The notes under the pieces: generated by a model
What the model was told of the DNA's origin: nothing
What the model saw: only the letters and a program-made list of their open reading frames with translations
Databases searched by the model: none
Part shown: positions 1 through 64,000 of the stretch, piece after piece
Layout of the letters: every line of letters starts with the position of its first letter
Position numbering within the stretch: position 1 is the stretch's first letter
From: [Flavobacterium] thermophilum
GTDB taxonomy: Bacteria; Bacillota; Bacilli; Bacillales; Anoxybacillaceae
NCBI GenBank assembly: GCA_900450595.1
Contig: UGGS01000001.1
Coordinates: forward strand, 124,001 to 188,000
DNA length: 64,000 nt
Reading direction: 5' to 3'
Program-made: the position numbers and the translations under genes

Positions 1-189
1 CTGAGCATAGCCATGCATCCATTGCTTCTTTTTGACTGTCATTTTGATCGTGCGCTTCAAGCAGACAGGACATAACGGGCATTGTTCGGGTAGAGAAAGT
101 TCGAAAATCCAACGTTCCCCTTCTTTCCGCACCTTTTGAATCAAAACATCTGGTAAATCGATGAGTTCTTTGATAAACTGAGAGTACAT
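1..189 (-). CDS. ISL3-family transposase, N-terminal 63 residues (partial)
   Basis: This is the first part of a DDE transposase matching the intact 391-residue copy at 55162-56337. The start is the ATG at 189, preceded by a GGAGG-type site 8-10 bases upstream. An upstream in-frame ATG near 246 exists but has no ribosome binding site. The visible part contains the CPLCPVC-type zinc-binding cysteines expected at the N terminus of ISL3 transposases. The gene leaves the window at position 1, so whether this copy is intact is unknown. Confidence 0.85.
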   Translation of the reverse strand, partial: MYSQFIKELIDLPDVLIQKVRKEGERWIFELSLPEQCPLCPVCLKRTIKMTVKKKQWMHGYAQ

Positions 190-316
190 GCGAATTTCCC
201 TCCATGGTTTGGTTTGGTCACCTTTACCATACAGGAAAATTCGCATTTTTTGTACCCTCTATTTCCTCTATGCACACCTACCTTAAATGATCAAGTACAA
301 CTTGTGGTGAAGAGCC
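1..316 (-). mobile_element. ISL3-family insertion sequence, left part only (runs off window start)
   Basis: These 316 bases are the reverse complement of 55035-55350 with no indels and very few substitutions, so they are the transposase-proximal end of a second copy of that element. The terminal repeat ends at 316 (inward from that end it reads GGCTCTTCACCACAAGTTG). The rest of the element lies beyond position 1, so the second end and the target duplication cannot be seen. It sits inside hepT. Confidence 0.93.
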
Positions 317-426
317 TGTTTTGTGTAATTTTGTAAATTTTTTGGATCGCCGTTATATTCTTCACGAATTCGTTTCAGGCAGCGTTCGATCACGCTGATC
401 TTGTTTAAAATGACATCACTTTTCAT
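317..426 (-). pseudogene. hepT: hepT (DUF86/HEPN toxin), 5' fragment cut by ISL3 element
   Basis: The ATG at 426 overlaps the end of mntA by 11 bases, the usual coupling of this toxin-antitoxin pair. About 36 codons remain (MKSDVILNKISVIERCLKRI and on, with an EEYNGDP segment) before the frame enters the insertion sequence at 316. In HepT proteins the RX4HXY RNase motif lies near the C terminus, so the active site has been separated from this promoter-proximal piece. The remainder may lie beyond the window. The HepT assignment rests on the N-terminal pattern together with the adjacent MntA. Confidence 0.7.
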
Positions 427-823
427 ATATGCTCCCGCTTTCCGTAATTTGTTTTAACACCGGTGCTCTCTCTTCGTTTAGTTTCACATACATTTTCAAT
501 GTTTTCATTTCGAACTCAGCCCGTTTCCGCTCGTCGCGGCAATCAATGGCTTTTCCCGTCGAGACGACTTGCGCTTGAAACACGGTGCTGGCTTGGCGCA
601 AATCGACAAGATCGACATCGCGCCCTAACTTGTCAGCCAAATGCCCCGCGAGCCGAAACAGCTCATACGGATCATGCGGTTCGCCGTCGCTGACAAAGGC
701 GATGTCGACATCACTGTCCGGGCGCAGCGTCCCACGGGCGGCTGAACCGAACAGGTAGATGACGAACGGGTGAAGAGCCGGGCGGAGCGTCTGAATGATG
801 ATCGTCTCCATTTCGTTTGGCAA
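416..823 (-). CDS. mntA: MntA-type minimal nucleotidyltransferase antitoxin
   Basis: This is a 135-residue minimal nucleotidyltransferase. It shows the signature GSAARG, then ten residues on a DSDVD acid pair, and a later VDLVDL strand. In this family the protein neutralises HepT, in characterised cases by AMPylating a tyrosine of the toxin. The chosen start is TTG at 823, because AAGGGGG lies 8 bases upstream; the ATG at 811 has no such site. A TATAAT -10 box lies at 856-851. Its partner hepT is broken by an insertion sequence, so the antitoxin may now be dispensable. A longer frame back to 958 is probably not translated, as it crosses the promoter and terminator. Confidence 0.8.
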   Translation of the reverse strand: MPNEMETIIIQTLRPALHPFVIYLFGSAARGTLRPDSDVDIAFVSDGEPHDPYELFRLAGHLADKLGRDVDLVDLRQASTVFQAQVVSTGKAIDCRDERKRAEFEMKTLKMYVKLNEERAPVLKQITESGSIYEK

Positions 824-887
824 TCGCGATGCCCCCTTGCGTTTTTCTTCATTATAGCAAAATCTTATTGTTCTTGGCGAAAAGATG

Positions 888-925
888 GAAAAAGAAAAAG
901 GGATGGCGATGATGCGCCAATCCCT
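888..925 (-). terminator. Rho-independent terminator downstream of clpE
   Basis: On the minus strand AGGGATTGGCG pairs with CGCCATCCCT around a CATCAT loop and is followed by a T-rich run. It separates clpE from mntA. The 926-1103 stretch between it and clpE holds no further gene that I can see. Confidence 0.8.
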
Positions 926-1103
926 CTGAGCGAAAGAAGCAGGGGCTGATTGATTCATTTCCTCCTTACATACAAACTTCGGGGCGGCTCTTTTTGCTGC
1001 TCTTCCCTAAAACACTTCCTCACCCCGAAAACGGGATGGGGCGATGTTCGAGTCATTCGGGTGATGGATGATATAGGTGTGCGCGTTGGTCGTTACGCCA
1101 CAA

Positions 1104-3236
1104 TTAGGCGATTTCCGCCACAATGGCATTGTCCTTGACATCGATACGGATCGCACGCACCGATTGATCCGCGTCAAGCAGGCAGTCGGCGATGTTGTCT
1201 TCGACATGCTCTTGGATGACGCGGCGGAGCGGGCGGGCGCCGAAGGCCGGATGGTAGCCGAGTTCGGCCAGTTTTTCTTTCGCCGCTTCCGTCACCTCGA
1301 GTTCAATGCCTTGCTCGCGCATCGCCGCTTTGACGTCAGCGAGCATCAGGTCGACGATCTCAAGCAAGTGTGCTTTTTCGAGCGGCTTGAACTCGATGAT
1401 GGCGTCGAAGCGGTTCAAAAATTCCGGCTTGAAGTAGGCGCTCAAAGAGTCAAGGACGCTTGTTTGCCCGTTGCCCTCTTTTTCAAAGCCGACGGTGATT
1501 TTTTTGTCGGTCGCACCGGCGTTGCTTGTCGCGATGATGACCGTGTCTTTGAAGCTGACGGTGCGGCCTTGGCTGTCGGTTAGGCGGCCATCTTCTAAAA
1601 TTTGCAAGAAGATGTGCTGTACATCCGGGTGCGCCTTTTCAATCTCGTCAAGCAAGATGATGCTGTACGGATTGCGGCGCACTTTTTCCGTCAGCTGGCC
1701 GGCTTCTTCAAAGCCGACATAGCCCGGCGGCGAACCGATCAGCTTCGAGACCGAATGTTTCTCCATGTATTCGCTCATATCGAGGCGAATCATGGCGTCT
1801 TTTGTGCCAAACAGCTCCTCGGCGAGCGTTTTGGCGAGCTCCGTTTTCCCGACGCCGGTCGGGCCGACGAACAAGAACGAACCGATCGGGCGGTGTTTCG
1901 CTTTCAAGCCGGCGCGGCTGCGGCGGATCGCCTTGGCGACTTTTTTCACCGCTTCCGCTTGGCCGATCACTTTTTTCGCCAAGTGTTCTTCGAGATGTTT
2001 CATTTTTTCTTTTTCATCGGCTTGCAGTTTGCCGACCGGGATGCCGGTTTTCTCGGCAATGATTTGCTCGATGTCCGCCACATCGACTGTTGGGCGTTCT
2101 TGGGTGACGCCTTGCTCGAGTTGTTTCTCAAGCTTTAGCTCTTCATCGCGCAGTTTCGCCGCCAATTCGTAGTTTTCTTCTTTCGCCGCTTGTTCTTTTT
2201 CTTTCGCGATTTGGATCAACCGCTCTTGCAGTTGTTTTTCATCGGTCGAACCGAGGCGCAAGTTCGCTTTCGAGCCGGCCTCGTCAAGCAAGTCGATCGC
2301 CTTGTCCGGGAGGAAGCGGTCTTGAATGTAGCGGTGCGACAGTTTCACGCACGCTTCGATCGCTTCATCCGTATAGCGGACATGGTGGAATTGTTCATAT
2401 TTTGGCTGAATGCCTTTTAAGATGACGATCGCTTCCTCAACGGTCGGCTCGTGGACGATGACCGGTTGGAAGCGGCGCTCAAGAGCCGCGTCTTTTTCAA
2501 TTTGCCGGTATTCTTTGAGCGTCGTCGCCCCAACGACTTGCAGTTCCCCGCGGGCGAGCGCCGGTTTTAAAATATTGCCGGCGTCCATCGAGCCTTCAGC
2601 GGCGCCAGCGCCGACGAGCAGGTGGATTTCGTCAATGAACAAGATGATGTTTTTCCGCTCTTGCAGTTCGGCGATGAGCCGTTTCATCCGCTCTTCAAAT
2701 TGACCGCGGATGCCGGTGTTGGCAACAAGCGAAGCGACGTCAAGCAAGTACACTTCTTTGTTCAACAGTTTTTCTGGCACTTGCCCTTCGGCGATTTTCA
2801 GCGCGAGCCCTTCAACGATGGCTGTTTTCCCGACGCCCGGCTCCCCGATCAACACCGGGTTGTTTTTGTTGCGGCGGTTTAAAATTTCGATCACGCGGGC
2901 GATTTCTTTGTCGCGGCCGATGACCGGATCGATCAAGCCCGCTTTCGCCATTTGCGTCAAGTTGCGGCCGAATTGATCCAAAAATCCGCCGCTATGGCTT
3001 TGCGGGCGCTTCGCCATCGTTTTCGGCGCGCTCATTCCGGCGTTGGCGGCTGTGAACGGGCTAGTAAAGAAGTCATCAAAGGAAAACGGTGAAAAGCCGA
3101 AGTTCATCGGAATGGACAGTTGTTGTTTTTGCTTTTCATAGCATTCATGGCACAGGTGAAGTTGTTGTTTTTCCCCGTTCCATTGCAAGTTGACAAACAC
3201 TGTTGCTTCACGTTGTTGGCATGCTTGGCATAGCAT
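1104..3236 (-). CDS. clpE: ATP-dependent Clp protease ATP-binding subunit ClpE
   Basis: This is a 710-residue Hsp100 unfoldase that feeds ClpP with damaged proteins during heat stress. Order: N-terminal zinc finger (CQAC ... CHEC), a short linker, AAA1 with Walker A GEPGVGKT and sensor/Walker B FIDEIHLL, a UVR-like coiled segment around residues 330-380, then AAA2 with GPTGVGKT and [10 protein letters not shown]. The zinc finger and the UVR segment separate ClpE from ClpC and ClpB. The start is the ATG at 3236 after AAAGGGGG. Transcription is from a sigma-A promoter covered by CtsR boxes. The position next to ykvI matches Bacillus subtilis. Confidence 0.96.
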
Positions 3237-3272
3237 GAGACATACCCCCTTTTCTCTTATTCGGGATTTGAC

Positions 3273-3328
3273 TTTGACTTTCTTTGACTTTCTGACTTTA
3301 TTATACTTTGACCTTTTTTGACTTTCAA
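3273..3328 (-). promoter_or_regulatory. clpE promoter with CtsR operator boxes
   Basis: On the minus strand a -35 TTGAAA (3328-3323) and a -10 TATAAT (3305-3300) are 17 bases apart. The spacer is a perfect CtsR box, two RGTCAAA heptads three bases apart (3323-3307). A second perfect box lies at 3289-3273, with additional single heptads between and beside them. CtsR is the class III heat-shock repressor of Firmicutes and is expected to block this promoter at normal temperature. Confidence 0.92.
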
Positions 3329-3503
3329 GTGTTTTGTACAAAAAAATTGTAATAACGATGAAATGTTTTTGAAAAAATGGTGAATACTAATGTAGGTGCG
3401 GCAAAGCTATGATAAAGTGAAAAACAGAAAAAGAGGCGGAAAAGACTCCGTCTTTGGTGCTCATGATGATCATGAATTTGAAGGAAAAAGGAGAAAGGTG
3501 AAG

Positions 3504-4247
3504 ATGAGAAGACAGGTTGGTTTCGCGTTTGCTGTTGTACTTTTGGGGATGATGATCATGGCTGCTTGTACAAATCACAACAAGCAAGCCGAGACGCCGG
3601 CCGTGCTTGACGTGAAAATCGATGCGCCGGATCATATCGATTTGAACAAACCGACCAAGCTCGCCTGCGTCGTGACGTACGGCGGTGAAAAAGTGGACGA
3701 TGCGAACGAAGTCAAGTTTGAAGTATGGAAGCACGGAAGCAGCGAGCGGGAAATGCTTGAAGCGAAGCATGACGGCGACGGCCGATACTCGGTGGAAAAA
3801 ACGTTCACCGAAGCGGGAACATATTCGGTCGTCGCCCATGTGACGGCGCGCGACATGCATAACATGCCGAAGAAAGATATTGTCGCCGGCAACCCGGAAT
3901 AGGCGGCGACGGCTGACGGTGCGCGCGAAAATTCCCAAGGCAGTGCTGAAGAACACCATCATGGCGCCGTCGCCATTTCGCTGTCGTCCCGTTCGTTCGA
4001 AGCCGGAAAACCGGCGGCATTGACCGTTCACCTCACCAAAGATGGGAAGCCGTTGACAGGTGCGACCGTTCGTTTTGAGATTTGGCAGGCGGACAATAAG
4101 CATGAATTTGTCGATGCAAAGGAAAAAGGAAACGGCGAATACGAAGCAATGGACACGTTTGCCAACAAAGGAACGTATTCGGTGAAAGTGCATGTGGAAG
4201 CAGATCAATTGCACGAACATCAAATCGAACAAGTGACGGTTCAGTAA
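3504..4247 (+). pseudogene. YtkA/FixH-like two-domain lipoprotein gene with in-frame TAG
   Basis: The ATG at 3504 follows AAGGAG. A signal peptide ends in the lipobox MAAC, so the protein should be lipid-anchored outside the membrane. Two similar YtkA-like beta domains follow, each with an E(V/I)W core and a GTYSV strand. A TAG at 3900-3902, exactly between the two domains, stops translation after the first one; the same frame then runs open to the TAA at 4247. The linker after the stop is EEHHHG-rich and could bind metal. Either the second domain is lost or this is a sequencing error; CAG to TAG is the simplest change. Confidence 0.75.
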
Positions 4248-4250
4248 CGA

Positions 4251-4279
4251 AGGATGCCGAGGGAGGCATCCTTTTTTTC
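4251..4279 (+). terminator. Terminator after the YtkA-like gene
   Basis: GGATGCC pairs with GGCATCC around a short purine-rich loop and is followed by seven T. Confidence 0.9.
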
Positions 4280-4354
4280 TACTCGTCTTTCTTGTCCGCT
4301 GCGGACATATATATAGAAGTAAAGCAACGGACAAGGAGAAGGAGAGGGCAGTCA

Positions 4355-5395
4355 GTGAAGAAGAAAGCGGAATGGTCGGAAGCATGGCAAATCGCCGCTG
4401 TTTACGTCGGCACGGTGATTGGAGCGGGATTTGCGACTGGCAGGGAAATTATTGAATTTTTTACCCGCTACGGAATGGCTGGGACGATCGGGGTGGCGGT
4501 CAGCGGCGTTTTGTTCACATGGGGAGGCGCGCGGCTCATGGTGATGGCGCGCCGCATTGGAGCTGCGTCCTATGATGAGTTGAATCGCTATTTGTTCGGG
4601 AACATGTTGAGCCCGTTTGTGACGCTTGTGATGACGGTGATGATCGCGGGGGTGACGGCGGTGATGATCGCCGGGGCGGGTGCCGTGTTTGAAGAGCAGC
4701 TCGGCTGGACACGGCAGGCGGGCGTCGCGCTGACGCTCGGGTTGGCGCTTTTGGTCATGTTGTTTGACCGCAAAGGGCTGTTTGGCGTCAACGTGTTTGT
4801 CGCGCCGATGATGGTGCTGTTCAGCGCCATCGCCTTTGTGAAAACAATCGTGGCTGGCGATTTGTGCCGTCCGGACATGGCTGCGGTGGACTATTCCCTC
4901 AAGGCGATGTTGTCCCCGTTTTCCTATGCGGCCTTTAACTTGGCGATGGCCCAAGCGGTGCTTGTCCCCATCGCCCGCGAAGCGACCGATGAGCGAGCGG
5001 TGAGGCGCGGAGCGATGTTAGGCGGAATGGTGTTGACGGTTTTGCTGCTGTTGAACCATATGGTGCTGCTGTCGTTTCCACACAAGGACGATTATGATAT
5101 TCCAATGGCCGAAGTCGTTCATACGTTTTTTACTGTGTTGTATTGGCTTTATGTCGTCGTCATTTACGGAGAAATTTTTACATCGGTCATCGGCGGCATG
5201 TTTGGACTTGCACGCCAAGTGCGCGTTTGGGCGCCGCTTGGCGGGAAATGGCTGGGCGTGCTGCTCGTTTTGCTGTTTGCGGCGGTCAGCCCGTTTCATT
5301 ACGGGGAGCTGCTGTCATTCATCTATCCGCTGTTTGGTTATATGAGTCTTGTGCTTTTGTGGCTTCTTTGGCGCCGGCAGCTGCCGCGCCGGTAA
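4355..5395 (+). CDS. ykvI: YkvI family integral membrane protein
   Basis: This is a 346-residue polytopic membrane protein with about ten hydrophobic segments. The first segment carries the GTVIGAGFATGREI pattern, which resembles the substrate-binding unwound helix of APC-superfamily transporters. The substrate is unknown. The start is taken as the GTG at 4355, after a purine-rich GGAGAGGG stretch; the ORF opens further upstream but that part overlaps the terminator-promoter region. In B. subtilis the homologue also lies between clpE and the queuosine genes, which supports the name. Confidence 0.85.
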   Translation: MKKKAEWSEAWQIAAVYVGTVIGAGFATGREIIEFFTRYGMAGTIGVAVSGVLFTWGGARLMVMARRIGAASYDELNRYLFGNMLSPFVTLVMTVMIAGVTAVMIAGAGAVFEEQLGWTRQAGVALTLGLALLVMLFDRKGLFGVNVFVAPMMVLFSAIAFVKTIVAGDLCRPDMAAVDYSLKAMLSPFSYAAFNLAMAQAVLVPIAREATDERAVRRGAMLGGMVLTVLLLLNHMVLLSFPHKDDYDIPMAEVVHTFFTVLYWLYVVVIYGEIFTSVIGGMFGLARQVRVWAPLGGKWLGVLLVLLFAAVSPFHYGELLSFIYPLFGYMSLVLLWLLWRRQLPRR

Positions 5396-5398
5396 ATG

Positions 5399-5446
5399 AG
5401 CCCTTTCGTTCCCCAAAGTTTTTTGGTGAAGGGGGACGAAAGGGCT
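5399..5446 (+). terminator. Long inverted repeat after ykvI
   Basis: AGCCCTTTCGTTCCCC pairs with GGGGGACGAAAGGGCT. The following T run is weak (TTCGTTTCG), so it may act in both directions between ykvI and the small minus-strand gene. Confidence 0.6.
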
Positions 5447-5479
5447 TCGTTTCGTTATGAGTGGAAGCGGGCGATCATT

Positions 5480-5641
5480 TTATTCATCATGGCCAAGGCG
5501 GTCGTCTAAAAAGGTGCGGATGCGGTCGAGCTGCTCTTCAAGCGGACGCGTTCGGTCGATCATCTTTCGCAGCGCTTCCGCCGTTTCCGTCACTTTTTTC
5601 AACGCCTGTCTCGCCCGGCGCCGTTTCGTCAGCTCACTCAT
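5480..5641 (-). CDS. Small charged hypothetical protein (53 aa)
   Basis: The ATG at 5641 has a strong AAGGAG site 8 bases upstream. The product begins MSELTKRRRARQALKKVTE, is rich in Arg, Lys and Glu, is predicted helical, and ends RLGHDE. I do not recognise the family. It is transcribed away from the germination operon, with which it shares an AT-rich upstream region (5642-5776). The clean start signal and codon use make it a likely real gene. Confidence 0.65.
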   Translation of the reverse strand: MSELTKRRRARQALKKVTETAEALRKMIDRTRPLEEQLDRIRTFLDDRLGHDE

Positions 5642-5776
5642 TTACGATTCTCCTTTTTATTTTTTGTCTATTCACAATAATATATACAATATTCTGTCGA
5701 ATCAATAGGGAATGCGAGGGATGCATAAAAATGCCCTTCTATTGGAAGACTATGCCGTAAACGGAAAGGCGAGGGG

Positions 5777-7297
5777 ATGTTCGTGGGTTTATTCTCATTT
5801 TGGAAAAAAAAGAAAAAACACCCCCCTCAGCGACCCATTTCGCAACTTTGGGAAACGCTGCGGCAATCGAGCGATTTTGTTGAATTGTCGTTCATCGTTG
5901 GGGGCAAGGAGCTGTCGATTTATTATTTTGATTCGCTCGTCGATCCGCAAGTGCTGCAAGAGCGGATTCTTTGCCATTTGCAAAACGACATTCCAAACCA
6001 TCCAACTGTCCGTTTGGAAGACTTGCAGCAAATCGTGCCGATTCAGCGCATTGAGGTGAGTGAAGACACGGCACTGATTGAAGAGAAGGTGCTGAAAGGG
6101 TTTGTCGCGGTCACCTTCCGCGAGCAGCCAAACAAAGCGGCGCTCATGAGCGCCGCGGCTGAAAATTTGGGGCTTCGGGAAAACAATGATTCGGAAAACG
6201 AATTCAGCGTCGTCGGACCGAAAGTCGGATTTGTGGAAAACGTCGGGGTCAACTTGCATCTCATCCGCCGGCAAGTGGTGACGCCGAATCTTGTGTTTCG
6301 GGAAATGTCGATTGGTTCGGTGTCGAAAACGAAAGTGGTCATCGCCTACATCGATGGCGTCGCCAATCCGGAAGTCATTCAAACGGTGACGCAGCGGCTT
6401 GAGTCCATTCATTTTGACCTCGTGTTTGACAACGCTATTTTGGATCAGTTGCTCGCGGACAATTCGCGGACACCGTTTCCTCTTTTTATCTCGACCGAGC
6501 GGATCGACCGGGCCATTTATGCGCTTGTGTCGGGTCAGGTGGCCATTTTTTGCGACGGCTCCCCGTATGCCGTGATTGGCCCCGCCGCTCTCTTCGATTT
6601 TTTTACGTCGCCGGAAGACTATTATTTGCCATGGGTGCTCGGCACGTTTTTCCGGCTCATCCGGTTTTTCGGCGTTGCGTTCTCGGTGTTAGCGTCGCCG
6701 ATTTATGTGGCGGTACTGACGTATCATTATGAAATGATTCCCGAAGACTTGCTCGGCCCGATCATTTATTCCCGCTCGAACGTGCCGTTTCCGCCGATAC
6801 TCGAGGTGCTGTTTTTGGAAATTACGATTGAGCTGTTGCGCGAGGCCGGGGCGCGGCTGCCGACGAAAGTCGCACAAACGCTCGGGATTGTCGGCGGGAT
6901 TGTCATCGGGCAAGCAACCGTTGATGCCGGGCTGACGAGTACGATTTTGTTGATTGTCGTCGCGTTGGCGGCGCTCGCTTCGTTTACAACGCCGATTTTC
7001 AAAATGTCCAACACGATTCGGTTCATTCGGTTTCCGTTTATTTTGTTTGCTGCATGTTGGGGCGGGATCGGCATTATCTTCGCCGTGTGCGGGCTGCTCA
7101 TTCATTTAGGGCGGCTGCAGTCGTTTGGCTATCCGTATTTGCTGCCGTTTTATCCATTTCGTGTGCGCAGCTTCCGCGATACATTCGTTCGTTCGCCATA
7201 CAGTGAAACGGCGGAGCGGCCGATGTTTCTTCGTCCGCGGTCGCGGTTTCGTTACGATCCGAATGCGGCGAAGCAAAAACGCGATATTGATGAGTAA
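5777..7297 (+). CDS. GerA-type spore germination receptor, A subunit
   Basis: This 506-residue protein is the A subunit of a nutrient-germinant receptor in the inner spore membrane. The N-terminal half (about 1-240) is soluble and includes a GSVSKTKVVIAYIDG motif typical of GerAA/GerKA. The C-terminal half holds several membrane helices, including LSVLASPIYVAVLTYHYEMIP-like and GGIVIGQATVDAG segments. The basic tail RSRFRYDP is also typical. The start is the ATG at 5777 after GGCGAGGGG; a GTG at 5783 is an alternative. It is the first gene of an operon with the C and B subunits. Confidence 0.93.
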   Translation: MFVGLFSFWKKKKKHPPQRPISQLWETLRQSSDFVELSFIVGGKELSIYYFDSLVDPQVLQERILCHLQNDIPNHPTVRLEDLQQIVPIQRIEVSEDTALIEEKVLKGFVAVTFREQPNKAALMSAAAENLGLRENNDSENEFSVVGPKVGFVENVGVNLHLIRRQVVTPNLVFREMSIGSVSKTKVVIAYIDGVANPEVIQTVTQRLESIHFDLVFDNAILDQLLADNSRTPFPLFISTERIDRAIYALVSGQVAIFCDGSPYAVIGPAALFDFFTSPEDYYLPWVLGTFFRLIRFFGVAFSVLASPIYVAVLTYHYEMIPEDLLGPIIYSRSNVPFPPILEVLFLEITIELLREAGARLPTKVAQTLGIVGGIVIGQATVDAGLTSTILLIVVALAALASFTTPIFKMSNTIRFIRFPFILFAACWGGIGIIFAVCGLLIHLGRLQSFGYPYLLPFYPFRVRSFRDTFVRSPYSETAERPMFLRPRSRFRYDPNAAKQKRDIDE

Positions 7298-7308
7298 GGG
7301 GGATCGTG

Positions 7309-8394
7309 ATGAGGCGTGGGCTTCTATGGCTCGGTGCGCTGCTGTTGCTTGGCGGCTGCGCCAGTTCGCGGCCGATTGATGAAATTCAAATTATCCAACA
7401 GATGGGGTATGATTTCGAGAACGGCCGCTACACGGGCACCGCGGTGTACCCGACGTTCAAGCAAGGGCCGATGACAAAGCCGAATATGCTGACGACGACG
7501 TCGCCGACGGTCTACGACTTGATTCCGCGCCTGTCATCGAAATCCGCGCTGCCGGTTGAGGAAGGGCAGCTGCGCTTGATTTTGTTCGGCAAGGAGTTTG
7601 CTCGGCGGGGGGTGACGCAAATTACGCACAGCCTCGCGCGCAACAACAAAGTCGGCAGTCATTTGCTGCTTGGCGTAGCGGAAGAAAGCGCGAAGGAGCT
7701 GCTGAAAATCACGGCGAAAACGACGCTGAGCGATACGTTGTATTTGCCGAATCTGGTGGAGCAGAATGAGCAGTCGATGAACTTGCCGAAAACGAATTTG
7801 CACTTGTTTTTGTATCGCTATTTTTCCCCGGGCAGCGATCCGTTTTTGCCGTATTTTGAGAAAAAAGGAGATTTCGTCAAGCTTGAAGGGGTCGCGTTGT
7901 TTCGCGACGACCGATACGTGGGGCATGTGAGTTTGCGTGATTCGTTTTTAATGAAAATTTTGCTTGGAGAAACGAAAAACGGCGTCTACCAGCTGAAGAT
8001 TGGGAATCGCGGGAAACAGGGCGAGGATCGGGTGATGCTGCAAAACTTATGGGCGAAGCCGAAATATGAATGGAAGCGTGATGGAGGCCGCCATGTGCTT
8101 GATGTGTTCGTCCATATCCATGCGTCGGTGAGGGATTACCCGTCATGGCTCGATCAGCCGGGAGGTGATTTGTTTGCTGATGTGAAGAAAAAGATGCAAA
8201 ACGAATTGGAGCATAATATGCGCCGGTTATTCCACTATTTTCAGAAAAAACGGATTGACCCGCTCGGCATCGGCGATTTTGTTCGCAGTGTGACAAGACA
8301 TTGGGATTCCGACGCGTTTTACCGTGAATACCCGGATCTAGACATCCGCCCGCACGTCACGGTGGATATCGTCCATACCGGCATTGGCGAATAA
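7309..8394 (+). CDS. GerA-type germination receptor, C subunit (lipoprotein)
   Basis: This 361-residue Ger(x)C lipoprotein has a short signal peptide ending in the lipobox LLGGC, so the mature protein is anchored by Cys18. Typical motifs are EIQIIQQMGYDFE near the N terminus and the conserved C-terminal region around DPLGIGD. It starts at the ATG 11 bases after the A-subunit stop, with AAGGGGG just upstream; a GTG at 7306 is an alternative. The order A-C-B matches gerK rather than gerA of B. subtilis. Confidence 0.93.
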   Translation: MRRGLLWLGALLLLGGCASSRPIDEIQIIQQMGYDFENGRYTGTAVYPTFKQGPMTKPNMLTTTSPTVYDLIPRLSSKSALPVEEGQLRLILFGKEFARRGVTQITHSLARNNKVGSHLLLGVAEESAKELLKITAKTTLSDTLYLPNLVEQNEQSMNLPKTNLHLFLYRYFSPGSDPFLPYFEKKGDFVKLEGVALFRDDRYVGHVSLRDSFLMKILLGETKNGVYQLKIGNRGKQGEDRVMLQNLWAKPKYEWKRDGGRHVLDVFVHIHASVRDYPSWLDQPGGDLFADVKKKMQNELEHNMRRLFHYFQKKRIDPLGIGDFVRSVTRHWDSDAFYREYPDLDIRPHVTVDIVHTGIGE

Positions 8395-8420
8395 GACGGG
8401 GAACATGAGGAGGGATTAGG

Positions 8421-9533
8421 ATGAAGCAGGCCATTCAGGAACGGTTTCTCATCTCCCCGTTTCTTGTGTTTTTTGTCATTCATGCTACGCAAGTTGGGGT
8501 CGGGGCACTCAATTTTCAGCGTCCACTGATGAAAGAGGCGGGGCAGGATGCCTGGATGGCAGTCTTAATGGCCGGGCTGTCGGCGCACGTGTTGATTTGG
8601 CTCATGTATCGGCTGCTGTCGCATTTGCCATCAGGCGGAGACCTCGTGTCGCTTCATGAACAGTACTTCGGGCGGTGGATCGGCGGGGTGCTGAGCCTTG
8701 GACTTCTTTTTTACTACGCGTTGGCGGCGTTTATGGTGCTTCAATCATACATTGAAATCATTAAAGTATGGGTGTTCCCGTTGATGGGGGTGTGGCAGTT
8801 CAGCCTTATGTTTTTGCTGATGACGTATTACGCCGTCTCCGGCGGGTTTCGCGTCGTTGTCGGCTTATGCGTTTGGGGGGTGGTGATTCCGCTGTTGACG
8901 ATTTTTCCGATGGTTTTCTTTCCGCTTGAGTATGCTCAATACCGGAATTTATTGCCGGTGTTCGACCATTCGTTTGGGCAATTGGCAAAAGCATCGAAAG
9001 AGATGGTGCTGCAATATTTAGGGTTTGAAATGCTGCTGATGTATTACCCGTTTTTAAAACAGGCTCCGTCCTCGCAAAAGTGGGCGCATGCGGCCAACGC
9101 GTTTACGATGTTCATTTATTTTGTTTTGATCCTCATTTCCGTCGTGTTTTATAACAAAGAGCAAATCCAGCATATTACATGGCCGACGCTGACGATGGCC
9201 AAAATTCCGGAAGTGCCGTTTATCGAGCGGATGGAGTATATTGTCATCTCGATTTATGTGCTCGTTGTGTTACCGATCATCGCGGTCTCTATTTGGGCGG
9301 CGACGCGCGTGATCAAACAGCTGTTTGCTGTTCAGCAGCGCCGTTCGCTTCCAGTGTTGCTCGCTTGCTTGTTTGTCGGGACGCTGTTTTTCCAAGAGAA
9401 GACAGACATTGAGCAGTTGATGCAATGGACAGCGAAGGCAGGGTTTTATCTTGTCGCGGTGTATGTTCCGCTTTTGTATCTATACGTATGGACGGCGGAA
9501 AAAGTGAAAAAGGCGCTACAACAAAAGCCATAA
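8421..9533 (+). CDS. GerA-type germination receptor, B subunit (permease-like)
   Basis: This 370-residue protein belongs to the GerAB spore permease family of the APC superfamily, with ten predicted membrane helices. It begins with the helix HATQVGVGALNF, whose small-residue segment corresponds to the germinant pocket in GerAB, and contains YYALAAFMVLQSYIEI. A GAGGAGGG site precedes the ATG. It closes the receptor operon; the queC leader begins directly behind it with no clear terminator between. Confidence 0.92.
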   Translation: MKQAIQERFLISPFLVFFVIHATQVGVGALNFQRPLMKEAGQDAWMAVLMAGLSAHVLIWLMYRLLSHLPSGGDLVSLHEQYFGRWIGGVLSLGLLFYYALAAFMVLQSYIEIIKVWVFPLMGVWQFSLMFLLMTYYAVSGGFRVVVGLCVWGVVIPLLTIFPMVFFPLEYAQYRNLLPVFDHSFGQLAKASKEMVLQYLGFEMLLMYYPFLKQAPSSQKWAHAANAFTMFIYFVLILISVVFYNKEQIQHITWPTLTMAKIPEVPFIERMEYIVISIYVLVVLPIIAVSIWAATRVIKQLFAVQQRRSLPVLLACLFVGTLFFQEKTDIEQLMQWTAKAGFYLVAVYVPLLYLYVWTAEKVKKALQQKP

Positions 9534-9572
9534 GTATGGTATAGTAAATAAAGAAAACAGAAGAATCACAAT

Positions 9573-9658
9573 TCCGTACGCTTGTACGGGAGAGGTTTCT
9601 AGCAAAACCCTCTATAAAAAACTAGGGACGGCTGTATCCTAGGGGTATGGCCTTTTTT
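9573..9658 (+). promoter_or_regulatory. preQ1-I riboswitch with terminator, controlling queCDEF
   Basis: The aptamer at 9590-9625 reads AGAGGTTTCTAGC, then CCCTCTATAAAAAACTAG, matching the class I preQ1 pseudoknot: stem AGAGG/CCTCT plus the A-rich tail. Directly upstream is a hairpin CCGTAC/GTACGG (9573-9589). Downstream, GGCTGTATCC pairs with GGGTATGGCC (three G-U pairs) before TTTTTTG, an intrinsic terminator. preQ1 binding should favour termination and shut off queuosine-precursor synthesis. A TATAGT -10-like box lies at 9540-9545. Confidence 0.93.
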
Positions 9659-9705
9659 GTTTTGGAAACCTCTTCTTCTGCTGATTCAGAAGGAGGTTGA
9701 TTGTG

Positions 9706-10377
9706 ATGAAGATGAAGGAAGAAAAGGCGGTCGTCGTCTTTAGCGGCGGCCAAGACAGCACGACGTGTTTGTTTTGGGCGAAAAAACAGTTTGGTGAAGT
9801 GGAAGCGGTGACGTTTGACTACGGCCAGCGCCATCGCCGGGAAATTGACGTCGCTCAGGCAATTGCCGCTGAGCTTGGCGTTCGCCATACGGTGCTTGAT
9901 TTGTCGCTTCTCGGGCAGTTGGCGCCGAACGCCTTGACGCGGCGCGACATTGCCATTGAACAAAAGAAAGGCGAGCTGCCGACGACGTTTGTGGATGGGC
10001 GCAATTTATTGTTTTTATCATTCGCTGCCGTGTTCGCCAAACAGCGGGGCGCGCGCCATATTGTGACGGGAGTGTGCGAGACGGATTTCAGCGGCTATCC
10101 GGACTGCCGCGATGTGTTTATCAAATCGTTGAACGTCACGCTGAATTTAGCGATGGATTACGAATTTGTCATTCATACGCCGCTCATGTGGCTGACGAAA
10201 GCGGAGACGTGGAAGCTCGCGGATGAGCTCGGGGCGTTCGAGTTCATTCGCACGAAGACGCTGACGTGCTATAACGGCATCATCGCCGACGGCTGCGGCG
10301 AATGTCCAGCGTGCGTGCTGCGCAAGCGCGGATTGGATGACTATTTGCGGGAAAAAGCGGGGGTGGAGCGGCCATGA
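9706..10377 (+). CDS. queC: 7-cyano-7-deazaguanine synthase QueC
   Basis: This 223-residue enzyme converts 7-carboxy-7-deazaguanine plus ammonia and ATP to preQ0. It shows the PP-loop SGGQDSTT at residues 13-20 and, near the C terminus, the zinc ligands C-x-x-C (CGECPAC). The ATG at 9706 is 9 bases after AAGGAGG. TTG, GTG and a second ATG nearby are alternatives of 2-3 codons. The gene is the first of the preQ1-regulated operon and overlaps queD by 4 bases. Confidence 0.96.
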
Positions 10378-10811
10378 TGCACCAGCTTTATCCGCAAGTG
10401 ATGCACCCTTACCGCTATGAGCTGAACAAAGATATGCACATCGCCGCCGCCCATTTCATCCCGCACGAAGCGGCCGGGAGTTGCGCAAACGTGCACGGCC
10501 ACACGTACATCGTCAATGTGACGGTCGCCGGCGATGAGCTCGATGAGAGCGGTTTTTTAGTCAATTTTCAAACGTTAAAACAGCTCGTTCATCGCAAGCT
10601 GGACCATACGCTGCTCAACGACCATAGCGATTGGTTTGACGGTCATGACCCGAATCGGTTTCCGACGTCGGAAGTGGTGGCGCGCACGATTTATGAAACG
10701 ATTCAGCGCTATTTGGATACGCTGCCGCACAAGCCGACATGTTTGCAAGTGTTTGTCCGCGAAACGCCGACAAGTTATGTCGTCTACCGGCCGAAAGCGG
10801 GGGAGCGGTAA
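10374..10811 (+). CDS. queD: 6-carboxy-5,6,7,8-tetrahydropterin synthase QueD
   Basis: This is a 145-residue T-fold enzyme that makes 6-carboxytetrahydropterin from dihydroneopterin triphosphate. Zinc ligands and the catalytic Cys lie in [19 protein letters not shown], with the HGH pair; a C-terminal ETPTS glutamate is the pterin anchor. The start codon overlaps the queC stop (ATGA). QueE begins on the last base of its stop codon, so the three are translationally coupled. Confidence 0.95.
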
Positions 10812-11545
10812 TGGCGCGCACGATTCCGGTGTTGGAGATTTTTGGTCCGACCATCCAAGGAGAGGGAATGGTGATCGGCCAAAAGACGATGTTCGTCCGC
10901 ACAGCCGGCTGCGATTATCGCTGCCGCTGGTGCGATTCGGCGTTTACGTGGGACGGATCAGCGAAAGACGAGATCGAGCAGCTGACGGCAGACGAAATTT
11001 GGCGGCGGCTTGAAGCCATTGGCGGCCGCCGCTTCCGCCACGTGACGATTTCAGGCGGCAACCCGCTTCTGATTGCGGCTCTTGGGGAGCTCATCGCGCT
11101 TCTTCATGAAAAAGGGATGCGGGTCGCGGTTGAAACGCAAGGGAGCCGTTGGCAGGATTGGCTGCTTGACATTGACGACGTCACTCTTTCCCCGAAGCCG
11201 CCAAGCTCGGGGATGGACACCGACTGGGCGGCGCTCGATCAAATCATTGAACGGTTGCAGGCTGACCAAAGCCGAGTGCGGCGCATCAGCTTGAAAGTCG
11301 TCGTCTTTGATGACGCCGATTTGGCGTACGCGAAAGAGGTGCACCGCCGTTACCTAGGCGTTCCGTTTTACTTGCAGGTAGGCAACGCCGATGTGGCCGA
11401 TTCAGATGTGGATGCACTCCGCACAAAGCTTCTCCATCGGTTGGAATGGCTGGTGGAGCAAGCCGCCGATTCGGAGGAGCTGGCCGACGTCCACATCCTG
11501 CCGCAGCTGCACACGCTTCTTTGGGGAAACAAGCGCGGCGTGTAA
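10811..11545 (+). CDS. queE: 7-carboxy-7-deazaguanine synthase QueE
   Basis: This 244-residue radical SAM enzyme rearranges carboxytetrahydropterin to 7-carboxy-7-deazaguanine. It has the [4Fe-4S] motif CDYRCRWCD (C-x3-C-x2-C) near residue 33 and the SAM-contact TISGGNP segment. The ATG overlaps the queD TAA by one base; an in-frame extension upstream lies inside queD and is not used. A WCDSAFTW stretch follows the cluster as in Bacillus-type QueE. Confidence 0.95.
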   Translation: MARTIPVLEIFGPTIQGEGMVIGQKTMFVRTAGCDYRCRWCDSAFTWDGSAKDEIEQLTADEIWRRLEAIGGRRFRHVTISGGNPLLIAALGELIALLHEKGMRVAVETQGSRWQDWLLDIDDVTLSPKPPSSGMDTDWAALDQIIERLQADQSRVRRISLKVVVFDDADLAYAKEVHRRYLGVPFYLQVGNADVADSDVDALRTKLLHRLEWLVEQAADSEELADVHILPQLHTLLWGNKRGV

Positions 11546-11597
11546 AGCGGGGTGCGGCGATTCGCCCGGCAATGAATAATGAGGGAGGAATGAACGA

Positions 11598-12095
11598 ATG
11601 GCAGGAAGAAAAGAGGAAGAATTGAAAGACTTGACGCTGCTTGGCAATCAAGGGACAACGTATTCGTTTACGTACAATCCCCATCTTCTTGAAGTGTTTG
11701 ACAACAAACATCCTGACCGGGATTATTTCGTGAAGTTCAATTGTCCGGAGTTTACGACGTTGTGTCCAAAAACCGGACAACCGGACTTCGCAACGATTTA
11801 CATCAGCTACATCCCGGACAAAAAATGCGTCGAAAGCAAATCGTTGAAGCTGTATTTGTTCAGCTTCCGCAATCATGGCGACTTTCACGAAGACTGCGTC
11901 AACATCATTATGAACGATTTGATTAAAGTCATGGAACCGCGCTATATCGAAGTGTGGGGCAAATTCACCCCGCGCGGCGGCATTTCCATCGATCCGTACT
12001 GCAACTGGGGACGCCCGGGGACGAAATACGAAAAAATGGCGGAATACCGGCTGCTCAATCATGACTTGTATCCAGAAAAAGTCGACAACCGCTAG
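11598..12095 (+). CDS. queF: NADPH-dependent 7-cyano-7-deazaguanine reductase QueF
   Basis: This 165-residue, unimodular QueF reduces preQ0 to preQ1, the base inserted into tRNA and the ligand of the upstream riboswitch. The catalytic Cys is in [12 protein letters not shown], with the downstream ESKSLKLY substrate glutamate. A GAGGGAGGAATG region precedes the ATG. It lies 52 bases after queE. It completes the operon, giving product feedback on the leader. Confidence 0.96.
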
Positions 12096-12172
12096 AGATA
12101 AAAAAAGAGGTAGTTTTTTCGCTCCAACTCCTATATAATGAACAATGAATGTTTGCCTTGGAGGTTTTGGCG

Positions 12173-12832
12173 TTGGAGCGAAGAACAGCTCTTTTGCTTG
12201 GAGCGAGCGGTTTGGTCGGCGGAGAGTTGCTGAAGCTGTTGCTGCAGTCGGATTTGTACCGCTGTGTGACGATTTTCGTCCGCACTCCGCTGCCGATTAA
12301 ACATGAAAAACTGCAGCAAGTCGTCGCCGATTTTGCGCGGCTTGAATCGTACGAACGATATTTTTATGTGGACGATGTGTTTTGCTGCCTTGGGACGACG
12401 CGCAAAAAGGCGAAAACAAAGCAGCAGTTCATTCAAGTTGACTATGAATATACGCTGCGCGCGGCGGCGCTGGCGGAAAAGTGCCGTGCGAAAAGCTTTT
12501 TGACCGTCTCTTCGGTTGGCGCCAACCCGTGTTCGCCGTTTTTTTACCAGCGCGTCAAAGGAGAGGTGGAAGAGGCGTTGCAGCGGCTTTCCATCCCATC
12601 GCTTCATATTTTCCGTCCATCGTTGCTCGTCGGCAAGCGTCGGGAGTTCCGCCTTGGCGAGATGCTCGCCGGGTGGCTGTTATGCCGGCTGCCGTTTTTG
12701 TTCGTCGGCAAATGGAAAAAATATAAGCCGGTTGACGCCCATCAGCTTGCTTTGGCGATGTTTTACCGGGCGGCGTCCGCAGCGAACGGCGTCCACATCT
12801 ATGAATGTGATGAACTCGCCCGCATTTCGTAA
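12173..12832 (+). CDS. NAD(P)-binding oxidoreductase of the HTATIP2-like SDR type
   Basis: This 219-residue Rossmann protein begins with a nucleotide-binding LLLGASGLVG loop and continues with CCLGTTR and SSVGAN strands and a YQRVKGEVE segment that supplies the Tyr-x3-Lys pair of atypical short-chain dehydrogenases. The substrate is unknown. The TTG at 12173, 8 bases after GGAGG, is preferred over the ATG at 12149, which precedes that site. A TATAAT box lies at 12134-12139. A terminator follows immediately. Confidence 0.75.
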   Translation: MERRTALLLGASGLVGGELLKLLLQSDLYRCVTIFVRTPLPIKHEKLQQVVADFARLESYERYFYVDDVFCCLGTTRKKAKTKQQFIQVDYEYTLRAAALAEKCRAKSFLTVSSVGANPCSPFFYQRVKGEVEEALQRLSIPSLHIFRPSLLVGKRREFRLGEMLAGWLLCRLPFLFVGKWKKYKPVDAHQLALAMFYRAASAANGVHIYECDELARIS

Positions 12833-12835
12833 ACA

Positions 12836-12866
12836 AAAAAGAGGCTCTTGGCAGCCTCTTTTTTAT
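12836..12866. terminator. Bidirectional terminator between the oxidoreductase and ykvS
   Basis: AAAAGAGGCT pairs with AGCCTCTTTT around CTTGGC, with A and T runs on the two sides, so it can serve both converging genes. Confidence 0.85.
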
Positions 12867-13042
12867 TCGATGATCTTATAGTTTTTATGATTGACGACTG
12901 TCCGTTCTTGCAAATCGAGTTCACGGTAGTTTTCCATATACGTTAAATCCACGATGACGGAGTTTTCATTCACCTTCTCCACAATGCCGCGCAATCCATT
13001 TTTAAATTCAATAATGTCCCCGACTTTTGCTTTTTTCACCAT
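12863..13042 (-). CDS. ykvS: DUF2187 family protein YkvS
   Basis: This 59-residue protein has a small KOW/SH3-like beta fold: KVGDIIEFKNGLRGIVEKV followed by VIVDLTYMENY. Function is unknown. The start is the ATG at 13042 with AAAGGGGAA upstream; the longer open frame has no start signal. It is adjacent to ykvT as in B. subtilis. Confidence 0.85.
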   Translation of the reverse strand: MVKKAKVGDIIEFKNGLRGIVEKVNENSVIVDLTYMENYRELDLQERTVVNHKNYKIIE

Positions 13043-13237
13043 TCTATCATTCCCCTTTTTAAACCGAATATAGTCGTCGGCGGCTAAAACGGGCGTGATC
13101 GGCCGAAAAGGCGGCCGGCCGGTGCGCCCTGGCCGTTGTGCCCGCTCTTTATAAAAAGGAGCAGGCGCTTTTTTACTAGTTTGCCTTATTTTTATGCACA
13201 AGTAAAGGGGGTTCTTTCCTAAAATCTGATATTTAAA

Positions 13238-13268
13238 AAAAAACAAGGGGCGAAGCCGTCCCCTTGTT
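13238..13268 (-). terminator. Terminator of ykvT
   Basis: On the minus strand ACAAGGGG pairs with CCCCTTGT and is followed by nine T. Confidence 0.9.
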
Positions 13269-13273
13269 TTCGT

Positions 13274-13858
13274 CTACTTGGCAAACACATGGTTGCCGAT
13301 GACGACCGTCACCGGACGGGAGCGCAGCCATTTGCTTTTCGCCGTTTTCGGATTGTAGAAATAGAGCGAGCCGTTTCCTAAACCGCGAAAAGCAAGTGCT
13401 TCTTCAACGGCGCGATATGATTCACGGTCAGCGGGTTCATTGATCGTTCCGTTTGCGACCGGCGTGAATGCATAACGGCCGCCAGAGCGCTCATAAATAA
13501 CAGCGCGGATCGTATCCGGAAAATCCGGATGGTCGACGCGGTTGAGCACGACCGTTGCCACGGCTACTTTCCCGGCGTACGGCTCCCCTTTCGCCTCAGC
13601 ATGGACGAGGCGAGCGAGCAAGTCTTTTTCCGCCGCTGTAATGCCTGCGTTCGGGATGATCAGTTTTTCGCCAGGATACAGCCAATCGTCTTTTCTATTT
13701 TTTTGCATCAGCTGTTTGAGCGGCACGCCGTATTGCTTCGCGATTTTCCAAAGCGTGTCGCCGCGCTTGACAGTGTGGATGGTTGCCGCATCGGCATGGC
13801 CGGCAAAGAAAAACATCCCGCACAACACCGCCATCACCCATGCTTTTCCTTTTTTCAT
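13274..13858 (-). CDS. ykvT: LysM / SleB-type cell-wall hydrolase YkvT
   Basis: This 194-residue secreted hydrolase has a signal peptide of about 24 residues ending AGHADA, one LysM domain (about 27-70, [16 protein letters not shown] ... YPGEKLIIP) and a Hydrolase_2 catalytic domain (about 80-194) like that of the spore-cortex lytic enzyme SleB, with the catalytic-type Glu in [11 protein letters not shown]. It should act on peptidoglycan outside the membrane, possibly in spore or vegetative wall turnover. It ends in a strong terminator. Confidence 0.9.
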
Positions 13859-13999
13859 CCTGATCCCTCCTCTCGTAAACTCGCTACTAGAGTAACAAGG
13901 ATGGGAAGATGATTCATTATCGAAATGATGGAAAAAGTGCGCGAAGCATTGAAATGACTAGTTTCATAGGAGGAATGGAAATTTCTCCGCAAGCCAAAA

Positions 14000-14032
14000 C
14001 ATCCGGCTTTCGGGGCGGAAAGCCGGATGTGA
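14000..14032 (-). terminator. Strong hairpin downstream of the 64-aa gene
   Basis: ACATCCGGCTTTC pairs with GAAAGCCGGATGT around a short GC loop. On the minus strand only TTTT follows, so termination may be partial. Confidence 0.55.
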
Positions 14033-14052
14033 AGCCGCAAAGACGGGAACGT

Positions 14053-14247
14053 TCAGCTGCGCGGAACATCTGTATAGTGATAAATAATGTGACCGCCGCG
14101 CTGGGCGATGCCGCGAAATCGTTTAAAATCGGGCTGTTTGACAAGCACGGCGCGAAAAACAGGGAAGTCCTCTTTTTTCACCAGCAGTTCGGAGATGATT
14201 CCGTTGCGCAAATCATGGATTTGTTTGGCCGCCAACGTTTCATCCAT
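14053..14247 (-). CDS. Conserved-looking small hypothetical protein (64 aa)
   Basis: The ATG at 14247 follows GGGAGGGAA. The product starts MDETLAAKQIHDLRNGIISE and contains the phrase FRGIAQRGGHIIYHY. It has a helical N-terminal half and a beta C-terminal half with no membrane segment. I do not recognise a family with certainty. The upstream 14248-14340 region is open for its promoter, divergent from the proline-rich gene. Confidence 0.65.
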   Translation of the reverse strand: MDETLAAKQIHDLRNGIISELLVKKEDFPVFRAVLVKQPDFKRFRGIAQRGGHIIYHYTDVPRS

Positions 14248-14343
14248 CTGATTCCCTCCCAACGACCATGTGAGGTTGCTGCTGTTATTTATCATAGCGC
14301 AACCGGCGTTTAGGATAAATACCTATATTTTGGCCGGGCAAAC

Positions 14344-14370
14344 ACCCTTTGCTTGTGCCGACATACAATA
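14344..14370 (+). promoter_or_regulatory. Sporulation-type promoter (SigE or SigK) for the proline-rich gene
   Basis: CATACAATA at 14362-14370 fits the SigK -10 (CATANNNTA) and also the SigE -10 (CATACAAT). An AC dinucleotide at 14344 lies 16 bases upstream, the SigK -35 hallmark. This would place the downstream gene in the mother cell. Based on consensus matching only. Confidence 0.6.
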
Positions 14371-14418
14371 TGGATGGGTACGCGCCCCGACAACTATGAG
14401 CGAGAAAGGGAGAGGACA

Positions 14419-15081
14419 ATGAATCAATGGGACCCTCATATGAATGATCCGTTTCTGAACGCCTCAAACCAAGGCGATAAGGCCGAGCGAATGGACAATA
14501 ATGCACCGCCCGTGGCGCCGCTGCCGACCGCACCAGCGGCAATGCCGACAGCGTATTATTCGCCGGTGACTCCTTATGGCTACTGGTGTCCGCCGGCTGT
14601 GCCGATGGCTCCTTTGGTCAGTCCGGCCCACCTTGACAGTCCGGACGAATTTGACAGCCCGGACAGCTCTGATATGATGCCCCCGGCGCCGCCGCTGGGC
14701 TTGGGAGCAGTGCCGAATGTGGCTCCGACCTTCACCTGGCCGGTAGGAGGGGAAGAAAATGCACCGCCGCTGCCCGCTGACGGTGCCGTTGCTCCATACG
14801 ATATGGCAGCTCCGTATGCAGGGGTGGGAGCTCCTGTTGCCGGTATGACGCCCGGCGTCGTTCCTAGTGCGATGCCGACCATGGGTGTCACGCCCGGTGT
14901 TGCCCCTAGCATCGCCCCCGGCGCTGTTCCGTATCCTCCGATGTGCTATCCGCCGGCTGCGCCGCTGCCATACGCCCCGGCGGCACCGTACGGTTATCCT
15001 GCTGCACCGCTGCCGCCGTATTACGGTGGGGTAGCTCCATATGCGCCCGGCCTTCCGGCGCCGTACGGCCCATATCGGTAA
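14419..15081 (+). CDS. Proline/alanine/tyrosine-rich low-complexity protein, probable spore coat protein
   Basis: The 220-residue product is rich in Pro, Ala, Tyr, Met and Gly, with PYAPAAPYGYPAAP-like repeats in the C-terminal third and tandem MTPGV/VTPGV units around residues 150-175. An acidic SPDEFDSPDSSD patch lies near residue 80. It has no signal peptide or membrane segment. The ATG follows GGGAGAGGACA. Tyrosine- and proline-rich composition plus the mother-cell-type promoter suggest a coat or coat-morphogenesis component. The family is not recognised, so the coat role is inference. Confidence 0.7.
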   Translation: MNQWDPHMNDPFLNASNQGDKAERMDNNAPPVAPLPTAPAAMPTAYYSPVTPYGYWCPPAVPMAPLVSPAHLDSPDEFDSPDSSDMMPPAPPLGLGAVPNVAPTFTWPVGGEENAPPLPADGAVAPYDMAAPYAGVGAPVAGMTPGVVPSAMPTMGVTPGVAPSIAPGAVPYPPMCYPPAAPLPYAPAAPYGYPAAPLPPYYGGVAPYAPGLPAPYGPYR

Positions 15082-15090
15082 ACCGTCAAA

Positions 15091-15117
15091 AAGACCGCTT
15101 CCACGCGGTCTTTTTTT
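15091..15117 (+). terminator. Terminator after the proline-rich gene
   Basis: AGACCGC pairs with GCGGTCT, followed by seven T. The next 217 bases (15118-15334) hold no gene; a TATAAT box at 15258-15263 probably belongs to the next promoter. Confidence 0.92.
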
Positions 15118-15334
15118 ATGTTCCACGGGGGACGGGCCCAGCATAGAGGCTCACCGGCTTGCCAGACGGCCGCTTCCCGTACAGGCGCCAGCATCAACTG
15201 CATTGTTCCAAACGCTCCCTTATGGCGGCATATATGTGTTCCCATTGCTGTCAATGGTATAATAAGGAACGTAGTTTTTCCCTCAAGAGAGGGAGGAAAA
15301 GACGAGGTTGGAGAAAAGAAAGGAGAAGAGGCAA

Positions 15335-16084
15335 ATGGGCATGGAGCGGAAAACAGTGATTGTCACCGGCGGAGCGAACGGCATCGGCAAGGCGGTCTCC
15401 GCGATGTTTGCCAAACAAGGTGCGAATGTGGCCATCGTGGATCGGGATGTCAAAAAAGGGGAGGCGTTTGCCGAACAGTTGCGGGCGGATGGACGACATG
15501 CCATATTTGTGGCCGCCGATGTCCGGAAAGTGAGCGACATCGAACGGTTTGTGAACGAAACAGCCAGCCGTTTTGGCCGCATCGATTATCTCATTAATAA
15601 CGCCGGCGTCTCGCGTTGGAAATCACCGTACGAGTTGACGGTGGATGAATGGGACGATGTGTTGTCGACAAATTTGCGCAGCGCCTTTTTTGCTTCGCGC
15701 GAGGCGGCAAAATATATGCGCCGCAACGCCAAAGGAGGGGCGATCGTGAATATTGCTTCTACAAGAGCGTTCATGTCTGAACCAAATTCAGAGGCGTACG
15801 CAGCGTCGAAAGGCGGTCTTGTCGCTCTCACCCACGCGTTGGCGGTGTCGTTTTCCGCTGACCGCATCCGCGTCAATTGCATCAGCCCCGGCTGGATCGA
15901 GACGGGCGATTACGGACAGCTGCGGGATGTCGACCACGGGCAGCACCCGGCCGGCCGCGTCGGCAAACCGGACGATATTGCCCGCGCCTGCCTGTACTTA
16001 TGTGAGGAGGAAAACGATTTTATCACTGGGGCGAATTTCGTGATCGACGGCGGGATGACAAGGAAAATGATTTATATTGAGTAG
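15335..16084 (+). CDS. Short-chain dehydrogenase/reductase (YkvO-like)
   Basis: This 249-residue classical SDR has a TGGANGIG nucleotide loop at residues 11-18, an NNAG strand, catalytic Ser in NIASTRAF, and catalytic Tyr/Lys in YAASKGG. The nucleotide-binding acid after the second strand (VDRD) suggests NAD preference. The substrate is unknown. The ATG at 15335 is 9 bases after AAGGAG. B. subtilis carries SDR gene ykvO in the corresponding neighbourhood, which is suggestive but not proof of orthology. Confidence 0.85.
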   Translation: MGMERKTVIVTGGANGIGKAVSAMFAKQGANVAIVDRDVKKGEAFAEQLRADGRHAIFVAADVRKVSDIERFVNETASRFGRIDYLINNAGVSRWKSPYELTVDEWDDVLSTNLRSAFFASREAAKYMRRNAKGGAIVNIASTRAFMSEPNSEAYAASKGGLVALTHALAVSFSADRIRVNCISPGWIETGDYGQLRDVDHGQHPAGRVGKPDDIARACLYLCEEENDFITGANFVIDGGMTRKMIYIE

Positions 16085-16150
16085 GAAGAGGGCGTTTGCT
16101 AAAATAAATGAATATGGAGAACGGCTTTGCAGCAAAGGTGGGAGGCAATG

Positions 16151-16396
16151 ATGAAAATCCGCAAAACGCCGCTAGTCGACGGACAAGCTCCGGCTCATGT
16201 ATATATTTACGAAAATCGAAAAGAGGAGTATATCGTTCTCGCCATTCCGGCGCTCGAGTGGTCCTTTTCATTCTTCTATGAGGAGGAAGCGGAGGCGGTG
16301 GCGCAACGGCTCGAGACGTCGCTGCAAAAGCGGATCGGCCATGAACGCGCTGCCATGCTGGCTGGCCGATTGCTAGGATGGGCGCGGGAAATGTAG
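16151..16396 (+). CDS. Small hypothetical protein (81 aa)
   Basis: The start is the ATG at 16151 (a tandem ATG at 16148 is too close to GGGAGG). The product begins MKIRKTPLVDGQAPAHVYIY and has a beta-rich N-terminal half and a helical C-terminal half (EEEAEAVAQRLETSLQK). No membrane segment, no recognised family. It lies between the SDR and the histidine kinase and may be cotranscribed with the kinase. Confidence 0.6.
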   Translation: MKIRKTPLVDGQAPAHVYIYENRKEEYIVLAIPALEWSFSFFYEEEAEAVAQRLETSLQKRIGHERAAMLAGRLLGWAREM

Positions 16397-16451
16397 CTTG
16401 GCGGATGGTGCGGCCGCCACTGACTTTGCATGTTAGGGGTTCGATGACAAA

Positions 16452-17729
16452 GTGGTAAACAAATCAAAAGTCATGGTAAGTTACGTTGCGGGCAGCGTTT
16501 TATGGCTAGCTGTCACCGACGCCCTGCTCAATGTGCTGCCGATCAGCCGCGGCGTGTATGTTGCGCTTAGCGCCGCCAAAGGGGCGGTCTTTATTTTGCT
16601 GTCGGCCGTGTTTTTATACCAGTTGCTAAAAAAGCGTGAACAGCTTGAAAAAGCGGAAGAAAAAGAACAGCAGCTGCTGACGCTCATCAACTCGATGCCC
16701 GACTTTGTTTGTTTTAAAGACAGTGAAGGGCGTTGGCTGCGCGTCAATGATTTCGGCCGGCGGCTGTACCATCTCGAGCATATTGACTATGTCGGAAAAA
16801 CGGATCGCGAGCTTGGCGAGCTTGTACCGTTTTTCAAAGACGCGTTCGAGCAGTGCATTGAATCGGATCGCGAGGCATGGAAAAGCGGGACATTGACGCG
16901 TCGAGAGGAATCGTTCGAGACGTTGGATGGGGAGCGGAAGACATTTGACGTCATTAAAGTGCCGTTGTTTGAAGACAATGGCATGCGAAAAGGATTGTTG
17001 ACGATCGGCCGCGACATTACCCAGCAAAAGCGGGCCGAAGAGCTGTTGCTCAAAAAAGAAAAACTGTCGGTGCTCGGAGAGCTGGCCGCCGGCATCGCCC
17101 ACGAAATCCGCAACCCGCTCACATCGATGAAAGGGTTTATTCAAATGATGCAAGAAACGCGCGAAGTGAATGACGACTATATGCGCATTATGTTGAGCGA
17201 GCTTGGCCGCATCAATCAAATCGTCAGCGAGTTGCTCGTACTTGCCAAGCCGCAAAGCCATAATTACCGTCCATTTTTGTTAAGTGAGGCCGTTTCGTAT
17301 GTCATCAGTTTGATCGGCCATGAGGCGACATTAAACAACGTTTTGATTTCTGTTCACAATAATGCCCCGAAAGCATGTGTGTACGGCGACCAGAACCAAA
17401 TTGTTCAAGTGCTTTTAAACGTAATGAAAAACGCCATTGAAGCAATGCCTGGCGGCGGGAGTTTATACGTCCGCGTTTCCGAAGCGGGAGGAACGGTTTA
17501 TTTGGATATTGCCGACACAGGCATTGGCATTTCCAAAGAGCGCCTGCAAAAAATCGGCGAACCGTTTTTTACGTTGAAAGAAAAAGGGATGGGGCTCGGG
17601 CTGACAACAAGCATGAAAATTATCCAGGAACATAAAGGGACAATGCAGATCGAGAGCGAAGTCGGAAAAGGGACGATTGTCCATTTGACGCTGCCGTCCA
17701 GCTATGCGGCCGACGCCGCAAGCGGCTGA
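16452..17729 (+). CDS. PAS-domain sensor histidine kinase, sporulation-kinase type
   Basis: This 425-residue kinase has two membrane helices (about 8-29 and 35-56), a short coiled linker, one PAS domain (about 75-195, MPDFVCFKDSEGRW), the phosphoacceptor H-box GIAHEIRNPLTSMKGFIQMM, and a HATPase domain with N-box MKNAIEAM and the G boxes DTGIGI and GMGLGL. The H-box closely resembles that of the KinA-KinE kinases, which feed phosphate to Spo0F. The GTG at 16452 has only a distant AGGGG; an ATG at 16473 is an alternative. No response regulator is adjacent, as expected for an orphan sporulation kinase. Confidence 0.88.
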   Translation: MVNKSKVMVSYVAGSVLWLAVTDALLNVLPISRGVYVALSAAKGAVFILLSAVFLYQLLKKREQLEKAEEKEQQLLTLINSMPDFVCFKDSEGRWLRVNDFGRRLYHLEHIDYVGKTDRELGELVPFFKDAFEQCIESDREAWKSGTLTRREESFETLDGERKTFDVIKVPLFEDNGMRKGLLTIGRDITQQKRAEELLLKKEKLSVLGELAAGIAHEIRNPLTSMKGFIQMMQETREVNDDYMRIMLSELGRINQIVSELLVLAKPQSHNYRPFLLSEAVSYVISLIGHEATLNNVLISVHNNAPKACVYGDQNQIVQVLLNVMKNAIEAMPGGGSLYVRVSEAGGTVYLDIADTGIGISKERLQKIGEPFFTLKEKGMGLGLTTSMKIIQEHKGTMQIESEVGKGTIVHLTLPSSYAADAASG

Positions 17730-17750
17730 CAAAAGAGGCTGCTCCGACCA

Positions 17751-17781
17751 AACGTGTCCGCGCCCAAGGCGCGGACACGTT
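17751..17781. terminator. Perfect GC-rich hairpin between convergent genes
   Basis: GTGTCCGCGCC pairs with GGCGCGGACAC around CAA. The T run after it is weak. It lies between the kinase and the convergent 42-aa gene. Confidence 0.65.
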
Positions 17782-17786
17782 CTTGG

Positions 17787-17915
17787 TTATGAGCGGTTTT
17801 TTTTCGCTTGCTTGGCGGTGTCAACGCTGTCTTTGGCCATTTCCGCCTCTGTTTTCGAGACGGTCGGGTTGGCCACTTCTTGGCTTACTTTGTTTTGTCT
17901 CCCTTTTTTCGACAT
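17787..17915 (-). CDS. Small hydrophilic protein (42 aa), spore-protein-like
   Basis: The ATG at 17915 is preceded by an excellent AAAGGAGGGGG. The product begins MSKKGRQNKVSQEVANPTVS and ends in KKNRS; it is lysine- and serine-rich with no hydrophobic stretch, resembling small spore-associated proteins of bacilli. I cannot assign it to a named family. It was probably missed by standard gene calling because of its length. Confidence 0.65.
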   Translation of the reverse strand: MSKKGRQNKVSQEVANPTVSKTEAEMAKDSVDTAKQAKKNRS

Positions 17916-17941
17916 GCTTCCCCCTCCTTTCTTCCCATCGG

Positions 17942-17999
17942 TCACCGCCGGCCGTACATGCGCAAAATGCCATTTAACAACCCATACGCCGCAAGTCCC
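17942..17999 (-). pseudogene. Possible 3' remnant of a minus-strand gene
   Basis: On the minus strand a frame ending GLLNGILRMYGRR and a TGA at 17944-17942 reads plausibly as a protein C terminus and enters the hairpin at 17986. No start is visible because the mobile elements begin at 18051. It might be what is left of a gene split by these insertions. Weak evidence. Confidence 0.25.
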
Positions 18000-18047
18000 C
18001 CGCCTCTAAGCGAAGCGTAGGCGGGGGATACGCGGCGTCCTTTTTTT
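17986..18047 (+). terminator. Large two-part hairpin followed by T run
   Basis: ACGCCGC pairs with GCGGCGT outside CCCCCGCCT paired with AGGCGGGGG, then TTTTTTT. It works formally as a plus-strand terminator. The inner part resembles the subterminal hairpin of IS200/IS605-type elements (compare 21568-21601), so it may be a relic of such an end. Confidence 0.5.
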
Positions 18048-18050
18048 ACT

Positions 18051-18934
18051 GGTTCATCACCAAATTTTGTGATTTAGTGACAAAAAAGAGAAAGCACTGA
18101 CGAGATCCTGGCAATAATGTTAGCGGTGAAATAAACATTAAGGAGGTCTCGTAAGTGCTTTCGATACCACTAGGATTGCCAGAATTTAAAGTTATTAAAC
18201 AAGAACTTCATTCCTATGGTTATGCGATTCATGTAGAGAAAACAGAGACCCAGGAGCGCTGCCCTCATTGTGGATTTGCCACTTCCTCTGTCCACGACAA
18301 ACGGACAAGAAAAGTACGGGATTTGGCGATTTTCCATCAGCCGGTGTACTTGTTCGTCAAGGTAAAGCGCTATCGGTGCTGGAATTGTTCCCAAGTGTTT
18401 TCCGCCTCTTTGGAATCGATTTCACCCAATCAACATTACACCAATCGATTTTGTGGGTATTTGTATGAACTTTGCGAAGGCACCACCATTCAAGAGGTTA
18501 GTCGAAAGCACCGCATCCCATATACGACATTGGAACGCATCTACTACTCCATCGCATCAAAAAAAGCAAAAGAGCGTCAAACAGCGATAGAAGCATCTTC
18601 TCAAGAAGGAATGGTGCTTAGCTTAGATGAAATCGCGGTAAAAAAGGGACATCAGTATGAAACCGTATTGATGGATGCCAAAGCTGGATCGGTCATGGGA
18701 ATGCATGCCGATCGCCAATGTGACTCCGCCATCCACTTGTTGAGCCAAAATATCCTGTCGAAAGAAAGGGTTCAAACGGTGATTCTGGACATGTGGGAAC
18801 CTTATCATAAGGCGGTTCGCGCCCTGTTTCCATCTGCTTCGATTGTCATCGATAAGTACCATGTGGTTCAAAAAGTGACCCAAGCCTTGGATCAAGCAAG
18901 AAAGGAATTTTCTCCATGGAAAAAGGCTCGATAT
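18051..18934 (+). mobile_element. ISL3-family element, right half missing
   Basis: It begins with the terminal repeat GGTTCATCACCAAATTTTG, shares the GGTTCATCACCA core with the other ISL3 copies in this window, and carries an ISL3 transposase gene. Its right part is absent: the IS4 element starting at 18935 replaces it and no continuation appears after 20183. Different subtype from the 55 kb copy. Confidence 0.85.
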
Positions 18935-18946
18935 CACGAGTGTTGA
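18155..18946 (+). pseudogene. ISL3-family transposase, truncated at residue ~260
   Basis: The GTG at 18155 follows AAGGAGG by 8 bases. The 263 residues include the zinc-binding pairs CPHC and CWNC, a helix-turn-helix segment, and the first DDE motifs (LSLDEIAVKKGH; ILDMWEPY; IVIDKYHV). ISL3 transposases usually run to about 400 residues, so the C-terminal DDE helix and glutamate are lost. The last four residues come from the inserted IS4 element. Confidence 0.88.
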
Positions 18947-20183
18947 TTATCCAAAATTATACATACGCCTTCCATAAATTTGGGCATACTCAAACAAAGC
19001 AGCGGCCATCCCGGATTTCCAATCGAGAGGAAGCTGCCCAGAGAAAAAACGGCGAACGAACGAAATGAAGGAAAGAGAGACGTTCGTCTGTTTTTTGGTT
19101 TGATCATACAGCCATCGCAGCAACACATACGCGATGAACGCCGCAAACAGTTGGTTGTATACCGCATTTTCCGTCGTGCCAAACAAGGTCGGGACATTCA
19201 GATATTGCTTCACCCAACGGAAAAAGACCTCAACAGCCCAACGTTGTTGGTACATGTCGGCAATGGTTTCCGCAGACGCATGGAAGAGGTTCGTCACGAC
19301 CCGAATGTCGCGGCCATTCGCATCTCGAAAGATCACCACCCGGTGACGCTTGGTGGAGCGGCATTGTTTCGTCCCCAACTGGCACGTGAAGTCGGCTTGA
19401 ACCGATGAGGATGTGCTGGAAAGGCGTTTCAAGCTTTTTTTCTGATGAAGTTCGATGTTGTCCTTCATCCGAATGACAAAGAGCTGATGCTGCTCCACAA
19501 ATCGATCGAGGCGTTCGATTTTGAAATACGCCCGGTCTTCCACCAGCACTTGTTGAGCGTTCGTCAACTGTTCTCCCACCGGGCCATCATGACGCAGTCC
19601 GATGGTTTCCACCACGTCTGCCGGCAACGAGGATTCCGGCGAATACGCGACGTGCAGCTTCACTCCGGCGCGTTCGCCGTGATACGGCGCCCATGGGAGG
19701 CGGTTTTTCCCGACTGTGACGGTCGTCGAATCCACCACCCGAAGCGGTTTGGGAAACCGAAGCGAACGGCGGGTTTGGCGGTTGCACTTGGAAATGATCA
19801 ACGCCAACAAGCGTTTCATGATGTCATAGGGAACTTCTTTCGCTTTCTTGGATACAGTTGAATAATGGAATCGCGGCAATCCATACAGAGGCCCCACATC
19901 GGCTCCGTGGCGAAAGCTTTTCCATTGATGCATGGCGGCCAGCAGGAAGAAGTGAATCCACTCGCGCAACGGAAAGGTTCGAGACGAATCACGATACCCA
20001 ACCGCTTCGGCAATCCGTTGAATCTCTTCATCCGAAACAAGTTTTTGCATCAAATTCGGGAGTGTGGTATGCTTGTTCATAGAGAGCACCTCCTGGGTTT
20101 GTTTGTGTTGCTACTCACATTCTACAGGAAAGGTGTTCTTTTTTCTATACCCTTTGGATTTTATTGGATAATCAACACGCCTG
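18935..20183 (-). mobile_element. IS4-family insertion sequence, copy 1
   Basis: Both this copy (1249 bp) and the one at 49022-50261 share ends CACGAGTGTTGATTATCC (left) and CAGGCGTGTTGATTATCC (right, inverted), an 18-bp imperfect terminal repeat. No flanking target duplication is seen here, consistent with deletion of neighbouring DNA after insertion. Confidence 0.9.
18947..20080 (-). CDS. IS4-family DDE transposase (copy 1, intact)
   Basis: This 377-residue transposase has an N-terminal segment beginning MNKHTTLPNLMQKL, the first catalytic Asp in RVVDSTTV, the second in LVEDRAYF, and the YREK-type region MYQQRWAVEVFFRWVKQYL with the catalytic Glu. The start is the ATG at 20080, 8 bases after AGGAGG; three more codons upstream are open. 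The C terminus (QLPLDWKSGMAAALFEYAQI) is lost by frameshift in copy 2, so this is the better candidate for an active enzyme. It resembles IS4Bsu1/IS5377-type elements. Confidence 0.9.
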   Translation of the reverse strand: MNKHTTLPNLMQKLVSDEEIQRIAEAVGYRDSSRTFPLREWIHFFLLAAMHQWKSFRHGADVGPLYGLPRFHYSTVSKKAKEVPYDIMKRLLALIISKCNRQTRRSLRFPKPLRVVDSTTVTVGKNRLPWAPYHGERAGVKLHVAYSPESSLPADVVETIGLRHDGPVGEQLTNAQQVLVEDRAYFKIERLDRFVEQHQLFVIRMKDNIELHQKKSLKRLSSTSSSVQADFTCQLGTKQCRSTKRHRVVIFRDANGRDIRVVTNLFHASAETIADMYQQRWAVEVFFRWVKQYLNVPTLFGTTENAVYNQLFAAFIAYVLLRWLYDQTKKQTNVSLSFISFVRRFFSGQLPLDWKSGMAAALFEYAQIYGRRMYNFG

Positions 20184-20233
20184 ATAGATTTTCGATTATT
20201 CATATTTTATATTATAAGTAAGGAGGTGAAAGG

Positions 20234-21418
20234 ATGTATCGAACGGTCAAAATACCTTTTCAAACATCAAAAAAAGATATCGATCGATTATTCGAATGCA
20301 ACCGAATATCGGCTCAAATTTGGAATGACTGTTTAGTCATTGCCAAAAACTATGCATTAAAGAATAATGGAAAATGGATCAACCAAACCGAACTTCAAAA
20401 ACAAACGAAGGGCAAATACCCGATCCATAGCCAAAGCATTCAAGCCGTATGCCATAAATATTTGAACGCCAGAGACAGCGCCAAAAAAGCCAAACAAAAA
20501 GGGCTAGATAACAAATATCCGTACAAACAGAAAAAATATTTCAACACGAAATGGGCAAATAACGGATTTATCATTCACCCAAATGGGACCATTGAACTGA
20601 AAATGGGTCGCTGGGAAAGAAAAAACCAACCTCCTATTGTAGTGAAAATCGATAAAGAACAAATTCCAAACGGCACTGTCAAAGAAATCGAACTCATTTT
20701 TGATGCGAAACATTGGAAACTCATGCTTTGCCTCAGTTATGAAAACGGTGAACAACCAACTACTAAAAAAGAAGGAACTATCGCTGCCGGTGATCCTGGC
20801 GAAATTCACGCCATTAGTGCCGTCAGCGAAAACGGAAGCAGCATCATCATCACCGGTAGAAAAATAAGAAGCATTCATCGCCTTCGAAATAAAAAAATAG
20901 CAGAACTGCAAAAAAAGATGTCCAAATGTAAAAAAGGTTCGCGTAAATGGAAAAAATATAACCGCGCGAAGCAATATATTTTATCGAAAAGCGAAGCGCA
21001 ATTAAAAGACTGCTTGCATAAAACGACCAAACAATTGGTCGATTGGTGTTTGGAACAAAACGTCAAACATTTCATGATAGGCGATGTCGAAGGCGTCCAG
21101 CGCAACAAAAAGAAAAAGCGATCCAAATTGGTGAACCAAAAATTATCGAACTGGTGTTTTGGCAAACTCTACGACTATTTGAAATACAAACTAGAAGCTA
21201 AAGGCATCACTTTTGAAAAAGTGGATGAATCGTATACCACGCAAACATGCCCTGTTTGCGGGAAGAAGAAAAAACCTTCTTCTAGAAATTTTATTTGTGC
21301 TTGTGGTTATTCTCAGCATCGGGATGTCCATTCGGCATGCAATATTCTTACAAAACACTTATATGGAGAATTCCGACCGATGAAAATAACGAACCACAAG
21401 TATCTACGGATCGCGTAA
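20234..21418 (+). CDS. tnpB: RNA-guided endonuclease TnpB
   Basis: This 394-residue protein has the N-terminal wedge/REC region followed by a split RuvC domain: Asp in AAGDPGEIH, Glu in MIGDVEGV, zinc finger CPVCG...CACGY, and the last Asp in HRDVHSACNI. All three catalytic acids are present, so nuclease activity is plausible. TnpB uses an RNA made from the element's right end to cut the empty donor site and so keep the element. The ATG follows AAGGAGG. It lies directly next to an IS4 copy. Confidence 0.93.
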   Translation: MYRTVKIPFQTSKKDIDRLFECNRISAQIWNDCLVIAKNYALKNNGKWINQTELQKQTKGKYPIHSQSIQAVCHKYLNARDSAKKAKQKGLDNKYPYKQKKYFNTKWANNGFIIHPNGTIELKMGRWERKNQPPIVVKIDKEQIPNGTVKEIELIFDAKHWKLMLCLSYENGEQPTTKKEGTIAAGDPGEIHAISAVSENGSSIIITGRKIRSIHRLRNKKIAELQKKMSKCKKGSRKWKKYNRAKQYILSKSEAQLKDCLHKTTKQLVDWCLEQNVKHFMIGDVEGVQRNKKKKRSKLVNQKLSNWCFGKLYDYLKYKLEAKGITFEKVDESYTTQTCPVCGKKKKPSSRNFICACGYSQHRDVHSACNILTKHLYGEFRPMKITNHKYLRIA

Positions 21419-21609
21419 GCGAGAAGTAGTAGATGGTGAGTTCCCACCCTTCATGCTTTGGCATGATGTTGCTTGCTATTTCTTTCTGTTGTGTTTCCGT
21501 GCTTGGTCACGAGATACACGGGAAACCCGGTGTATCGTGAAACACCCGGAAAGAAAAAGGCAAGAAACCCCCACTTCAACGCCTACAGGCATAAGTGGGG
21601 GAGGTTCAT
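21419..21609 (+). ncRNA. Candidate omega RNA (reRNA) of TnpB
   Basis: Downstream of tnpB the sequence folds into nested stems: outer TTTCTTTC/GAAAGAAA, then GTGTTTC/GAAACAC, then CACGA/TCGTG with GATACAC/GTGTATC, followed by the right-end hairpin 21568-21601. This matches the general layout of TnpB guide RNAs, whose guide is the host sequence just after the right end (from about 21610, in the hydrolase gene). The 5' boundary, probably inside tnpB, is not known. Confidence 0.55.
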
Positions 21610-22338
21610 CTCCTCGCTATGTTTGGTCGGAATTTGATGGCGGGCCTGGTCGATCAACACAACACCAGCATGCGGCACATAGCGGCGAAATATGGTGATA
21701 TAGAAATGAATGTAACGGTCGCGCGCTCCGTAAATGAGCAGCACCGGCAGGCGCAGGGAGGAGAGCTGCTCCGTGCAGCGGTAGACGAGCCCAGCCCGAT
21801 ACGCGGCCTCTAAATCCCGCTTGTTGGCCATCTGGGCGTACCGCCTCAACAGCCGCCGCTCGCGCTGGTTTGTTCCGTGCCCGAGGGCGAGCGCCAAGGA
21901 GAGCAGTGGGATGGCTCTGAGTTTGGCGGCGGAAATGCCAAGCCAAAACTCACCCCACAGCAGCGGGGTACACACTTCAGGAAATCCGCCAATCAAAATA
22001 AGTTGCTTCACATGCTGTGGATAGCGAAGGGCGAAATCAAGTGCGACCGACCCGCCGCTGGAGTAGCCGCAAATGATCGCGCGCCCGATGCCGAGGGAGC
22101 GAAGCAACACCGAGAGGTCATCGGCGAGCAGCGGCACCGTAATCGGTCCATCCGACGGACTGCTTCGCCCGTTGCCGCGCATGTCGTATAAAATGAGGCG
22201 AAAATCGCGGGCGAGCGGCTTTTGGCGGCAAAAAACGACATGCCCCATCCCAGGGGGATGGATGAACAATAGCGGTGTTCCGTTCCCTTTTTCTTCATAA
22301 TAGAGACGGACACGGCTGTTGATGGAAATGTATGGCAT
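21583..22338 (-). pseudogene. Alpha/beta hydrolase, 3' end cut by the TnpB element
   Basis: This 251-residue frame starts at the ATG 22338 after AAGGGGGG. It shows the alpha/beta-hydrolase features HPPGMGH (oxyanion region), the nucleophile elbow GYSSGG, the acid YGARDRYIH, and the final His in ARHQIP. The last eight residues (MNLPHLCL) are encoded by the right end of the IS605-type element. All three catalytic residues survive, so the protein may still fold, lacking part of its last helix. The substrate is unknown. Confidence 0.8.
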
Positions 22339-22422
22339 GCGAATCCCCCCTTCACGGCATCGCCCTCTATAGTATGGAAAGAAGAACAGCCTCCCATCCA
22401 AAAAACCTCCATCTTTTTTTCA

Positions 22423-22451
22423 TTGAGAAGGACGGCTTTCCGATTTATAAT
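22423..22451 (+). promoter_or_regulatory. Sigma-A promoter of glcT
   Basis: TTGAGA at 22423-22428 and TATAAT at 22446-22451 are separated by exactly 17 bases, 50 bases before the glcT start. Confidence 0.8.
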
Positions 22452-22501
22452 TAGTCACGTGGATGAACGGCGGACAGGCGGCACGGAAAGGAGGGGGCCC
22501 G

Positions 22502-23359
22502 ATGGAGCAGTCGTTCCGTGTGGAAAAGGCGCTCAATAACAACGTTTTAATCGCTTTCCACCCCGAGTATGGCGAAGTCGTCCTGCTCGGCAAGGGGATC
22601 GGCTTCGGCAAAAAAAGGGGGGATGAAATTGCGGAAAGTGCCGTGGAAAAATGTTTCGTCCTCAAAAACGAACGCGAACAAGAGCAATACAAAAAGCTGC
22701 TTCCGGAATTGAGCGAAGAATTCATCGCCCTCATGAGCGAGGTGGTTCAACATATTCAGCAACGCGTGGGCGCACCGCTCGACGAGCACATCCATGTGGC
22801 GCTGACGGACCATATCGCCTTTACATTAAAGCGGCTTGAACAAGGATTGGACGTCAAAAACCCGTTTTTGGCTGAGACGAAAAGCTTGTATCCGTTGGAA
22901 TATGAAATTGCCCATGAAGTGGCCCGCACGATTGAACAAAAGCTCGGAGTCTCCCTGCCTGAAGGGGAGACAGGCTTTATTGCTCTTCATATTCATAGCG
23001 CGATTTCGAAACAAAGCGTGTCGGAAGCGAATCGATATTCCCAGCTCATTGCTGACCTTGTCAAGATCGTCGAGCAACAGCTTGGCGTTGACATCGACCG
23101 CGAGAGCGTTCATTATTTGCGTTTCGTCCGCCATTTGCGCTATGCGATTGAGCGGATGAAAAAAGGTGAAAAAGTCGAAGAACCAAAAAATTTGTCGAAA
23201 ATCTTGAAGGAAGCGTATCCATTGTGCTATAATCTAGCATGGAAGTTGGTTAAGGTCATGCAGCAAACGCTTCATCTGCCGGCGGACGATGCCGAGGCGG
23301 TCTATTTGACGTTGCATTTGCAACGGCTGGCGGAGAAAAAGAACAATACAACTGCATAG
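22502..23359 (+). CDS. glcT: PtsGHI operon antiterminator GlcT
   Basis: This 285-residue BglG/SacY-type antiterminator has an N-terminal RNA-binding CAT domain (about 1-60, FRVEKALNNNVLIAFH) and two PRD domains: PRD1 with LTDHIAF and EIAHEV...GFIALHIHSA, PRD2 with HYLRFVRHLRYAIER and VYLTLHLQR. In the presence of glucose the unphosphorylated protein binds the RAT ahead of ptsG and prevents termination. The ATG follows AAAGGAGGGGG. Placement directly before ptsG fits B. subtilis. Confidence 0.95.
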   Translation: MEQSFRVEKALNNNVLIAFHPEYGEVVLLGKGIGFGKKRGDEIAESAVEKCFVLKNEREQEQYKKLLPELSEEFIALMSEVVQHIQQRVGAPLDEHIHVALTDHIAFTLKRLEQGLDVKNPFLAETKSLYPLEYEIAHEVARTIEQKLGVSLPEGETGFIALHIHSAISKQSVSEANRYSQLIADLVKIVEQQLGVDIDRESVHYLRFVRHLRYAIERMKKGEKVEEPKNLSKILKEAYPLCYNLAWKLVKVMQQTLHLPADDAEAVYLTLHLQRLAEKKNNTTA

Positions 23360-23370
23360 GTTGTCTCGCT

Positions 23371-23491
23371 TTACGTGTTACTGACTCGATCAGGCATGAG
23401 TAAAGAGGGCAAATAAGGCGGAAACAGTTGCGAATGTATGTGCGCTGTTGTAAGCGTTCTTTTTGCCTTTCTTTAGTCATGCCTTTTTTAT
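23371..23491 (+). promoter_or_regulatory. GlcT-binding RAT overlapping the ptsG leader terminator
   Basis: The RAT at 23371-23403 contains TTACGTGTTACTGA and CGATCAGGCATGAGT, very like the B. subtilis ptsG RAT. Its 3' half, GGCATGAGTAAAG (23393-23405), is also the left arm of a terminator with CTTTAGTCATGCC (23471-23483) followed by TTTTTTATT. The two folds exclude each other, as needed for antitermination. The terminator loop is long (about 65 bases) and contains further stems. Confidence 0.9.
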
Positions 23492-23590
23492 TGCGCCGAT
23501 GCCCCTCGGAAGCGTCCGCTCCATTTTCAATACATGAATCGGCTGTTTGCTGCAAAACTTAAGAAAAGGAACCTAAAGGAGGTTATGAAG

Positions 23591-25615
23591 ATGAAGCGAG
23601 CGTTTGGCACGCTGCAAAAAGTCGGGAAAGCGCTCATGTTGCCGGTGGCGATTTTGCCGGCGGCCGGGATTTTGCTGGCGTTTGGCAATGCGTTGAAAAA
23701 CCCGGCGCTCACGGATAAAATTCCCGCATTAAAAGCCGATTGGGTCGTGCTCGTCTCCAACGTGATGGAGCAAGCGGGCGGCATCGTCTTCTCCAACTTG
23801 TCGCTCTTGTTTGCGGTCGGCGTAGCGATCGGCCTTGCCGGCGGGGACGGAGTCGCAGGCTTGGCGGCGATCATCGGCTACTTGATTATGAACGTGACGA
23901 TGAGCGTCATCTTAGGTGTAACGGCCGATATGGTCGGCGCTGACCCGTCGTATGCCAACATTCTCGGCATCCCGACGCTGCAAACCGGCGTCTTTGGCGG
24001 GATTATCGTCGGGATTTTGGCCGCCTACATGTACAACAAATACTTCAATATTGAACTGCCTCAATATCTCGGCTTTTTTGCCGGCAAGCGGTTCGTGCCG
24101 ATCGTGACGGCGGTGTCTGCGGTCGTGCTTGGCATTATCATGACATTCATCTGGCCGCCGATTCAGCACGGGCTCAATGCGTTTTCGCACAATATGATCG
24201 ATGCGAACAAACCGTTGGCCGCCTTTATTTTCGGCGTCATCGAACGGGCGTTGATTCCGTTTGGCTTGCATCATATTTTCTATGCACCGTTTTGGTTTGA
24301 ATTTGGCGAATACGTCAATAAAGCCGGGCAAGTGGTCCGTGGCGACCAAAAAATCTTTTTCGAGCAGCTGAAAGACGGCGTGGAACTGACGGCCGGCACG
24401 TTCATGACCGGGAAGTTTCCGTTTATGATGTTCGGCCTTCCGGCAGCGGCGCTTGCCATCTACCATGAAGCGCGGCCAGAAAACAAAAAAGTTGTGGCCG
24501 GCATTATGGGATCGGCTGCGTTGACATCGTTTTTGACTGGGATTACCGAACCGATCGAATTTTCGTTCTTGTTTGTCGCTCCGGTGCTGTTTGCCATTCA
24601 CTGCGTTTTTGCCGGCTTGTCGTTTATGATCATGCACTTGTTGAACGTCAAAATCGGGATGACGTTCTCCGGCGGGGTCATTGACTTCTTGCTGTTTGGC
24701 GTTCTGCCAAACCGGACGGCATGGTGGCTCGTCATTCCGGTCGGCTTGGTGTTTGCCGTGATTTATTATTTCGGGTTCCGCTTTGCGATCCGCAAATGGG
24801 ATTTGGCGACGCCGGGCCGGGAAAAAACGGTCGAGGAAGCACCGAAAGCCGAGGCGGCCGCTGCTGGCGACCTGCCGTATGAAGTGCTCGCTGCTCTTGG
24901 CGGAAAGGAAAACATCGAACATTTGGACGCCTGCATTACACGTTTGCGCGTGTCGGTCCATGATATCGGCCGGGTCGATAAAGACCGCCTGAAGGCGCTT
25001 GGCGCTGCCGGGGTGCTGGAAGTCGGCAACAACGTGCAAGCGATTTTCGGTCCGAAATCGGATATGTTAAAAGGGCAAATTCAAGACATCATGCAAGGAA
25101 AAGCGCCGGCCCGTGCGGCGGAAGAAGAAAAGCCGAAAACAGCGGCTTCGGAAGCCGCGGAGTCCGAAACGATCGCTTCGCCGATGTCCGGAGAAATCGT
25201 TCCGCTCGCTGAAGTGCCGGACCAAGTGTTTTCGCAAAAAATGATGGGCGATGGGTTCGCAGTCATGCCGACGGACGGCACGGTCGTCTCTCCGGTTGAT
25301 GGGAAGATCATCAACGTCTTTCCGACGAAGCACGCCATTGGCATTCAGTCGGCCGGCGGGCATGAAATTTTGATCCACGTCGGCATCGATACGGTGAAGC
25401 TGAACGGCCAAGGGTTTGAAGCGCTTGTGAAGGAAGGCGACGAAGTGAAAAAAGGACAGCCGATTTTGCGCGTCGACCTTGATTATGTCAAACAGAACGC
25501 CCCATCGATCGTCACACCGGTGATTTTCACGAATCTCCAAGCCGGCGAAACGGTTCACGTCAACAAGCAAGGCTCAGTTGCTCGAGGAGAAGACGCTGTT
25601 GTGACGATCCGCTAA
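23591..25615 (+). CDS. ptsG: PTS glucose transporter EIICBA PtsG
   Basis: This 674-residue membrane permease imports and phosphorylates glucose. EIIC spans about residues 1-400 with eight or more helices and the conserved [11 protein letters not shown] motif; EIIB follows with phospho-Cys in [14 protein letters not shown] is C-terminal with the phospho-His in [13 protein letters not shown]. An Ala/Glu-rich linker (KAEAAAAGD) separates EIIC from EIIB. The ATG at 23591 lies 8 bases after AAAGGAGG; an ATG two codons earlier is too close to that site. It is first in the ptsG-ptsH-ptsI operon. Confidence 0.96.
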
Positions 25616-25721
25616 GTTGCTTATTCGCCGCGGGGCGGGGACAAGCATTTTCCGTTGCCATCCCGCCCCTGCATTTGATATGATGGCAAAGAAAAAATTG
25701 AAGAAAAGGGGAATGATGAAC

Positions 25722-25988
25722 ATGGCAGAAAAAACGTTTAAAGTCGTTTCTGATTCCGGCATCCACGCTCGTCCGGCGACGATTTTGGTGCAAACGGCGA
25801 GCAAATTCAACAGCGAAATCCAGCTTGAGTACAACGGCAAAACAGTGAACTTAAAATCGATCATGGGCGTCATGTCGTTAGGCATTCCGAAAGGGGCAAC
25901 GATCAAAATCACGGCAGAAGGGGCCGATGCGGCGGAAGCAATGGCGGCGTTAACCGATACGTTGGCGAAAGAAGGTCTTGCAGAATAA
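25722..25988 (+). CDS. ptsH: Phosphocarrier protein HPr
   Basis: The 88-residue HPr has the EI-phosphorylated His15 in SGIHARPAT and the regulatory Ser46 in [12 protein letters not shown]. Phosphorylation at Ser46 by HprK links it to CcpA-dependent catabolite repression. The ATG at 25722 has a GGGG-containing site upstream; the longer open frame is not used. The TAA overlaps the ptsI ATG by one base. Confidence 0.97.
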
Positions 25989-27724
25989 TGGGAAACGCAA
26001 TCCGCGAAAAAACGATCCATGGGATTGCTGCATCGAGCGGTATTGCCATCGCGAAGGCATACCGCTTAGAAACCCCTGATTTGGCAGCCGAAAAACGGGC
26101 TGTTGCCGATGTTGAAGCGGAAGTAGCGCGGCTTGAGGCGGCGGTGGCGAAAGCGAAAGAAGAGCTGGAAGCCATCAAGCAGCATGCCTTGGAAAAGCTT
26201 GGCGAAGACAAAGCTGCCATTTTTGCCGCCCACTTGCTTGTGCTTGACGACCCAGAATTGTTGAACCCGATTAAAGAAAAAATCCAAACGGAGCGCGTCA
26301 ATGCCGAGTACGCTCTCGATGAAACCGCCTCGTTTTTCATCTCGATGTTCGAGGCGATGGACAATGAATATATGAAAGAACGGGCCGCCGATATCCGCGA
26401 TGTGACGAAGCGCGTCCTCGCCCATCTGCTCGGTGTCACGATCTCGAACCCGAGCCTCATTTCTGAGGAAGTCGTGATCATCGCGGAAGACTTGACGCCA
26501 TCTGATACGGCGCAGCTGAACCGCCAATATGTGAAAGGATTTGCCACCGACATCGGCGGGCGGACGTCGCATTCAGCAATTATGGCCCGTTCGCTCGAAA
26601 TCCCTGCCGTCGTCGGCACGAAGACGGTGACGGCGGAAGTAAAAAACGGCGACATCGTCATTGTCGATGGGCTCGACGGCCAAGTAATCATCAATCCATC
26701 GCCGGAGTTGCTCGCCCAATATGAACAAAAACGGGCCCGCTACGAGGCGCAAAAGGCAGAATGGGCGAAACTCGTTCACGAGGCGACCGTGACGGCTGAC
26801 GGCATTCATGTCGAGCTGGCTGCCAACATCGGCACGCCAGACGATGTGAAAGGAGCGTTGGCGAACGGAGCGGAAGGAATCGGATTGTATCGCACAGAAT
26901 TTCTATACATGGGACGCTCGGAACTGCCGACGGAAGACGAACAGTTTGTGGCTTACAAAACGGTGCTGGAACAAATGAATGGCAAGCCGGTCGTTGTGCG
27001 GACGCTTGACATTGGCGGCGACAAAGAGCTCCCGTATTTACACTTGCCAAAAGAGATGAACCCGTTTTTAGGGTTTCGAGCCATTCGCCTTTGCCTGGAA
27101 ATGCAAGACATGTTCCGCACGCAGCTGCGCGCCTTGTTGCGGGCGAGTGTGTACGGCAATTTGAAAATCATGTTCCCGATGATTGCGACGCTCGATGAAT
27201 TCCGCCAAGCGAAAGCCATTTTGCTTGAAGAAAAAGAGGCGCTCCTCCGCCAAGGGGTTGCCGTTGCGGATGGAATTGAAGTCGGCATGATGGTGGAAAT
27301 CCCGGCAGCTGCCGTCATGGCGGACCAGTTTGCGAAAGAAGTCGATTTCTTCAGCATTGGAACGAACGACCTGATCCAATATACGATGGCGGCCGATCGG
27401 ATGAATGAGCGGGTTGCGTATTTGTACCAGCCGTACAACCCGGCGATTTTGCGGCTCATCAGCCACGTGATCGATGCCGCCCATCGCGAAGGAAAATGGG
27501 TCGGGATGTGCGGGGAAATGGCCGGCGACCCGATCGCGATTCCGATTTTGCTTGCCCTTGGCCTTGATGAGTTCAGCATGAGCGCCACCTCGATTTTGCC
27601 GGCGCGCGCCCAGCTGAAGCGGCTGTCAAAAGAGGATGCGGTCCGCGTGAAAGAGACAGTGCTGTCGCTTGGTACGGCTGAGGAAGTCGTGTCGTTTGTC
27701 AAACGAACATTTTCACTTGCCTGA
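25988..27724 (+). CDS. ptsI: Phosphoenolpyruvate-protein phosphotransferase (EI)
   Basis: This 578-residue cytoplasmic enzyme transfers phosphate from PEP to HPr. It has the HPr-binding N-terminal domain, the phospho-His in [13 protein letters not shown], the PEP-binding TIM barrel with [12 protein letters not shown] and FPMI, and the catalytic Cys in [10 protein letters not shown]. Full length for the family. Start codon overlaps the ptsH stop (TAATG). A terminator follows directly. Confidence 0.97.
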
Positions 27725-27727
27725 ATG

Positions 27728-27763
27728 AAAGCGTGGCGACGTTTACGTTCGCCGCGCTTTTTT
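27728..27763 (+). terminator. Terminator after ptsI
   Basis: AAAGCGTGGCGA pairs with TCGCCGCGCTTT, followed by further T. Confidence 0.88.
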
Positions 27764-27772
27764 CGTTTTGCG

Positions 27773-28249
27773 TTATGCCAACAGCGGCGTCGACGATTCA
27801 TAGCCATACCGCTGCCGGACCGTAAGCGAAAGGCCGATAGCGATAACTTTCGCCATTTGGTAAACAATGTGCAAATTCGTGTACGGAAGTGCGCTTATAT
27901 CGGCGGTATCTTCCATCACGACGCCCATCATGCTGATGTCGCCAATCGATGGAAGCGATTTGCCAAGCGCAGTGCCAGGGGAAAGGGCGCCAGGGCGGAT
28001 GGCGATCGTATGGACAAACGGCTGCGGCCCGACAATGCTGTCGATTGCCACCACATACGCTCCGCGCTCGTGTTGCAGCCGCTCGGAAACACGATGAATG
28101 TTCGTTGCATCGACAGGCTTCCTAAGTGTACCGATGACGGTCAAATGATCCGGATAAGCGTTTTCCAGCAGCGTCCCGACGAACGGCCCTAAGCTGTCGC
28201 CGTTGATGCGGTTGCTGCCGATGCAAACGACGGTCAAACGGGAAATCAT
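27773..28249 (-). pseudogene. yyaC: yyaC (spore protease-related, DUF1256), 5' end lost
   Basis: The 158 residues match the C-terminal three quarters of YyaC: VVCIGSNRINGDSLGPFVG, then AIDSIVGPQ and GDISMMGVV. YyaC proteins are about 205 residues and have about 40 more residues before this point. The visible ATG at 28249 coincides with the junction where Rhs sequence of opposite orientation starts, and has no ribosome binding site. The gene has therefore probably lost its promoter and N terminus through the event that brought in the Rhs fragment. Confidence 0.8.
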
Positions 28250-30174
28250 ATGAAGCGTTTGATGTAGGCAATGTCACTTCCTGGAGTACAAAGGGGAAAA
28301 AAATCTGGCCGACCCCTTCTGAAATTAGCGCTGGAAGATACGACCTGCACCAAGATCAGTTAGGGACGGAGCTTGCTGTCGATCCTTCCCCGGTGTATCG
28401 AAATTCAGGAGGAAGTTATCCGAATAGCAAGAACTACTGGTTCCGAGTCAGTGCGATTTTTCCTCAAGGCGAAAGCGCCATGTCAGGCGCGTATATGCCG
28501 ACCATTCCGAATTTGGCAAAACCATCTGCTCCGACGGGGGTAAGTTATACAAACGGAAATGGAACAGGATATATCGATTTCAAATGGAATCCTGTGAGTG
28601 GAGCGACGGGGTATAAAATTTGGATTTTTAACGGTTCCTACTATGAATCGTTAGATGTCGGGAACGTCACTTCTTGGACAACGAAAAACAAAAAGTATTG
28701 GCCAACATCCACGGAAATTCATGCAGGTAGATATAAGTTGCATGTAAACGATGGTCTTGGCACAGAATTAGCTGTTGACCCGTCTCCGGTCTATGCCAAT
28801 GCAGGAACCAAATACGCAACGGCTGCCAACTACTGGATTCGGGTCAGTGCCTATAACTCTCAAGGGGAAACCGTCTTTTCTGACGCGTATATGCCTCGTA
28901 TTCCAGATTTGCCAGTGCCATCAGCGCCTTCCGGATTTGCTTACAGCAATCAATCGGGGAGCAACTCTGGCTATGTCATGTTAAACTGGGATAAGATTCC
29001 TGGAGCGACAGGGTATAAAGTGTGGATTTTCAATGGACTTTACTATGAAGCATTTGATGTAGGAGACGTGGACCATTGGACGACACAAAACAAAGGAATT
29101 TGGCCAACTCCGGAGGAAATCCAACAGGGGGATTCCAGCACCTTAACGTTGCATCATGATGGAAAAGGATTGGAACTTCCGAAAGATCCTTCCCCCATGT
29201 ATGAGAAAATGGGGACAAAATACGCCACAAGCACCCATTACTACTTCCGACTCAGTGCATACAATGCGGATGGAGAAACGGTATTTTCCAGCAATGCCTT
29301 GACGGTGAAAATTCCGGAGGCGAATGAGTATTTAGGAAAAGAAGAGTACTGGTCCATCATTGATGTTCCGTATGGCAGCGTGAATGCCGCTACCGGCAAT
29401 CTGATTATAGACGAAGACGATGTTTCGATTTCCGGAAGAGGACCGGGGCTTGAAATCACAAGAACTTACAATAGTTTATCCACATCGGTTGGATTGTTTG
29501 GAAAAGGATGGCATAGCGATGCGGAAATGAACATCGTTGCCCAAGGAAATGAAGCAAGATTTACGGATGAAGATGGCACACTCCATATATTCACGAAATT
29601 ATCCGACGGCACGTATAAAGCCCCGACAGGTGTTTACTTGGAGTTAAGCGAAACAACCGATGAATATATCCTGACGACAAAAGATCAAACGAAAATCCAC
29701 TTTCAAAAAAGTGACGGCAAGTTAACGAAAATCGTAGATGGACATGGGAATGCCACTACCTACAGTTATTCTAACGGAAAGCTAGTGTCGATTACCGATG
29801 CATCAGGCAGAAAACTGAGTATGGAGTATAACGCAAGCGGAAGAATCCAGAAAATTACCGCCCCAATGAACCGGACAATCACGTATGAGTATAACAACGA
29901 CTTGTTAACAAAAGTAACCCAGACGGGCGGGGAAGTAACGAGATACCAATATAATGAACTTGGTCGATTAGAGAAAGTATTGGAACCGACACATACGGAA
30001 GCAAAACCGGTCGTTAATCAGTTCATTTATCATGGCGACAGGCTAAGCCAAGCGATTGATCCTGAAAACCGCATCTATACGATGAACTATGACCAAACAA
30101 AACGACAACTTGTCGTAACGCAACCGAATGGCCGTAAAATTCAGTATAAATCTGTAGATGAGCAAATTCGCTAA
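28249..30174 (+). pseudogene. Rhs/YD-repeat polymorphic toxin, internal fragment
   Basis: The frame is open from the yyaC junction (YEAFDVGNV...) without a start. It carries three similar fibronectin-type units of about 125 residues, each with a GATGYK(V/I)WIFNG strand, an FDVG or LDVG block and an (N/H)YWxR(V/L)SAYN-type strand. Then comes the Rhs core start (DUF6531-like, AATGNLIIDEDDVSISGRGPG; TRTYNSL; GKGWHSD) and YD repeats. It ends at a TAA just before an insertion sequence, lacking the RHS core end and toxin tip. Such proteins are large secreted or wall-associated toxins. Both ends are missing, so it cannot work as is. Confidence 0.82.
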
Positions 30175-30180
30175 CATAAA

Positions 30181-31480
30181 TTTACAACCAAACAAAAAAG
30201 AAGACATGAACCCGATTCCTTGGTTAAAATAGATGTGCCACAACTATCCACAAGGAGGTTCATGTCTCATGAATAGATTAGCACATCATCAAGGAATCCA
30301 CAAGTTTTTCATAACGTTAGGGTTGGCGCTTTATTTCTCGAAACCTGTCATGAAGCATCTCGTTCATATCGTGGATGCGATGATCACGAAGGGCTTTTCG
30401 GGAACATTGACCGATCTTCATCATGGGAGCTTTCATCCGAACCACCGCACGACACTCAGCCATTTTTTCACGAAAAGCCCATGGGAGGAAGAGACGTTGC
30501 TTCGCAAACTCCAGCAGTGGGGGCTTCATCGTGTCGAACGCAGCTCGAAACGAGAGAATCAACCCATTTTTGTTTCGATCGATGATACGATTTGCCAAAA
30601 AACGAAGCCCTCGTCACGGGCAACACACGCCATTCAAGGGTGTGATTGACACTATTCTCACACAGAGAAAAAGTCGATCTGGGGACATTCTCTTGTTTGG
30701 CTCATGGTTCATACGATGACTCAAGCGTTTCCTTTTGCCTTTCGCCTCTATGACAAGACGGCGGGGAAAAGCAAAGGGGAACTCGCGATCGAGATGCTTT
30801 CTTCGTTGGATGTGAGTCGTCCCGTTTATGTGCTCATGGACTCTTGGTATCCATCGAAAACCCTCGTGGGAGCCTGCTTGAAAAAAGGGTTTCACGTCAT
30901 CGCGATGCTGAAGACGAATCGGATTCTCTATCCAAAAGGGGCGGCCATTCAAGCAAAGGAATTTGCCAAATCTATGGAGCCACGGGATACCCGCCTCGTC
31001 ACGGTGGGAAAAGAGCGTTATCGGGTGTATCGCTACGAAGGTGCTCTGAACGGTCTCAAGGATGCCGTGGTGCTCCTCGCATGGAAAGCCGATCAGCCGA
31101 TGACGTCGAAACATCTTCATTGCGTCTTGAGCACCGATCGGGAACTTGGCGACGAAGACATCTTGCGTTACTATGCCCAACGCTGGTCGATCGAATGCTT
31201 TTTCCGGCAGACAAAAGACCAGCTGAAGCTCGATGGGTACCGCGTCCGCCACATTCAGGCGGTCAAACGGTATTGGGTGGCCGTTTTGTTGGCTTGCGTG
31301 TACAGCATAGCGGAATCCCAGCAAGACCTCTCTGCCGGGCTGGAGCTTCTTCGATCGCGGAAAGGCCACAGCGTCATCGAGTTCATTTATGACGCGGCGA
31401 AGCAAGAGATTCCCATTGATGTTGTCAAAAAACAGCTCCATGTCGCCTAAGGGGTATCCTGTTTATCTGTTGGGTTATGG
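30181..31480 (+). mobile_element. IS4-superfamily element with nonsense-mutated transposase
   Basis: A single transposase frame fills the element. Weak terminal similarity is seen between ACAACCAAACAAAAAAG (left) and ATAACCCAACAGATAAA (right, inverted), so the boundaries are approximate. No target duplication recognised. It sits at the 3' break of the Rhs fragment. Confidence 0.6.
30269..31450 (+). pseudogene. DDE transposase with in-frame TGA
   Basis: The ATG at 30269 follows AAGGAGG. The frame codes VSIDDTICQKTKPS (first Asp), stops at TGA 30647-30649 after IQGCD, and then continues in the same frame with HYSHTEKKSIWGHSLVW, LMDSWYPSKT (second Asp) and RWSIECFFRQTKDQL (Glu). The reading frame before and after is identical, so a single nonsense change, TGG to TGA for example, inactivated it. 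Otherwise the reading of about 394 codons is complete. Confidence 0.82.
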
Positions 31481-31555
31481 AAATTATTGTAATAAAAAAT
31501 ACTCATCTACAGCTTAAATAAAAAGTTATTTTTCATACAAAGGAATGTAATTCGA

Positions 31556-31903
31556 ATGATTAGAACTGTTGTTTTCGTCTTGGTTAGTTTACTCTTGACT
31601 GGTTGCACAGGAACAAAGTCTTTTGAAGGGACGCTTTATAGTATTGGAGAAAATTATTTTGTCGTGGACTGTTCCCATGAAGTAAAGAAAAGGAAAAATA
31701 ACGTAGAGGATATAAGCTATCCTTGTACAGTCCGAATCACAGACCAAACAAAATTCAGTGATGAAGATGGCAACAAATTAAGTGTTGACGATTTTACGGA
31801 AGAAGTAACTGTGAGAGTCATTCTTGCCACTCCTCAGACTATGAGTCAAAGTAAAGAAAGCAGAGACATTGAGGCTAGGGAGATTATATTGCTTAATCGA
31901 TAG
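31556..31903 (+). CDS. Small putative lipoprotein (115 aa)
   Basis: The signal peptide VVFVLVSLLLTGC ends in a good lipobox (LTGC). The mature part is about 98 residues, beta-rich, with two further cysteines (VDCS, YPCT) that could form a disulphide, and a hydrophilic end. The family is not recognised. The AAAGGAA site is about 11 bases from the ATG, so expression may be weak. Position inside a toxin locus makes an immunity or accessory role conceivable, but nothing in the sequence proves it. Confidence 0.6.
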   Translation: MIRTVVFVLVSLLLTGCTGTKSFEGTLYSIGENYFVVDCSHEVKKRKNNVEDISYPCTVRITDQTKFSDEDGNKLSVDDFTEEVTVRVILATPQTMSQSKESRDIEAREIILLNR

Positions 31904-31999
31904 AATCTGGTCCTTCAAACGAAAAAACTTCCCATTCGGTCGCAGAAATTGATAGGCTGGTTATCTATATACATGCAACATGAAGAATTAACTTCTCAG

Positions 32000-33044
32000 T
32001 CATCCTGCACACCCTAAGCGTTGCAGCACTTCCTCCGGACGTTCGTGGATGTAGTTGACAAACCGAGTAATGGCTTGAATGATATCGTTGCGATCCTTGT
32101 GAAATACATTGGCCATCACCGTATCTTTCAGCCATTTCCATAAGCGTTTGATCGGGTTCAGCTGTGGCGAATAGGGAAAAGTGAAAACACTGCCCTTCTT
32201 CCCGCAAAAACTCCTTGACCATTTTGGCATGGTGAATGCGGGCGTTATCCAACACCAAGACCATGAGACGGTCCGGATCGCGCTCTTTGAGCATTCGCAA
32301 GAAATCCAAGAACGTCGCGGCATTGGCAGCGGTCGTTTGATGAAGCACCGTTTCGCCATCGTGGATGTTGACCGCGCCAAACAGCGATACGTCGCATGAT
32401 GGCCGAACGTCGGCGCTTGTCTTTGGCGGCCGACTTCCGACCATGTGGACCGCAAGACATGGTAAGAGCGGATATGTGTTTCATCAAGGTACAACAAGAC
32501 CGAATCAGGATCCATTAAGTTTTTTTATGAAGTCGATCTGTTTCTCAAAATGCTTTTGTCGATCCGGATCGCCTTTCGCTAATGTGTAGGTCGGCCGTGT
32601 CCATGACAGCCCTTTGCGGTGCAGGAGTTTTCGCAACGCTTCGCGGGAAATGCAAACACCGAAGTGCTTTTCGACATAGGATTGCAGGAGTTTGGTGTTC
32701 CACACCGAAGCGACGTCCCAGCCCAGTTCCGCGGGAGTGGTGGTCAACACAAGCTGTTTGATCTCTTCCTGCTGTTCTTCGGTGAGAAACGGCTCCCGCC
32801 CGGGGGCGAAATCCCGATGAAGCAAGAGCTCCAGACGGCCTTCGTTGAACAGCGACACATAATGGGAAACAGTTTGTCGGCACACGTTGACCATGGAGGC
32901 CACCTCTTTGCCCAAATAGCCTTCCATGACCAGGCGAACCGCCATCACCCGTTGGCGAAGAAGGGTGTTTTTGATTTTCCGTTCCTGTTTGCGAAGTGTC
33001 CGAGGTGTCCATCCGTGATCGTTGGTGATTTTGAGACGTTTCAT
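32000..33044 (-). pseudogene. IS630-family transposase, two frames with extra frameshifts
   Basis: The first frame (33044-32505, ATG after AAGGAGC) is the helix-turn-helix half, with CRQTVSHYVSLFNEG and ELGWDVASVWNT. The catalytic half continues in the +1 frame from about 32515 (LYLDETHIRSY, first Asp), shifts again for VLVLDNARIHHAKMV (second Asp) and returns to the former frame for SPQLNPIKRLWKWLKD (Glu). The first shift lies at an A7 tract and might be programmed; the two later ones look like damage. Exact element ends were not found, although similar GAANAATTAAC/GAAAAGTTAAC tracts lie near 31990 and 33130. Confidence 0.75.
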
Positions 33045-33191
33045 GCAGAATTCCGCTCCTTTTCCATGCTCTTCCTTAGGAGCAGTATAACCGAAGTGGG
33101 CACCACTTATACGAAGGTTAACTTTTCAATGAGCATATATATAGGCGACCTGCTTGCTTTATAGCAGTGTCGTCTTTTTTATAACAATTTA

Positions 33192-33380
33192 GATAAGCTA
33201 TTGAATCATGCCATACTTGCAATAGGTAGATATGGAAATACTGATGATGCATCAAGACTTGAAAGAATTGTTGAGGAAAAAAAGCATTTAACAAAAAGGA
33301 AATTTTGGAAATGGTTAAGTGAAAGCGTGTTGTTAGACGATATTAACATCACAATAAAGAAATTGAAACGAAAGAAATAG
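33192..33380 (+). pseudogene. Immunity-protein-like 3' fragment (62 aa)
   Basis: An open frame without a start reads DKLLNHAILAIGRYGNTDDA and ends KKLKRKK with TAG at 33378. It is helical and charged. Its place between a broken Rhs gene and an orphan Rhs tip is where an immunity gene of an exchanged toxin cassette would lie. Assignment is by context only. Confidence 0.4.
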
Positions 33381-33392
33381 ACAATTCACACT

Positions 33393-34130
33393 CTAAATGA
33401 GCAACAAGGAAACATCGGGATCCGTTACCAATACGATGAGTGGGGAAATATTCATTCTCAATTCGGCGCTTTGGCGGACGAAAACCCATATCGCTATGCG
33501 GGATACCAATATGATGAGGAGACCGGGCTCTACTACTTGATCGCCCGTTACTACCACCCGACCCATGGCGTGTTCTTGTCCATGGACCCAGACCCAGGCG
33601 ATGCCGATGATATTCTGACGCAAAACGGCTATACGTATGCGAACAACAACCCGGTGATGATGGTCGATCCGGATGGGAAGTTTGCGTATGCTGTAGGGCT
33701 TTATTTTGTTCCTGGTGTTGGACAAGTAATGTTAATTGGTACTGCTGCTGTTGTCGGGGCCTATGGAGCGTGGTATTTAGGAAAAAAACTTGGGGAGATA
33801 GACTGGGACCATATTAAAGAGGAGCACGGTCCTAAATCTAATAAAAAGATGAAAGATGGAAAAAAACCAAAAAGTAAGTTTAAAAGTAATAGAACTTTAA
33901 AGAGAACCACTAGAGCAACTGCGAGGACAAAGCCCGTAAGAACAGGTAGATATGGTAGAACTATCCATGAAAAAACATTTAAAAGACCCGTAGGAACAGA
34001 TACTAGGGGGAAACCTACTAATAGAGTAAGAGTCATTCGGGAACCATCCGGTAAAGTTGTAACAAGTTTTCCTTTCTATATAGGTTGCAATAAAGATTTT
34101 CCGATTGTTCGATTCTGTTTTCCTTCATAA
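33393..34130 (+). pseudogene. Orphan Rhs tip with C-terminal toxin-like domain
   Basis: The frame has no start of its own. It begins NEQQGNIGIRYQYDEWGN and shows the conserved Rhs core end: PYRYAGYQYDEETGLYYL, ARYYHPTHGVFLSMDP, YTYANNNPVMMVDPDG. After this border a hydrophobic stretch (GQVMLIGTAAVVGAYGAWYL) precedes a basic domain of about 110 residues with DWDHIKEEHG, a GTDTRGKPTNRVRVI strand and VVTSFPF. That ending resembles BECR/EndoU-type RNase toxins, but the family is not certain. It is a classic silent cassette that can recombine onto a full Rhs gene. Confidence 0.72.
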
Positions 34131-34221
34131 CAAGTCATTTTGATAGAATGCAGCGGGCGCTCTACTGGATGTAAAACAAAGTTTCAACTTATATAGTTAT
34201 ATTATTTTCGGGCATTATTAT

Positions 34222-34340
34222 TGTAAATTATCACTTTATTTCCGCACAAAAAAGACTCTTTTTTGCACATTCCTTCGGAATATCCCTCTCCCCCTTTCCG
34301 AAAGAATGTGCTAAATTTTTTGTGAATTATTTCGGAATGG
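34222..34340 (+). repeat. Left-end transposase-binding-type sites of element A
   Basis: Related sites of about 17 bp occur in both orientations: CCGAAAGAATGTGCTAA, its inverse TTTGCACATTCCTTCGG, and AATTATTTCGGAA. The same motif fills the right end. Element B has the same set at 35161-35280. Confidence 0.75.
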
Positions 34341-34373
34341 GACATGGGTGATTTCCAGAGGGGGGACGAGGAC

Positions 34374-34704
34374 GTGATTCGGTTTCATGACTTTCAGGTC
34401 GATGTCCAGACATATGCCCAGCGGGGAAAACAAAACGACTTTCCCCTTCTTAAGCGGTGCCCTCATTGCCAGGCAAAACGCCCTCTTTATCGCCATGGGT
34501 ACTACGAACGAAATGCCGTGACGTCGCATCAGTCTTATCGCATTTGGATCGCTCGGTATCGCTGCCCGGAGTGCAGGAGGACGGTGGCCGTGTTGCCTTC
34601 ATTTCTTCTCCCTTATTTTCAGTATACGTTGCCCACCATATGGAGAGTGGTGAAAGAACGGTTGGGCCTGACTCCGAAACGGGGGATGGAGGAGGCTCCA
34701 CTCC
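34374..34704 (+). pseudogene. DUF6431-like zinc protein of element A, 5' part
   Basis: The GTG at 34374 follows a GGGGGGACGAGG tract. Residues 1-110 include a zinc-finger-like RCPHCQAKRPLYRHGYYER and a second pair, RCPECRRTV. The gene is cut by an IS4-type element at 34705 and continues at 39409; joined, it gives 187 residues with no stop. Similar proteins occur beside DDE/AAA transposase pairs and probably help transposition, but the exact role is not known. Confidence 0.75.
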
Positions 34705-34851
34705 CATACCCGTCAAGTTTAGCGGTATAAAATTTTTAAGACGATACTCGTGTTCATCCCCGCAGTGAATGATGGGGATCACATCCATTATTGGGCATAC
34801 CAAATACCCCTCCAGAAGAGGGGTATTTGGTATTTATATCCATATCTAATT

Positions 34852-35160
34852 CTACCATATCTCTAATTTCGTTAAGATATCTGATGCCGTTTCTTCCCCT
34901 TTCCTTCGACCTTTCTTGGCATGTTTTCGTAACAGGGAAAGGAGAGAGAAAAGGTTGATTTCCGCCATATGCGAACGCAAAAGCAACTGGTGCCAATACG
35001 ATTGGAGAAGATCGAGCGCTTTCCGTTCACTGATTTCAATGTCTTCCTTTTGATGCCAATACATCCGAGCTTGAAACAGAAACGTCTGGGTGACCAAAAT
35101 GGCAATCAACGTCCCGTATAAATGGCATTCGAAACGTTCTTTTTTCATCTCCTTGACTTT
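34852..35160 (-). pseudogene. IS4-type transposase, C-terminal part
   Basis: This is the last 102 codons of the transposase that begins at 39303. It contains KERFECHLYGTLIAILVTQT and ends LTKLEIW. An internal ATG gives an apparent 98-residue ORF, but it is the continuation of FDLEKV at 38281: removing element B and one ACTTT restores an uninterrupted frame of 443 codons. Confidence 0.9.
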
Positions 35161-35311
35161 TGTAAATTATCATTTTATTTCAGCACAAAACGCCCATTTT
35201 TTTGCACATTCTTTCAGAAAGCCCTCTCCCCTTTTCTGAAGGAATGTGCTAAATTTTTTGTGAATTGTTTCGGACAAAGATTTCCATTCGTTTCAATGAG
35301 GGGGAGGAAGT

Positions 35312-35875
35312 GTGATCCAGTTTCACGACTTTGGCATTGACATTCAAACGTATACGGATCGTGGGAAAGGGAACGATTTTCCCGACGTGAACCAATGCCC
35401 CCACTGTTCATCCCGCCGCCCCTTGCATCGTCACGGATACTACCAACGCTATGCGTTGACGGCAGAGGGGGAGTATCACCTTTGGATCGCACGATATCGC
35501 TGTCAAGAGTGTCGCAAAACCGTGAGTGTGCTGCCTTCTTTCCTCCTCCCGTATGTTCAATATACACGATCGGTTATTTGGCAAGCGGTCAAAGCATGGT
35601 TCGAAACGCCAAGGCAAGGAGCGAAGACCAAACAGGTTGTTTTTCCCACCAAGGAGGTCATCTTGTTTTATGTCCGACGATTTTGACGGAATCTCTCCCG
35701 CTTGCATCACGCGGCGGCGAGGAGATGGGGGATCATCGGCCCTGTAGGGAACGCAAGAACAGAACGGGCGGTTTGGTGGATGCAGACCTTGGAGGGACGG
35801 GGGGTGGGCTCGATCATCCAAGACCTGTGGACAAACGAAAGGTGGCATCCGTTTGCGGATCAAATTACTTCCTGA
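35312..35875 (+). pseudogene. DUF6431-like zinc protein of element B with in-frame TGA
   Basis: The GTG at 35312 follows GGGGGAGG. Residues 1-124 include QCPHCSSRRPLHRHGYYQR and RCQECRKTV. TGA at 35684-35686 interrupts the frame after FYVRRF; the frame then stays open to 35875 and aligns with the 187-residue protein restored from element A, which has sense codons there. Because B has intact ends and target duplication, either the stop arose after insertion or the C-terminal third is dispensable. Confidence 0.78.
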
Positions 35876-36017
35876 TTTTCTACTTAACACCAAAAATGGA
35901 GATGGTTGATGTTCCCACAAACCCTTCCTCTCGACGAATCTCGAGCCGTTTCGTAAGATAGGGGGTAGAGGGGACCGGGACGGTCCAACATCACAGGGAG
36001 ACAGGGAGGAGATCCAG

Positions 36018-37268
36018 ATGGATGAATCGATGAGACACGACATCGCGCTGTTTCGGTACGGGCTGATCGCTCCGTTGGTGAATGGCCAGGTGGAGCCCAA
36101 AGCGTATTTGAATGAGGTGGGCGGGCGAGTGCACTCGATTCCCCATCAAGGGGACAAACCCATTGCGGCGAAGACGATTCTGGATTGGTGCGCCCGATAC
36201 AAAAAAGGGGGCTTCGACGCCTTGAAGCCGAAGCGCCGTTCGGACCGCGGCCGCTCCAGACGTCTGTCCCCCGATGATGAGGATCATATTCTAGCATTGA
36301 GGAAGGAACATCCCACCATGCCCGTGACCCTATTCTACGAACAACTCACCAAGCAGGGGGACATTCCCACCACCCTCTCATACTTTACTATATACCGATT
36401 GTTGAAAAAACACAACCTGGTGGGAAAAGAAATCTTGCCGATGCCGGAGCGAAAGCGTTTTGCGTATGACCAGATCAATGAGCTATGGCAAGGGGACTTA
36501 TCCCATGGACCCACGATTCGCGTCCATGGGAAAGCCCAGAAAACGTTTTTGATCGCGTATATCGATGACTGCTCGCGGTTAGTGCCATATGCCCAATTTT
36601 TCCCTTCGGAGAAGTTTGACGGGCTGCGGATCGTCACGAAGGAAGCGGTGCTTCGTTGCGGGAAGCCGAAACGCATTTACTCGGACAACGGGAACATTGA
36701 TCGGTCCGAGGTGCTGCAGTATGCGTGCGCCGAGATGGGGATTACACTCATCCACACCCAGCCGTATGACCCGCAAAGCAAGGGAAAAATCGAACGGTTC
36801 TTCCGCACCGTACAGACACGGTTTTATCCACTGTTGGAGCTGAATCCGCCGAAATCGCTTGACGAGTTGAACGAGCGTTTTTGGAAGTGGCTTGAAGAGG
36901 AGTATCATCGAAAACCGCACGCCTCACTGGACGGAAAAACGCCGCATGAGGTGTTTCAATCGCAAGTGCATCTCGTGTCGTTCATCGAAGATGGCGATTG
37001 GCTGGATGCGATTTTTCTGAAACGGGAGCACCGCAAGGTGAAAGCCGATGGCACGATCACCCTGAATAAACAGCTATACGAAGTGCCGCCTCGGTTCATT
37101 GGGCAATCGATTGAGCTCCGCTATGACGAACGAGGCGTCTATGTGTACGAAGATGGCAAACGGGTGGCGGAAGCCATTCGGGTGCGTTTGGAGGACAATG
37201 CCTATGTAAAACGCCATCGGTCCCCGTTTGCGGCGATTCCGGCGAAGGAGGGAGAACACGGTGTATAA
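36018..37268 (+). CDS. DDE transposase (TnsB/TniA/Mu-like) of element B
   Basis: This 416-residue protein has an N-terminal helix-turn-helix region (about 1-130, with AAKTILDWCARYKKGGFDAL and RRLSPDDEDHILALR), then an rve-type catalytic core: Asp in WQGDLSHGP, Asp in IYSDNGN, Glu in SKGKIERFFRTV. A Mu-type beta-barrel C domain follows (LNKQLYEVPPRFIGQSIELRY). A GGAGGAG site precedes the ATG. It overlaps the ATPase gene by 8 bases. The enzyme should cut and join the TGT/ACA ends. Confidence 0.9.
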   Translation: MDESMRHDIALFRYGLIAPLVNGQVEPKAYLNEVGGRVHSIPHQGDKPIAAKTILDWCARYKKGGFDALKPKRRSDRGRSRRLSPDDEDHILALRKEHPTMPVTLFYEQLTKQGDIPTTLSYFTIYRLLKKHNLVGKEILPMPERKRFAYDQINELWQGDLSHGPTIRVHGKAQKTFLIAYIDDCSRLVPYAQFFPSEKFDGLRIVTKEAVLRCGKPKRIYSDNGNIDRSEVLQYACAEMGITLIHTQPYDPQSKGKIERFFRTVQTRFYPLLELNPPKSLDELNERFWKWLEEEYHRKPHASLDGKTPHEVFQSQVHLVSFIEDGDWLDAIFLKREHRKVKADGTITLNKQLYEVPPRFIGQSIELRYDERGVYVYEDGKRVAEAIRVRLEDNAYVKRHRSPFAAIPAKEGEHGV

Positions 37269-38061
37269 ATCGTTTTACTCCCTTTCGCGGGAGCCGTTTG
37301 CGAAAGAAACAGACCCGTCCGAGGCGTATCAAGGGGCGTCATTTCAGGAAGCGTTGCGGGCGCTGGAGTACGTGAAACGAACCCGGGGGATCGGGCTGTT
37401 GATCGGAGAGCCGGGGGCGGGCAAGACGTTCGCCCTTCGGGCGCTGAAAGAGTCATTGAATCCATCATTGTATCATGTCGTCTACTTTCCGTTATCCACC
37501 GGAGGCGTGATGGATTTTTACCGTGGACTGGCCTTGGGATTAGGAGAGGAACCGAAGTACCGCAAGGTAGACCTCTTCCGCCAAATCCAGCAGGCGATCG
37601 AGCGATTGTATCATGAACGGCGGATCACGCCGGTGTTCATTTTGGATGAGATGCATTTAGCGAAGGATGCATTTTTACAGGACATCGCGATCTTGTTCAA
37701 CTTTGAGATGGATTCGACCAACCCATTTGTCTTGATTTTGGCCGGGCTGCCCCATTTACAGGGGAAGCTGCGGCTCAATCAGCACTGCCCTCTCGACCAG
37801 CGGATCATCATGCGATACCGGATGGGGCCGCTGGAGAAGGAAGAGGTGGCGGGCTACATCGAGCATCGGATGAAACAGGCCGGGGCGAAGCACCCGATCT
37901 TCACCCCATCGGCGTTAGAGGCGATTGCCCTGCAGTCGCGGGGATGGCCTCGGGTGATCAACACGTTGGCCACGACGTGCCTGTTATACGGGTATCAGCT
38001 GAAAAAGGACGCCATTGACGAAGAAGTGGTGCGCATGGCCGCAGAGGAAATGGGGTATTAG
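37261..38061 (+). CDS. AAA ATPase (TniB/ExeA-like) of element B
   Basis: This 266-residue ATPase has Walker A GEPGAGKT around residue 45 and Walker B VFILDEMH near residue 128, followed by a sensor segment RIIMRYRMGPL and a winged-helix-like tail. The GTG at 37261 overlaps the transposase stop. In related transposons this protein chooses target DNA and activates the transposase, like MuB or TnsC. 266 residues is the same length as in element A. Confidence 0.9.
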   Translation: MYKSFYSLSREPFAKETDPSEAYQGASFQEALRALEYVKRTRGIGLLIGEPGAGKTFALRALKESLNPSLYHVVYFPLSTGGVMDFYRGLALGLGEEPKYRKVDLFRQIQQAIERLYHERRITPVFILDEMHLAKDAFLQDIAILFNFEMDSTNPFVLILAGLPHLQGKLRLNQHCPLDQRIIMRYRMGPLEKEEVAGYIEHRMKQAGAKHPIFTPSALEAIALQSRGWPRVINTLATTCLLYGYQLKKDAIDEEVVRMAAEEMGY

Positions 38062-38142
38062 CACGAAAGGGGCCGAATCGGCCTCTTTTGTGCTTTCACT
38101 TTTCCATTTTCCATCGGTCCATCAGGCGCGTTGGAAATCTTC

Positions 38143-38275
38143 ATCTGAAAGAGCGTGCAAACGTTCCGAAAGAATGTGCAAAATCCGGAACAATCCGCAA
38201 AAATTTTGCACATTATTTCAGAATCCATCTGAAATAATTTGAAAAAGTGATTCTGAAATAATGTGCTAATTTACA
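38143..38275 (+). repeat. Right-end array of transposase-binding-type sites (element B)
   Basis: Five or six sites with a consensus near TCYGAAATAATGTGCAAA lie in both orientations up to the TTTACA terminus, for example CCGAAAGAATGTGCAAAA, TTTTGCACATTATTTCAG and CTGAAATAATGTGCTAA. Arrays like this are seen at Tn7-type ends. Confidence 0.8.
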
Positions 38276-38280
38276 ACTTT

Positions 38281-39303
38281 CTCCAAATCAAATACGGATT
38301 TCCAGGCTTTAAACAACAATTCAATTTGCCAGCGCAGGGAATAGAGCTCATAAACCTGTTGACCATCAAACGACTCTTGTGGTAAATTCGTCAGTAAGAT
38401 GTGGTATTTCTTTTGTTCGAGGGTTTGGCGTGCCAGCGCCTTCCCTTTTCTTTTTTCCTTTTTCCGCACATACGCCATCCGTTTTTGCCATTCTTCCGCC
38501 GTCAGACGGCGGAAAACCAACCGTGGAACATACAAGCGTTCATGTCCGATGTACACATGTTCCATTTCCACTGATTCCCCTTCCTCTAATTGATTCCCAA
38601 GGGATTCCCAATCCCATTCCTTCCACTGGCCATTCTCCTTGATATACACTTTCATATCGGAACGGAGCCGAGTCATATAATACGCTCCGCGGGCGTCGAT
38701 CTCGGCCAGTGCGGCAACGGAGAAAAAGCCCAAATCCCGAATCCATAGGTCATTCGGTAAAATCGTATGCTGGGCATGATAGGCAAAACGAGCGTCCGAG
38801 TCATTGGCCGATTGAACGCATAGCTGAAGGCAGGCGCCGGATAACAAGTCATATTCAAACTGAATTTTCACCCCCGACGAAACGGAACCTCGATAGTCTT
38901 CCCCATAGTCAGCGGGAACCAAAAAGCTGGTTGAGTCCAAAATCCGCAGGCGGGTAAAACAAGTTCGATAGGTCTCCATGGCTGACAAAAGCAATGGACG
39001 TTGATGCAGGAGGAGAAGGAAAAACACTTCTCGCAAAAATGCCACGGCCCGATCGGTAAAACGCTGATTCAAGCCTTCGCTTGAAAGGGAACAGCCATGC
39101 CAGAGCGTCAAGGCCGCACACAACCGCTGAAGCGACTGTTTGGCCAGTGAGCCATCTCCCCATGCACAGAGAGTCAGAAAGGCTTCCGCCGTTAACGAAC
39201 GCTGCCGCCGGATAAAGCCTGTTTTCCGTGCGAGACGGGTTAATTCTTCGGGAGAAAAGAGTTGACGAATGGTTTGAATCCATGCTTTCATTTGTTTTTC
39301 CAT
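38281..39303 (-). pseudogene. IS4-type transposase, N-terminal part
   Basis: The ATG at 39303 has AAAGGA upstream. 341 codons remain before element B: first catalytic Asp in RILDSTSFLVP, second in WIRDLGFFSV, and the YSLRWQIELLFKAWKS helix with the catalytic Glu. The frame continues at 35160. With 443 residues in total it fits IS231-like IS4 transposases. All catalytic residues are in this part, but the last quarter is separated. Confidence 0.9.
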
Positions 39304-39408
39304 GAAAAAAATCCTTTCTAACGTGGAGTGTTCGTTAGAAAGGATACCATGTTTTTGACGATGCACAAAGACCAAAATTCTTAACTTGATGGGTATGGGC
39401 TCCACTCC

Positions 39409-39641
39409 TTCCTACGGATGAAGGGGTTTTATTTTATGTCCGACGTTTATTCCGAAATTTGAACCACCTTCATTGGTTTTTTGCGGAGCGCTGGAGAAAA
39501 ATTGGTCCTGCCATCGCCCAAGCGAGAGAACGAGTCCTATGGTGGATCCAGACGATGGAGGAGATCGGCCTCTTTTTCGTCATCCAAGAGATATGGGAGC
39601 ACCGATCGACGCATCTTTTTGCACGTACATTCAGTTCCTGA
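39409..39641 (+). pseudogene. DUF6431-like protein of element A, 3' part
   Basis: It continues the gene that began at 34374: the joined codon is followed by PTDEGVLFYVRRLFRNL and ends IWEHRSTHLFARTFSS. At the place where element B has TGA this copy has a sense codon. Not translatable on its own. Confidence 0.72.
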
Positions 39642-39783
39642 TTTTACTTATATCCCCTTATATGGAATCATTTATAGATTCCACAAACCTTTCCTCTCGA
39701 CGGTCGGGGGAATGATCCGATAGGATAGAGACAGGATGGACCGATAAGGTCCTAGAATGGGATGAACGAAGGAGGAGATCGAA

Positions 39784-40194
39784 ATGAATGAGTCGATGAG
39801 ACAGGAGATCGCTTTATTTCGGTATGGATTGATCGCTCCATTGGTGAATGGACAAGTCGATCCAAAAACGTACTTGAAGGAAGTAGCGGAACGGATCCAT
39901 CAAGTTCCCCACCATGGAGAGAAACGCATCGCCGCCAAAACGATCCTCGACTGGTGCACGCAGTACAAAAAAGGGGGCTTTGAGGCGCTGAAGCCGAAAC
40001 GACGGTCGGACCGTGGCCATTCCCGGAGGCTGTCACCTGAAGAAGAGGATCACATTTTAGCCCTGAGAAAAAAACACCCCCACATGCCCGTGACGGTGTT
40101 TTACCAACACCTTATCGAGCAGGGGGAAATCCAATCCATCTCTTATTTCACTATATACCGACTTTTAAAAAAATACAACCTCGTGGGGAAAGAA
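39784..40194 (+). pseudogene. DDE transposase of element A, 5' part
   Basis: The ATG at 39784 follows GGAGGAG. 137 codons of the helix-turn-helix region, closely similar to element B, run to VGKE, where the ISLre2-type element begins. The gene resumes in frame at 41913; joined it is 415 residues. About twenty codons from the inserted element follow before an unrelated stop. Confidence 0.88.
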
Positions 40195-41903
40195 GAGTCA
40201 GTCAAGACTTTGTGGAGAACATTTTTTCGGTTCACTACGGGCGTTGTCAATCACTAGTTAGCGAACCATTTTCAGGAATTCATATCGTAAGCGCTTTCGG
40301 ACTCTCATCCCTCATCTTGAGGCGATGATACGATATTCCATTTTTTTACATACAACCACCATCCCGGAGCGCCGACAACGCTTGATGGATCGGCGTCCCG
40401 GATGACCGCTGCAGACACGGTAGATTCTGACGCACCACATCTGCCCACAACTGTCCTGCCTTCCGTTTGGCCTGTTCAACCCGCTTGGACTTCGTCGAGG
40501 CCGAGGCTGCCGTTCGGGTCTCTTCTTCCTCCACCAACTGCCCATTTCTCCGCCAAATCCCGTCGATTCGGGCTGCCATCGCCCTCAGAAACGCCCGAAG
40601 CCCTTGGTCTTTCCAGCTGCGGCGGGATTTCACCCGATGCGCAAACCGGCTCATCACGCTCTCGGCGTGGCCCATCGGACGCATGCCGGTCGTCTCCACC
40701 CCTTGCTCCGACAGCCACTCCCGATAGTCCCGGATGCATCCCGGCATCGACTCGATCCGGCGGATCATGGCAGCCATCTGCTTCTCTTTCGCTTCGTCCT
40801 CCAACGTGCCGACCGCGCTGTTCAGCTCCACCAGAAGCCCCTCTTCGTCTTGTTTCGCCAGCTTCTTCCGCACCTCCCGCCAACGCGGGTGGCCGGACAG
40901 ACACTGACGAAGCTCCCGCGCCACATGGAACCGATCCAGCTGAAAGCACGCCCGCTTCCCAAAATACTCCCGGCAGGCCGTAATCCAGGATGCCGCGTCG
41001 CCGTTGATGATCAAAAGGTCCCGGCACGGATCATAGGCATATTCGTTCATCAGCCACTCTTCAAACCGTTCCCACACGTCTCCCGCCCCTTCATGGAGGT
41101 AGTGGCGCCGGTTCACGAGCTCGAGCTGCGAACCGTTTCGTTTCCATCCCTCGTGAACCGCCAGGATTTTCTCTTCTTTCGCCCGTTTCCCTTTCCCCTG
41201 GCGGGAAATGAACAGCCCATCCGCCTCCACAAACAGCACTCGGCCGTGCCGTTGGGAAACAGGGTGGTGCAGCGAGACAGGGGCCTCCAGCACCAGTTGG
41301 CGAATCGCCTCGTGGCTTAGGACCGCATACCCCACGATCGACTCCAACGTACGGGCTGCTTTGCGGTAGGAAGAGCACTCTACGGCCAACTCGACCGCCG
41401 TTTCCTCGAGGCAAGGGCTGATCGACTGCGCTCCATCAAAGCCCAGTTCGGCATCCAGCAAGAAGGTATACGCCCCCGCCTGCCGATCATAGTAGTAGTT
41501 CCGTCGAAACGTCACTTCTCCAAACAGCGTTTGGATCGTGGTCGGCCGTTTGTCTTTCAGCTGATACCGGCGCTTGTCCCGCGCTTCCGCCAGTTGTTGA
41601 TCAATCTCCTCCAAAAGGGCCGCCAACAAGACAGCGAACACCTTTTGAAGAGTTCTGACTAATTGTTCCTCCAGCTCTTTTAATAAAGGCCATTCTGTGG
41701 TAAGATGTTTCATGGACTCTCTCCCTCCTGTTTTATGGATGTTGGTCATCACCATCATAGCAGGGAGAGAGTCCTTTTTGCATGACATTTGCTTTTTTCT
41801 ACCGCGCTTCGCTTGGTGGCCCCGACGAGCGTCGCGAACAAAAGTTCGCAACCCTCGTCGGGGAATCATTCCTGAATGTCACCCACAAATATTTTACTCA
41901 CAC
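40195..41903 (-). mobile_element. ISLre2-type insertion sequence in element A
   Basis: The element of 1709 bp is flanked by a 9-bp direct repeat, GGGAAAGAA (40186-40194 and 41904-41912). Its imperfect ends share TTTGTGG and ACATT blocks. A 9-bp duplication and a UPF0236 transposase are typical of ISLre2. A strong hairpin (CCCCGACGAG / CTCGTCGGGG, near 41820-41865) lies between the right end and the transposase start and may block read-in. Confidence 0.9.
40346..41713 (-). CDS. ISLre2-family (UPF0236) transposase
   Basis: This 455-residue transposase starts at the ATG 41713 after AGGAGGGAG. UPF0236 features include FGEVTFRRNYYYDR, the Asp in VEADGLFIS, LLIINGDAASWI and the motif ACFQLDRFHVARELR, together with the C-terminal MGHAESVMSRFAHRVK. 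The frame is full length with no interruption, so this copy may be active. Confidence 0.9.
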   Translation of the reverse strand: MKHLTTEWPLLKELEEQLVRTLQKVFAVLLAALLEEIDQQLAEARDKRRYQLKDKRPTTIQTLFGEVTFRRNYYYDRQAGAYTFLLDAELGFDGAQSISPCLEETAVELAVECSSYRKAARTLESIVGYAVLSHEAIRQLVLEAPVSLHHPVSQRHGRVLFVEADGLFISRQGKGKRAKEEKILAVHEGWKRNGSQLELVNRRHYLHEGAGDVWERFEEWLMNEYAYDPCRDLLIINGDAASWITACREYFGKRACFQLDRFHVARELRQCLSGHPRWREVRKKLAKQDEEGLLVELNSAVGTLEDEAKEKQMAAMIRRIESMPGCIRDYREWLSEQGVETTGMRPMGHAESVMSRFAHRVKSRRSWKDQGLRAFLRAMAARIDGIWRRNGQLVEEEETRTAASASTKSKRVEQAKRKAGQLWADVVRQNLPCLQRSSGTPIHQALSALRDGGCM

Positions 41904-41912
41904 GGGAAAGAA

Positions 41913-42749
41913 ATTTTACCGATTCCTGAACGAAAACGATTCGCGTACGATCAGGTCAATGAGCTCTGGCAAGGTGATTTGTCCCATGGCCCGTTGATTC
42001 GCGTGAATGGCAAAACGCAAAAAACGTTTTTGATTGCCTATATCGATGACTGCTCGCGGGTCGTGCCGTACGCTCAGTTTTTCTCTTCCGAGAAATTTGA
42101 CGGGTTGCGGATCGTAACCAAGGAAGCGCTGCTTCGATACGGAAAGCCGAAGCGAATTTACTCGGATAACGGCAAGATTTATCGGGCGGAACCCTTGCAG
42201 TACGCCTGCGCGGAGTTAGGGATCACCTTGATCCATACCCAGCCGTACGATCCGCAAAGCAAAGGGAAAATCGAACGATTTTTCCGCACCGTACAGACGC
42301 GGTTTTACCCGTTGCTCGAAATGAATTCACCGAAGTCGCTCGAAGAGCTAAACGAGCGATTTTGGAAGTGGTTGGAGGAAGATTACCATCGAAAACCGCA
42401 TGCCTCGTTGAACGGGAAGACGCCACATGAAGTGTTTCAATCGCAAGTCCATTTGGTGTCGTTCGTCGAGGATTCGGATTGGCTCGACTCGATCTTTTTG
42501 AAACGCGAATACCGTAAAGTGAAGGCCGATGGTACGGTCACGTTGAACAAGCAGCTGTATGAAGTTCCGCCCCGGTTCATCGGACAATCGATCGAACTCC
42601 GTTATGATGAACAAGGCGTGTATGTGTACGAAGACGGTCAACGGGTCGCCGAAGCGTTCCTTGTTCGCTTCGAGGACAATGCCTATGTGAAACGCCATCG
42701 GTCACCGTTTGCGGCGGTTCCGGTAGAGGGAGGCGAAAACGATGTATAA
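41913..42749 (+). pseudogene. DDE transposase of element A, catalytic part
   Basis: It continues from 40194 with ILPIPERKRFAYDQVNELWQ. It has all three acids (WQGDLSHGP, YSDNGK, SKGKIERFFRT) and the C-terminal beta domain. The long upstream extension of the open frame belongs to the ISLre2 element. It overlaps the ATPase start by 8 bases as in element B. Confidence 0.88.
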
Positions 42750-43542
42750 AACGTTTTATTCCCTTTCCCGAGAGCCGTTTTCGAAGGAGACGAATCCACC
42801 AGAGGCTTATCAAGGGGCCTCGTATCAAGAGGCCCTCGCCGCTTTGGACTACGTGAAACGAACAAGAGGGATCGGGCTATTGATCGGTGAACCAGGGGCC
42901 GGCAAGACATTCGCCCTTCGGGCGTTTAAGGAATCCCTGAATCCGTCACTGTATCACGTCGTTTATTTTCCATTGTCAACGGGAAGCGTGATGGACTTTT
43001 ATCGCGGCCTTGCCTTCGGGCTCGGGGAAGAGCCGAAATACCGCAAGGTCGACTTGTTTTATCAAATCCAACAAGGGATCGAGCGCTTGTATCATGAACA
43101 ACGGGTAACGTCAGTGTTCATCCTCGATGAAATGCATTTAGCGAAGGATGCCTTTCTGCAGGATATCGCGATCCTGTTCAACTTTCACATGGACTCAACA
43201 AATCCGTTTGTCTTGATTTTGGCGGGGCTGCCCCATTTACAGGCAAAACTACGGTTGAATCAACACCGTCCGCTTCACCAACGAATCATCATGCGATACC
43301 AGATGGGGCCTCTTGATAAGGAAGAAGTGGTAGGATATATCGAACACCGCCTGAAACAGGCGGGGGCGAAACACCCGATTTTTACCCCAGCTGCCTTAGA
43401 AGCGATCGCCCTGCAGTCGCAGGGGTGGCCGCGGATCATCAACAACCTCGCCACCACTTGCCTGTTATACGGCGCTCAATTAAAAAAACATATGATTGAC
43501 GAAGACATTGTGCGTATGGCAGCCGAAGAAATGGGGTACTGA
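42742..43542 (+). CDS. AAA ATPase (TniB/ExeA-like) of element A
   Basis: A 266-residue homologue of the element B ATPase, highly similar throughout, with GEPGAGKT and VFILDEMH. The start is ATG here and GTG in B. The frame is intact although the transposase gene before it is broken, so it could only act in trans, perhaps for element B. Confidence 0.88.
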   Translation: MYKTFYSLSREPFSKETNPPEAYQGASYQEALAALDYVKRTRGIGLLIGEPGAGKTFALRAFKESLNPSLYHVVYFPLSTGSVMDFYRGLAFGLGEEPKYRKVDLFYQIQQGIERLYHEQRVTSVFILDEMHLAKDAFLQDIAILFNFHMDSTNPFVLILAGLPHLQAKLRLNQHRPLHQRIIMRYQMGPLDKEEVVGYIEHRLKQAGAKHPIFTPAALEAIALQSQGWPRIINNLATTCLLYGAQLKKHMIDEDIVRMAAEEMGY

Positions 43543-43607
43543 CACAGCAGGGGCTGATCGGCCCCTGTTATGTTTCATCCCGATCCATCCTCATTCTAGT
43601 TAATCAT

Positions 43608-43738
43608 CCGAAATAATGTGCAAATGTTCGGAAATAATCTGCAAAACCTGGAATAATTCGCAAAGATTTTGCACATTATTTCCGAATCCGTCCGAAATAA
43701 TTTGAAAAAGGGATTCTGAAATAATGTGCTAATTTACA
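43608..43738 (+). repeat. Right-end array of transposase-binding-type sites (element A)
   Basis: Six sites related to TCCGAAATAATGTGCAAA, among them CGGAAATAATCTGCAAAA, TTTTGCACATTATTTCCG (inverted) and CTGAAATAATGTGCTAA, ending at TTTACA. Spacing agrees with element B, from which it differs by substitutions. Confidence 0.8.
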
Positions 43739-43796
43739 ACAAGGAATTCCACATAAGTGGAATCCCTTGTCCCTAAATCCTTTTCCTAATTTCCAG

Positions 43797-43850
43797 TGTC
43801 GATGGTGGGAGTCGAACCCACACGGGTAAAGCCCACACGATTTTGAGTCG
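43797..43850 (-). tRNA. tRNA-Leu(CAA) 3' fragment, att-site-like
   Basis: On the minus strand the anticodon arm CGA-CTCAAAA-TCG (anticodon CAA) is followed by a long variable arm GGGC/ACCC, a full T arm (GTGGG-TTCGACT-CCCAC) and the acceptor strand CATCGACA. The D arm and 5' acceptor strand are absent: the sequence beyond 43850 does not fit. Integrative elements that use tRNA 3' ends leave such a fragment on one side. Confidence 0.8.
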
Positions 43851-44184
43851 ATTATGAAACCGTGCATTCCCCTCAATTATTGAAAAAACTTGTGTATCAA
43901 GGGTTCTTTTCATTTTCTCACTCTTTGATCAATTACTACCGAAAACGACCCGAGCTATCGTGCTGACTATGGATATTATATAAATGATCTCATTTTAGGT
44001 CAATAATTTTTCTTGCTTTTTTCTGCATTATTGGGAATTCATAAATTATTCTGTACTAAATAAAATTGAGCATGTGGTAAGCAAGCAAAAACTCTCGGAA
44101 AATTTTTAGACTCAAGTGTTTTTTTGTTCTTCAACAATCGCTTCTATAGTTCTCTCTCTTTTACGCACTTTTAGTAAAGCACTC
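43851..44184. other. AT-rich stretch without a recognised gene
   Basis: No frame with a start signal or recognisable product is seen on either strand. It lies between the tRNA-Leu fragment and the first structured repeat and could hold the edge of an integrated element. Confidence 0.5.
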
Positions 44185-44246
44185 GTTAACCACCCATGAA
44201 GCGATCTTCACCACATTTATGGAAGTTAATTCGTTCTTCCATGGGA
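44185..44246 (-). repeat. 62-bp structured repeat R1 behind a GNAT gene
   Basis: Related to 46767-46829 and 48176-48237. On the plus strand it starts GTTAACCACCCATGAAGCG and contains two small stems: GAAG/CTTC and ATGGAAG/CTTCCAT. It lies 62 bases after the stop of the GNAT gene at 44309. All three copies have the same orientation relative to the genes. Confidence 0.8.
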
Positions 44247-44308
44247 GATAACCATGCCGTATCTATACGGCACCATCAAAAGAATGAAAATATTAATTTT
44301 CAGGATAG

Positions 44309-44740
44309 TTAAATAAGCTTCTTTGCAAATCCAATGCTTTTTTGTTCATAACCCATATTAATATAAAATTGATGAGCAGTTAAACGTTCTGTACGATTTC
44401 CACTATTTACTCCAATACTGATAGCTCCTTGTCTTTTTGCCCAACTTTCTGCTTCTTCTATTAACTTTCTTCCTATACCTTTGCTACGATAGTTAGAATC
44501 TACAACTAAAGCTACGATTCTAACATAAGAACCATCCAATTCATAAAAAACCCCAGTACATAATCCAATCATTCCAACAACTTTTCCATCATATTCAGCA
44601 ACTAAAGTATGATAGCTTGGGTTTGATTCAATATTACTAAATCTAATTCTCATCTGTTCAACAGAGGTTGGATAACCAAGTTGCTCCATTAAAGATGCTA
44701 ATTCAGGAATATCATTAGAAGTAGCTTTTCTAATTTCCAT
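44309..44740 (-). CDS. GNAT family N-acetyltransferase (143 aa)
   Basis: It has the GNAT fold with the acetyl-CoA loop YRSKGIGRKLIEEAE (motif A) near residue 85 and a C-terminal NMGYEQKSIGFAKKL strand. The substrate is unknown; aminoglycoside or amino-acid acetylation cannot be told from sequence. A GGAGGA site precedes the ATG at 44740. AT-rich codon use differs from the chromosomal backbone. IS1634 inserted 78 bases upstream may have replaced its promoter. Confidence 0.88.
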   Translation of the reverse strand: MEIRKATSNDIPELASLMEQLGYPTSVEQMRIRFSNIESNPSYHTLVAEYDGKVVGMIGLCTGVFYELDGSYVRIVALVVDSNYRSKGIGRKLIEEAESWAKRQGAISIGVNSGNRTERLTAHQFYINMGYEQKSIGFAKKLI

Positions 44741-44818
44741 ACGATTCCTCCTTCATTTAATGTTATTATTGAATTATTTCCTCATTTCTAAATAGTTTTC
44801 CTTCTTAACTCACATTTC

Positions 44819-46698
44819 GCACCCTAACAAGGTCAAAACAAAGGATTTTTTATTTAGTTTTTCAGAATAACTTTTTGACCAACACGACAAGCGATGGCAA
44901 TCCTTTTTTTACCATCGCTAGTCGTTCCGTATAACCTTTACAAGTAAATGCTCTCATCCATCCCTAATCCTTGCAGAATCCTTCGCTGATCAGGGGTGAG
45001 CGGTTTCCCCAGCCTGCGTTGGATTTGCCCATCCGGCAGTTCCAACAGGACGACTCTGACATACCAAAACAATTGAAAAATCGCTTGTCCGGTTGGCCGG
45101 GTCAATTTCCGGCCTCCTGCGCCCTTTAACGGGCGTTCAGGTGTGATGAACTGACGCACTCGGCGCTGGAAGACGCGGTAAATGGCCAAGGCCAGCAAAA
45201 ACAAATAGCCCAATACCGCCACTCGTTCGGGTTTTTTGACGTAAATTTCGTCCGTAAAGAACGGATCTTTTAGGAAGGAGAAGTTCATTTCCACCGAGAT
45301 CTGCCCTTTATACAGCTTCAAGATCTCTTGGGCATCCATGGGTTGGCCCTTCCATTCCTTCGGAACGGTCGTGACGAGAACAAACCGGGACGCTTTCCGT
45401 CTCGCCTGCTCCCACGCGTCTTGGTTGAATTCCACGCTCAGCCGAAGGGTGTACAGCGTCTCCATTTCCGGTTCCGCCCCTTTTTTCGGCCGTCCACGCC
45501 GTTTTTTCGGACGCACGATCTCTTCGACGACGGCCTCCACTCGATGGAACCGGGGACGAAGGGATGCCTTCAAGGAGGCCAAGGCTTGTTCGGCGTCTTC
45601 CCGGCAAGAGAAAGGATGACGCTCCCAACGGGCTTGTTCCTCGCGAAGAAGCTCCGCTTCTTTGGTTCGTTCTGTTTCGAGCGTCTTTCCTTTTCGCTGG
45701 TCGAGCGCACTCGATTCGACGACGATCAGTCGTACGGGCTGGCCTTCATATGTCGAGGCCGTTTCCCATACCCGGTACGTGGCGCCGTTTTTCTCGGCCA
45801 GCGCAAAGGGGGCGCTCCACGCCGAATCGGGTTGGGCATCCGCCTCCGAAAGCGCCGTTTTGACAATCCGGAGCGACGACGGCCCTCTCGTGATCAAAAA
45901 GGCGTTGGCGGCTTTCGTTTGCGCCAGCGTGTCCTTCGTCATCGCAGCGGAATCTGCCACGTAAATCCATTCGTCTTCGATCTTCGCTTCCCTCAGCTGC
46001 TCATGGACACGGGAGAGCACCTCGGGATTCCACGTTTTGTCCGGCGCGTTGCCGTCGTGCACGTCGCCGTAAAACGGGATGCCGTCCTCGTTGCCGATCA
46101 GGCCGAATCCGATCTGCTTTTGCCAGCGATGATGGCGGTTATAGCCATAGGTGATGTGCAACCCATCCGACGAATCGGATTCATACGCACCGTAAACCGT
46201 CTTGTCCGTCGTATCCGCGTGAAAGACACGGAGAGGGAGGCCTTCTTTCTTGTAGATTTGCACCAGGCAAGACGAAAGGACTTGATGGATATTGGCCTCA
46301 TACAGCCGGTCCAAATGGCGAGCAATGGCATCGTCGTTGAACCAAGACGGATCCAATCCTGGCCGGATCAGCTTGGGCAAGTCGATGTCATGCGCCCACC
46401 GTTCCAAATGAACGAGGGCTTGCCGGCCGCTCAAGATATCCAAGAGAAGCAGCCCGACCACATCACTGGCTCGGGTTTGGCATTGAGGATCCACCGGAAC
46501 CAGCCGGTCAATCAGCTGAGGGAGGCCAAGATCTTTGAAAATGGTACTTATTATATTCAAATAGAAACTTTCATAAATCGCCCGAATTCGAACGTCCATG
46601 ATGGAAAAACTCCTTTGCATTCCTTGTGTGTCAAGGACCTATTCGACACCGGGATGAAAAAATCCTCCCGATTTTGGTCGAGAGGGTGCGAAATGTGA
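44819..46698 (-). mobile_element. IS1634-family element, copy 1
   Basis: 1880 bp with inverted terminal repeats CTCACATTTCGCACCCT and a 6-bp target duplication TCTTAA (44813-44818, 46699-46704). The second copy at 52943-54829 is inverted relative to this one. Confidence 0.95.
44938..46599 (-). CDS. IS1634-family transposase (copy 1)
   Basis: A 553-residue IS4-superfamily transposase. Catalytic features: Asp in VFHADTTDKTVYG, Asp in IYVADSAAMTKD, and the late YKGQISVEMNFSFLKDP segment with the Glu. A basic hinge KKRRGRPKKG lies near residue 355. The ATG at 46599 follows AAAGGAG; seven more upstream codons are open but contain that site. Full length, probably active. Confidence 0.93.
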   Translation of the reverse strand: MDVRIRAIYESFYLNIISTIFKDLGLPQLIDRLVPVDPQCQTRASDVVGLLLLDILSGRQALVHLERWAHDIDLPKLIRPGLDPSWFNDDAIARHLDRLYEANIHQVLSSCLVQIYKKEGLPLRVFHADTTDKTVYGAYESDSSDGLHITYGYNRHHRWQKQIGFGLIGNEDGIPFYGDVHDGNAPDKTWNPEVLSRVHEQLREAKIEDEWIYVADSAAMTKDTLAQTKAANAFLITRGPSSLRIVKTALSEADAQPDSAWSAPFALAEKNGATYRVWETASTYEGQPVRLIVVESSALDQRKGKTLETERTKEAELLREEQARWERHPFSCREDAEQALASLKASLRPRFHRVEAVVEEIVRPKKRRGRPKKGAEPEMETLYTLRLSVEFNQDAWEQARRKASRFVLVTTVPKEWKGQPMDAQEILKLYKGQISVEMNFSFLKDPFFTDEIYVKKPERVAVLGYLFLLALAIYRVFQRRVRQFITPERPLKGAGGRKLTRPTGQAIFQLFWYVRVVLLELPDGQIQRRLGKPLTPDQRRILQGLGMDESIYL

Positions 46699-46727
46699 GT
46701 CTTAAAATAAACTACCCTGTTAGTTCA

Positions 46728-46762
46728 ATAAAAAAAGCGATACCCTCTTGTTGAAGTATCGC
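46728..46762 (-). terminator. Terminator next to repeat R2
   Basis: On the minus strand GCGATAC pairs with GTATCGC, then TTTTTTT. It follows repeat R2 and closes the GNAT transcript. Confidence 0.85.
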
Positions 46763-46766
46763 ACCC

Positions 46767-46829
46767 GTTAGCCAACCATAAAGCAAGCTTCACCACAGAT
46801 GATGGAAATTAATTTGTTCTTCCATGGGA
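46767..46829 (-). repeat. Structured repeat R2, overlapping the GNAT stop codon
   Basis: About 63 bp, plus strand GTTAGCCAACCATAAAGC through TTCCATGGGA. The repeat supplies the last five codons (HGRTN) and the TAA of the GNAT gene at 46809. Confidence 0.82.
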
Positions 46830-47408
46830 ATTGAATAAGGGATTATTCTTTTTAAGCTCATCCCATTCCTCTCGAAGAATACCCATCCGAATGGAATCAT
46901 AGTATTCGCCATTATAGTAGCGGCATTTTCTCATTCTCCCTTCTAATCGCATTCCCAATTTTTCCGCACATCTGATCATTCGTGGGTTTCCAGACCAAGT
47001 CGTCAGACCCACTCTCTCAATGGGTAGATTTTCAAAGAGATAGTCAATCCATATAGATAATGCTTCTGTTCCAAATCTACCATTCCAATGTTCAGGAGAA
47101 TATATGACGATTCCCATTTCAAGCCATCGTGTACGTTTATCCTCCCAATAATAGCTAACCATACCTATAATTTGACTTTGATATTCTATAATCATTTGAC
47201 TTGGTACATCCGTAACATTCATTCTTTCTTCCATTTTCTTAGAAAACTTTTCAAAGGTACAAAATTCAAGCGGATAATAAGGAGCATCGTACTTTTTCCA
47301 TTCTGGATTCTCCACACCATATATCAGGTTATACAGAATTGGCAAATCATCGTGCGTTGGTGTCCGCAGAAATATTCTTTTTCCTGTCAGCGACAACTTT
47401 TGCAACAT
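46809..47408 (-). CDS. GNAT N-acetyltransferase, RimJ/RimL-like (199 aa)
   Basis: It shows the RimJ/RimL pattern: GKRIFLRTPTHDDLPIL at the N terminus, EMGIVIYSPEHWNGRFGTEA as acetyl-CoA loop, and NPRMIRCAEKLGMRLEGRMR near the end. The start is the ATG 47408 after AGGGGGTGG; the ORF extends further upstream but crosses the terminator at 47501. Its final codons lie inside repeat R2. The substrate is unknown. Confidence 0.87.
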   Translation of the reverse strand: MLQKLSLTGKRIFLRTPTHDDLPILYNLIYGVENPEWKKYDAPYYPLEFCTFEKFSKKMEERMNVTDVPSQMIIEYQSQIIGMVSYYWEDKRTRWLEMGIVIYSPEHWNGRFGTEALSIWIDYLFENLPIERVGLTTWSGNPRMIRCAEKLGMRLEGRMRKCRYYNGEYYDSIRMGILREEWDELKKNNPLFNSHGRTN

Positions 47409-47500
47409 AGATCCACCCCCTATCTTACAGAATTCAACAATCCATGTTATTATCCCTTTTCTAAAAGGCTCTATTATCAATGGTTGATTTTCGACCGATG

Positions 47501-47534
47501 AAAAAGCCACCTTGTGATGATAAGGCAGCTTTTT
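47501..47534. terminator. Hairpin between two GNAT genes
   Basis: AAAAAGCCACCTT pairs with AAGGCAGCTTTTT around a short loop. It lies just after the stop of the next GNAT gene on the minus strand. Confidence 0.8.
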
Positions 47535-47547
47535 GTACATATTTTAT

Positions 47548-48087
47548 TTAACTATCGCACCATTCGTTCAATAACCCTTCGTTACTTTCTTTAAATCCCG
47601 AGTATATATAATGGTTCTTACCGAAAATAAATACTTCTTTTTCCTTAATGAAACCAATCTTCTCTGCCACACGAATGGATGGAACATTTCTTGGATCAAT
47701 AATACTGATCAGCTTATTTAAACCCAATTTATCAAACGCATATTCCTTGCACGCTTTAGCTGCTTCTGTTGCGAACCCCTTTGACCAATACTTTTTATTA
47801 ATGTGATATCCAATCTCCACTTCTATACCCTCATTTATTTTTTGTTTAACAAGACCACAATCCCCGATCAATTCATTCGTTTCCTTCAAACAAACCGCCC
47901 ATAATCCATAACCATCATTCCGATATCTATCTTGATTTCGTTTAATCCAGTCTTGAGTTTGCTCAATACTAAAGGGAGCTGGATAAAACTTCATGGTTTC
48001 TGGGTCAGAAAAAATACTATGTAGAGGAGTTATATCTTCATCTTCATATTGTCTTAATATCAACCTTTGTGTCTCAAGAACAATCAT
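47548..48087 (-). CDS. GNAT N-acetyltransferase, RimJ/RimL-like (179 aa)
   Basis: It begins LETQRLILRQYEDEDITPLH, has EIGYHINKKYWSKGFATEA as acetyl-CoA loop and VPSIRVAEKIGFIKEKE near the end, all typical of Acetyltransf_3. The substrate is unknown. The ATG at 48087 is preceded by AAAGGGGATGGGG. Repeat R3 lies upstream of it, which is downstream of the neighbouring GNAT gene. Confidence 0.9.
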   Translation of the reverse strand: MIVLETQRLILRQYEDEDITPLHSIFSDPETMKFYPAPFSIEQTQDWIKRNQDRYRNDGYGLWAVCLKETNELIGDCGLVKQKINEGIEVEIGYHINKKYWSKGFATEAAKACKEYAFDKLGLNKLISIIDPRNVPSIRVAEKIGFIKEKEVFIFGKNHYIYSGFKESNEGLLNEWCDS

Positions 48088-48175
48088 TTCCCCATCCCCT
48101 TTTGTTTAATCTCACGTTTTGACTAATATTATTTGACTTAAGATTAAATTCCTTGCTCCTTCAACCATCCTACCC

Positions 48176-48237
48176 CTTAGCCACCCATGAAGCGAGCTTC
48201 GCCACAGATGACGAAGTTAATTCGCTCTTCCATAAGA
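48176..48237 (-). repeat. Structured repeat R3 behind a GNAT gene
   Basis: Same family as R1 and R2: plus strand CTTAGCCACCCATGAAGCG to CTCTTCCATAAGA, 18 bases after the stop of the GNAT gene at 48256. The GAAG/CTTC stems are kept. Confidence 0.8.
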
Positions 48238-48255
48238 GTTGAAGAACACTTGAAA

Positions 48256-48810
48256 CTAATTCACAAAATAAGCCATTAAGATCAAGTCATAATAAGTCTG
48301 TTCATCTATCTTAATCGCTTTTGTTTTAAGACCTTCTTCCACAAACCCAAAATTTCTGTATAAACGAAGGGCACTCGTATTGTTAGCAAATACTTCAAGA
48401 CAAACCTTTTCAATTAAAGGGTTTTCCTTTGCCCAATCTAATAACACAGTTAGCAATGCTTTGCCTACTCCTTGGTTTCTGAAATCTTTTTTAACGCTCA
48501 TACCAAAAGAGCCTTGATGTTTTATTCGCTGCCTATGTCCATTATGAAAATCTAAAAATCCAATAATTTCTCCATCATACTCAGCTAAAATAGCCAATTT
48601 TCCATTGTCATCAAGCATTTGCTGCAACAATTGTTTTTGCTGTTCACTTGTTACCTTAAATTCTGCTTCGGTAGTAAGTAAATAAGGTGCTTCACAGATA
48701 ACGGTTTTGATAAATGTTACCACTTTATCTGCATCTCTGGGCAAAGCAGTTCTTACTACAAATTTTTTACCGCTCTTAGTCATAAATTGCTTTGTTTGTA
48801 TCTCTCCCAT
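48256..48810 (-). CDS. GNAT family N-acetyltransferase (184 aa)
   Basis: The acetyl-CoA loop FRNQGVGKALLTVLLDWAKE and the following CLEVFANNTSALRLYRNFGF are classic for GNATs acting on small molecules or protein N termini. The ATG at 48810 follows AGGGTGG; a GTG three codons earlier lies within that site. The substrate is unknown. AT-rich, like the neighbouring acetyltransferases. Confidence 0.88.
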   Translation of the reverse strand: MGEIQTKQFMTKSGKKFVVRTALPRDADKVVTFIKTVICEAPYLLTTEAEFKVTSEQQKQLLQQMLDDNGKLAILAEYDGEIIGFLDFHNGHRQRIKHQGSFGMSVKKDFRNQGVGKALLTVLLDWAKENPLIEKVCLEVFANNTSALRLYRNFGFVEEGLKTKAIKIDEQTYYDLILMAYFVN

Positions 48811-49021
48811 AGATACCACCCTATTATTTATTTAATTCGGTTCCTCGGATTAAGTGGTGGAAACGTTAATTTCGGAATTATATAAAAAAATAAGATATTC
48901 GGATTATATGGTGGAACATCTATTGAGTTTTATATTTTGAAATAACGTTATTGAACATTTCGTCGTACTGTTCACCAAATATTTTGTTTTCTTTGAAGAT
49001 ACATAAAATATGTTAAATAAC

Positions 49022-50261
49022 CACGAGTGTTGATTATCCAAAATTAACGCCTTCCATAAATTTGGGCATACTCAAACAAAGCAGCGGCCATCCCGGATTT
49101 CCAATCGAGAGGAAGCTGCCCAGAGAAAAAACGGCGAACGAAATGAAGGAAAGAGAGACGTTCGTCTGTTTTTTGGTTTGATCATACAGCCATCGCAGCA
49201 ACACATACGCGATGAACGCCGCAAACAGTTGGTTGTATACCGCATTTTCCGTCGTGCCAAACAAGGTCGGGACATTCAGATATTGCTTCACCCAACGGAA
49301 AAAGACCTCAACAGTCCAACGTTGTTGGTACATGTCGGCAATGGTTTCCGCAGACGCATGGAAGAGGTTCGTCACGACCCGAATGTCGCGGCCATTCGCA
49401 TCTCGAAAGATCACCACCCGGTGACGCTTGGTGGAGCGGCATTGTTTCGTCCCCAACTGGCACGTGAAGTCGGCTTGAACCGATGAAGATGTGCTGGAAA
49501 GGCGTTTCAAGCTTTTTTTCTGATGAAGTTCGATGTTGTCCTTCATCCGAATGACAAAGAGCTGATGCTGCTCTACAAATCGATCGAGGCGTTCGATTTT
49601 GAAATACGCCCGGTCTTCCACCAGCACTTGTTGAGCGTTCGTCAACTGTTCTCCCACCGGGCCATCATGACGCAGTCCGATGGTTTCCACCACGTCTGCC
49701 GGCAGCGAGGATTCCGGCGAATACGCGACGTGCAGCTTCACTCCGGCGCGTTCGCCGTGATATGGCGCCCATGGCAGGCGGTTTTTCCCGACCGTGACGG
49801 TCGTCGAATCCACCACCCGAAGCGGTTTGGGAAACCGAAGCGAACGGCGGGTTTGGCGGTTGCACTTGGAAATGATCAACGTCAACAAGCGTTTCATGAT
49901 GTCATAGGGAACTTCTTTCGCTTTCTTGGATACAGTTGAATAATGGAATCGCGGCAATCCATACAGAGGCCCCACATCGGCTCCGTGGCGAAAGCTTTTC
50001 CATTGATGCATGGCGGCCAGCAGGAAGAAGTGAATCAACTCGCGCAACGTAAAGGTTCGAGACGAATCACGATACCCAACCGCTTCGGCAATCAGTTGAA
50101 TCTCTTCATCCGAAACAAGTTTTTGCATCAAATTCGGGAGTGTGGTATGCTTGTTCATAGAGAGCACCTCCTGGGTTTGTTTGTGTCGCTACTCACATTC
50201 TACAGGAAAGGTGCTCTTTTTTCTATACCCTTTGGATTTTATTGGATAATCAACACGCCTG
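49022..50261 (-). mobile_element. IS4-family insertion sequence, copy 2
   Basis: 1240 bp, nearly identical to 18935-20183 and in the same orientation, with the same ends. It differs by a 5-bp and a 4-bp deletion near the left end. No clear target duplication (flanks TAAATAAC and TTTTTAAT). Confidence 0.92.
49034..50158 (-). CDS. IS4-family transposase (copy 2), frameshifted C terminus
   Basis: A 374-residue frame identical in nearly all positions to copy 1 through the catalytic residues. A 4-base deletion (one CGAA unit of the repeated tract near 49136) shifts the last 37 codons, so the end reads VFSLGSFLSIGNPGWP instead of RRFFSGQLPLDW. The catalytic Glu is upstream of the shift; activity is uncertain. 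Confidence 0.85.
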   Translation of the reverse strand: MNKHTTLPNLMQKLVSDEEIQLIAEAVGYRDSSRTFTLRELIHFFLLAAMHQWKSFRHGADVGPLYGLPRFHYSTVSKKAKEVPYDIMKRLLTLIISKCNRQTRRSLRFPKPLRVVDSTTVTVGKNRLPWAPYHGERAGVKLHVAYSPESSLPADVVETIGLRHDGPVGEQLTNAQQVLVEDRAYFKIERLDRFVEQHQLFVIRMKDNIELHQKKSLKRLSSTSSSVQADFTCQLGTKQCRSTKRHRVVIFRDANGRDIRVVTNLFHASAETIADMYQQRWTVEVFFRWVKQYLNVPTLFGTTENAVYNQLFAAFIAYVLLRWLYDQTKKQTNVSLSFISFAVFSLGSFLSIGNPGWPLLCLSMPKFMEGVNFG

Positions 50262-50360
50262 TTTTTAATATATTATTTCAAATTGAGTGATTTATAGAAG
50301 GAAAATATTTAATTGATGCGGAATTTTTTATTGTTGAATAACAAAGAGAGGGGTAAAAAA

Positions 50361-50888
50361 TTGAAAAAATATGTATTTTTAGGAATTTCGTTATTTTTGA
50401 CGGCTTTAGGAGGGGCATATTTTTATTTCAACATAGGCGAACCAATAACAAAATCAAAAAGCCACGAGGAAACCACAAATACAAACGAAAATTTATCTAA
50501 GAAACAGTCAAACGATATATCTGCTCAAGAAAATGCAAATGAAGCGATTTCAATCACTCACGATTTCTTAAATGATTTGTTAGGTTGGGGTGGTGCAAAA
50601 ACTTTCGATTTTAAAGACAATAAAGAAAATATGGGAAAATTACATACATACATTAAAGAGGCAATCAGTTTAGCATCAAACGAAACAATCAAATCGGATT
50701 TAAATAATGCTTTAAAAGCGGTAGAAAAAGCGGAAAAGAATAAAGATGTTTATGGTCTACTCGTTGCCCATCGTATTTTCCATGATCTTGACGGATATCT
50801 AAACAATGACCCATTAGATGGAAATGTATGGGGATACACTCAAACAGCAAGCGGAAGTTCTAAAAAAGCTGAAAAATACCTTAAATAA
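50361..50888 (+). CDS. Membrane-anchored hypothetical protein (175 aa)
   Basis: The TTG at 50361 follows AGAGAGGGG by 7 bases. One N-terminal membrane helix (VFLGISLFLTALGGAYFYF) is followed by a hydrophilic Asn/Ser/Glu-rich linker (about 30-60) and a helical outer domain with THDFLNDLLGWGGAKTFDF and AHRIFHDLDGYL. No lipobox. The family is not recognised. AT-rich, with its own terminator; probably acquired together with its surroundings. Confidence 0.75.
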   Translation: MKKYVFLGISLFLTALGGAYFYFNIGEPITKSKSHEETTNTNENLSKKQSNDISAQENANEAISITHDFLNDLLGWGGAKTFDFKDNKENMGKLHTYIKEAISLASNETIKSDLNNALKAVEKAEKNKDVYGLLVAHRIFHDLDGYLNNDPLDGNVWGYTQTASGSSKKAEKYLK

Positions 50889-50896
50889 TGAGAAAA

Positions 50897-50930
50897 AGCG
50901 GGAGCAATCAAACACTCCCGCTTCATTTTT
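50897..50930 (+). terminator. Terminator after the membrane-anchored protein gene
   Basis: AGCGGGAG pairs with CTCCCGCT, then TCATTTTT. Confidence 0.85.
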
Positions 50931-51076
50931 GTAATAGTTCAATCGCTTTATTTAGCCGTTCTTTAAATTTATTCAATTTTGGTTCAATGTCAGCACGAGG
51001 AGAAGTCTTTTTTTATTCTTCAAATACTTCAATTTCTTTTTTCAATACCCTAATTTCCTCCGTATTTTGTCTAACT
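50923..51076 (-). pseudogene. Coiled-coil protein remnant with in-frame TAA
   Basis: On the minus strand one frame reads NTEEIRVLKKEIEVFEE, TAA, KKTSPRADIEPKLNKFKERL and ends ELLQK with TGA at 50925. The heptad-like helix on both sides of the stop suggests a formerly continuous small coiled-coil gene. The T7 tract near 51010 on the plus strand is a likely mutation site. No clear start. Confidence 0.4.
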
Positions 51077-51251
51077 TAAACGCCTTACTTATATCGATTT
51101 TTTTAATGTAAACTTATATATAATATATGGTTAACTTATTACTGCTCATATTAAATCTACATATTAGAGCTAACTCTAAGTCAAGAGGTTCTTTGACAAA
51201 CACACAAAATTATAATTGTATTCACGGTAGACCAAAAGAAGTTATTTACAA

Positions 51252-51287
51252 TTGACAATATGAACTGTAATCATTATTATTACAGTT
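51252..51287 (+). promoter_or_regulatory. Rrf2 gene promoter with palindromic operator
   Basis: TTGACA (51252-51257) and TATTAT (51275-51280) are 17 bases apart. A perfect 9-bp palindrome, AACTGTAAT and ATTACAGTT with a 7-base centre (51263-51287), covers the spacer and -10 box. This placement fits autorepression by the regulator encoded 17 bases downstream. Confidence 0.88.
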
Positions 51288-51303
51288 AGGAGGAAGGTTC
51301 ATT

Positions 51304-51714
51304 ATGAATAGCGATTTTTCGATTGCCGTTCACTGCGTTGCTTATCTAGCCAAAAAGCAAAATCAACGAGTGACCAGTGAAGACATTGCTCAAAGTGTTT
51401 CTGTCCACCCAGCAAGATTAAGGAAAATTTTGAGCATATTAAGGAAAGAAAATATTATTACTTCTAAAGAAGGGGCAAAAGGCGGATTTTCTTTAAACGA
51501 TCCACCTGAACATATTACGTTAGACAAAATATTTAAAATCACTAGTGAGGAAACGCTTGTACCGAAATGTCCTGATTCCAATGAGAATTGCCCAATAGGC
51601 AGAAACCTGTCAGATATACTCATTCGCGTTTGTCACAATGCGGAACAACACTTTTTAAACTATTTAAAAGGTGTGACGATCAAAGATATCATTGATGAAA
51701 TTAATAATAGTTAG
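51304..51714 (+). CDS. Rrf2 family transcriptional regulator
   Basis: A 136-residue winged-helix regulator starting SDFSIAVHCVAYLAKKQNQR, with recognition region HPARLRKILSILRKENII and the wing GAKGGFSL. Two cysteines, in PKCPDSNENCPIG, could sense redox or thiols; the third Cys of Fe-S-type IscR/NsrR is not in the usual spacing. It resembles the YwnA group. AGGAGGAAGG precedes the ATG. Likely represses itself and perhaps the mnmA behind it. Confidence 0.88.
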   Translation: MNSDFSIAVHCVAYLAKKQNQRVTSEDIAQSVSVHPARLRKILSILRKENIITSKEGAKGGFSLNDPPEHITLDKIFKITSEETLVPKCPDSNENCPIGRNLSDILIRVCHNAEQHFLNYLKGVTIKDIIDEINNS

Positions 51715-51821
51715 TTTTCATACCTGAAATAAAAGTACAACCAATACTTTGTGTTAGTTGTGCGTCATAAATTTTTTTTGAACATAACTGTAACAAAAAA
51801 CATTTCAGTTTAAGAGGGTGA

Positions 51822-52940
<1,119 letters not shown>

Positions 52941-52942
52941 AA

Positions 52943-54829
52943 CTCACATTTCGCACCCTCTCGACGAAAATCGGGAGGATTTTTTCGTTCCGATGTCGAA
53001 TGAATCCTTGACACACAAGGAACGTAAAGGAGTTTTTCTCTTATGAACGTTCAAGTCAAAAAGGTCTATCGTAATGATTATTTGAATATAATAAGTGCCC
53101 TATTCAAGAAACTGGGTCTGCCTCAATTGATTGACCATCTCGTGCCCGTCGATCCGCAGTGCCAAACGCGAGTCAGCGATGCCGTTCAGGCCATCATCTA
53201 CAATATGTTTGACGGCCGGCAAGCCCTTGTTCACTTGGAACATTGGGCTCAGGAGGTCGATCTAGAGAAACTCATCCGTCCCGGTCTCCATCCTTCCTGG
53301 TTGAACGACGATGCCTTGGCTCGTCATCTCGATCGCCTGTATGAGGCTGGCATTCACAACGTCATCAGCACTTGCTTGATTCATATTTATCGCAAAGAAG
53401 GCCTTTCCCTCCGAGCCTTCCACGCCGATACGACGGACAAGACGGTTTACGGCGCGTATGAATCGGCCTCGTTAGAGGCCTTACAAATCACACATGGCTA
53501 TAACCGCCATCATCGTTGGCAAAAACAGATCGGTTTCGGACTGGTCGGCAACGAGGACGGCATCCCGTTTTACGGCGATGTGCACGACGGCAACCTGCCT
53601 GACAAAACGTGGAATCCGGAGGTGCTGTCCCGTGTCCACGAACAGCTCAAACAAGCGAAGATGGAAGACGAATGGATTTACGTGGCCGATTCCGCCGCGA
53701 TGACAAAAGACACTCTGGCGCAAACCAAAGCGGCCAACGCCTTTTTGATCACCCGAGGCCCTTCGTCGCTTCGGATCGTGAAACGGGCATTAGCGGAGGC
53801 CGATTCGCCTCACATCCCGTGGAGCGAACCCTTTACGCTGGCGGAGAGAAACGGCGCCACGTATCGGGTATGGGAAACATCCTCCACCTATGAAGGCCAC
53901 CCCGTTCGGCTGATCGTCGTCGAATCGAGTGCGCTCGATCAGCGAAAAGGAAAGACGCTCGAAAAAGAACGAACCAAAGAAGCGGAGCTTCTTCGCGAGG
54001 AACAAGCCCATTGGGAGCGCCACCCTTTCTCGTGCCGGGAAGACGCTGAACAAGCCTTGGCGTCCCTCAAGGCGTCCCTTCGCCCCCGGTTTCATCGGGT
54101 TGAGGCCGCGGTCGAAGAGATCGTACGCCCGAAAAAACGGCGCGGACGGCCGAAAAAAGGGGCGGAACCCGAGGTGGAGACGCTGTATTTCTTGCACCTT
54201 GACGTCGAATTCGACCAAAACGCGTGGGAACAGGCAAGACGGAAAGCGTCCCGGTTTGTCCTCGTCACGACCGTTCCGGAGGAATGGAAGGGCCAACAAA
54301 TGGATGCCCAAGAGATCTTGAAGCTGTATAAAGGGCAGATCTCGGTGGAAATGAACTTCGCTTTTTTGAAAGACCCTTTTTTCACGGATGAGATCTATGT
54401 CAAAAAGCCAGAACGAGTTGCGGTATTGGGCTATTTGTTTCTCTTGGCCTTGGCGATTTACCGCGTTTTTCAGCGCCGAGTGCGTCAGTTTATTACTCCA
54501 GAACACCCGTTGAAGGGTCCTGGAGGCCGCAAGCTGACCCGGCCGACGGGACAGGCGATTTTCCAGCTGTTTCAATATGTGAACGTCGTCCTGTTCAAGC
54601 TGCCGGATGGGCGCATCCAACGCTCACTGGATCGCTCCCTTACCCCTGATCAGCGAAGGATTCTGCAGGGATTGGGCATGGATGAGAGCATTTACGTGTA
54701 ACGTCATACGGAACGACCAGCGATGGTAAAAAAAGGATAGCCATCGCTCGTCGTGTTGGTCAAAAAGTTATTCTGAAAAACTAAATAAAAAATCCTTTGT
54801 TTTGACCTTGTTAGGGTGCGAAATGTGAG
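52943..54829 (+). mobile_element. IS1634-family element, copy 2
   Basis: 1887 bp, ends CTCACATTTCGCACCCT inverted, flanked by TTAAAA (52937-52942 and 54830-54835). The left duplication includes the mnmA stop codon. Confidence 0.95.
53043..54701 (+). CDS. IS1634-family transposase (copy 2)
   Basis: A 552-residue transposase highly similar to copy 1 but clearly diverged in the first 60 residues and scattered positions, so the two are not products of one recent duplication. Catalytic regions AFHADTTDKTVYG, YVADSAAMTKD and YKGQISVEMNFAFLKDP are intact. The ATG follows AAAGGAG. Confidence 0.93.
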   Translation: MNVQVKKVYRNDYLNIISALFKKLGLPQLIDHLVPVDPQCQTRVSDAVQAIIYNMFDGRQALVHLEHWAQEVDLEKLIRPGLHPSWLNDDALARHLDRLYEAGIHNVISTCLIHIYRKEGLSLRAFHADTTDKTVYGAYESASLEALQITHGYNRHHRWQKQIGFGLVGNEDGIPFYGDVHDGNLPDKTWNPEVLSRVHEQLKQAKMEDEWIYVADSAAMTKDTLAQTKAANAFLITRGPSSLRIVKRALAEADSPHIPWSEPFTLAERNGATYRVWETSSTYEGHPVRLIVVESSALDQRKGKTLEKERTKEAELLREEQAHWERHPFSCREDAEQALASLKASLRPRFHRVEAAVEEIVRPKKRRGRPKKGAEPEVETLYFLHLDVEFDQNAWEQARRKASRFVLVTTVPEEWKGQQMDAQEILKLYKGQISVEMNFAFLKDPFFTDEIYVKKPERVAVLGYLFLLALAIYRVFQRRVRQFITPEHPLKGPGGRKLTRPTGQAIFQLFQYVNVVLFKLPDGRIQRSLDRSLTPDQRRILQGLGMDESIYV

Positions 54830-55034
54830 TTAAAACAATACACTATTTGACTATAGAATGACACCCTGTATGCACGCTATCTTGTCAGGAATAATAAGTG
54901 CTGTGATAAGGAATAAATCTCGGGGAATTTTATCGGCTATCGTACAAAGAGTAACTACAAAACATCATACTACTGAATCATCTTTAAGATATTTTATGTT
55001 TTGATGGAACGCTTTTCTAGATACAACGAAATTA

Positions 55035-56368
55035 GGCTCTTCACCACAAGTTGTACTTGATCATTTAAGGTAGGTGTGCATAGAGGAAATAGAGGGTACA
55101 AAAAATGCGAATTTTCCTGTATGGTAAAGGTGACCAAACCAAACCATGGAGGAAAATTCGCATGTACTCTCAGTTTATCAAAGAACTCATCGATTTACCA
55201 GATGTTTTGATTCAAAAGGTGCGAAAAGAAGGGGAACGTTGGATTTTCGAACTTTCTCTACCCGAACAATGCCCGTTATGTCCTGTCTGCTTGAAGCGCA
55301 CGATCAAAATGACAGTCAAAAAGAAGCAATGGATGCATGGCTATGCTCAGCGAATCGGAATTTTTTGGATCGAACTTCCTGTCGAGCGCAGACGTTGTAG
55401 CACGTGTGGCGTGACGTTCAGCACGTCGTATCCAGCCATCTCTCCTCGAAGTGTGGCGACGGATGCGTTTCAGCGATGGGTCGCGCAATCTTGCATCGGA
55501 ACATCCATTCAGGCGGTGGCTCGTATGCTCAAGCTTCCTTACACGACCGTTGAACGATGGTTTTATACCCATGCCCCTTCCTTCCTATCGAATGACGTCC
55601 AACCAAAGGCGGTTTGTGTCGATGAGTTTGCTTTTCGAAAAGGGCACGACTATGGAGTGGCGATCATGGATGCCGAAACGGGAGAAGTGTATACCGTTGA
55701 AGCAGGAAAGAACGAGGAAGCCATTGGGCGTGCATTGGCTCATGTATCTCGTTCCGTTCAGTATGTCGTGAGTGACTTGGCTCCAGCGATGAAAAAAGCG
55801 ATTCAACGGGTTTGCCCAGAGGCGACACATGTCGTCGACTATTTCCATGTCATTCAGCTGTTTACCGATGCGTTAGAACGTTGTCGCAAATATTTGGGCA
55901 AAGGAGGCAAGAAACACGGAAATGTTCGTTACGTTTGCCGTTTATTGAGCCAATGTCCAGAGAAATTGACGGAGGAAGAACGTCAAATCATACGAGAATG
56001 GTGTAATGAAAGCGATTACTTAAAGTCTGTTTACCAATCGCTCCAACATGTTCGCTATGTGTTCAAAAGCAAAGATGAGCAACAGGCGAAACGTCGTTTG
56101 AACGCCTGGGTTCATCGGTATTTGTTTTGTCCTTGTTCTGCTGTTCGCGCCATCGCAAAATCACTCGTCAAACGAACAGACGAAATCATATCGTGCATTT
56201 TATCCCCTTATTCAAATGGGAAAATGGAGGGAACAAATAACAAGATCAAGCTGATGAAACGCCGGGGATACGGATACAGAAATATCCAGCGTTTTGCACT
56301 GCGGGTTCGGCTAGAAACAGCTAACATACTTTCATGACAGGTGCAAGTACAACTTTTGGTGATGAACC
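55035..56368 (+). mobile_element. Complete ISL3-family element with 8-bp target duplication
   Basis: 1334 bp. Ends GG(C/T)TC(T/A)TCACCA(C/A)AAGTTGTACTTG are inverted. The flanking direct repeat is CGAAATTA (55027-55034 and 56369-56376), the 8 bp usual for ISL3. The element at window position 1-316 is another copy in opposite orientation, and 61678-61820 is a short derivative. Confidence 0.96.
55162..56337 (+). CDS. ISL3-family transposase
   Basis: A 391-residue transposase. N-terminal zinc cysteines CPLCPVC and CSTCGVTF, helix-turn-helix in GTSIQAVARMLKLPYTTVE, DDE residues in VCVDEFAFRKGHDY, YVVSDLAPAM, and the late GKMEGTNNKIKLMKRRGYGY with the Glu. The ATG at 55162 has GGAGG 8 bases upstream, unlike the earlier ATG at 55105. 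It is full length and can be expected to mobilise the related MITE. Confidence 0.94.
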   Translation: MYSQFIKELIDLPDVLIQKVRKEGERWIFELSLPEQCPLCPVCLKRTIKMTVKKKQWMHGYAQRIGIFWIELPVERRRCSTCGVTFSTSYPAISPRSVATDAFQRWVAQSCIGTSIQAVARMLKLPYTTVERWFYTHAPSFLSNDVQPKAVCVDEFAFRKGHDYGVAIMDAETGEVYTVEAGKNEEAIGRALAHVSRSVQYVVSDLAPAMKKAIQRVCPEATHVVDYFHVIQLFTDALERCRKYLGKGGKKHGNVRYVCRLLSQCPEKLTEEERQIIREWCNESDYLKSVYQSLQHVRYVFKSKDEQQAKRRLNAWVHRYLFCPCSAVRAIAKSLVKRTDEIISCILSPYSNGKMEGTNNKIKLMKRRGYGYRNIQRFALRVRLETANILS

Positions 56369-56411
56369 CGAAATTAAAAAAATTAAAAAATAATTGGAAG
56401 GTAGATGTGAA

Positions 56412-57356
56412 ATGGAAAAATTTAAAAATCACAAAGGGTATTCACGCATGTATCAAGAAAACAAACTAACTTTAGGATTGTTCTTTCCGATTGAATCGTA
56501 TATGGGCGATGTCCCTGAGATGAATATAGAAAAGCAAATGAAGTTAGCCAAACGAGCAGAAGAACTCAATTTCGCTTCATTATTTGTGAGAGATGTACCG
56601 TTGCGCGATCCTAATTTCGGGGATGTCGGGCAAATATATGACCCGTTTACGTATTTAGGGTATGTTGCTGCCAACACAGAAAAGATTGCCTTGGGAACGG
56701 GAAGTATTATTTTAACATTGCGCCATCCTCTTCATGTCGCAAAAGCGGCGGCTTCTGTAGACAGATTATCTGGTGAAAGACTTATTCTCGGTGTCGCAAC
56801 AGGTGACCGTCCAATCGAGTTTCCAGCATTCTCTGTGAATCCAGAAGATCGGAGCGAATTATTCCGAGAAGCAATTGGTGTCATGAAAAAAGCATGGAAA
56901 GAGCATTTTCCTGCCATTGACTCTTTACGAGTGCATATGACAAATGGAGATCTTTTGCCAAAACCGAAATTGTCAGACATACCAGTAATGGTGACAGGTC
57001 ACAGTGGACAGTCTCCTGAATGGATTGCTGAACATAGTGATGGCTGGATTTACTATCCACGTGCACTCAAATTTCAAAGAGCATTAATCGAGAATTGGCG
57101 TTCGTTAACAGACGAATTTAAGCCATTTACCCAATCGCTTTATGTTGATTTGGCGGAAGACCCATATCATGTACCAATACCGATTCATCTTGGATTCCGC
57201 ACGGGGCGAAATTTCGTTATCGAATTTCTTGCAGCTTTACAGGATGCAGGTGTGAACCATGTCATCATCAATTTGAAATATGGCCAACGTCCAGTAGAAG
57301 AAGTGATCGAAGAATTAGGTGAATTTGTGCTTCCACACTTTCCAGCTTTATCATGA
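56412..57356 (+). CDS. LLM-class flavin-dependent oxidoreductase
   Basis: A 314-residue bacterial-luciferase-like monooxygenase with a TIM-barrel fold: TLGLFFPIESYMG at the first strand, IALGTGSIILTLRHPL, and RLILGVATGDRP. Such enzymes use FMNH2 or F420 and oxygen on many substrates; the substrate here is unknown. The ATG at 56412 has GGAAGGT upstream, and an ATG twelve codons later is possible. It starts 36 bases after the ISL3 duplication, so its native promoter is probably gone. The next gene codes for an NAD(P)-binding protein. Confidence 0.85.
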   Translation: MEKFKNHKGYSRMYQENKLTLGLFFPIESYMGDVPEMNIEKQMKLAKRAEELNFASLFVRDVPLRDPNFGDVGQIYDPFTYLGYVAANTEKIALGTGSIILTLRHPLHVAKAAASVDRLSGERLILGVATGDRPIEFPAFSVNPEDRSELFREAIGVMKKAWKEHFPAIDSLRVHMTNGDLLPKPKLSDIPVMVTGHSGQSPEWIAEHSDGWIYYPRALKFQRALIENWRSLTDEFKPFTQSLYVDLAEDPYHVPIPIHLGFRTGRNFVIEFLAALQDAGVNHVIINLKYGQRPVEEVIEELGEFVLPHFPALS

Positions 57357-57418
57357 TGAGGACAATTCATTTGGTTGATAACCTTTAAAGACGTAAATAT
57401 AAGAAAGGGAGGATGCGT

Positions 57419-58063
57419 ATGAAAGTTTTGGTCATTGGCGCCAACGGAAAAGTAGGCAAACAAGTGGTGAGCATGCTTCATGCGCATGAGCGGCACACCG
57501 TTCGTGCAATGGTTCGAAAACAAGAGCAATTGGAGGCTTTTCAGAAAAAAGGAATTGAAGCGGTACTCGCTGATCTTGAAGGTACTGTCGATGAAATTGC
57601 CGAAGCAGCCAAAGGCTGTGACGCAATCGTATTCTCTGCCGGTTCAGGTGGACACACAGGAGCGGATAAGACATTGCTTGTCGATTTAGACGGTGCCGTA
57701 AAAGCGATGGAAGCTGCAGAAAAAGTCGGAATTAAACGATTTGTCATGGTGAGCTCATTCCAGGCCCACAACCGTGAGAACTGGCCAGAAAACCTCAAAC
57801 CTTATTATGTCGCTAAACATTATGCTGACCGTATGTTAATGAATAGTGGTTTAAATTATACGATTATTCGTCCTGGATATCTTCTTAATGAAAAAGGCAC
57901 AGGGTTGGTTGCTGTAGCAGAAAACTTAAATGTCGGGAGCATTCCACGTGAAGATGTAGCAAGAACAATCGTTCAATCTCTTGATGAACCAAATACGTAT
58001 AAAAAAGCATTCGATTTAATGTCGGGGGATACAGAGATTGCGGAAGCATTGAAATCACTGTAA
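57419..58063 (+). CDS. NAD(P)-binding SDR-like protein (YhfK/YwnB type)
   Basis: A 214-residue atypical SDR with the nucleotide loop VIGANGKVGKQV at residues 4-15, IVFSAGSGG and MVSSFQAHN strands, and Tyr-x3-Lys in YYVAKHYADRML. The start at 57419 is 6 bases behind AAAGGGAGG. In B. subtilis a similar gene, ywnB, follows the Rrf2 gene ywnA; here an Rrf2 gene lies 5.7 kb upstream beyond two insertion sequences. Substrate unknown. Confidence 0.85.
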   Translation: MKVLVIGANGKVGKQVVSMLHAHERHTVRAMVRKQEQLEAFQKKGIEAVLADLEGTVDEIAEAAKGCDAIVFSAGSGGHTGADKTLLVDLDGAVKAMEAAEKVGIKRFVMVSSFQAHNRENWPENLKPYYVAKHYADRMLMNSGLNYTIIRPGYLLNEKGTGLVAVAENLNVGSIPREDVARTIVQSLDEPNTYKKAFDLMSGDTEIAEALKSL

Positions 58064-58407
58064 TGAAGCATTCATCCGAAGGGAGAATTTAGAACCTGAA
58101 TCCGTGATAAAAACGCGTTCAAACTGCTGAGAAAGCTTGATAAATCAACAAATATCACACTTTTTGCTTTTCACTCAATAAGTGAACATCCGAAACTGGG
58201 CTAAACCCTTGATATGATTACGTTTTCCGGTGCTTTTGATGAGCTGCTGTCACGGATTCAGGTTAGAAACATGGCTTACAAATTTTATGCAATGGAAATA
58301 GATACGTATAAAAGAGTGAACCTTATGCGGCAAGAGTTCGGCATTCCACCGGACTCTTGCTGTATTTTGTTTATATTCGTTTTTCGTTATAGTTGGATAG
58401 AGACAAG
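58064..58407. other. Intergenic stretch with one hairpin, no gene recognised
   Basis: Only a stem, GCAAGAGTTCGG / CCGGACTCTTGC (58330-58360, followed by TGTATTTTG), stands out and may terminate the oxidoreductase transcript. The open frame at 58214 has no start signal and runs into IS1182, so I do not call it. Confidence 0.5.
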
Positions 58408-60201
58408 GGGGCTGACCCAAAAGTCCGCCAAAAAGCGGACTTTTGGAGTCAGCCCTCTCTGGTTTTTGTATATTTTACCAAACGGAACAAAATTCCGACT
58501 CTGTTCTCCCCCTCATTTACGCCACCAAGGACAATTGCTTGTCCCTAGCGGCTTTTTTGAGAAGATTGTGGGCAGCACAAACCAGCCCCCATTCGATGGA
58601 AACTTTTTGGAGGCCTCGCAGGACAAAGCGACGAAACCCGCGATTTTGTTTGATTTGCCCAAATACACTCTCAATGTCGGTTTGGCGTTGGCGGTATCGG
58701 GCTTGCCCTTCTTCACTCTCCAACCGTTCGCGGGCTTTCTGTTTTTGTTCATGATAGACGGGGTTCCATTGCGTGGTTCGTCCATACTTGGAAGTCGTGC
58801 AGGCCGAACGGAACGGACATCCTTCGCATTCATGGCATTGGTAGTGTCGGGTGACCGAGGTGTATCCTGATTCCGTGGTCTGTTTCGAAGTTCCGGTGCG
58901 AACCAGCTTTTTCCCATTGGCGCAAATCCAAACGTCTTCTTCTTCCACATAGGTCCAATTCTGCTGATGATGCGGATTTTTCTTGACCTTGCGCGTGTTC
59001 TCCTTCTCATACGTATGGTACTTGATCAAGGCCGATATGTGCTTCTCTTCCAGCTTCACGTAGTTCTCTTCCGAGCCATAAGCCGCGTCAGCGATCAAAC
59101 GTTCGGGTTCCACGCCGTACTTCTCTCGAACGGTCTCCAAATGCGGGAGAAGACAACGAGTGTCGCCCGGCCTCTGATGAAGGGAATACCCCAAAATAAA
59201 TTGGCCGGAAGAACCCACCTGTACGTTATAGGCCGGCTTGAGCTGGCCGTTTCGCATGTGATCCTCCTTCAACCGCATGAAGGTGGCATCCACATCGGTC
59301 TTGGAATAGCTGTTGCGATCCCCGCATACATGGAGTTGGTGTTCATACTTTTCACTGCGGGGCAAGTAGTCCTCCTTCATCTTCTTGATGGCCTTCTTCA
59401 ACGGTTGGTTGTCCGGCTCGGCCTCCAACCGTTTTTCCCACTCCTCGGTTTTCTTTCGGATTTCTTCTGACGTAAAGGCCGGCGAAGGGTCGATGTCTTC
59501 CGCCTTTTCTTCTTCCACGATCGCCTCGATCTGGGCAATCAGCCGATCGACATTGGCTTGGAGTTTCTCCTGGTACTTCTCAGCCGATTTGCGCCAAACG
59601 AAGGTGTACCGGTTGGCATTCGCTTCAATTTTCGTTCCATCCACAAAATAATCTTCCATCTTGACATAGCCGTCGGCCACGAGCAGCGTGATCATTTCCC
59701 GGAACAGGTCGTCAATCAGGTCTTTCATCCGCTCCGAACGAAACCGATTGATGGAGCGGAAGTCCGGCTTTTGAAATCCACTTAGCCACATGAGGGGAAG
59801 GTGGACTTCGAGCTGCCGTGCAATCTCACGGCCATGATACATTTTTTGGGTGTAAGCGTAAAGGAGAATTTTGGTCATCATTTTCGGATGATAGGCGGAG
59901 GCGCCCCCTCCTTTGTAGTAAGCAAGAAACGTCTCCATCGGGATGCGTTCAACCATCTCATGAACCACGTGGGCCATGTTATCCCGTGGAATGAGATCGG
60001 CGATGTTGCTTGGCAAAGAGAGGTTGTCCATGGTATACTCTTTAAAGGAAATATGATCATGTTTCATAAAAGAATCGCCCTTCTTTCGGTGGTAGTGGTT
60101 TTGGTGACTCTATTCTACCAGAAAAAAGGGCGATTCTTCTATATTTGAGGCAAAAAAGTGGGGGCTGATCCCAAAACGCATTCGCGTTTTGGGTCAGCCC
60201 C
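58408..60201 (-). mobile_element. IS1182-family element
   Basis: 1794 bp. Both ends start GGGGCTGA(C/T)CC and each is part of a long hairpin: 58411-58458 (CAAAAGTCCGC/GCGGACTTTTG) and 60161-60201 (CCCAAAACGC/GCGTTTTGGG). These hairpins resemble transcription blocks at the borders. No clear target duplication was found. Confidence 0.88.
58517..60067 (-). CDS. IS1182-family transposase
   Basis: A 516-residue transposase with the N-terminal DUF772-like domain (MMTKILLYAYTQKMYHGREIARQ), first Asp in DYFVDGTKIEANANRY, second in LIADAAYGSEEN, a cysteine cluster CHECEGCPFRSAC, and the late IESVFGQIKQNRGFRRF segment with the Glu. The ATG at 60067 follows AAGAAGGG by 8 bases. Full length without interruption. 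Confidence 0.93.
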   Translation of the reverse strand: MKHDHISFKEYTMDNLSLPSNIADLIPRDNMAHVVHEMVERIPMETFLAYYKGGGASAYHPKMMTKILLYAYTQKMYHGREIARQLEVHLPLMWLSGFQKPDFRSINRFRSERMKDLIDDLFREMITLLVADGYVKMEDYFVDGTKIEANANRYTFVWRKSAEKYQEKLQANVDRLIAQIEAIVEEEKAEDIDPSPAFTSEEIRKKTEEWEKRLEAEPDNQPLKKAIKKMKEDYLPRSEKYEHQLHVCGDRNSYSKTDVDATFMRLKEDHMRNGQLKPAYNVQVGSSGQFILGYSLHQRPGDTRCLLPHLETVREKYGVEPERLIADAAYGSEENYVKLEEKHISALIKYHTYEKENTRKVKKNPHHQQNWTYVEEEDVWICANGKKLVRTGTSKQTTESGYTSVTRHYQCHECEGCPFRSACTTSKYGRTTQWNPVYHEQKQKARERLESEEGQARYRQRQTDIESVFGQIKQNRGFRRFVLRGLQKVSIEWGLVCAAHNLLKKAARDKQLSLVA

Positions 60202-60493
60202 TTGTTTTTTTATTTGCCGAATACGATTTCAGAGTAGAGATCTTTCACTATGTCGTAAATAAAGGAAAAAATCAATCGCCGTGCTAGGTGGTCTTTTTGG
60301 GACAGATCGTCTAGTTTCATCGAAGTTTCGGTATAGCGCCGAGGTGGGAGAGGTTCATGTATCGTATGCATTTCAAGGGACGATTTTTGCCGGATGGGAT
60401 GGAAAAACAACCTTTTACCTTTATCATGAAGACAACAGCTAGCATAACGAATACAATTTAATAAAAAAGATGAATGTAAAGGAGGCGGGCAGA

Positions 60494-60952
60494 ATGAAAG
60501 TGTCTTTGGATATTGACAGCGATTACGCTGAGACAATCGTGACCATTCACTGTAAGGAAGTAGATGACACGATTAAAGAAATTCTTGATTTTTTAAAAGG
60601 GATGGAGACGGAATTTATTGTCGGAAAAAATGGTGATATGCATTATATATTAAAGCCAAATGAGATCCATTTTTTTCGTGCTCATGGGGATAGCATCGAG
60701 GCGGTGACAGCCGAGGGAACATTTAAATTGAAGGAAAAGCTGTATGAGCTCGAAAAATTGCTTCCCTCTAACAAGTTTGTTCGCATTTCTAAGTCGGTCA
60801 TTGTAAATCTCTATGAGTTGAGCCGGTTTGAAGCATCGTTCAATGGCACTCTATGCGTTTATTTTAAATCAGGAGTGAAAGAGTACGTTTCTCGACGTTA
60901 TGTTCATGCCATCAAAAAAGCATTAAAAATGAATAGGGGGAAAAAAGAATGA
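60494..60952 (+). CDS. LytTR-domain transcriptional regulator
   Basis: A 152-residue single-domain regulator without receiver domain. The LytTR DNA-binding fold covers about residues 45-150: DMHYILKPNEIHFFRAHG, LEKLLPSNKFVRISKSVIVNL, and SGVKEYVSRRYVHAIKKAL. The ATG at 60494 is 8 bases behind AAAGGAGG. It overlaps the DUF3021 gene by 4 bases, the typical LytTR regulatory system, where the membrane partner holds the regulator inactive. Confidence 0.9.
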   Translation: MKVSLDIDSDYAETIVTIHCKEVDDTIKEILDFLKGMETEFIVGKNGDMHYILKPNEIHFFRAHGDSIEAVTAEGTFKLKEKLYELEKLLPSNKFVRISKSVIVNLYELSRFEASFNGTLCVYFKSGVKEYVSRRYVHAIKKALKMNRGKKE

Positions 60953-61359
60953 AAAAATTCTTATACAGAAGCATCATCGGGATATTGATCGGTTCCTTTA
61001 TCGCAGTAGTGGTAACTAGCTCTATCATCTATTTCGGTCATTTCCCTGTCATTAATGGTGAAGAATTTATAAAAAATTCATTTGGGAGCATATTTTGTGG
61101 ATGGTTTTTTGCCGTATCTTCGCTTTATTTTGAATTAGAATCGCTCCGTCTGTCGCAACAAACGGCATTGCACTTTGTTACAGTAATTGTTTTATATTTT
61201 ATCCTGTCCTTGGGAATTGGGTGGATCCCGTTTGATTTGAAAAACATCCTTATTTCAGCAGCTATATTTATTGTAGTCTATTTAGTTATATGGGGTTGCT
61301 ACTATTTATATTTCAAAAACTTAGCAAATCAAATGAATGAAGATTTAGAGAAAATATAA
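60949..61359 (+). CDS. DUF3021 membrane protein, partner of the LytTR regulator
   Basis: A 136-residue protein with four membrane helices (about 9-31, 40-60, 72-92, 99-120) and a charged C terminus. DUF3021 proteins are found next to LytTR regulators in Firmicutes and are thought to act as membrane anti-activators. The start is coupled to the LytTR stop codon (ATGA). Confidence 0.88.
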   Translation: MKKFLYRSIIGILIGSFIAVVVTSSIIYFGHFPVINGEEFIKNSFGSIFCGWFFAVSSLYFELESLRLSQQTALHFVTVIVLYFILSLGIGWIPFDLKNILISAAIFIVVYLVIWGCYYLYFKNLANQMNEDLEKI

Positions 61360-61472
61360 ATAAATATCCCCTTCAGTCAGGATCGGATTTTCACAGCTTG
61401 GTCCTTTGTTTGCTGATGCGGATAAAAAACATTAATAATAAAAGTGAAATAGGAGAGGAGTTGAAATGAACA

Positions 61473-61637
61473 ATGGCAAACAAGCAAATGACTGCAGATG
61501 AAATTTTGGAAGCGATCCAAAAAATGAGCAATGAAGAACGTTGGAAATTGCTTGATAAGATGTACGACCTGTATTATTCCAAAGAGCATTTGATAATAAA
61601 AGCAAAACGTAAATATTTAGAAGAGGACGACTATTGA
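61473..61637 (+). CDS. Small acidic hypothetical protein (54 aa)
   Basis: The ATG at 61473 lies 12 bases after AGGAG. The product starts MANKQMTADEILEAIQKMSN and ends EEDDY; it is helical throughout. Length and composition resemble small antitoxin-like proteins, but there is no toxin gene next to it and no family is recognised. A short overlapping frame from the ATG at 61466 is closer to the AGGAG and could affect its translation. Confidence 0.55.
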   Translation: MANKQMTADEILEAIQKMSNEERWKLLDKMYDLYYSKEHLIIKAKRKYLEEDDY

Positions 61638-61642
61638 AGAGC

Positions 61643-61677
61643 AAGCCTAAGCTAATTGCCTAGGCTTTTCTTTTTTT
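61643..61677 (+). terminator. Terminator adjoining the MITE
   Basis: AAGCCTA pairs with TAGGCTT and is followed by a T-rich run interrupted by one C. The ISL3-derived MITE starts in this T run. Confidence 0.75.
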
Positions 61678-61820
61678 GGATCTTCACCAAAAGTTGTACT
61701 TGACTGTTTCAGATCATGTCTTGCTTACATGCATAAGGAAAATCAGTAAATCAACGATTTTCCTACATGGTGACACGAGAAAAAGCCTTGCTTGTCAAGT
61801 ACACGTTGTGGTGATGAACC
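61678..61820. mobile_element. 143-bp MITE derived from the ISL3 element
   Basis: It begins GGATCTTCACCAAAAGTTG and ends with the inverse of GGTTCATCACCACAACG, followed inward by TGTACTTGA on both sides. These match the 25-bp ends of the ISL3 element at 55035-56368. There is no coding capacity; the centre has a stem GGAAAATC/GATTTTCC. Flanks CTTTTTTT and TTATTTTT are only similar, so a duplication is not certain. Confidence 0.82.
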
Positions 61821-62547
61821 TTATTTTTTTGCGTTCGTTGCCGACAATTCCTGTCATTTGGTGTCTGTTAATTTTTTTGGTCATCTGCCTAAATGGATTG
61901 CGCCATTCCATTAACACGGCATGGTTGAGCGATTCTTCGTCTTCTAAATAATTACGGACAATCGCAAGCGGCGTTCGCCCGCAACGGAGCAAAAACGTAA
62001 TGACCGGATCGTTCAGCTCGCCAGCAACCACTTTGTCGATGTAGGTTTCGGGTGATAATTCATTAGCGTAACGATGGTAGCCAGGCATCCGCCCGCCGCC
62101 GAGCAGTCGGTCAAGGCCGAGATGGACGACAACTTCATACATCGACTGCATGAGCCACTTGCCGAGGCCGAGCTTCCGATACGGCGGGGAAACGCAAATG
62201 TCGACGACATAAAGCGTGTTGCCATCCGGGCGGTGGTTGCGAATGTAGCCGCTGTCCGTGATTTCTTCCCACGTATGATCGACATGAGCCGGATCAAAAT
62301 CGACGATGAGGCCGGTCATGGACCCAACGATGCGTCCGTCAACTTCAACACAAAGCGCTCCTTCCGGAAACAAGGTGATATGGTTGTTCAGCTGCTCCTC
62401 ATTCCACCACAGCTCGGACGGGAACGGGGGCGGAAAGCTTTCTTGCTGCACGCGGATGAGATCAGCGAAGTCGTCTGTCGTATAGTTGCGGATGACCGCT
62501 TCGCGCGGGGTGTTGCCGTCAAAGACGTATAAATGTTTATCGTACAT
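61795..62547 (-). CDS. ykwB: GNAT acetyltransferase YkwB with MITE-encoded C terminus
   Basis: A 250-residue GNAT protein with an N-terminal DDFADLIRVQQESFPPPF segment and acetyl-CoA loop VSPPYRKLGLGKWLMQ, followed by GGGRMPGYHRY. The start is the ATG at 62547 after AAGGGGG. The last seven or eight residues (from ITTTCT) and the TGA are encoded by the MITE at 61678-61820, so the native end is altered. The place before mcpC corresponds to ykwB in B. subtilis. Substrate unknown. Confidence 0.85.
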   Translation of the reverse strand: MYDKHLYVFDGNTPREAVIRNYTTDDFADLIRVQQESFPPPFPSELWWNEEQLNNHITLFPEGALCVEVDGRIVGSMTGLIVDFDPAHVDHTWEEITDSGYIRNHRPDGNTLYVVDICVSPPYRKLGLGKWLMQSMYEVVVHLGLDRLLGGGRMPGYHRYANELSPETYIDKVVAGELNDPVITFLLRCGRTPLAIVRNYLEDEESLNHAVLMEWRNPFRQMTKKINRHQMTGIVGNERKKIRFITTTCT

Positions 62548-62606
62548 GCCGATCCCCCTTGCTTTTTTACCTTCATCATAACGGAAAACTCGAAAAAATG
62601 GCAAGA

Positions 62607-62642
62607 AAAGCCTCCGACAACTAACAGCGGCCGGAGGTTTTT
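62607..62642. terminator. Hairpin between ykwB and the 66-aa gene
   Basis: CCTCCG pairs with CGGAGG with T runs on both strands (AGGTTTTTTG on plus). It overlaps the stop codon of the 66-aa gene. Confidence 0.75.
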
Positions 62643-62821
62643 TGCTCGACATACTCGCTCACAAGCGCTTCGATTTGCTGTTCATCGGGCTTTTCGCCGC
62701 AAAATGCAAACTCAATTTCCTCAATCAATTCACCGTCGCGATAAACGTGCAGCGCCCCTTTTTGCAGCAAGACGCTGTATTCGATCTCAAATCGATATCC
62801 TTCGTGTTCGATGGCGCCCAA
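62621..62821 (-). CDS. Small protein, YbxH/DUF5370-like (66 aa)
   Basis: The start is TTG at 62821, 7 bases after GGAAGGTGA. The product reads GAIEHEGYRFEIEYSVLLQK, HVYRDGELIEEIEFAF, then a helix DEQQIEALVSEYVEQ. This beta-beta-helix pattern is what I recall for the DUF5370 family (YbxH), whose function is unknown. Moderately sure of the family. Confidence 0.65.
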   Translation of the reverse strand: MGAIEHEGYRFEIEYSVLLQKGALHVYRDGELIEEIEFAFCGEKPDEQQIEALVSEYVEQKTSGRC

Positions 62822-62972
62822 TTGTCATTCACCTTCCTCTCGTTTATTGTCTCATGTGCGTCGATTCGTTATGTATGAATTAAGAAGGTCCTCCTATAGA
62901 CGGGGGCCGATCGTCCTTTGTATAATGAAAATTAGTGCGACAAAAAGAGGAAACAGAGGGGAGAAATAGAGA

Positions 62973-64000
62973 GTGTTCCGGACATTGCGCAGCAAATTGA
63001 TCGTCTTGATGGCTTTATTGTTAGTGATTTCATTGGCAGCAACACAACTCGTTGGGGTTGTGCAAATGCGGAAGATGGTGGATGCTGACGTGAAACAGCG
63101 GGCGCAGACGGCGCTTGATGGCCTGCTTGGCGATATTCGCGACAGTTTTCAAAGTGAGGAGAATAGCTTAGTGCAATTCAGTGAATCGCCGTTGGCTTTG
63201 CAAATGGTTCAAGATGAAAAAACGTGGCCGCAGCTTGAGAAACAGTTCCGCACGTTTTTGCGCCTGCATGAGAATGTGCAATTCATCTATATTGGCACGG
63301 AGCAGAAGAAAATGTACATATCGCCGATGACAGAGCTCCCGGATGGATACGATCCGACGAGCCGCCCGTGGTACAAGAAAGCGATGGAGCGTCCCGATGA
63401 AGTCGTGTGGACCGAACCGTACGTCGATGCCATTACCGGTAAGAACGTTGTAACATTGGCCAAGGCGGTGAGCGAAAACGGCCGCATTGTTGCGGTCATT
63501 GGGATCGACATGACGCTCGATGCGGTGACGAGAATCGTCAATGCGAGCGACGTTGGCTATCACGGATACCCCGTGCTGTTTGATGCGAAAGGGACGGCGG
63601 TCGTCCATCCGCAATACAAAGGAAAAAATATGGCGAAAAATGCGACGGTCCGCTACATGCTCGAGCATGAAAAAGGAATGCACGAATATGAGCAAGACGG
63701 CGAACGGCGGGTGATTTACTTCACTACGATTCCAGAGCTTGGCTGGAAAGTCGGCGCCGTCTATAAAGAAAAAGACTTATCGGCGATGAGCCGCTCGCTC
63801 GGAGCAACCATGCTTGTCATTACGGTGATTGCGTTCATCATCGCTTTGGTCGTCGTTTATTTCTTGGCGCGCTCGATCACAAGGCCGATTGTGGCGCTGC
63901 AAGAGCAAGTCGAAAAGGCAGCGGGTGGTGATTTGACCGTGCAAGTGCGCACCGTTGGCAAAGATGAAATCGGCCGCCTCGCTCGCCATTTTAACGAGAT
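62973..64000 (+). CDS. mcpC: Methyl-accepting chemotaxis protein with dCache sensor (McpC-like), partial
   Basis: The GTG at 62973 follows GAGGGGAG. 342 codons are visible: first membrane helix (about 8-30), an outer dCache domain (about 35-270) with YISPMTELPDGYDPTSRPWY and IGIDMTLDAVT, second helix (about 276-297), then the start of HAMP (RSITRPIVALQEQV). The cytoplasmic signalling part lies beyond the window. The DPTSRPWY-type motif is typical of sensors for amino acids. In B. subtilis McpC senses many amino acids and lies next to ykwB; the name is based on that. A TATAAT box lies at 62921-62926. Confidence 0.88.
   Translation, partial: MFRTLRSKLIVLMALLLVISLAATQLVGVVQMRKMVDADVKQRAQTALDGLLGDIRDSFQSEENSLVQFSESPLALQMVQDEKTWPQLEKQFRTFLRLHENVQFIYIGTEQKKMYISPMTELPDGYDPTSRPWYKKAMERPDEVVWTEPYVDAITGKNVVTLAKAVSENGRIVAVIGIDMTLDAVTRIVNASDVGYHGYPVLFDAKGTAVVHPQYKGKNMAKNATVRYMLEHEKGMHEYEQDGERRVIYFTTIPELGWKVGAVYKEKDLSAMSRSLGATMLVITVIAFIIALVVVYFLARSITRPIVALQEQVEKAAGGDLTVQVRTVGKDEIGRLARHFNE

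Follow-up and report, generated by a model that had tools for sequence, protein, structure and literature searches.

Architecture of the locus

The window, i.e., the whole stretch of 64,000 nucleotides that was analysed, belongs to a Geobacillus-like genome of 3.73 Mb in 5 contigs. It contains a transposon (element A) in which two genes are interrupted by insertion sequences, one of which is itself split by a second transposon of the same family (element B). The features of this nest are as follows.

34222..43738, + strand: element A, a DUF6431 - tniA - tniB transposon with two interruptions and no target duplication (ends and flanks read directly; relatives)
34374..34704, + strand: 5′ piece of the DUF6431 gene of A (Pfam PF20020, 1.5e-12; natural uninterrupted copy in L074)
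34705..39397 (B included), − strand: IS4-family element, split by B (NCBIfam transpos_IS4_1 on the larger piece; genomic copies)
35156..35160 (left) and 38276-38280 (right): ACTTT, the 5-bp target duplication of B (direct reading and comparison of IS4 copies)
35161..38275, + strand: element B, same family as A (ends read; copies compared)
36018..37268, + strand: tniA of B, a DDE transposase with Mu-C domain (Pfam, NCBIfam and PDB matches)
37261..38061, + strand: tniB of B, an AAA ATPase of MuB/TnsC type (Pfam; the MuB match itself was obtained with tniB of A)
39398..39641, + strand: 3′ piece of the DUF6431 gene of A, opening with the right copy of the 11-bp duplication at 39398-39408 (L074 comparison)
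39784..40194, + strand: 5′ piece of tniA of A, codons 1-137, its last bases being the left copy of GGGAAAGAA
40150..40178, − strand: antisense sigma-A-like promoter sequence TTGTAT-17-TATAGT within tniA, 16 nt from the ISLre2 end (sequence match only)
40195..41903, − strand: ISLre2-family element (NCBIfam transpos_ISLre2; 9-bp duplication GGGAAAGAA at 40186-40194 and 41904-41912)
41904..42749, + strand: 3′ piece of tniA of A (Pfam; comparison with B)
42742..43542, + strand: tniB of A (Pfam; PDB match to MuB)

By direct reading, element A begins with TGTAAATTA at 34222 and ends with TAATTTACA at 43738, and its outer flanks are ATTAT and ACAAG, so that a target duplication is absent. The IS4-family element is bordered on each side by the 11-bp duplication GGCTCCACTCC, the left copy of which (34694-34704) lies inside the 5′ piece of DUF6431. 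To the left of A, a frame at 33471-34130 resembles by eye the end of an Rhs-type repeat gene, and to the right, four frames at 44309-48819 resemble GNAT acetyltransferases, likewise by eye.

Nature of elements A and B

Judging from their encoded proteins, A and B are TnsB/MuB-type elements with DUF6431, tniA and tniB. Both encode, according to Pfam, a DUF6431 protein, a DDE transposase with a Mu C-terminal domain (rve and Mu-transpos_C, as in TnsB) and an AAA ATPase (AAA_22) of the MuB/TnsC type. In the PDB, TniA of B matches retroviral integrases, IS5376 transposase chains and the TnsB chain 7svw (E 5.5e-4), while TniB of A matches the MuB chain 8xvb (E 2.9e-4). The DUF6431 protein gave no PDB match at E ≤ 0.001, and its predicted model is of low confidence (mean pLDDT 64.8).

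The elements thus share with Tn7/Tn5053-type transposons the transposase that matches TnsB and IS5376-transposase chains, the MuB-like ATPase, ends of the form TGT...ACA with repeated internal motifs, and a 5-bp duplication in part of the family copies. In contrast, no TniQ family was among the Pfam and NCBIfam hits of the 10 proteins scanned, including the main genes of A and B, and no TnsA or resolvase family was among those of the scanned A and B proteins. They differ further in that the third gene encodes a DUF6431 protein with four conserved cysteines, some copies have 7-bp repeats, and no cargo genes were seen. TniA of B also exceeds the NCBIfam cut-off for the IS481 family (239.8 bits versus 224), whereas the two TniA pieces of A score below it (75.2 and 168.2 bits). 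IS481 elements are usually single-gene, whereas A and B have two further genes between their ends, tniB (ATPase) and DUF6431. Little was found in print on a TnsB/MuB-type family with DUF6431 and without TniQ, and nothing that joined Geobacillus, tniB and transposon.

The assignment of B to the same family as A by the earlier note is borne out by the shared gene set and identities, though the two represent different lineages. TniA is 76% (N piece) and 88% (C piece) identical between them, TniB 88% and DUF6431 60%, and the terminal 121 and 150 aligned bases are 83% alike. In addition to B, the genome holds four other B-type loci with TniA 95-99% identical to that of B, their element DNA being 98.9, 96.7, 94.4 and 89.0% identical to it. 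The closest named relatives of TniB of A are found in Ureibacillus, Geobacillus and Anoxybacillus, the more distant ones in Halanaerobium and others. DUF6431 of B has an in-frame stop at 35684-35686, while the copies at C2:470733 and C4:36796 read through to 187 codons. A 3095-bp contig of Ureibacillus terrenus (L115) constitutes an A-type element from end to end and carries a coverage of 4215 in its name, which may reflect many copies of the element.

Identity of the two insertion sequences

The larger piece of the IS4-type transposase (379 aa) scores 241.9 bits against the model NF033592 (cut-off 115), and the element has inverted ends CATACCC(G/A)TCAAGTT in addition to its 11-bp duplication, in line with the target duplication of about 9-12 bp in the IS4 family. 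The ISLre2-type transposase scores 352.6 bits against NF033529 (cut-off 200). A duplication, of the 8-9 bp expected for ISLre2, is present in 17 of the 25 copies examined, and the flank registers described below agree with entry in a fixed orientation, upstream of sigma-A promoters by 16 bp. The published rule for ISLre2/TnGBS places the insertion, in a fixed orientation, upstream of a sigma-A promoter at a distance of about 16 bp (PMC3942029). The window copy resembles this group (p-MULT 3) in its 9-bp duplication, its orientation and a putative sigma-A promoter 16 bp from the IRr end; the one difference found is that the promoter-like sequence lies antisense within the gene of another transposon.

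Elements of the same two families, ISGka3 (IS4) and ISGka4 (ISLre2), were shown to move in Geobacillus kaustophilus HTA426 (PMC8024623). Here the likeness is at the level of the family, and as a difference, the account given there reports no consensus around its insertion sites.

Natural uninterrupted copies and the assembly

The earlier note had described an IS4-type insertion with an 11-bp repeat, an ISLre2-type insertion with a 9-bp repeat and entry of B with the 5-bp repeat ACTTT, and had stated that removal of each insert plus one repeat restores frames of 187, 415 and 443 codons. Direct reading of the duplications and ends confirmed this nest, and natural intact genes of all three sizes were found. 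DUF6431 comprises 187 codons in two B-type copies and also in L074 when counted from a GTG start (197 codons from an upstream ATG), TniA comprises 415 codons in L116, and the IS4 transposase comprises 443 codons from an internal ATG (hand count inside a 501-codon ORF). Compared as they stand with uninterrupted copies, the pieces abutted, and their overlaps equalled the duplications. The two IS4 pieces of the window match the genomic copy L037 at 100% over 460 and 1123 nt and overlap on it by exactly 5 nt, which is the duplication made by B; the same overlap was seen on the four other IS4 copies compared. Similarly, a copy of A in genome G010 (L074, 10835-15646) contains ISLre2 and lacks both IS4 and B, and on it the sequences beside the window IS4 overlap by exactly 11 nt.

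The right-hand IS4 piece has 7 other matches in the genome (8 including its own), and ISLre2 has 18 other near full-length ones (19 including its own). Since each guest is thus multi-copy, the other copies define where it starts and stops. The same abundance could in principle have misled the assembly, by wrongly joining the 8 IS4, 19 near full-length ISLre2 and five B-type loci (own copies included). An 11-kb repeat starting 131 bp to the right of A also recurs at the start of contig C1 (43870-54835 versus G000:C1:1-10961, 99.8%, 3 mismatches and 18 gap openings), and the beginning of this contig may be a collapsed or unpolished repeat. However, a misassembly is highly improbable, because locus-specific sequence is duplicated around each guest in matching copies of 5, 9 and 11 bp, which argues against a chimera, and another genome has an A that carries ISLre2 while its IS4 site is empty. 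The nest is genuine, well documented and made by known kinds of element.

Flanks of element A and its missing duplication

The left flank of A is unoccupied in genome G002 (contig C91, L165), where the sequence continues through a palindrome. A split this palindrome after ATTAT, and the left flank in the window contains an inserted repeat of about 120 bp that has many copies in the genus. The right flank (43739-43850) consists of a terminator and a 3′ fragment of tRNA-Leu(CAA), 89% like the surroundings of the true tRNA-Leu(CAA) gene at C1:2046541; the fragment is perhaps an old island attachment remnant. Beyond 27 bases of the left flank, the native right side had no match among the other loci compared.

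Among 19 family copies with both flanks, target repeats of 5 bp were found in 5, of 7 bp in 4 and of 4 bp in 1, while 9 had none. Copies with a missing end, no flank or an ambiguous reading were left out of this count (L013, L048, L076, L121, L122, L131, L141 and L155-L157), L139 and L077 represent one place, and in several further loci neither end was seen. In one of the omitted copies (L013, about 9860-10030, the copy at G000:C1:2043760), a short repeat whose inverted ends are long appears by eye to have taken the place of the left end.

A possible, though rather doubtful, explanation for the missing duplication of A is intramolecular replicative transposition with an adjacent deletion, as expected for TnsB/MuB-type elements without TnsA. 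It would fit the lack of a TnsA or resolvase family among the scanned A and B proteins, the 9 of 19 copies without a duplication, and the description of relatives without TnsA as replicative (PMC11406308). However, recombination between copies or a later IS-driven deletion would look alike, and the tRNA-Leu fragment in the right flank suggests an unrelated junction.

Spacing of family copies

B inserted 0.94 kb from the left end of A, from which the earlier note had deduced that these elements lack strong target immunity or tolerate diverged relatives. Weak immunity is compatible with the data and a fair hypothesis, but A and B belong to different lineages and there is just one other close pair. 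For comparison, the ends of Tn7 lower insertion over distances of up to 190 kb, and for VchCAST the efficiency at 0-5 kb is 0-20% (both as cited in PMC12452197). Spacing was evaluated in 9 genomes with few contigs, whereby fragments of one element were merged and some contig sizes were rounded. Two pairs closer than 20 kb were seen versus 0.33 expected, namely the A-B pair, which had prompted the test, and two copies in G007 that lie 17 kb apart in opposite orientation. Within 190 kb, 3 pairs were seen versus 3.1 expected, a comparison with very little power. No depletion of close pairs was hence observed across the 9 genomes, one of the two close pairs being A-B itself.

That the family is devoid of target immunity altogether is conceivable, with a chance somewhat below even. 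The proximity of B to A, despite ends that are about 83% alike, and the G007 pair speak for it, whereas A and B may fail to recognise one another, a single close pair was found within a lineage and the 190-kb comparison lacks power.

Recurrent insertion of ISLre2 at one nucleotide of tniA

The copy of A in G010 carries ISLre2 at the identical nucleotide and in the same orientation as A in the window. Outside ISLre2 the two copies differ at 3 positions in about 3.1 kb, compared with 53 inside it (52 in a second alignment), and the G010 copy occupies an unrelated site, where it is flanked by the clean 5-bp duplication GCGGG. Its ISLre2 differs by a single nucleotide from three further copies in G010, but by 52 from the window copy. 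Moreover, the base 42470C is common to this G010 element and the G010 copies L078 and L083, which lack ISLre2 there, while the position is G in the window, L079, L115 and L116. Because the G010 ISLre2 is close to its G010 residents and 42470C is shared with ISLre2-free G010 copies, the simpler account is that the window and G010 insertions are probably two independent events at the same nucleotide.

In total, the same start nucleotide and orientation were found in 4 elements from 3 genomes (A in the window, A and a diverged C-type copy in G010, and an element of the diverged lineage in G030). In a junction search of 41 family genomes, 2 genomes gave matches, 3 in all (A in the window, A in G010 and the G010 C-type copy), and in 397 genomes of the order, a sample that left out G010 and G030, only the window matched (1 of 397). 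In G030, the junction contains an additional base, and the ISLre2 there is only about 71% alike. For the C-type copy and G030, left junctions alone are seen, the right one being lost in the former and beyond the contig in the latter. The tniA sequence beside these two junctions is 99.4% identical over 319 bases, and they may represent one event or two.

We also considered whether the window and G010 insertions could go back to a single event, with the IS and one base of A changed later by gene conversion. In a related version, ISLre2 inserted once in A, the unit of A and ISLre2 moved in trans to both sites, and the residents then converted the IS. The few differences outside ISLre2 and the clean GCGGG duplication agree with such movement, for which the uninterrupted G010 copies L078 and L079 could act in trans. 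It is nevertheless unlikely, because 42470C ties the G010 copy to ISLre2-free copies of the same genome, its ISLre2 is far closer to three G010 residents than to the window copy, and movement of A as a unit leaves the hit at the same site in the C lineage unexplained. Independent insertion therefore stays the preferred reading. Identical insertion points in two genomes thus need not represent one shared event, as an element that homes on promoters, like ISLre2, can strike one nucleotide repeatedly. This recurrent landing site in tniA is the part of the analysis worth keeping.

In a tblastn search for ISLre2 near such elements, 110 loci matched TniA or TniB, many of which overlap or span 1.5-kb flanks only. 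Among the loci compared, ISLre2 lay between two tniA pieces only at the shared site, and ISLre2 matches beside tniA or tniB were found in L010, L116, L137 and L150. The remnant near tniA in L116 (Geobacillus thermocatenulatus) lacks the exact junction and was left out of the count. Another G010 copy of A (L083, 4507-5946) is interrupted in tniA by an insertion that looks IS3-like by eye.

A promoter-like sequence antisense to tniA

Of 23 ISLre2 copies outside tniA, L089 was left out and the duplicate flank L105 was dropped, and the flanks of the remaining 21 sites were aligned. On the IRr side, TTG stands at exactly 16 nt in 12 of the 21 sites, in 4 others at 15 nt and in one at 17 nt, while on the opposite side no offset has TTG in more than 3 sites. 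At that register the mean of the best −10 match is 4.81 of 6, compared with 2.1 to 3.3 at registers other than 15-18. Two of the copies, L103 and L105, have identical near flanks without a duplication in distant places, which suggests that a host segment was duplicated or recombined.

The tniA site reads TTGTGT-17-TATAGT in B as well as in C-type copies without an interruption; another insertion has changed its −10 part in the C-type copy of G010. With a model built from the 21 sites, the tniA site ranks 5th of 6098 positions in A (second distinct group) and 5th of 6138 in B, one other site being slightly higher in both. It ranks 8th of 4010 in the partial C-type sequence (third group), where two sites are higher. 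The hit at tniA thus likely follows the published ISLre2 promoter rule, and this rule together with the promoter-like sequence is the likely cause of the recurrent hits.

The −35 part of the tniA site is weak, consisting of TTG only, and generic promoter scans did not report the antisense sequence in tniA. A synonymous-conservation scan of 11 representatives for selection on an antisense promoter gave no peak. The codons ACT 124 and ATA 125 are found again in most relatives with at least 65% identity, except that L141 (76%) has GTA and two decayed copies are frameshifted; relatives below 65% differ. On the antisense strand of B, 2 terminator-like stems were found versus 2.0 expected from shuffled sequence. 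Tn5053 offers an analogy only: it harbours an antisense gene, ardD, inside tniA (PMC3533173), but the ardD promoter lies elsewhere. That the antisense promoter of tniA works and controls the transposase, with ISLre2 homing there and repeatedly silencing a rival transposon at one nucleotide, seems quite improbable. Nevertheless, the sequence is a candidate antisense promoter within a transposase gene, which can be tested.

Order of events and proposed history

Combined, these data point to the following history. The TnsB/MuB-type transposon A would have acquired the IS4-family element in DUF6431, and B, a related transposon of the same family, would then have entered that element. Separately, an ISLre2-family element would have entered tniA of A, choosing its site by the family rule about 16 bp upstream of the antisense sigma-A-like promoter sequence. 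Both broken genes of A would be non-functional in cis. The right side of A would have been lost or recombined after insertion, resulting in the absence of a duplication. Such stepwise nesting, in which four ordinary transpositions took place, the locus was rearranged as well and the promoter rule set the ISLre2 site, is very probable; the rearrangement is supported by the unoccupied left site in a relative, which continues differently.

The earlier note had read a complete order of events from the locus. That each host preceded its guest is forced, and in this respect the order of transposition can be read cleanly from the nest. However, the arrival of A is undated, because it has no duplication and its left and right flanks derive from separate sites, and ISLre2 is unordered relative to IS4 and B; the nest may have been built at its present locus or brought there. 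The intermediate state sought by the earlier note exists in G010, as A with ISLre2 and without IS4 and B, but the order of ISLre2 versus IS4 and B is left unsettled by it, as its ISLre2 is probably an independent hit. A hint that ISLre2 may be the older guest is that a resident copy matches the window IS4 at 100% while ISLre2 has diverged, being at least 31 nt from each of the 19 other G000 copies aligned.
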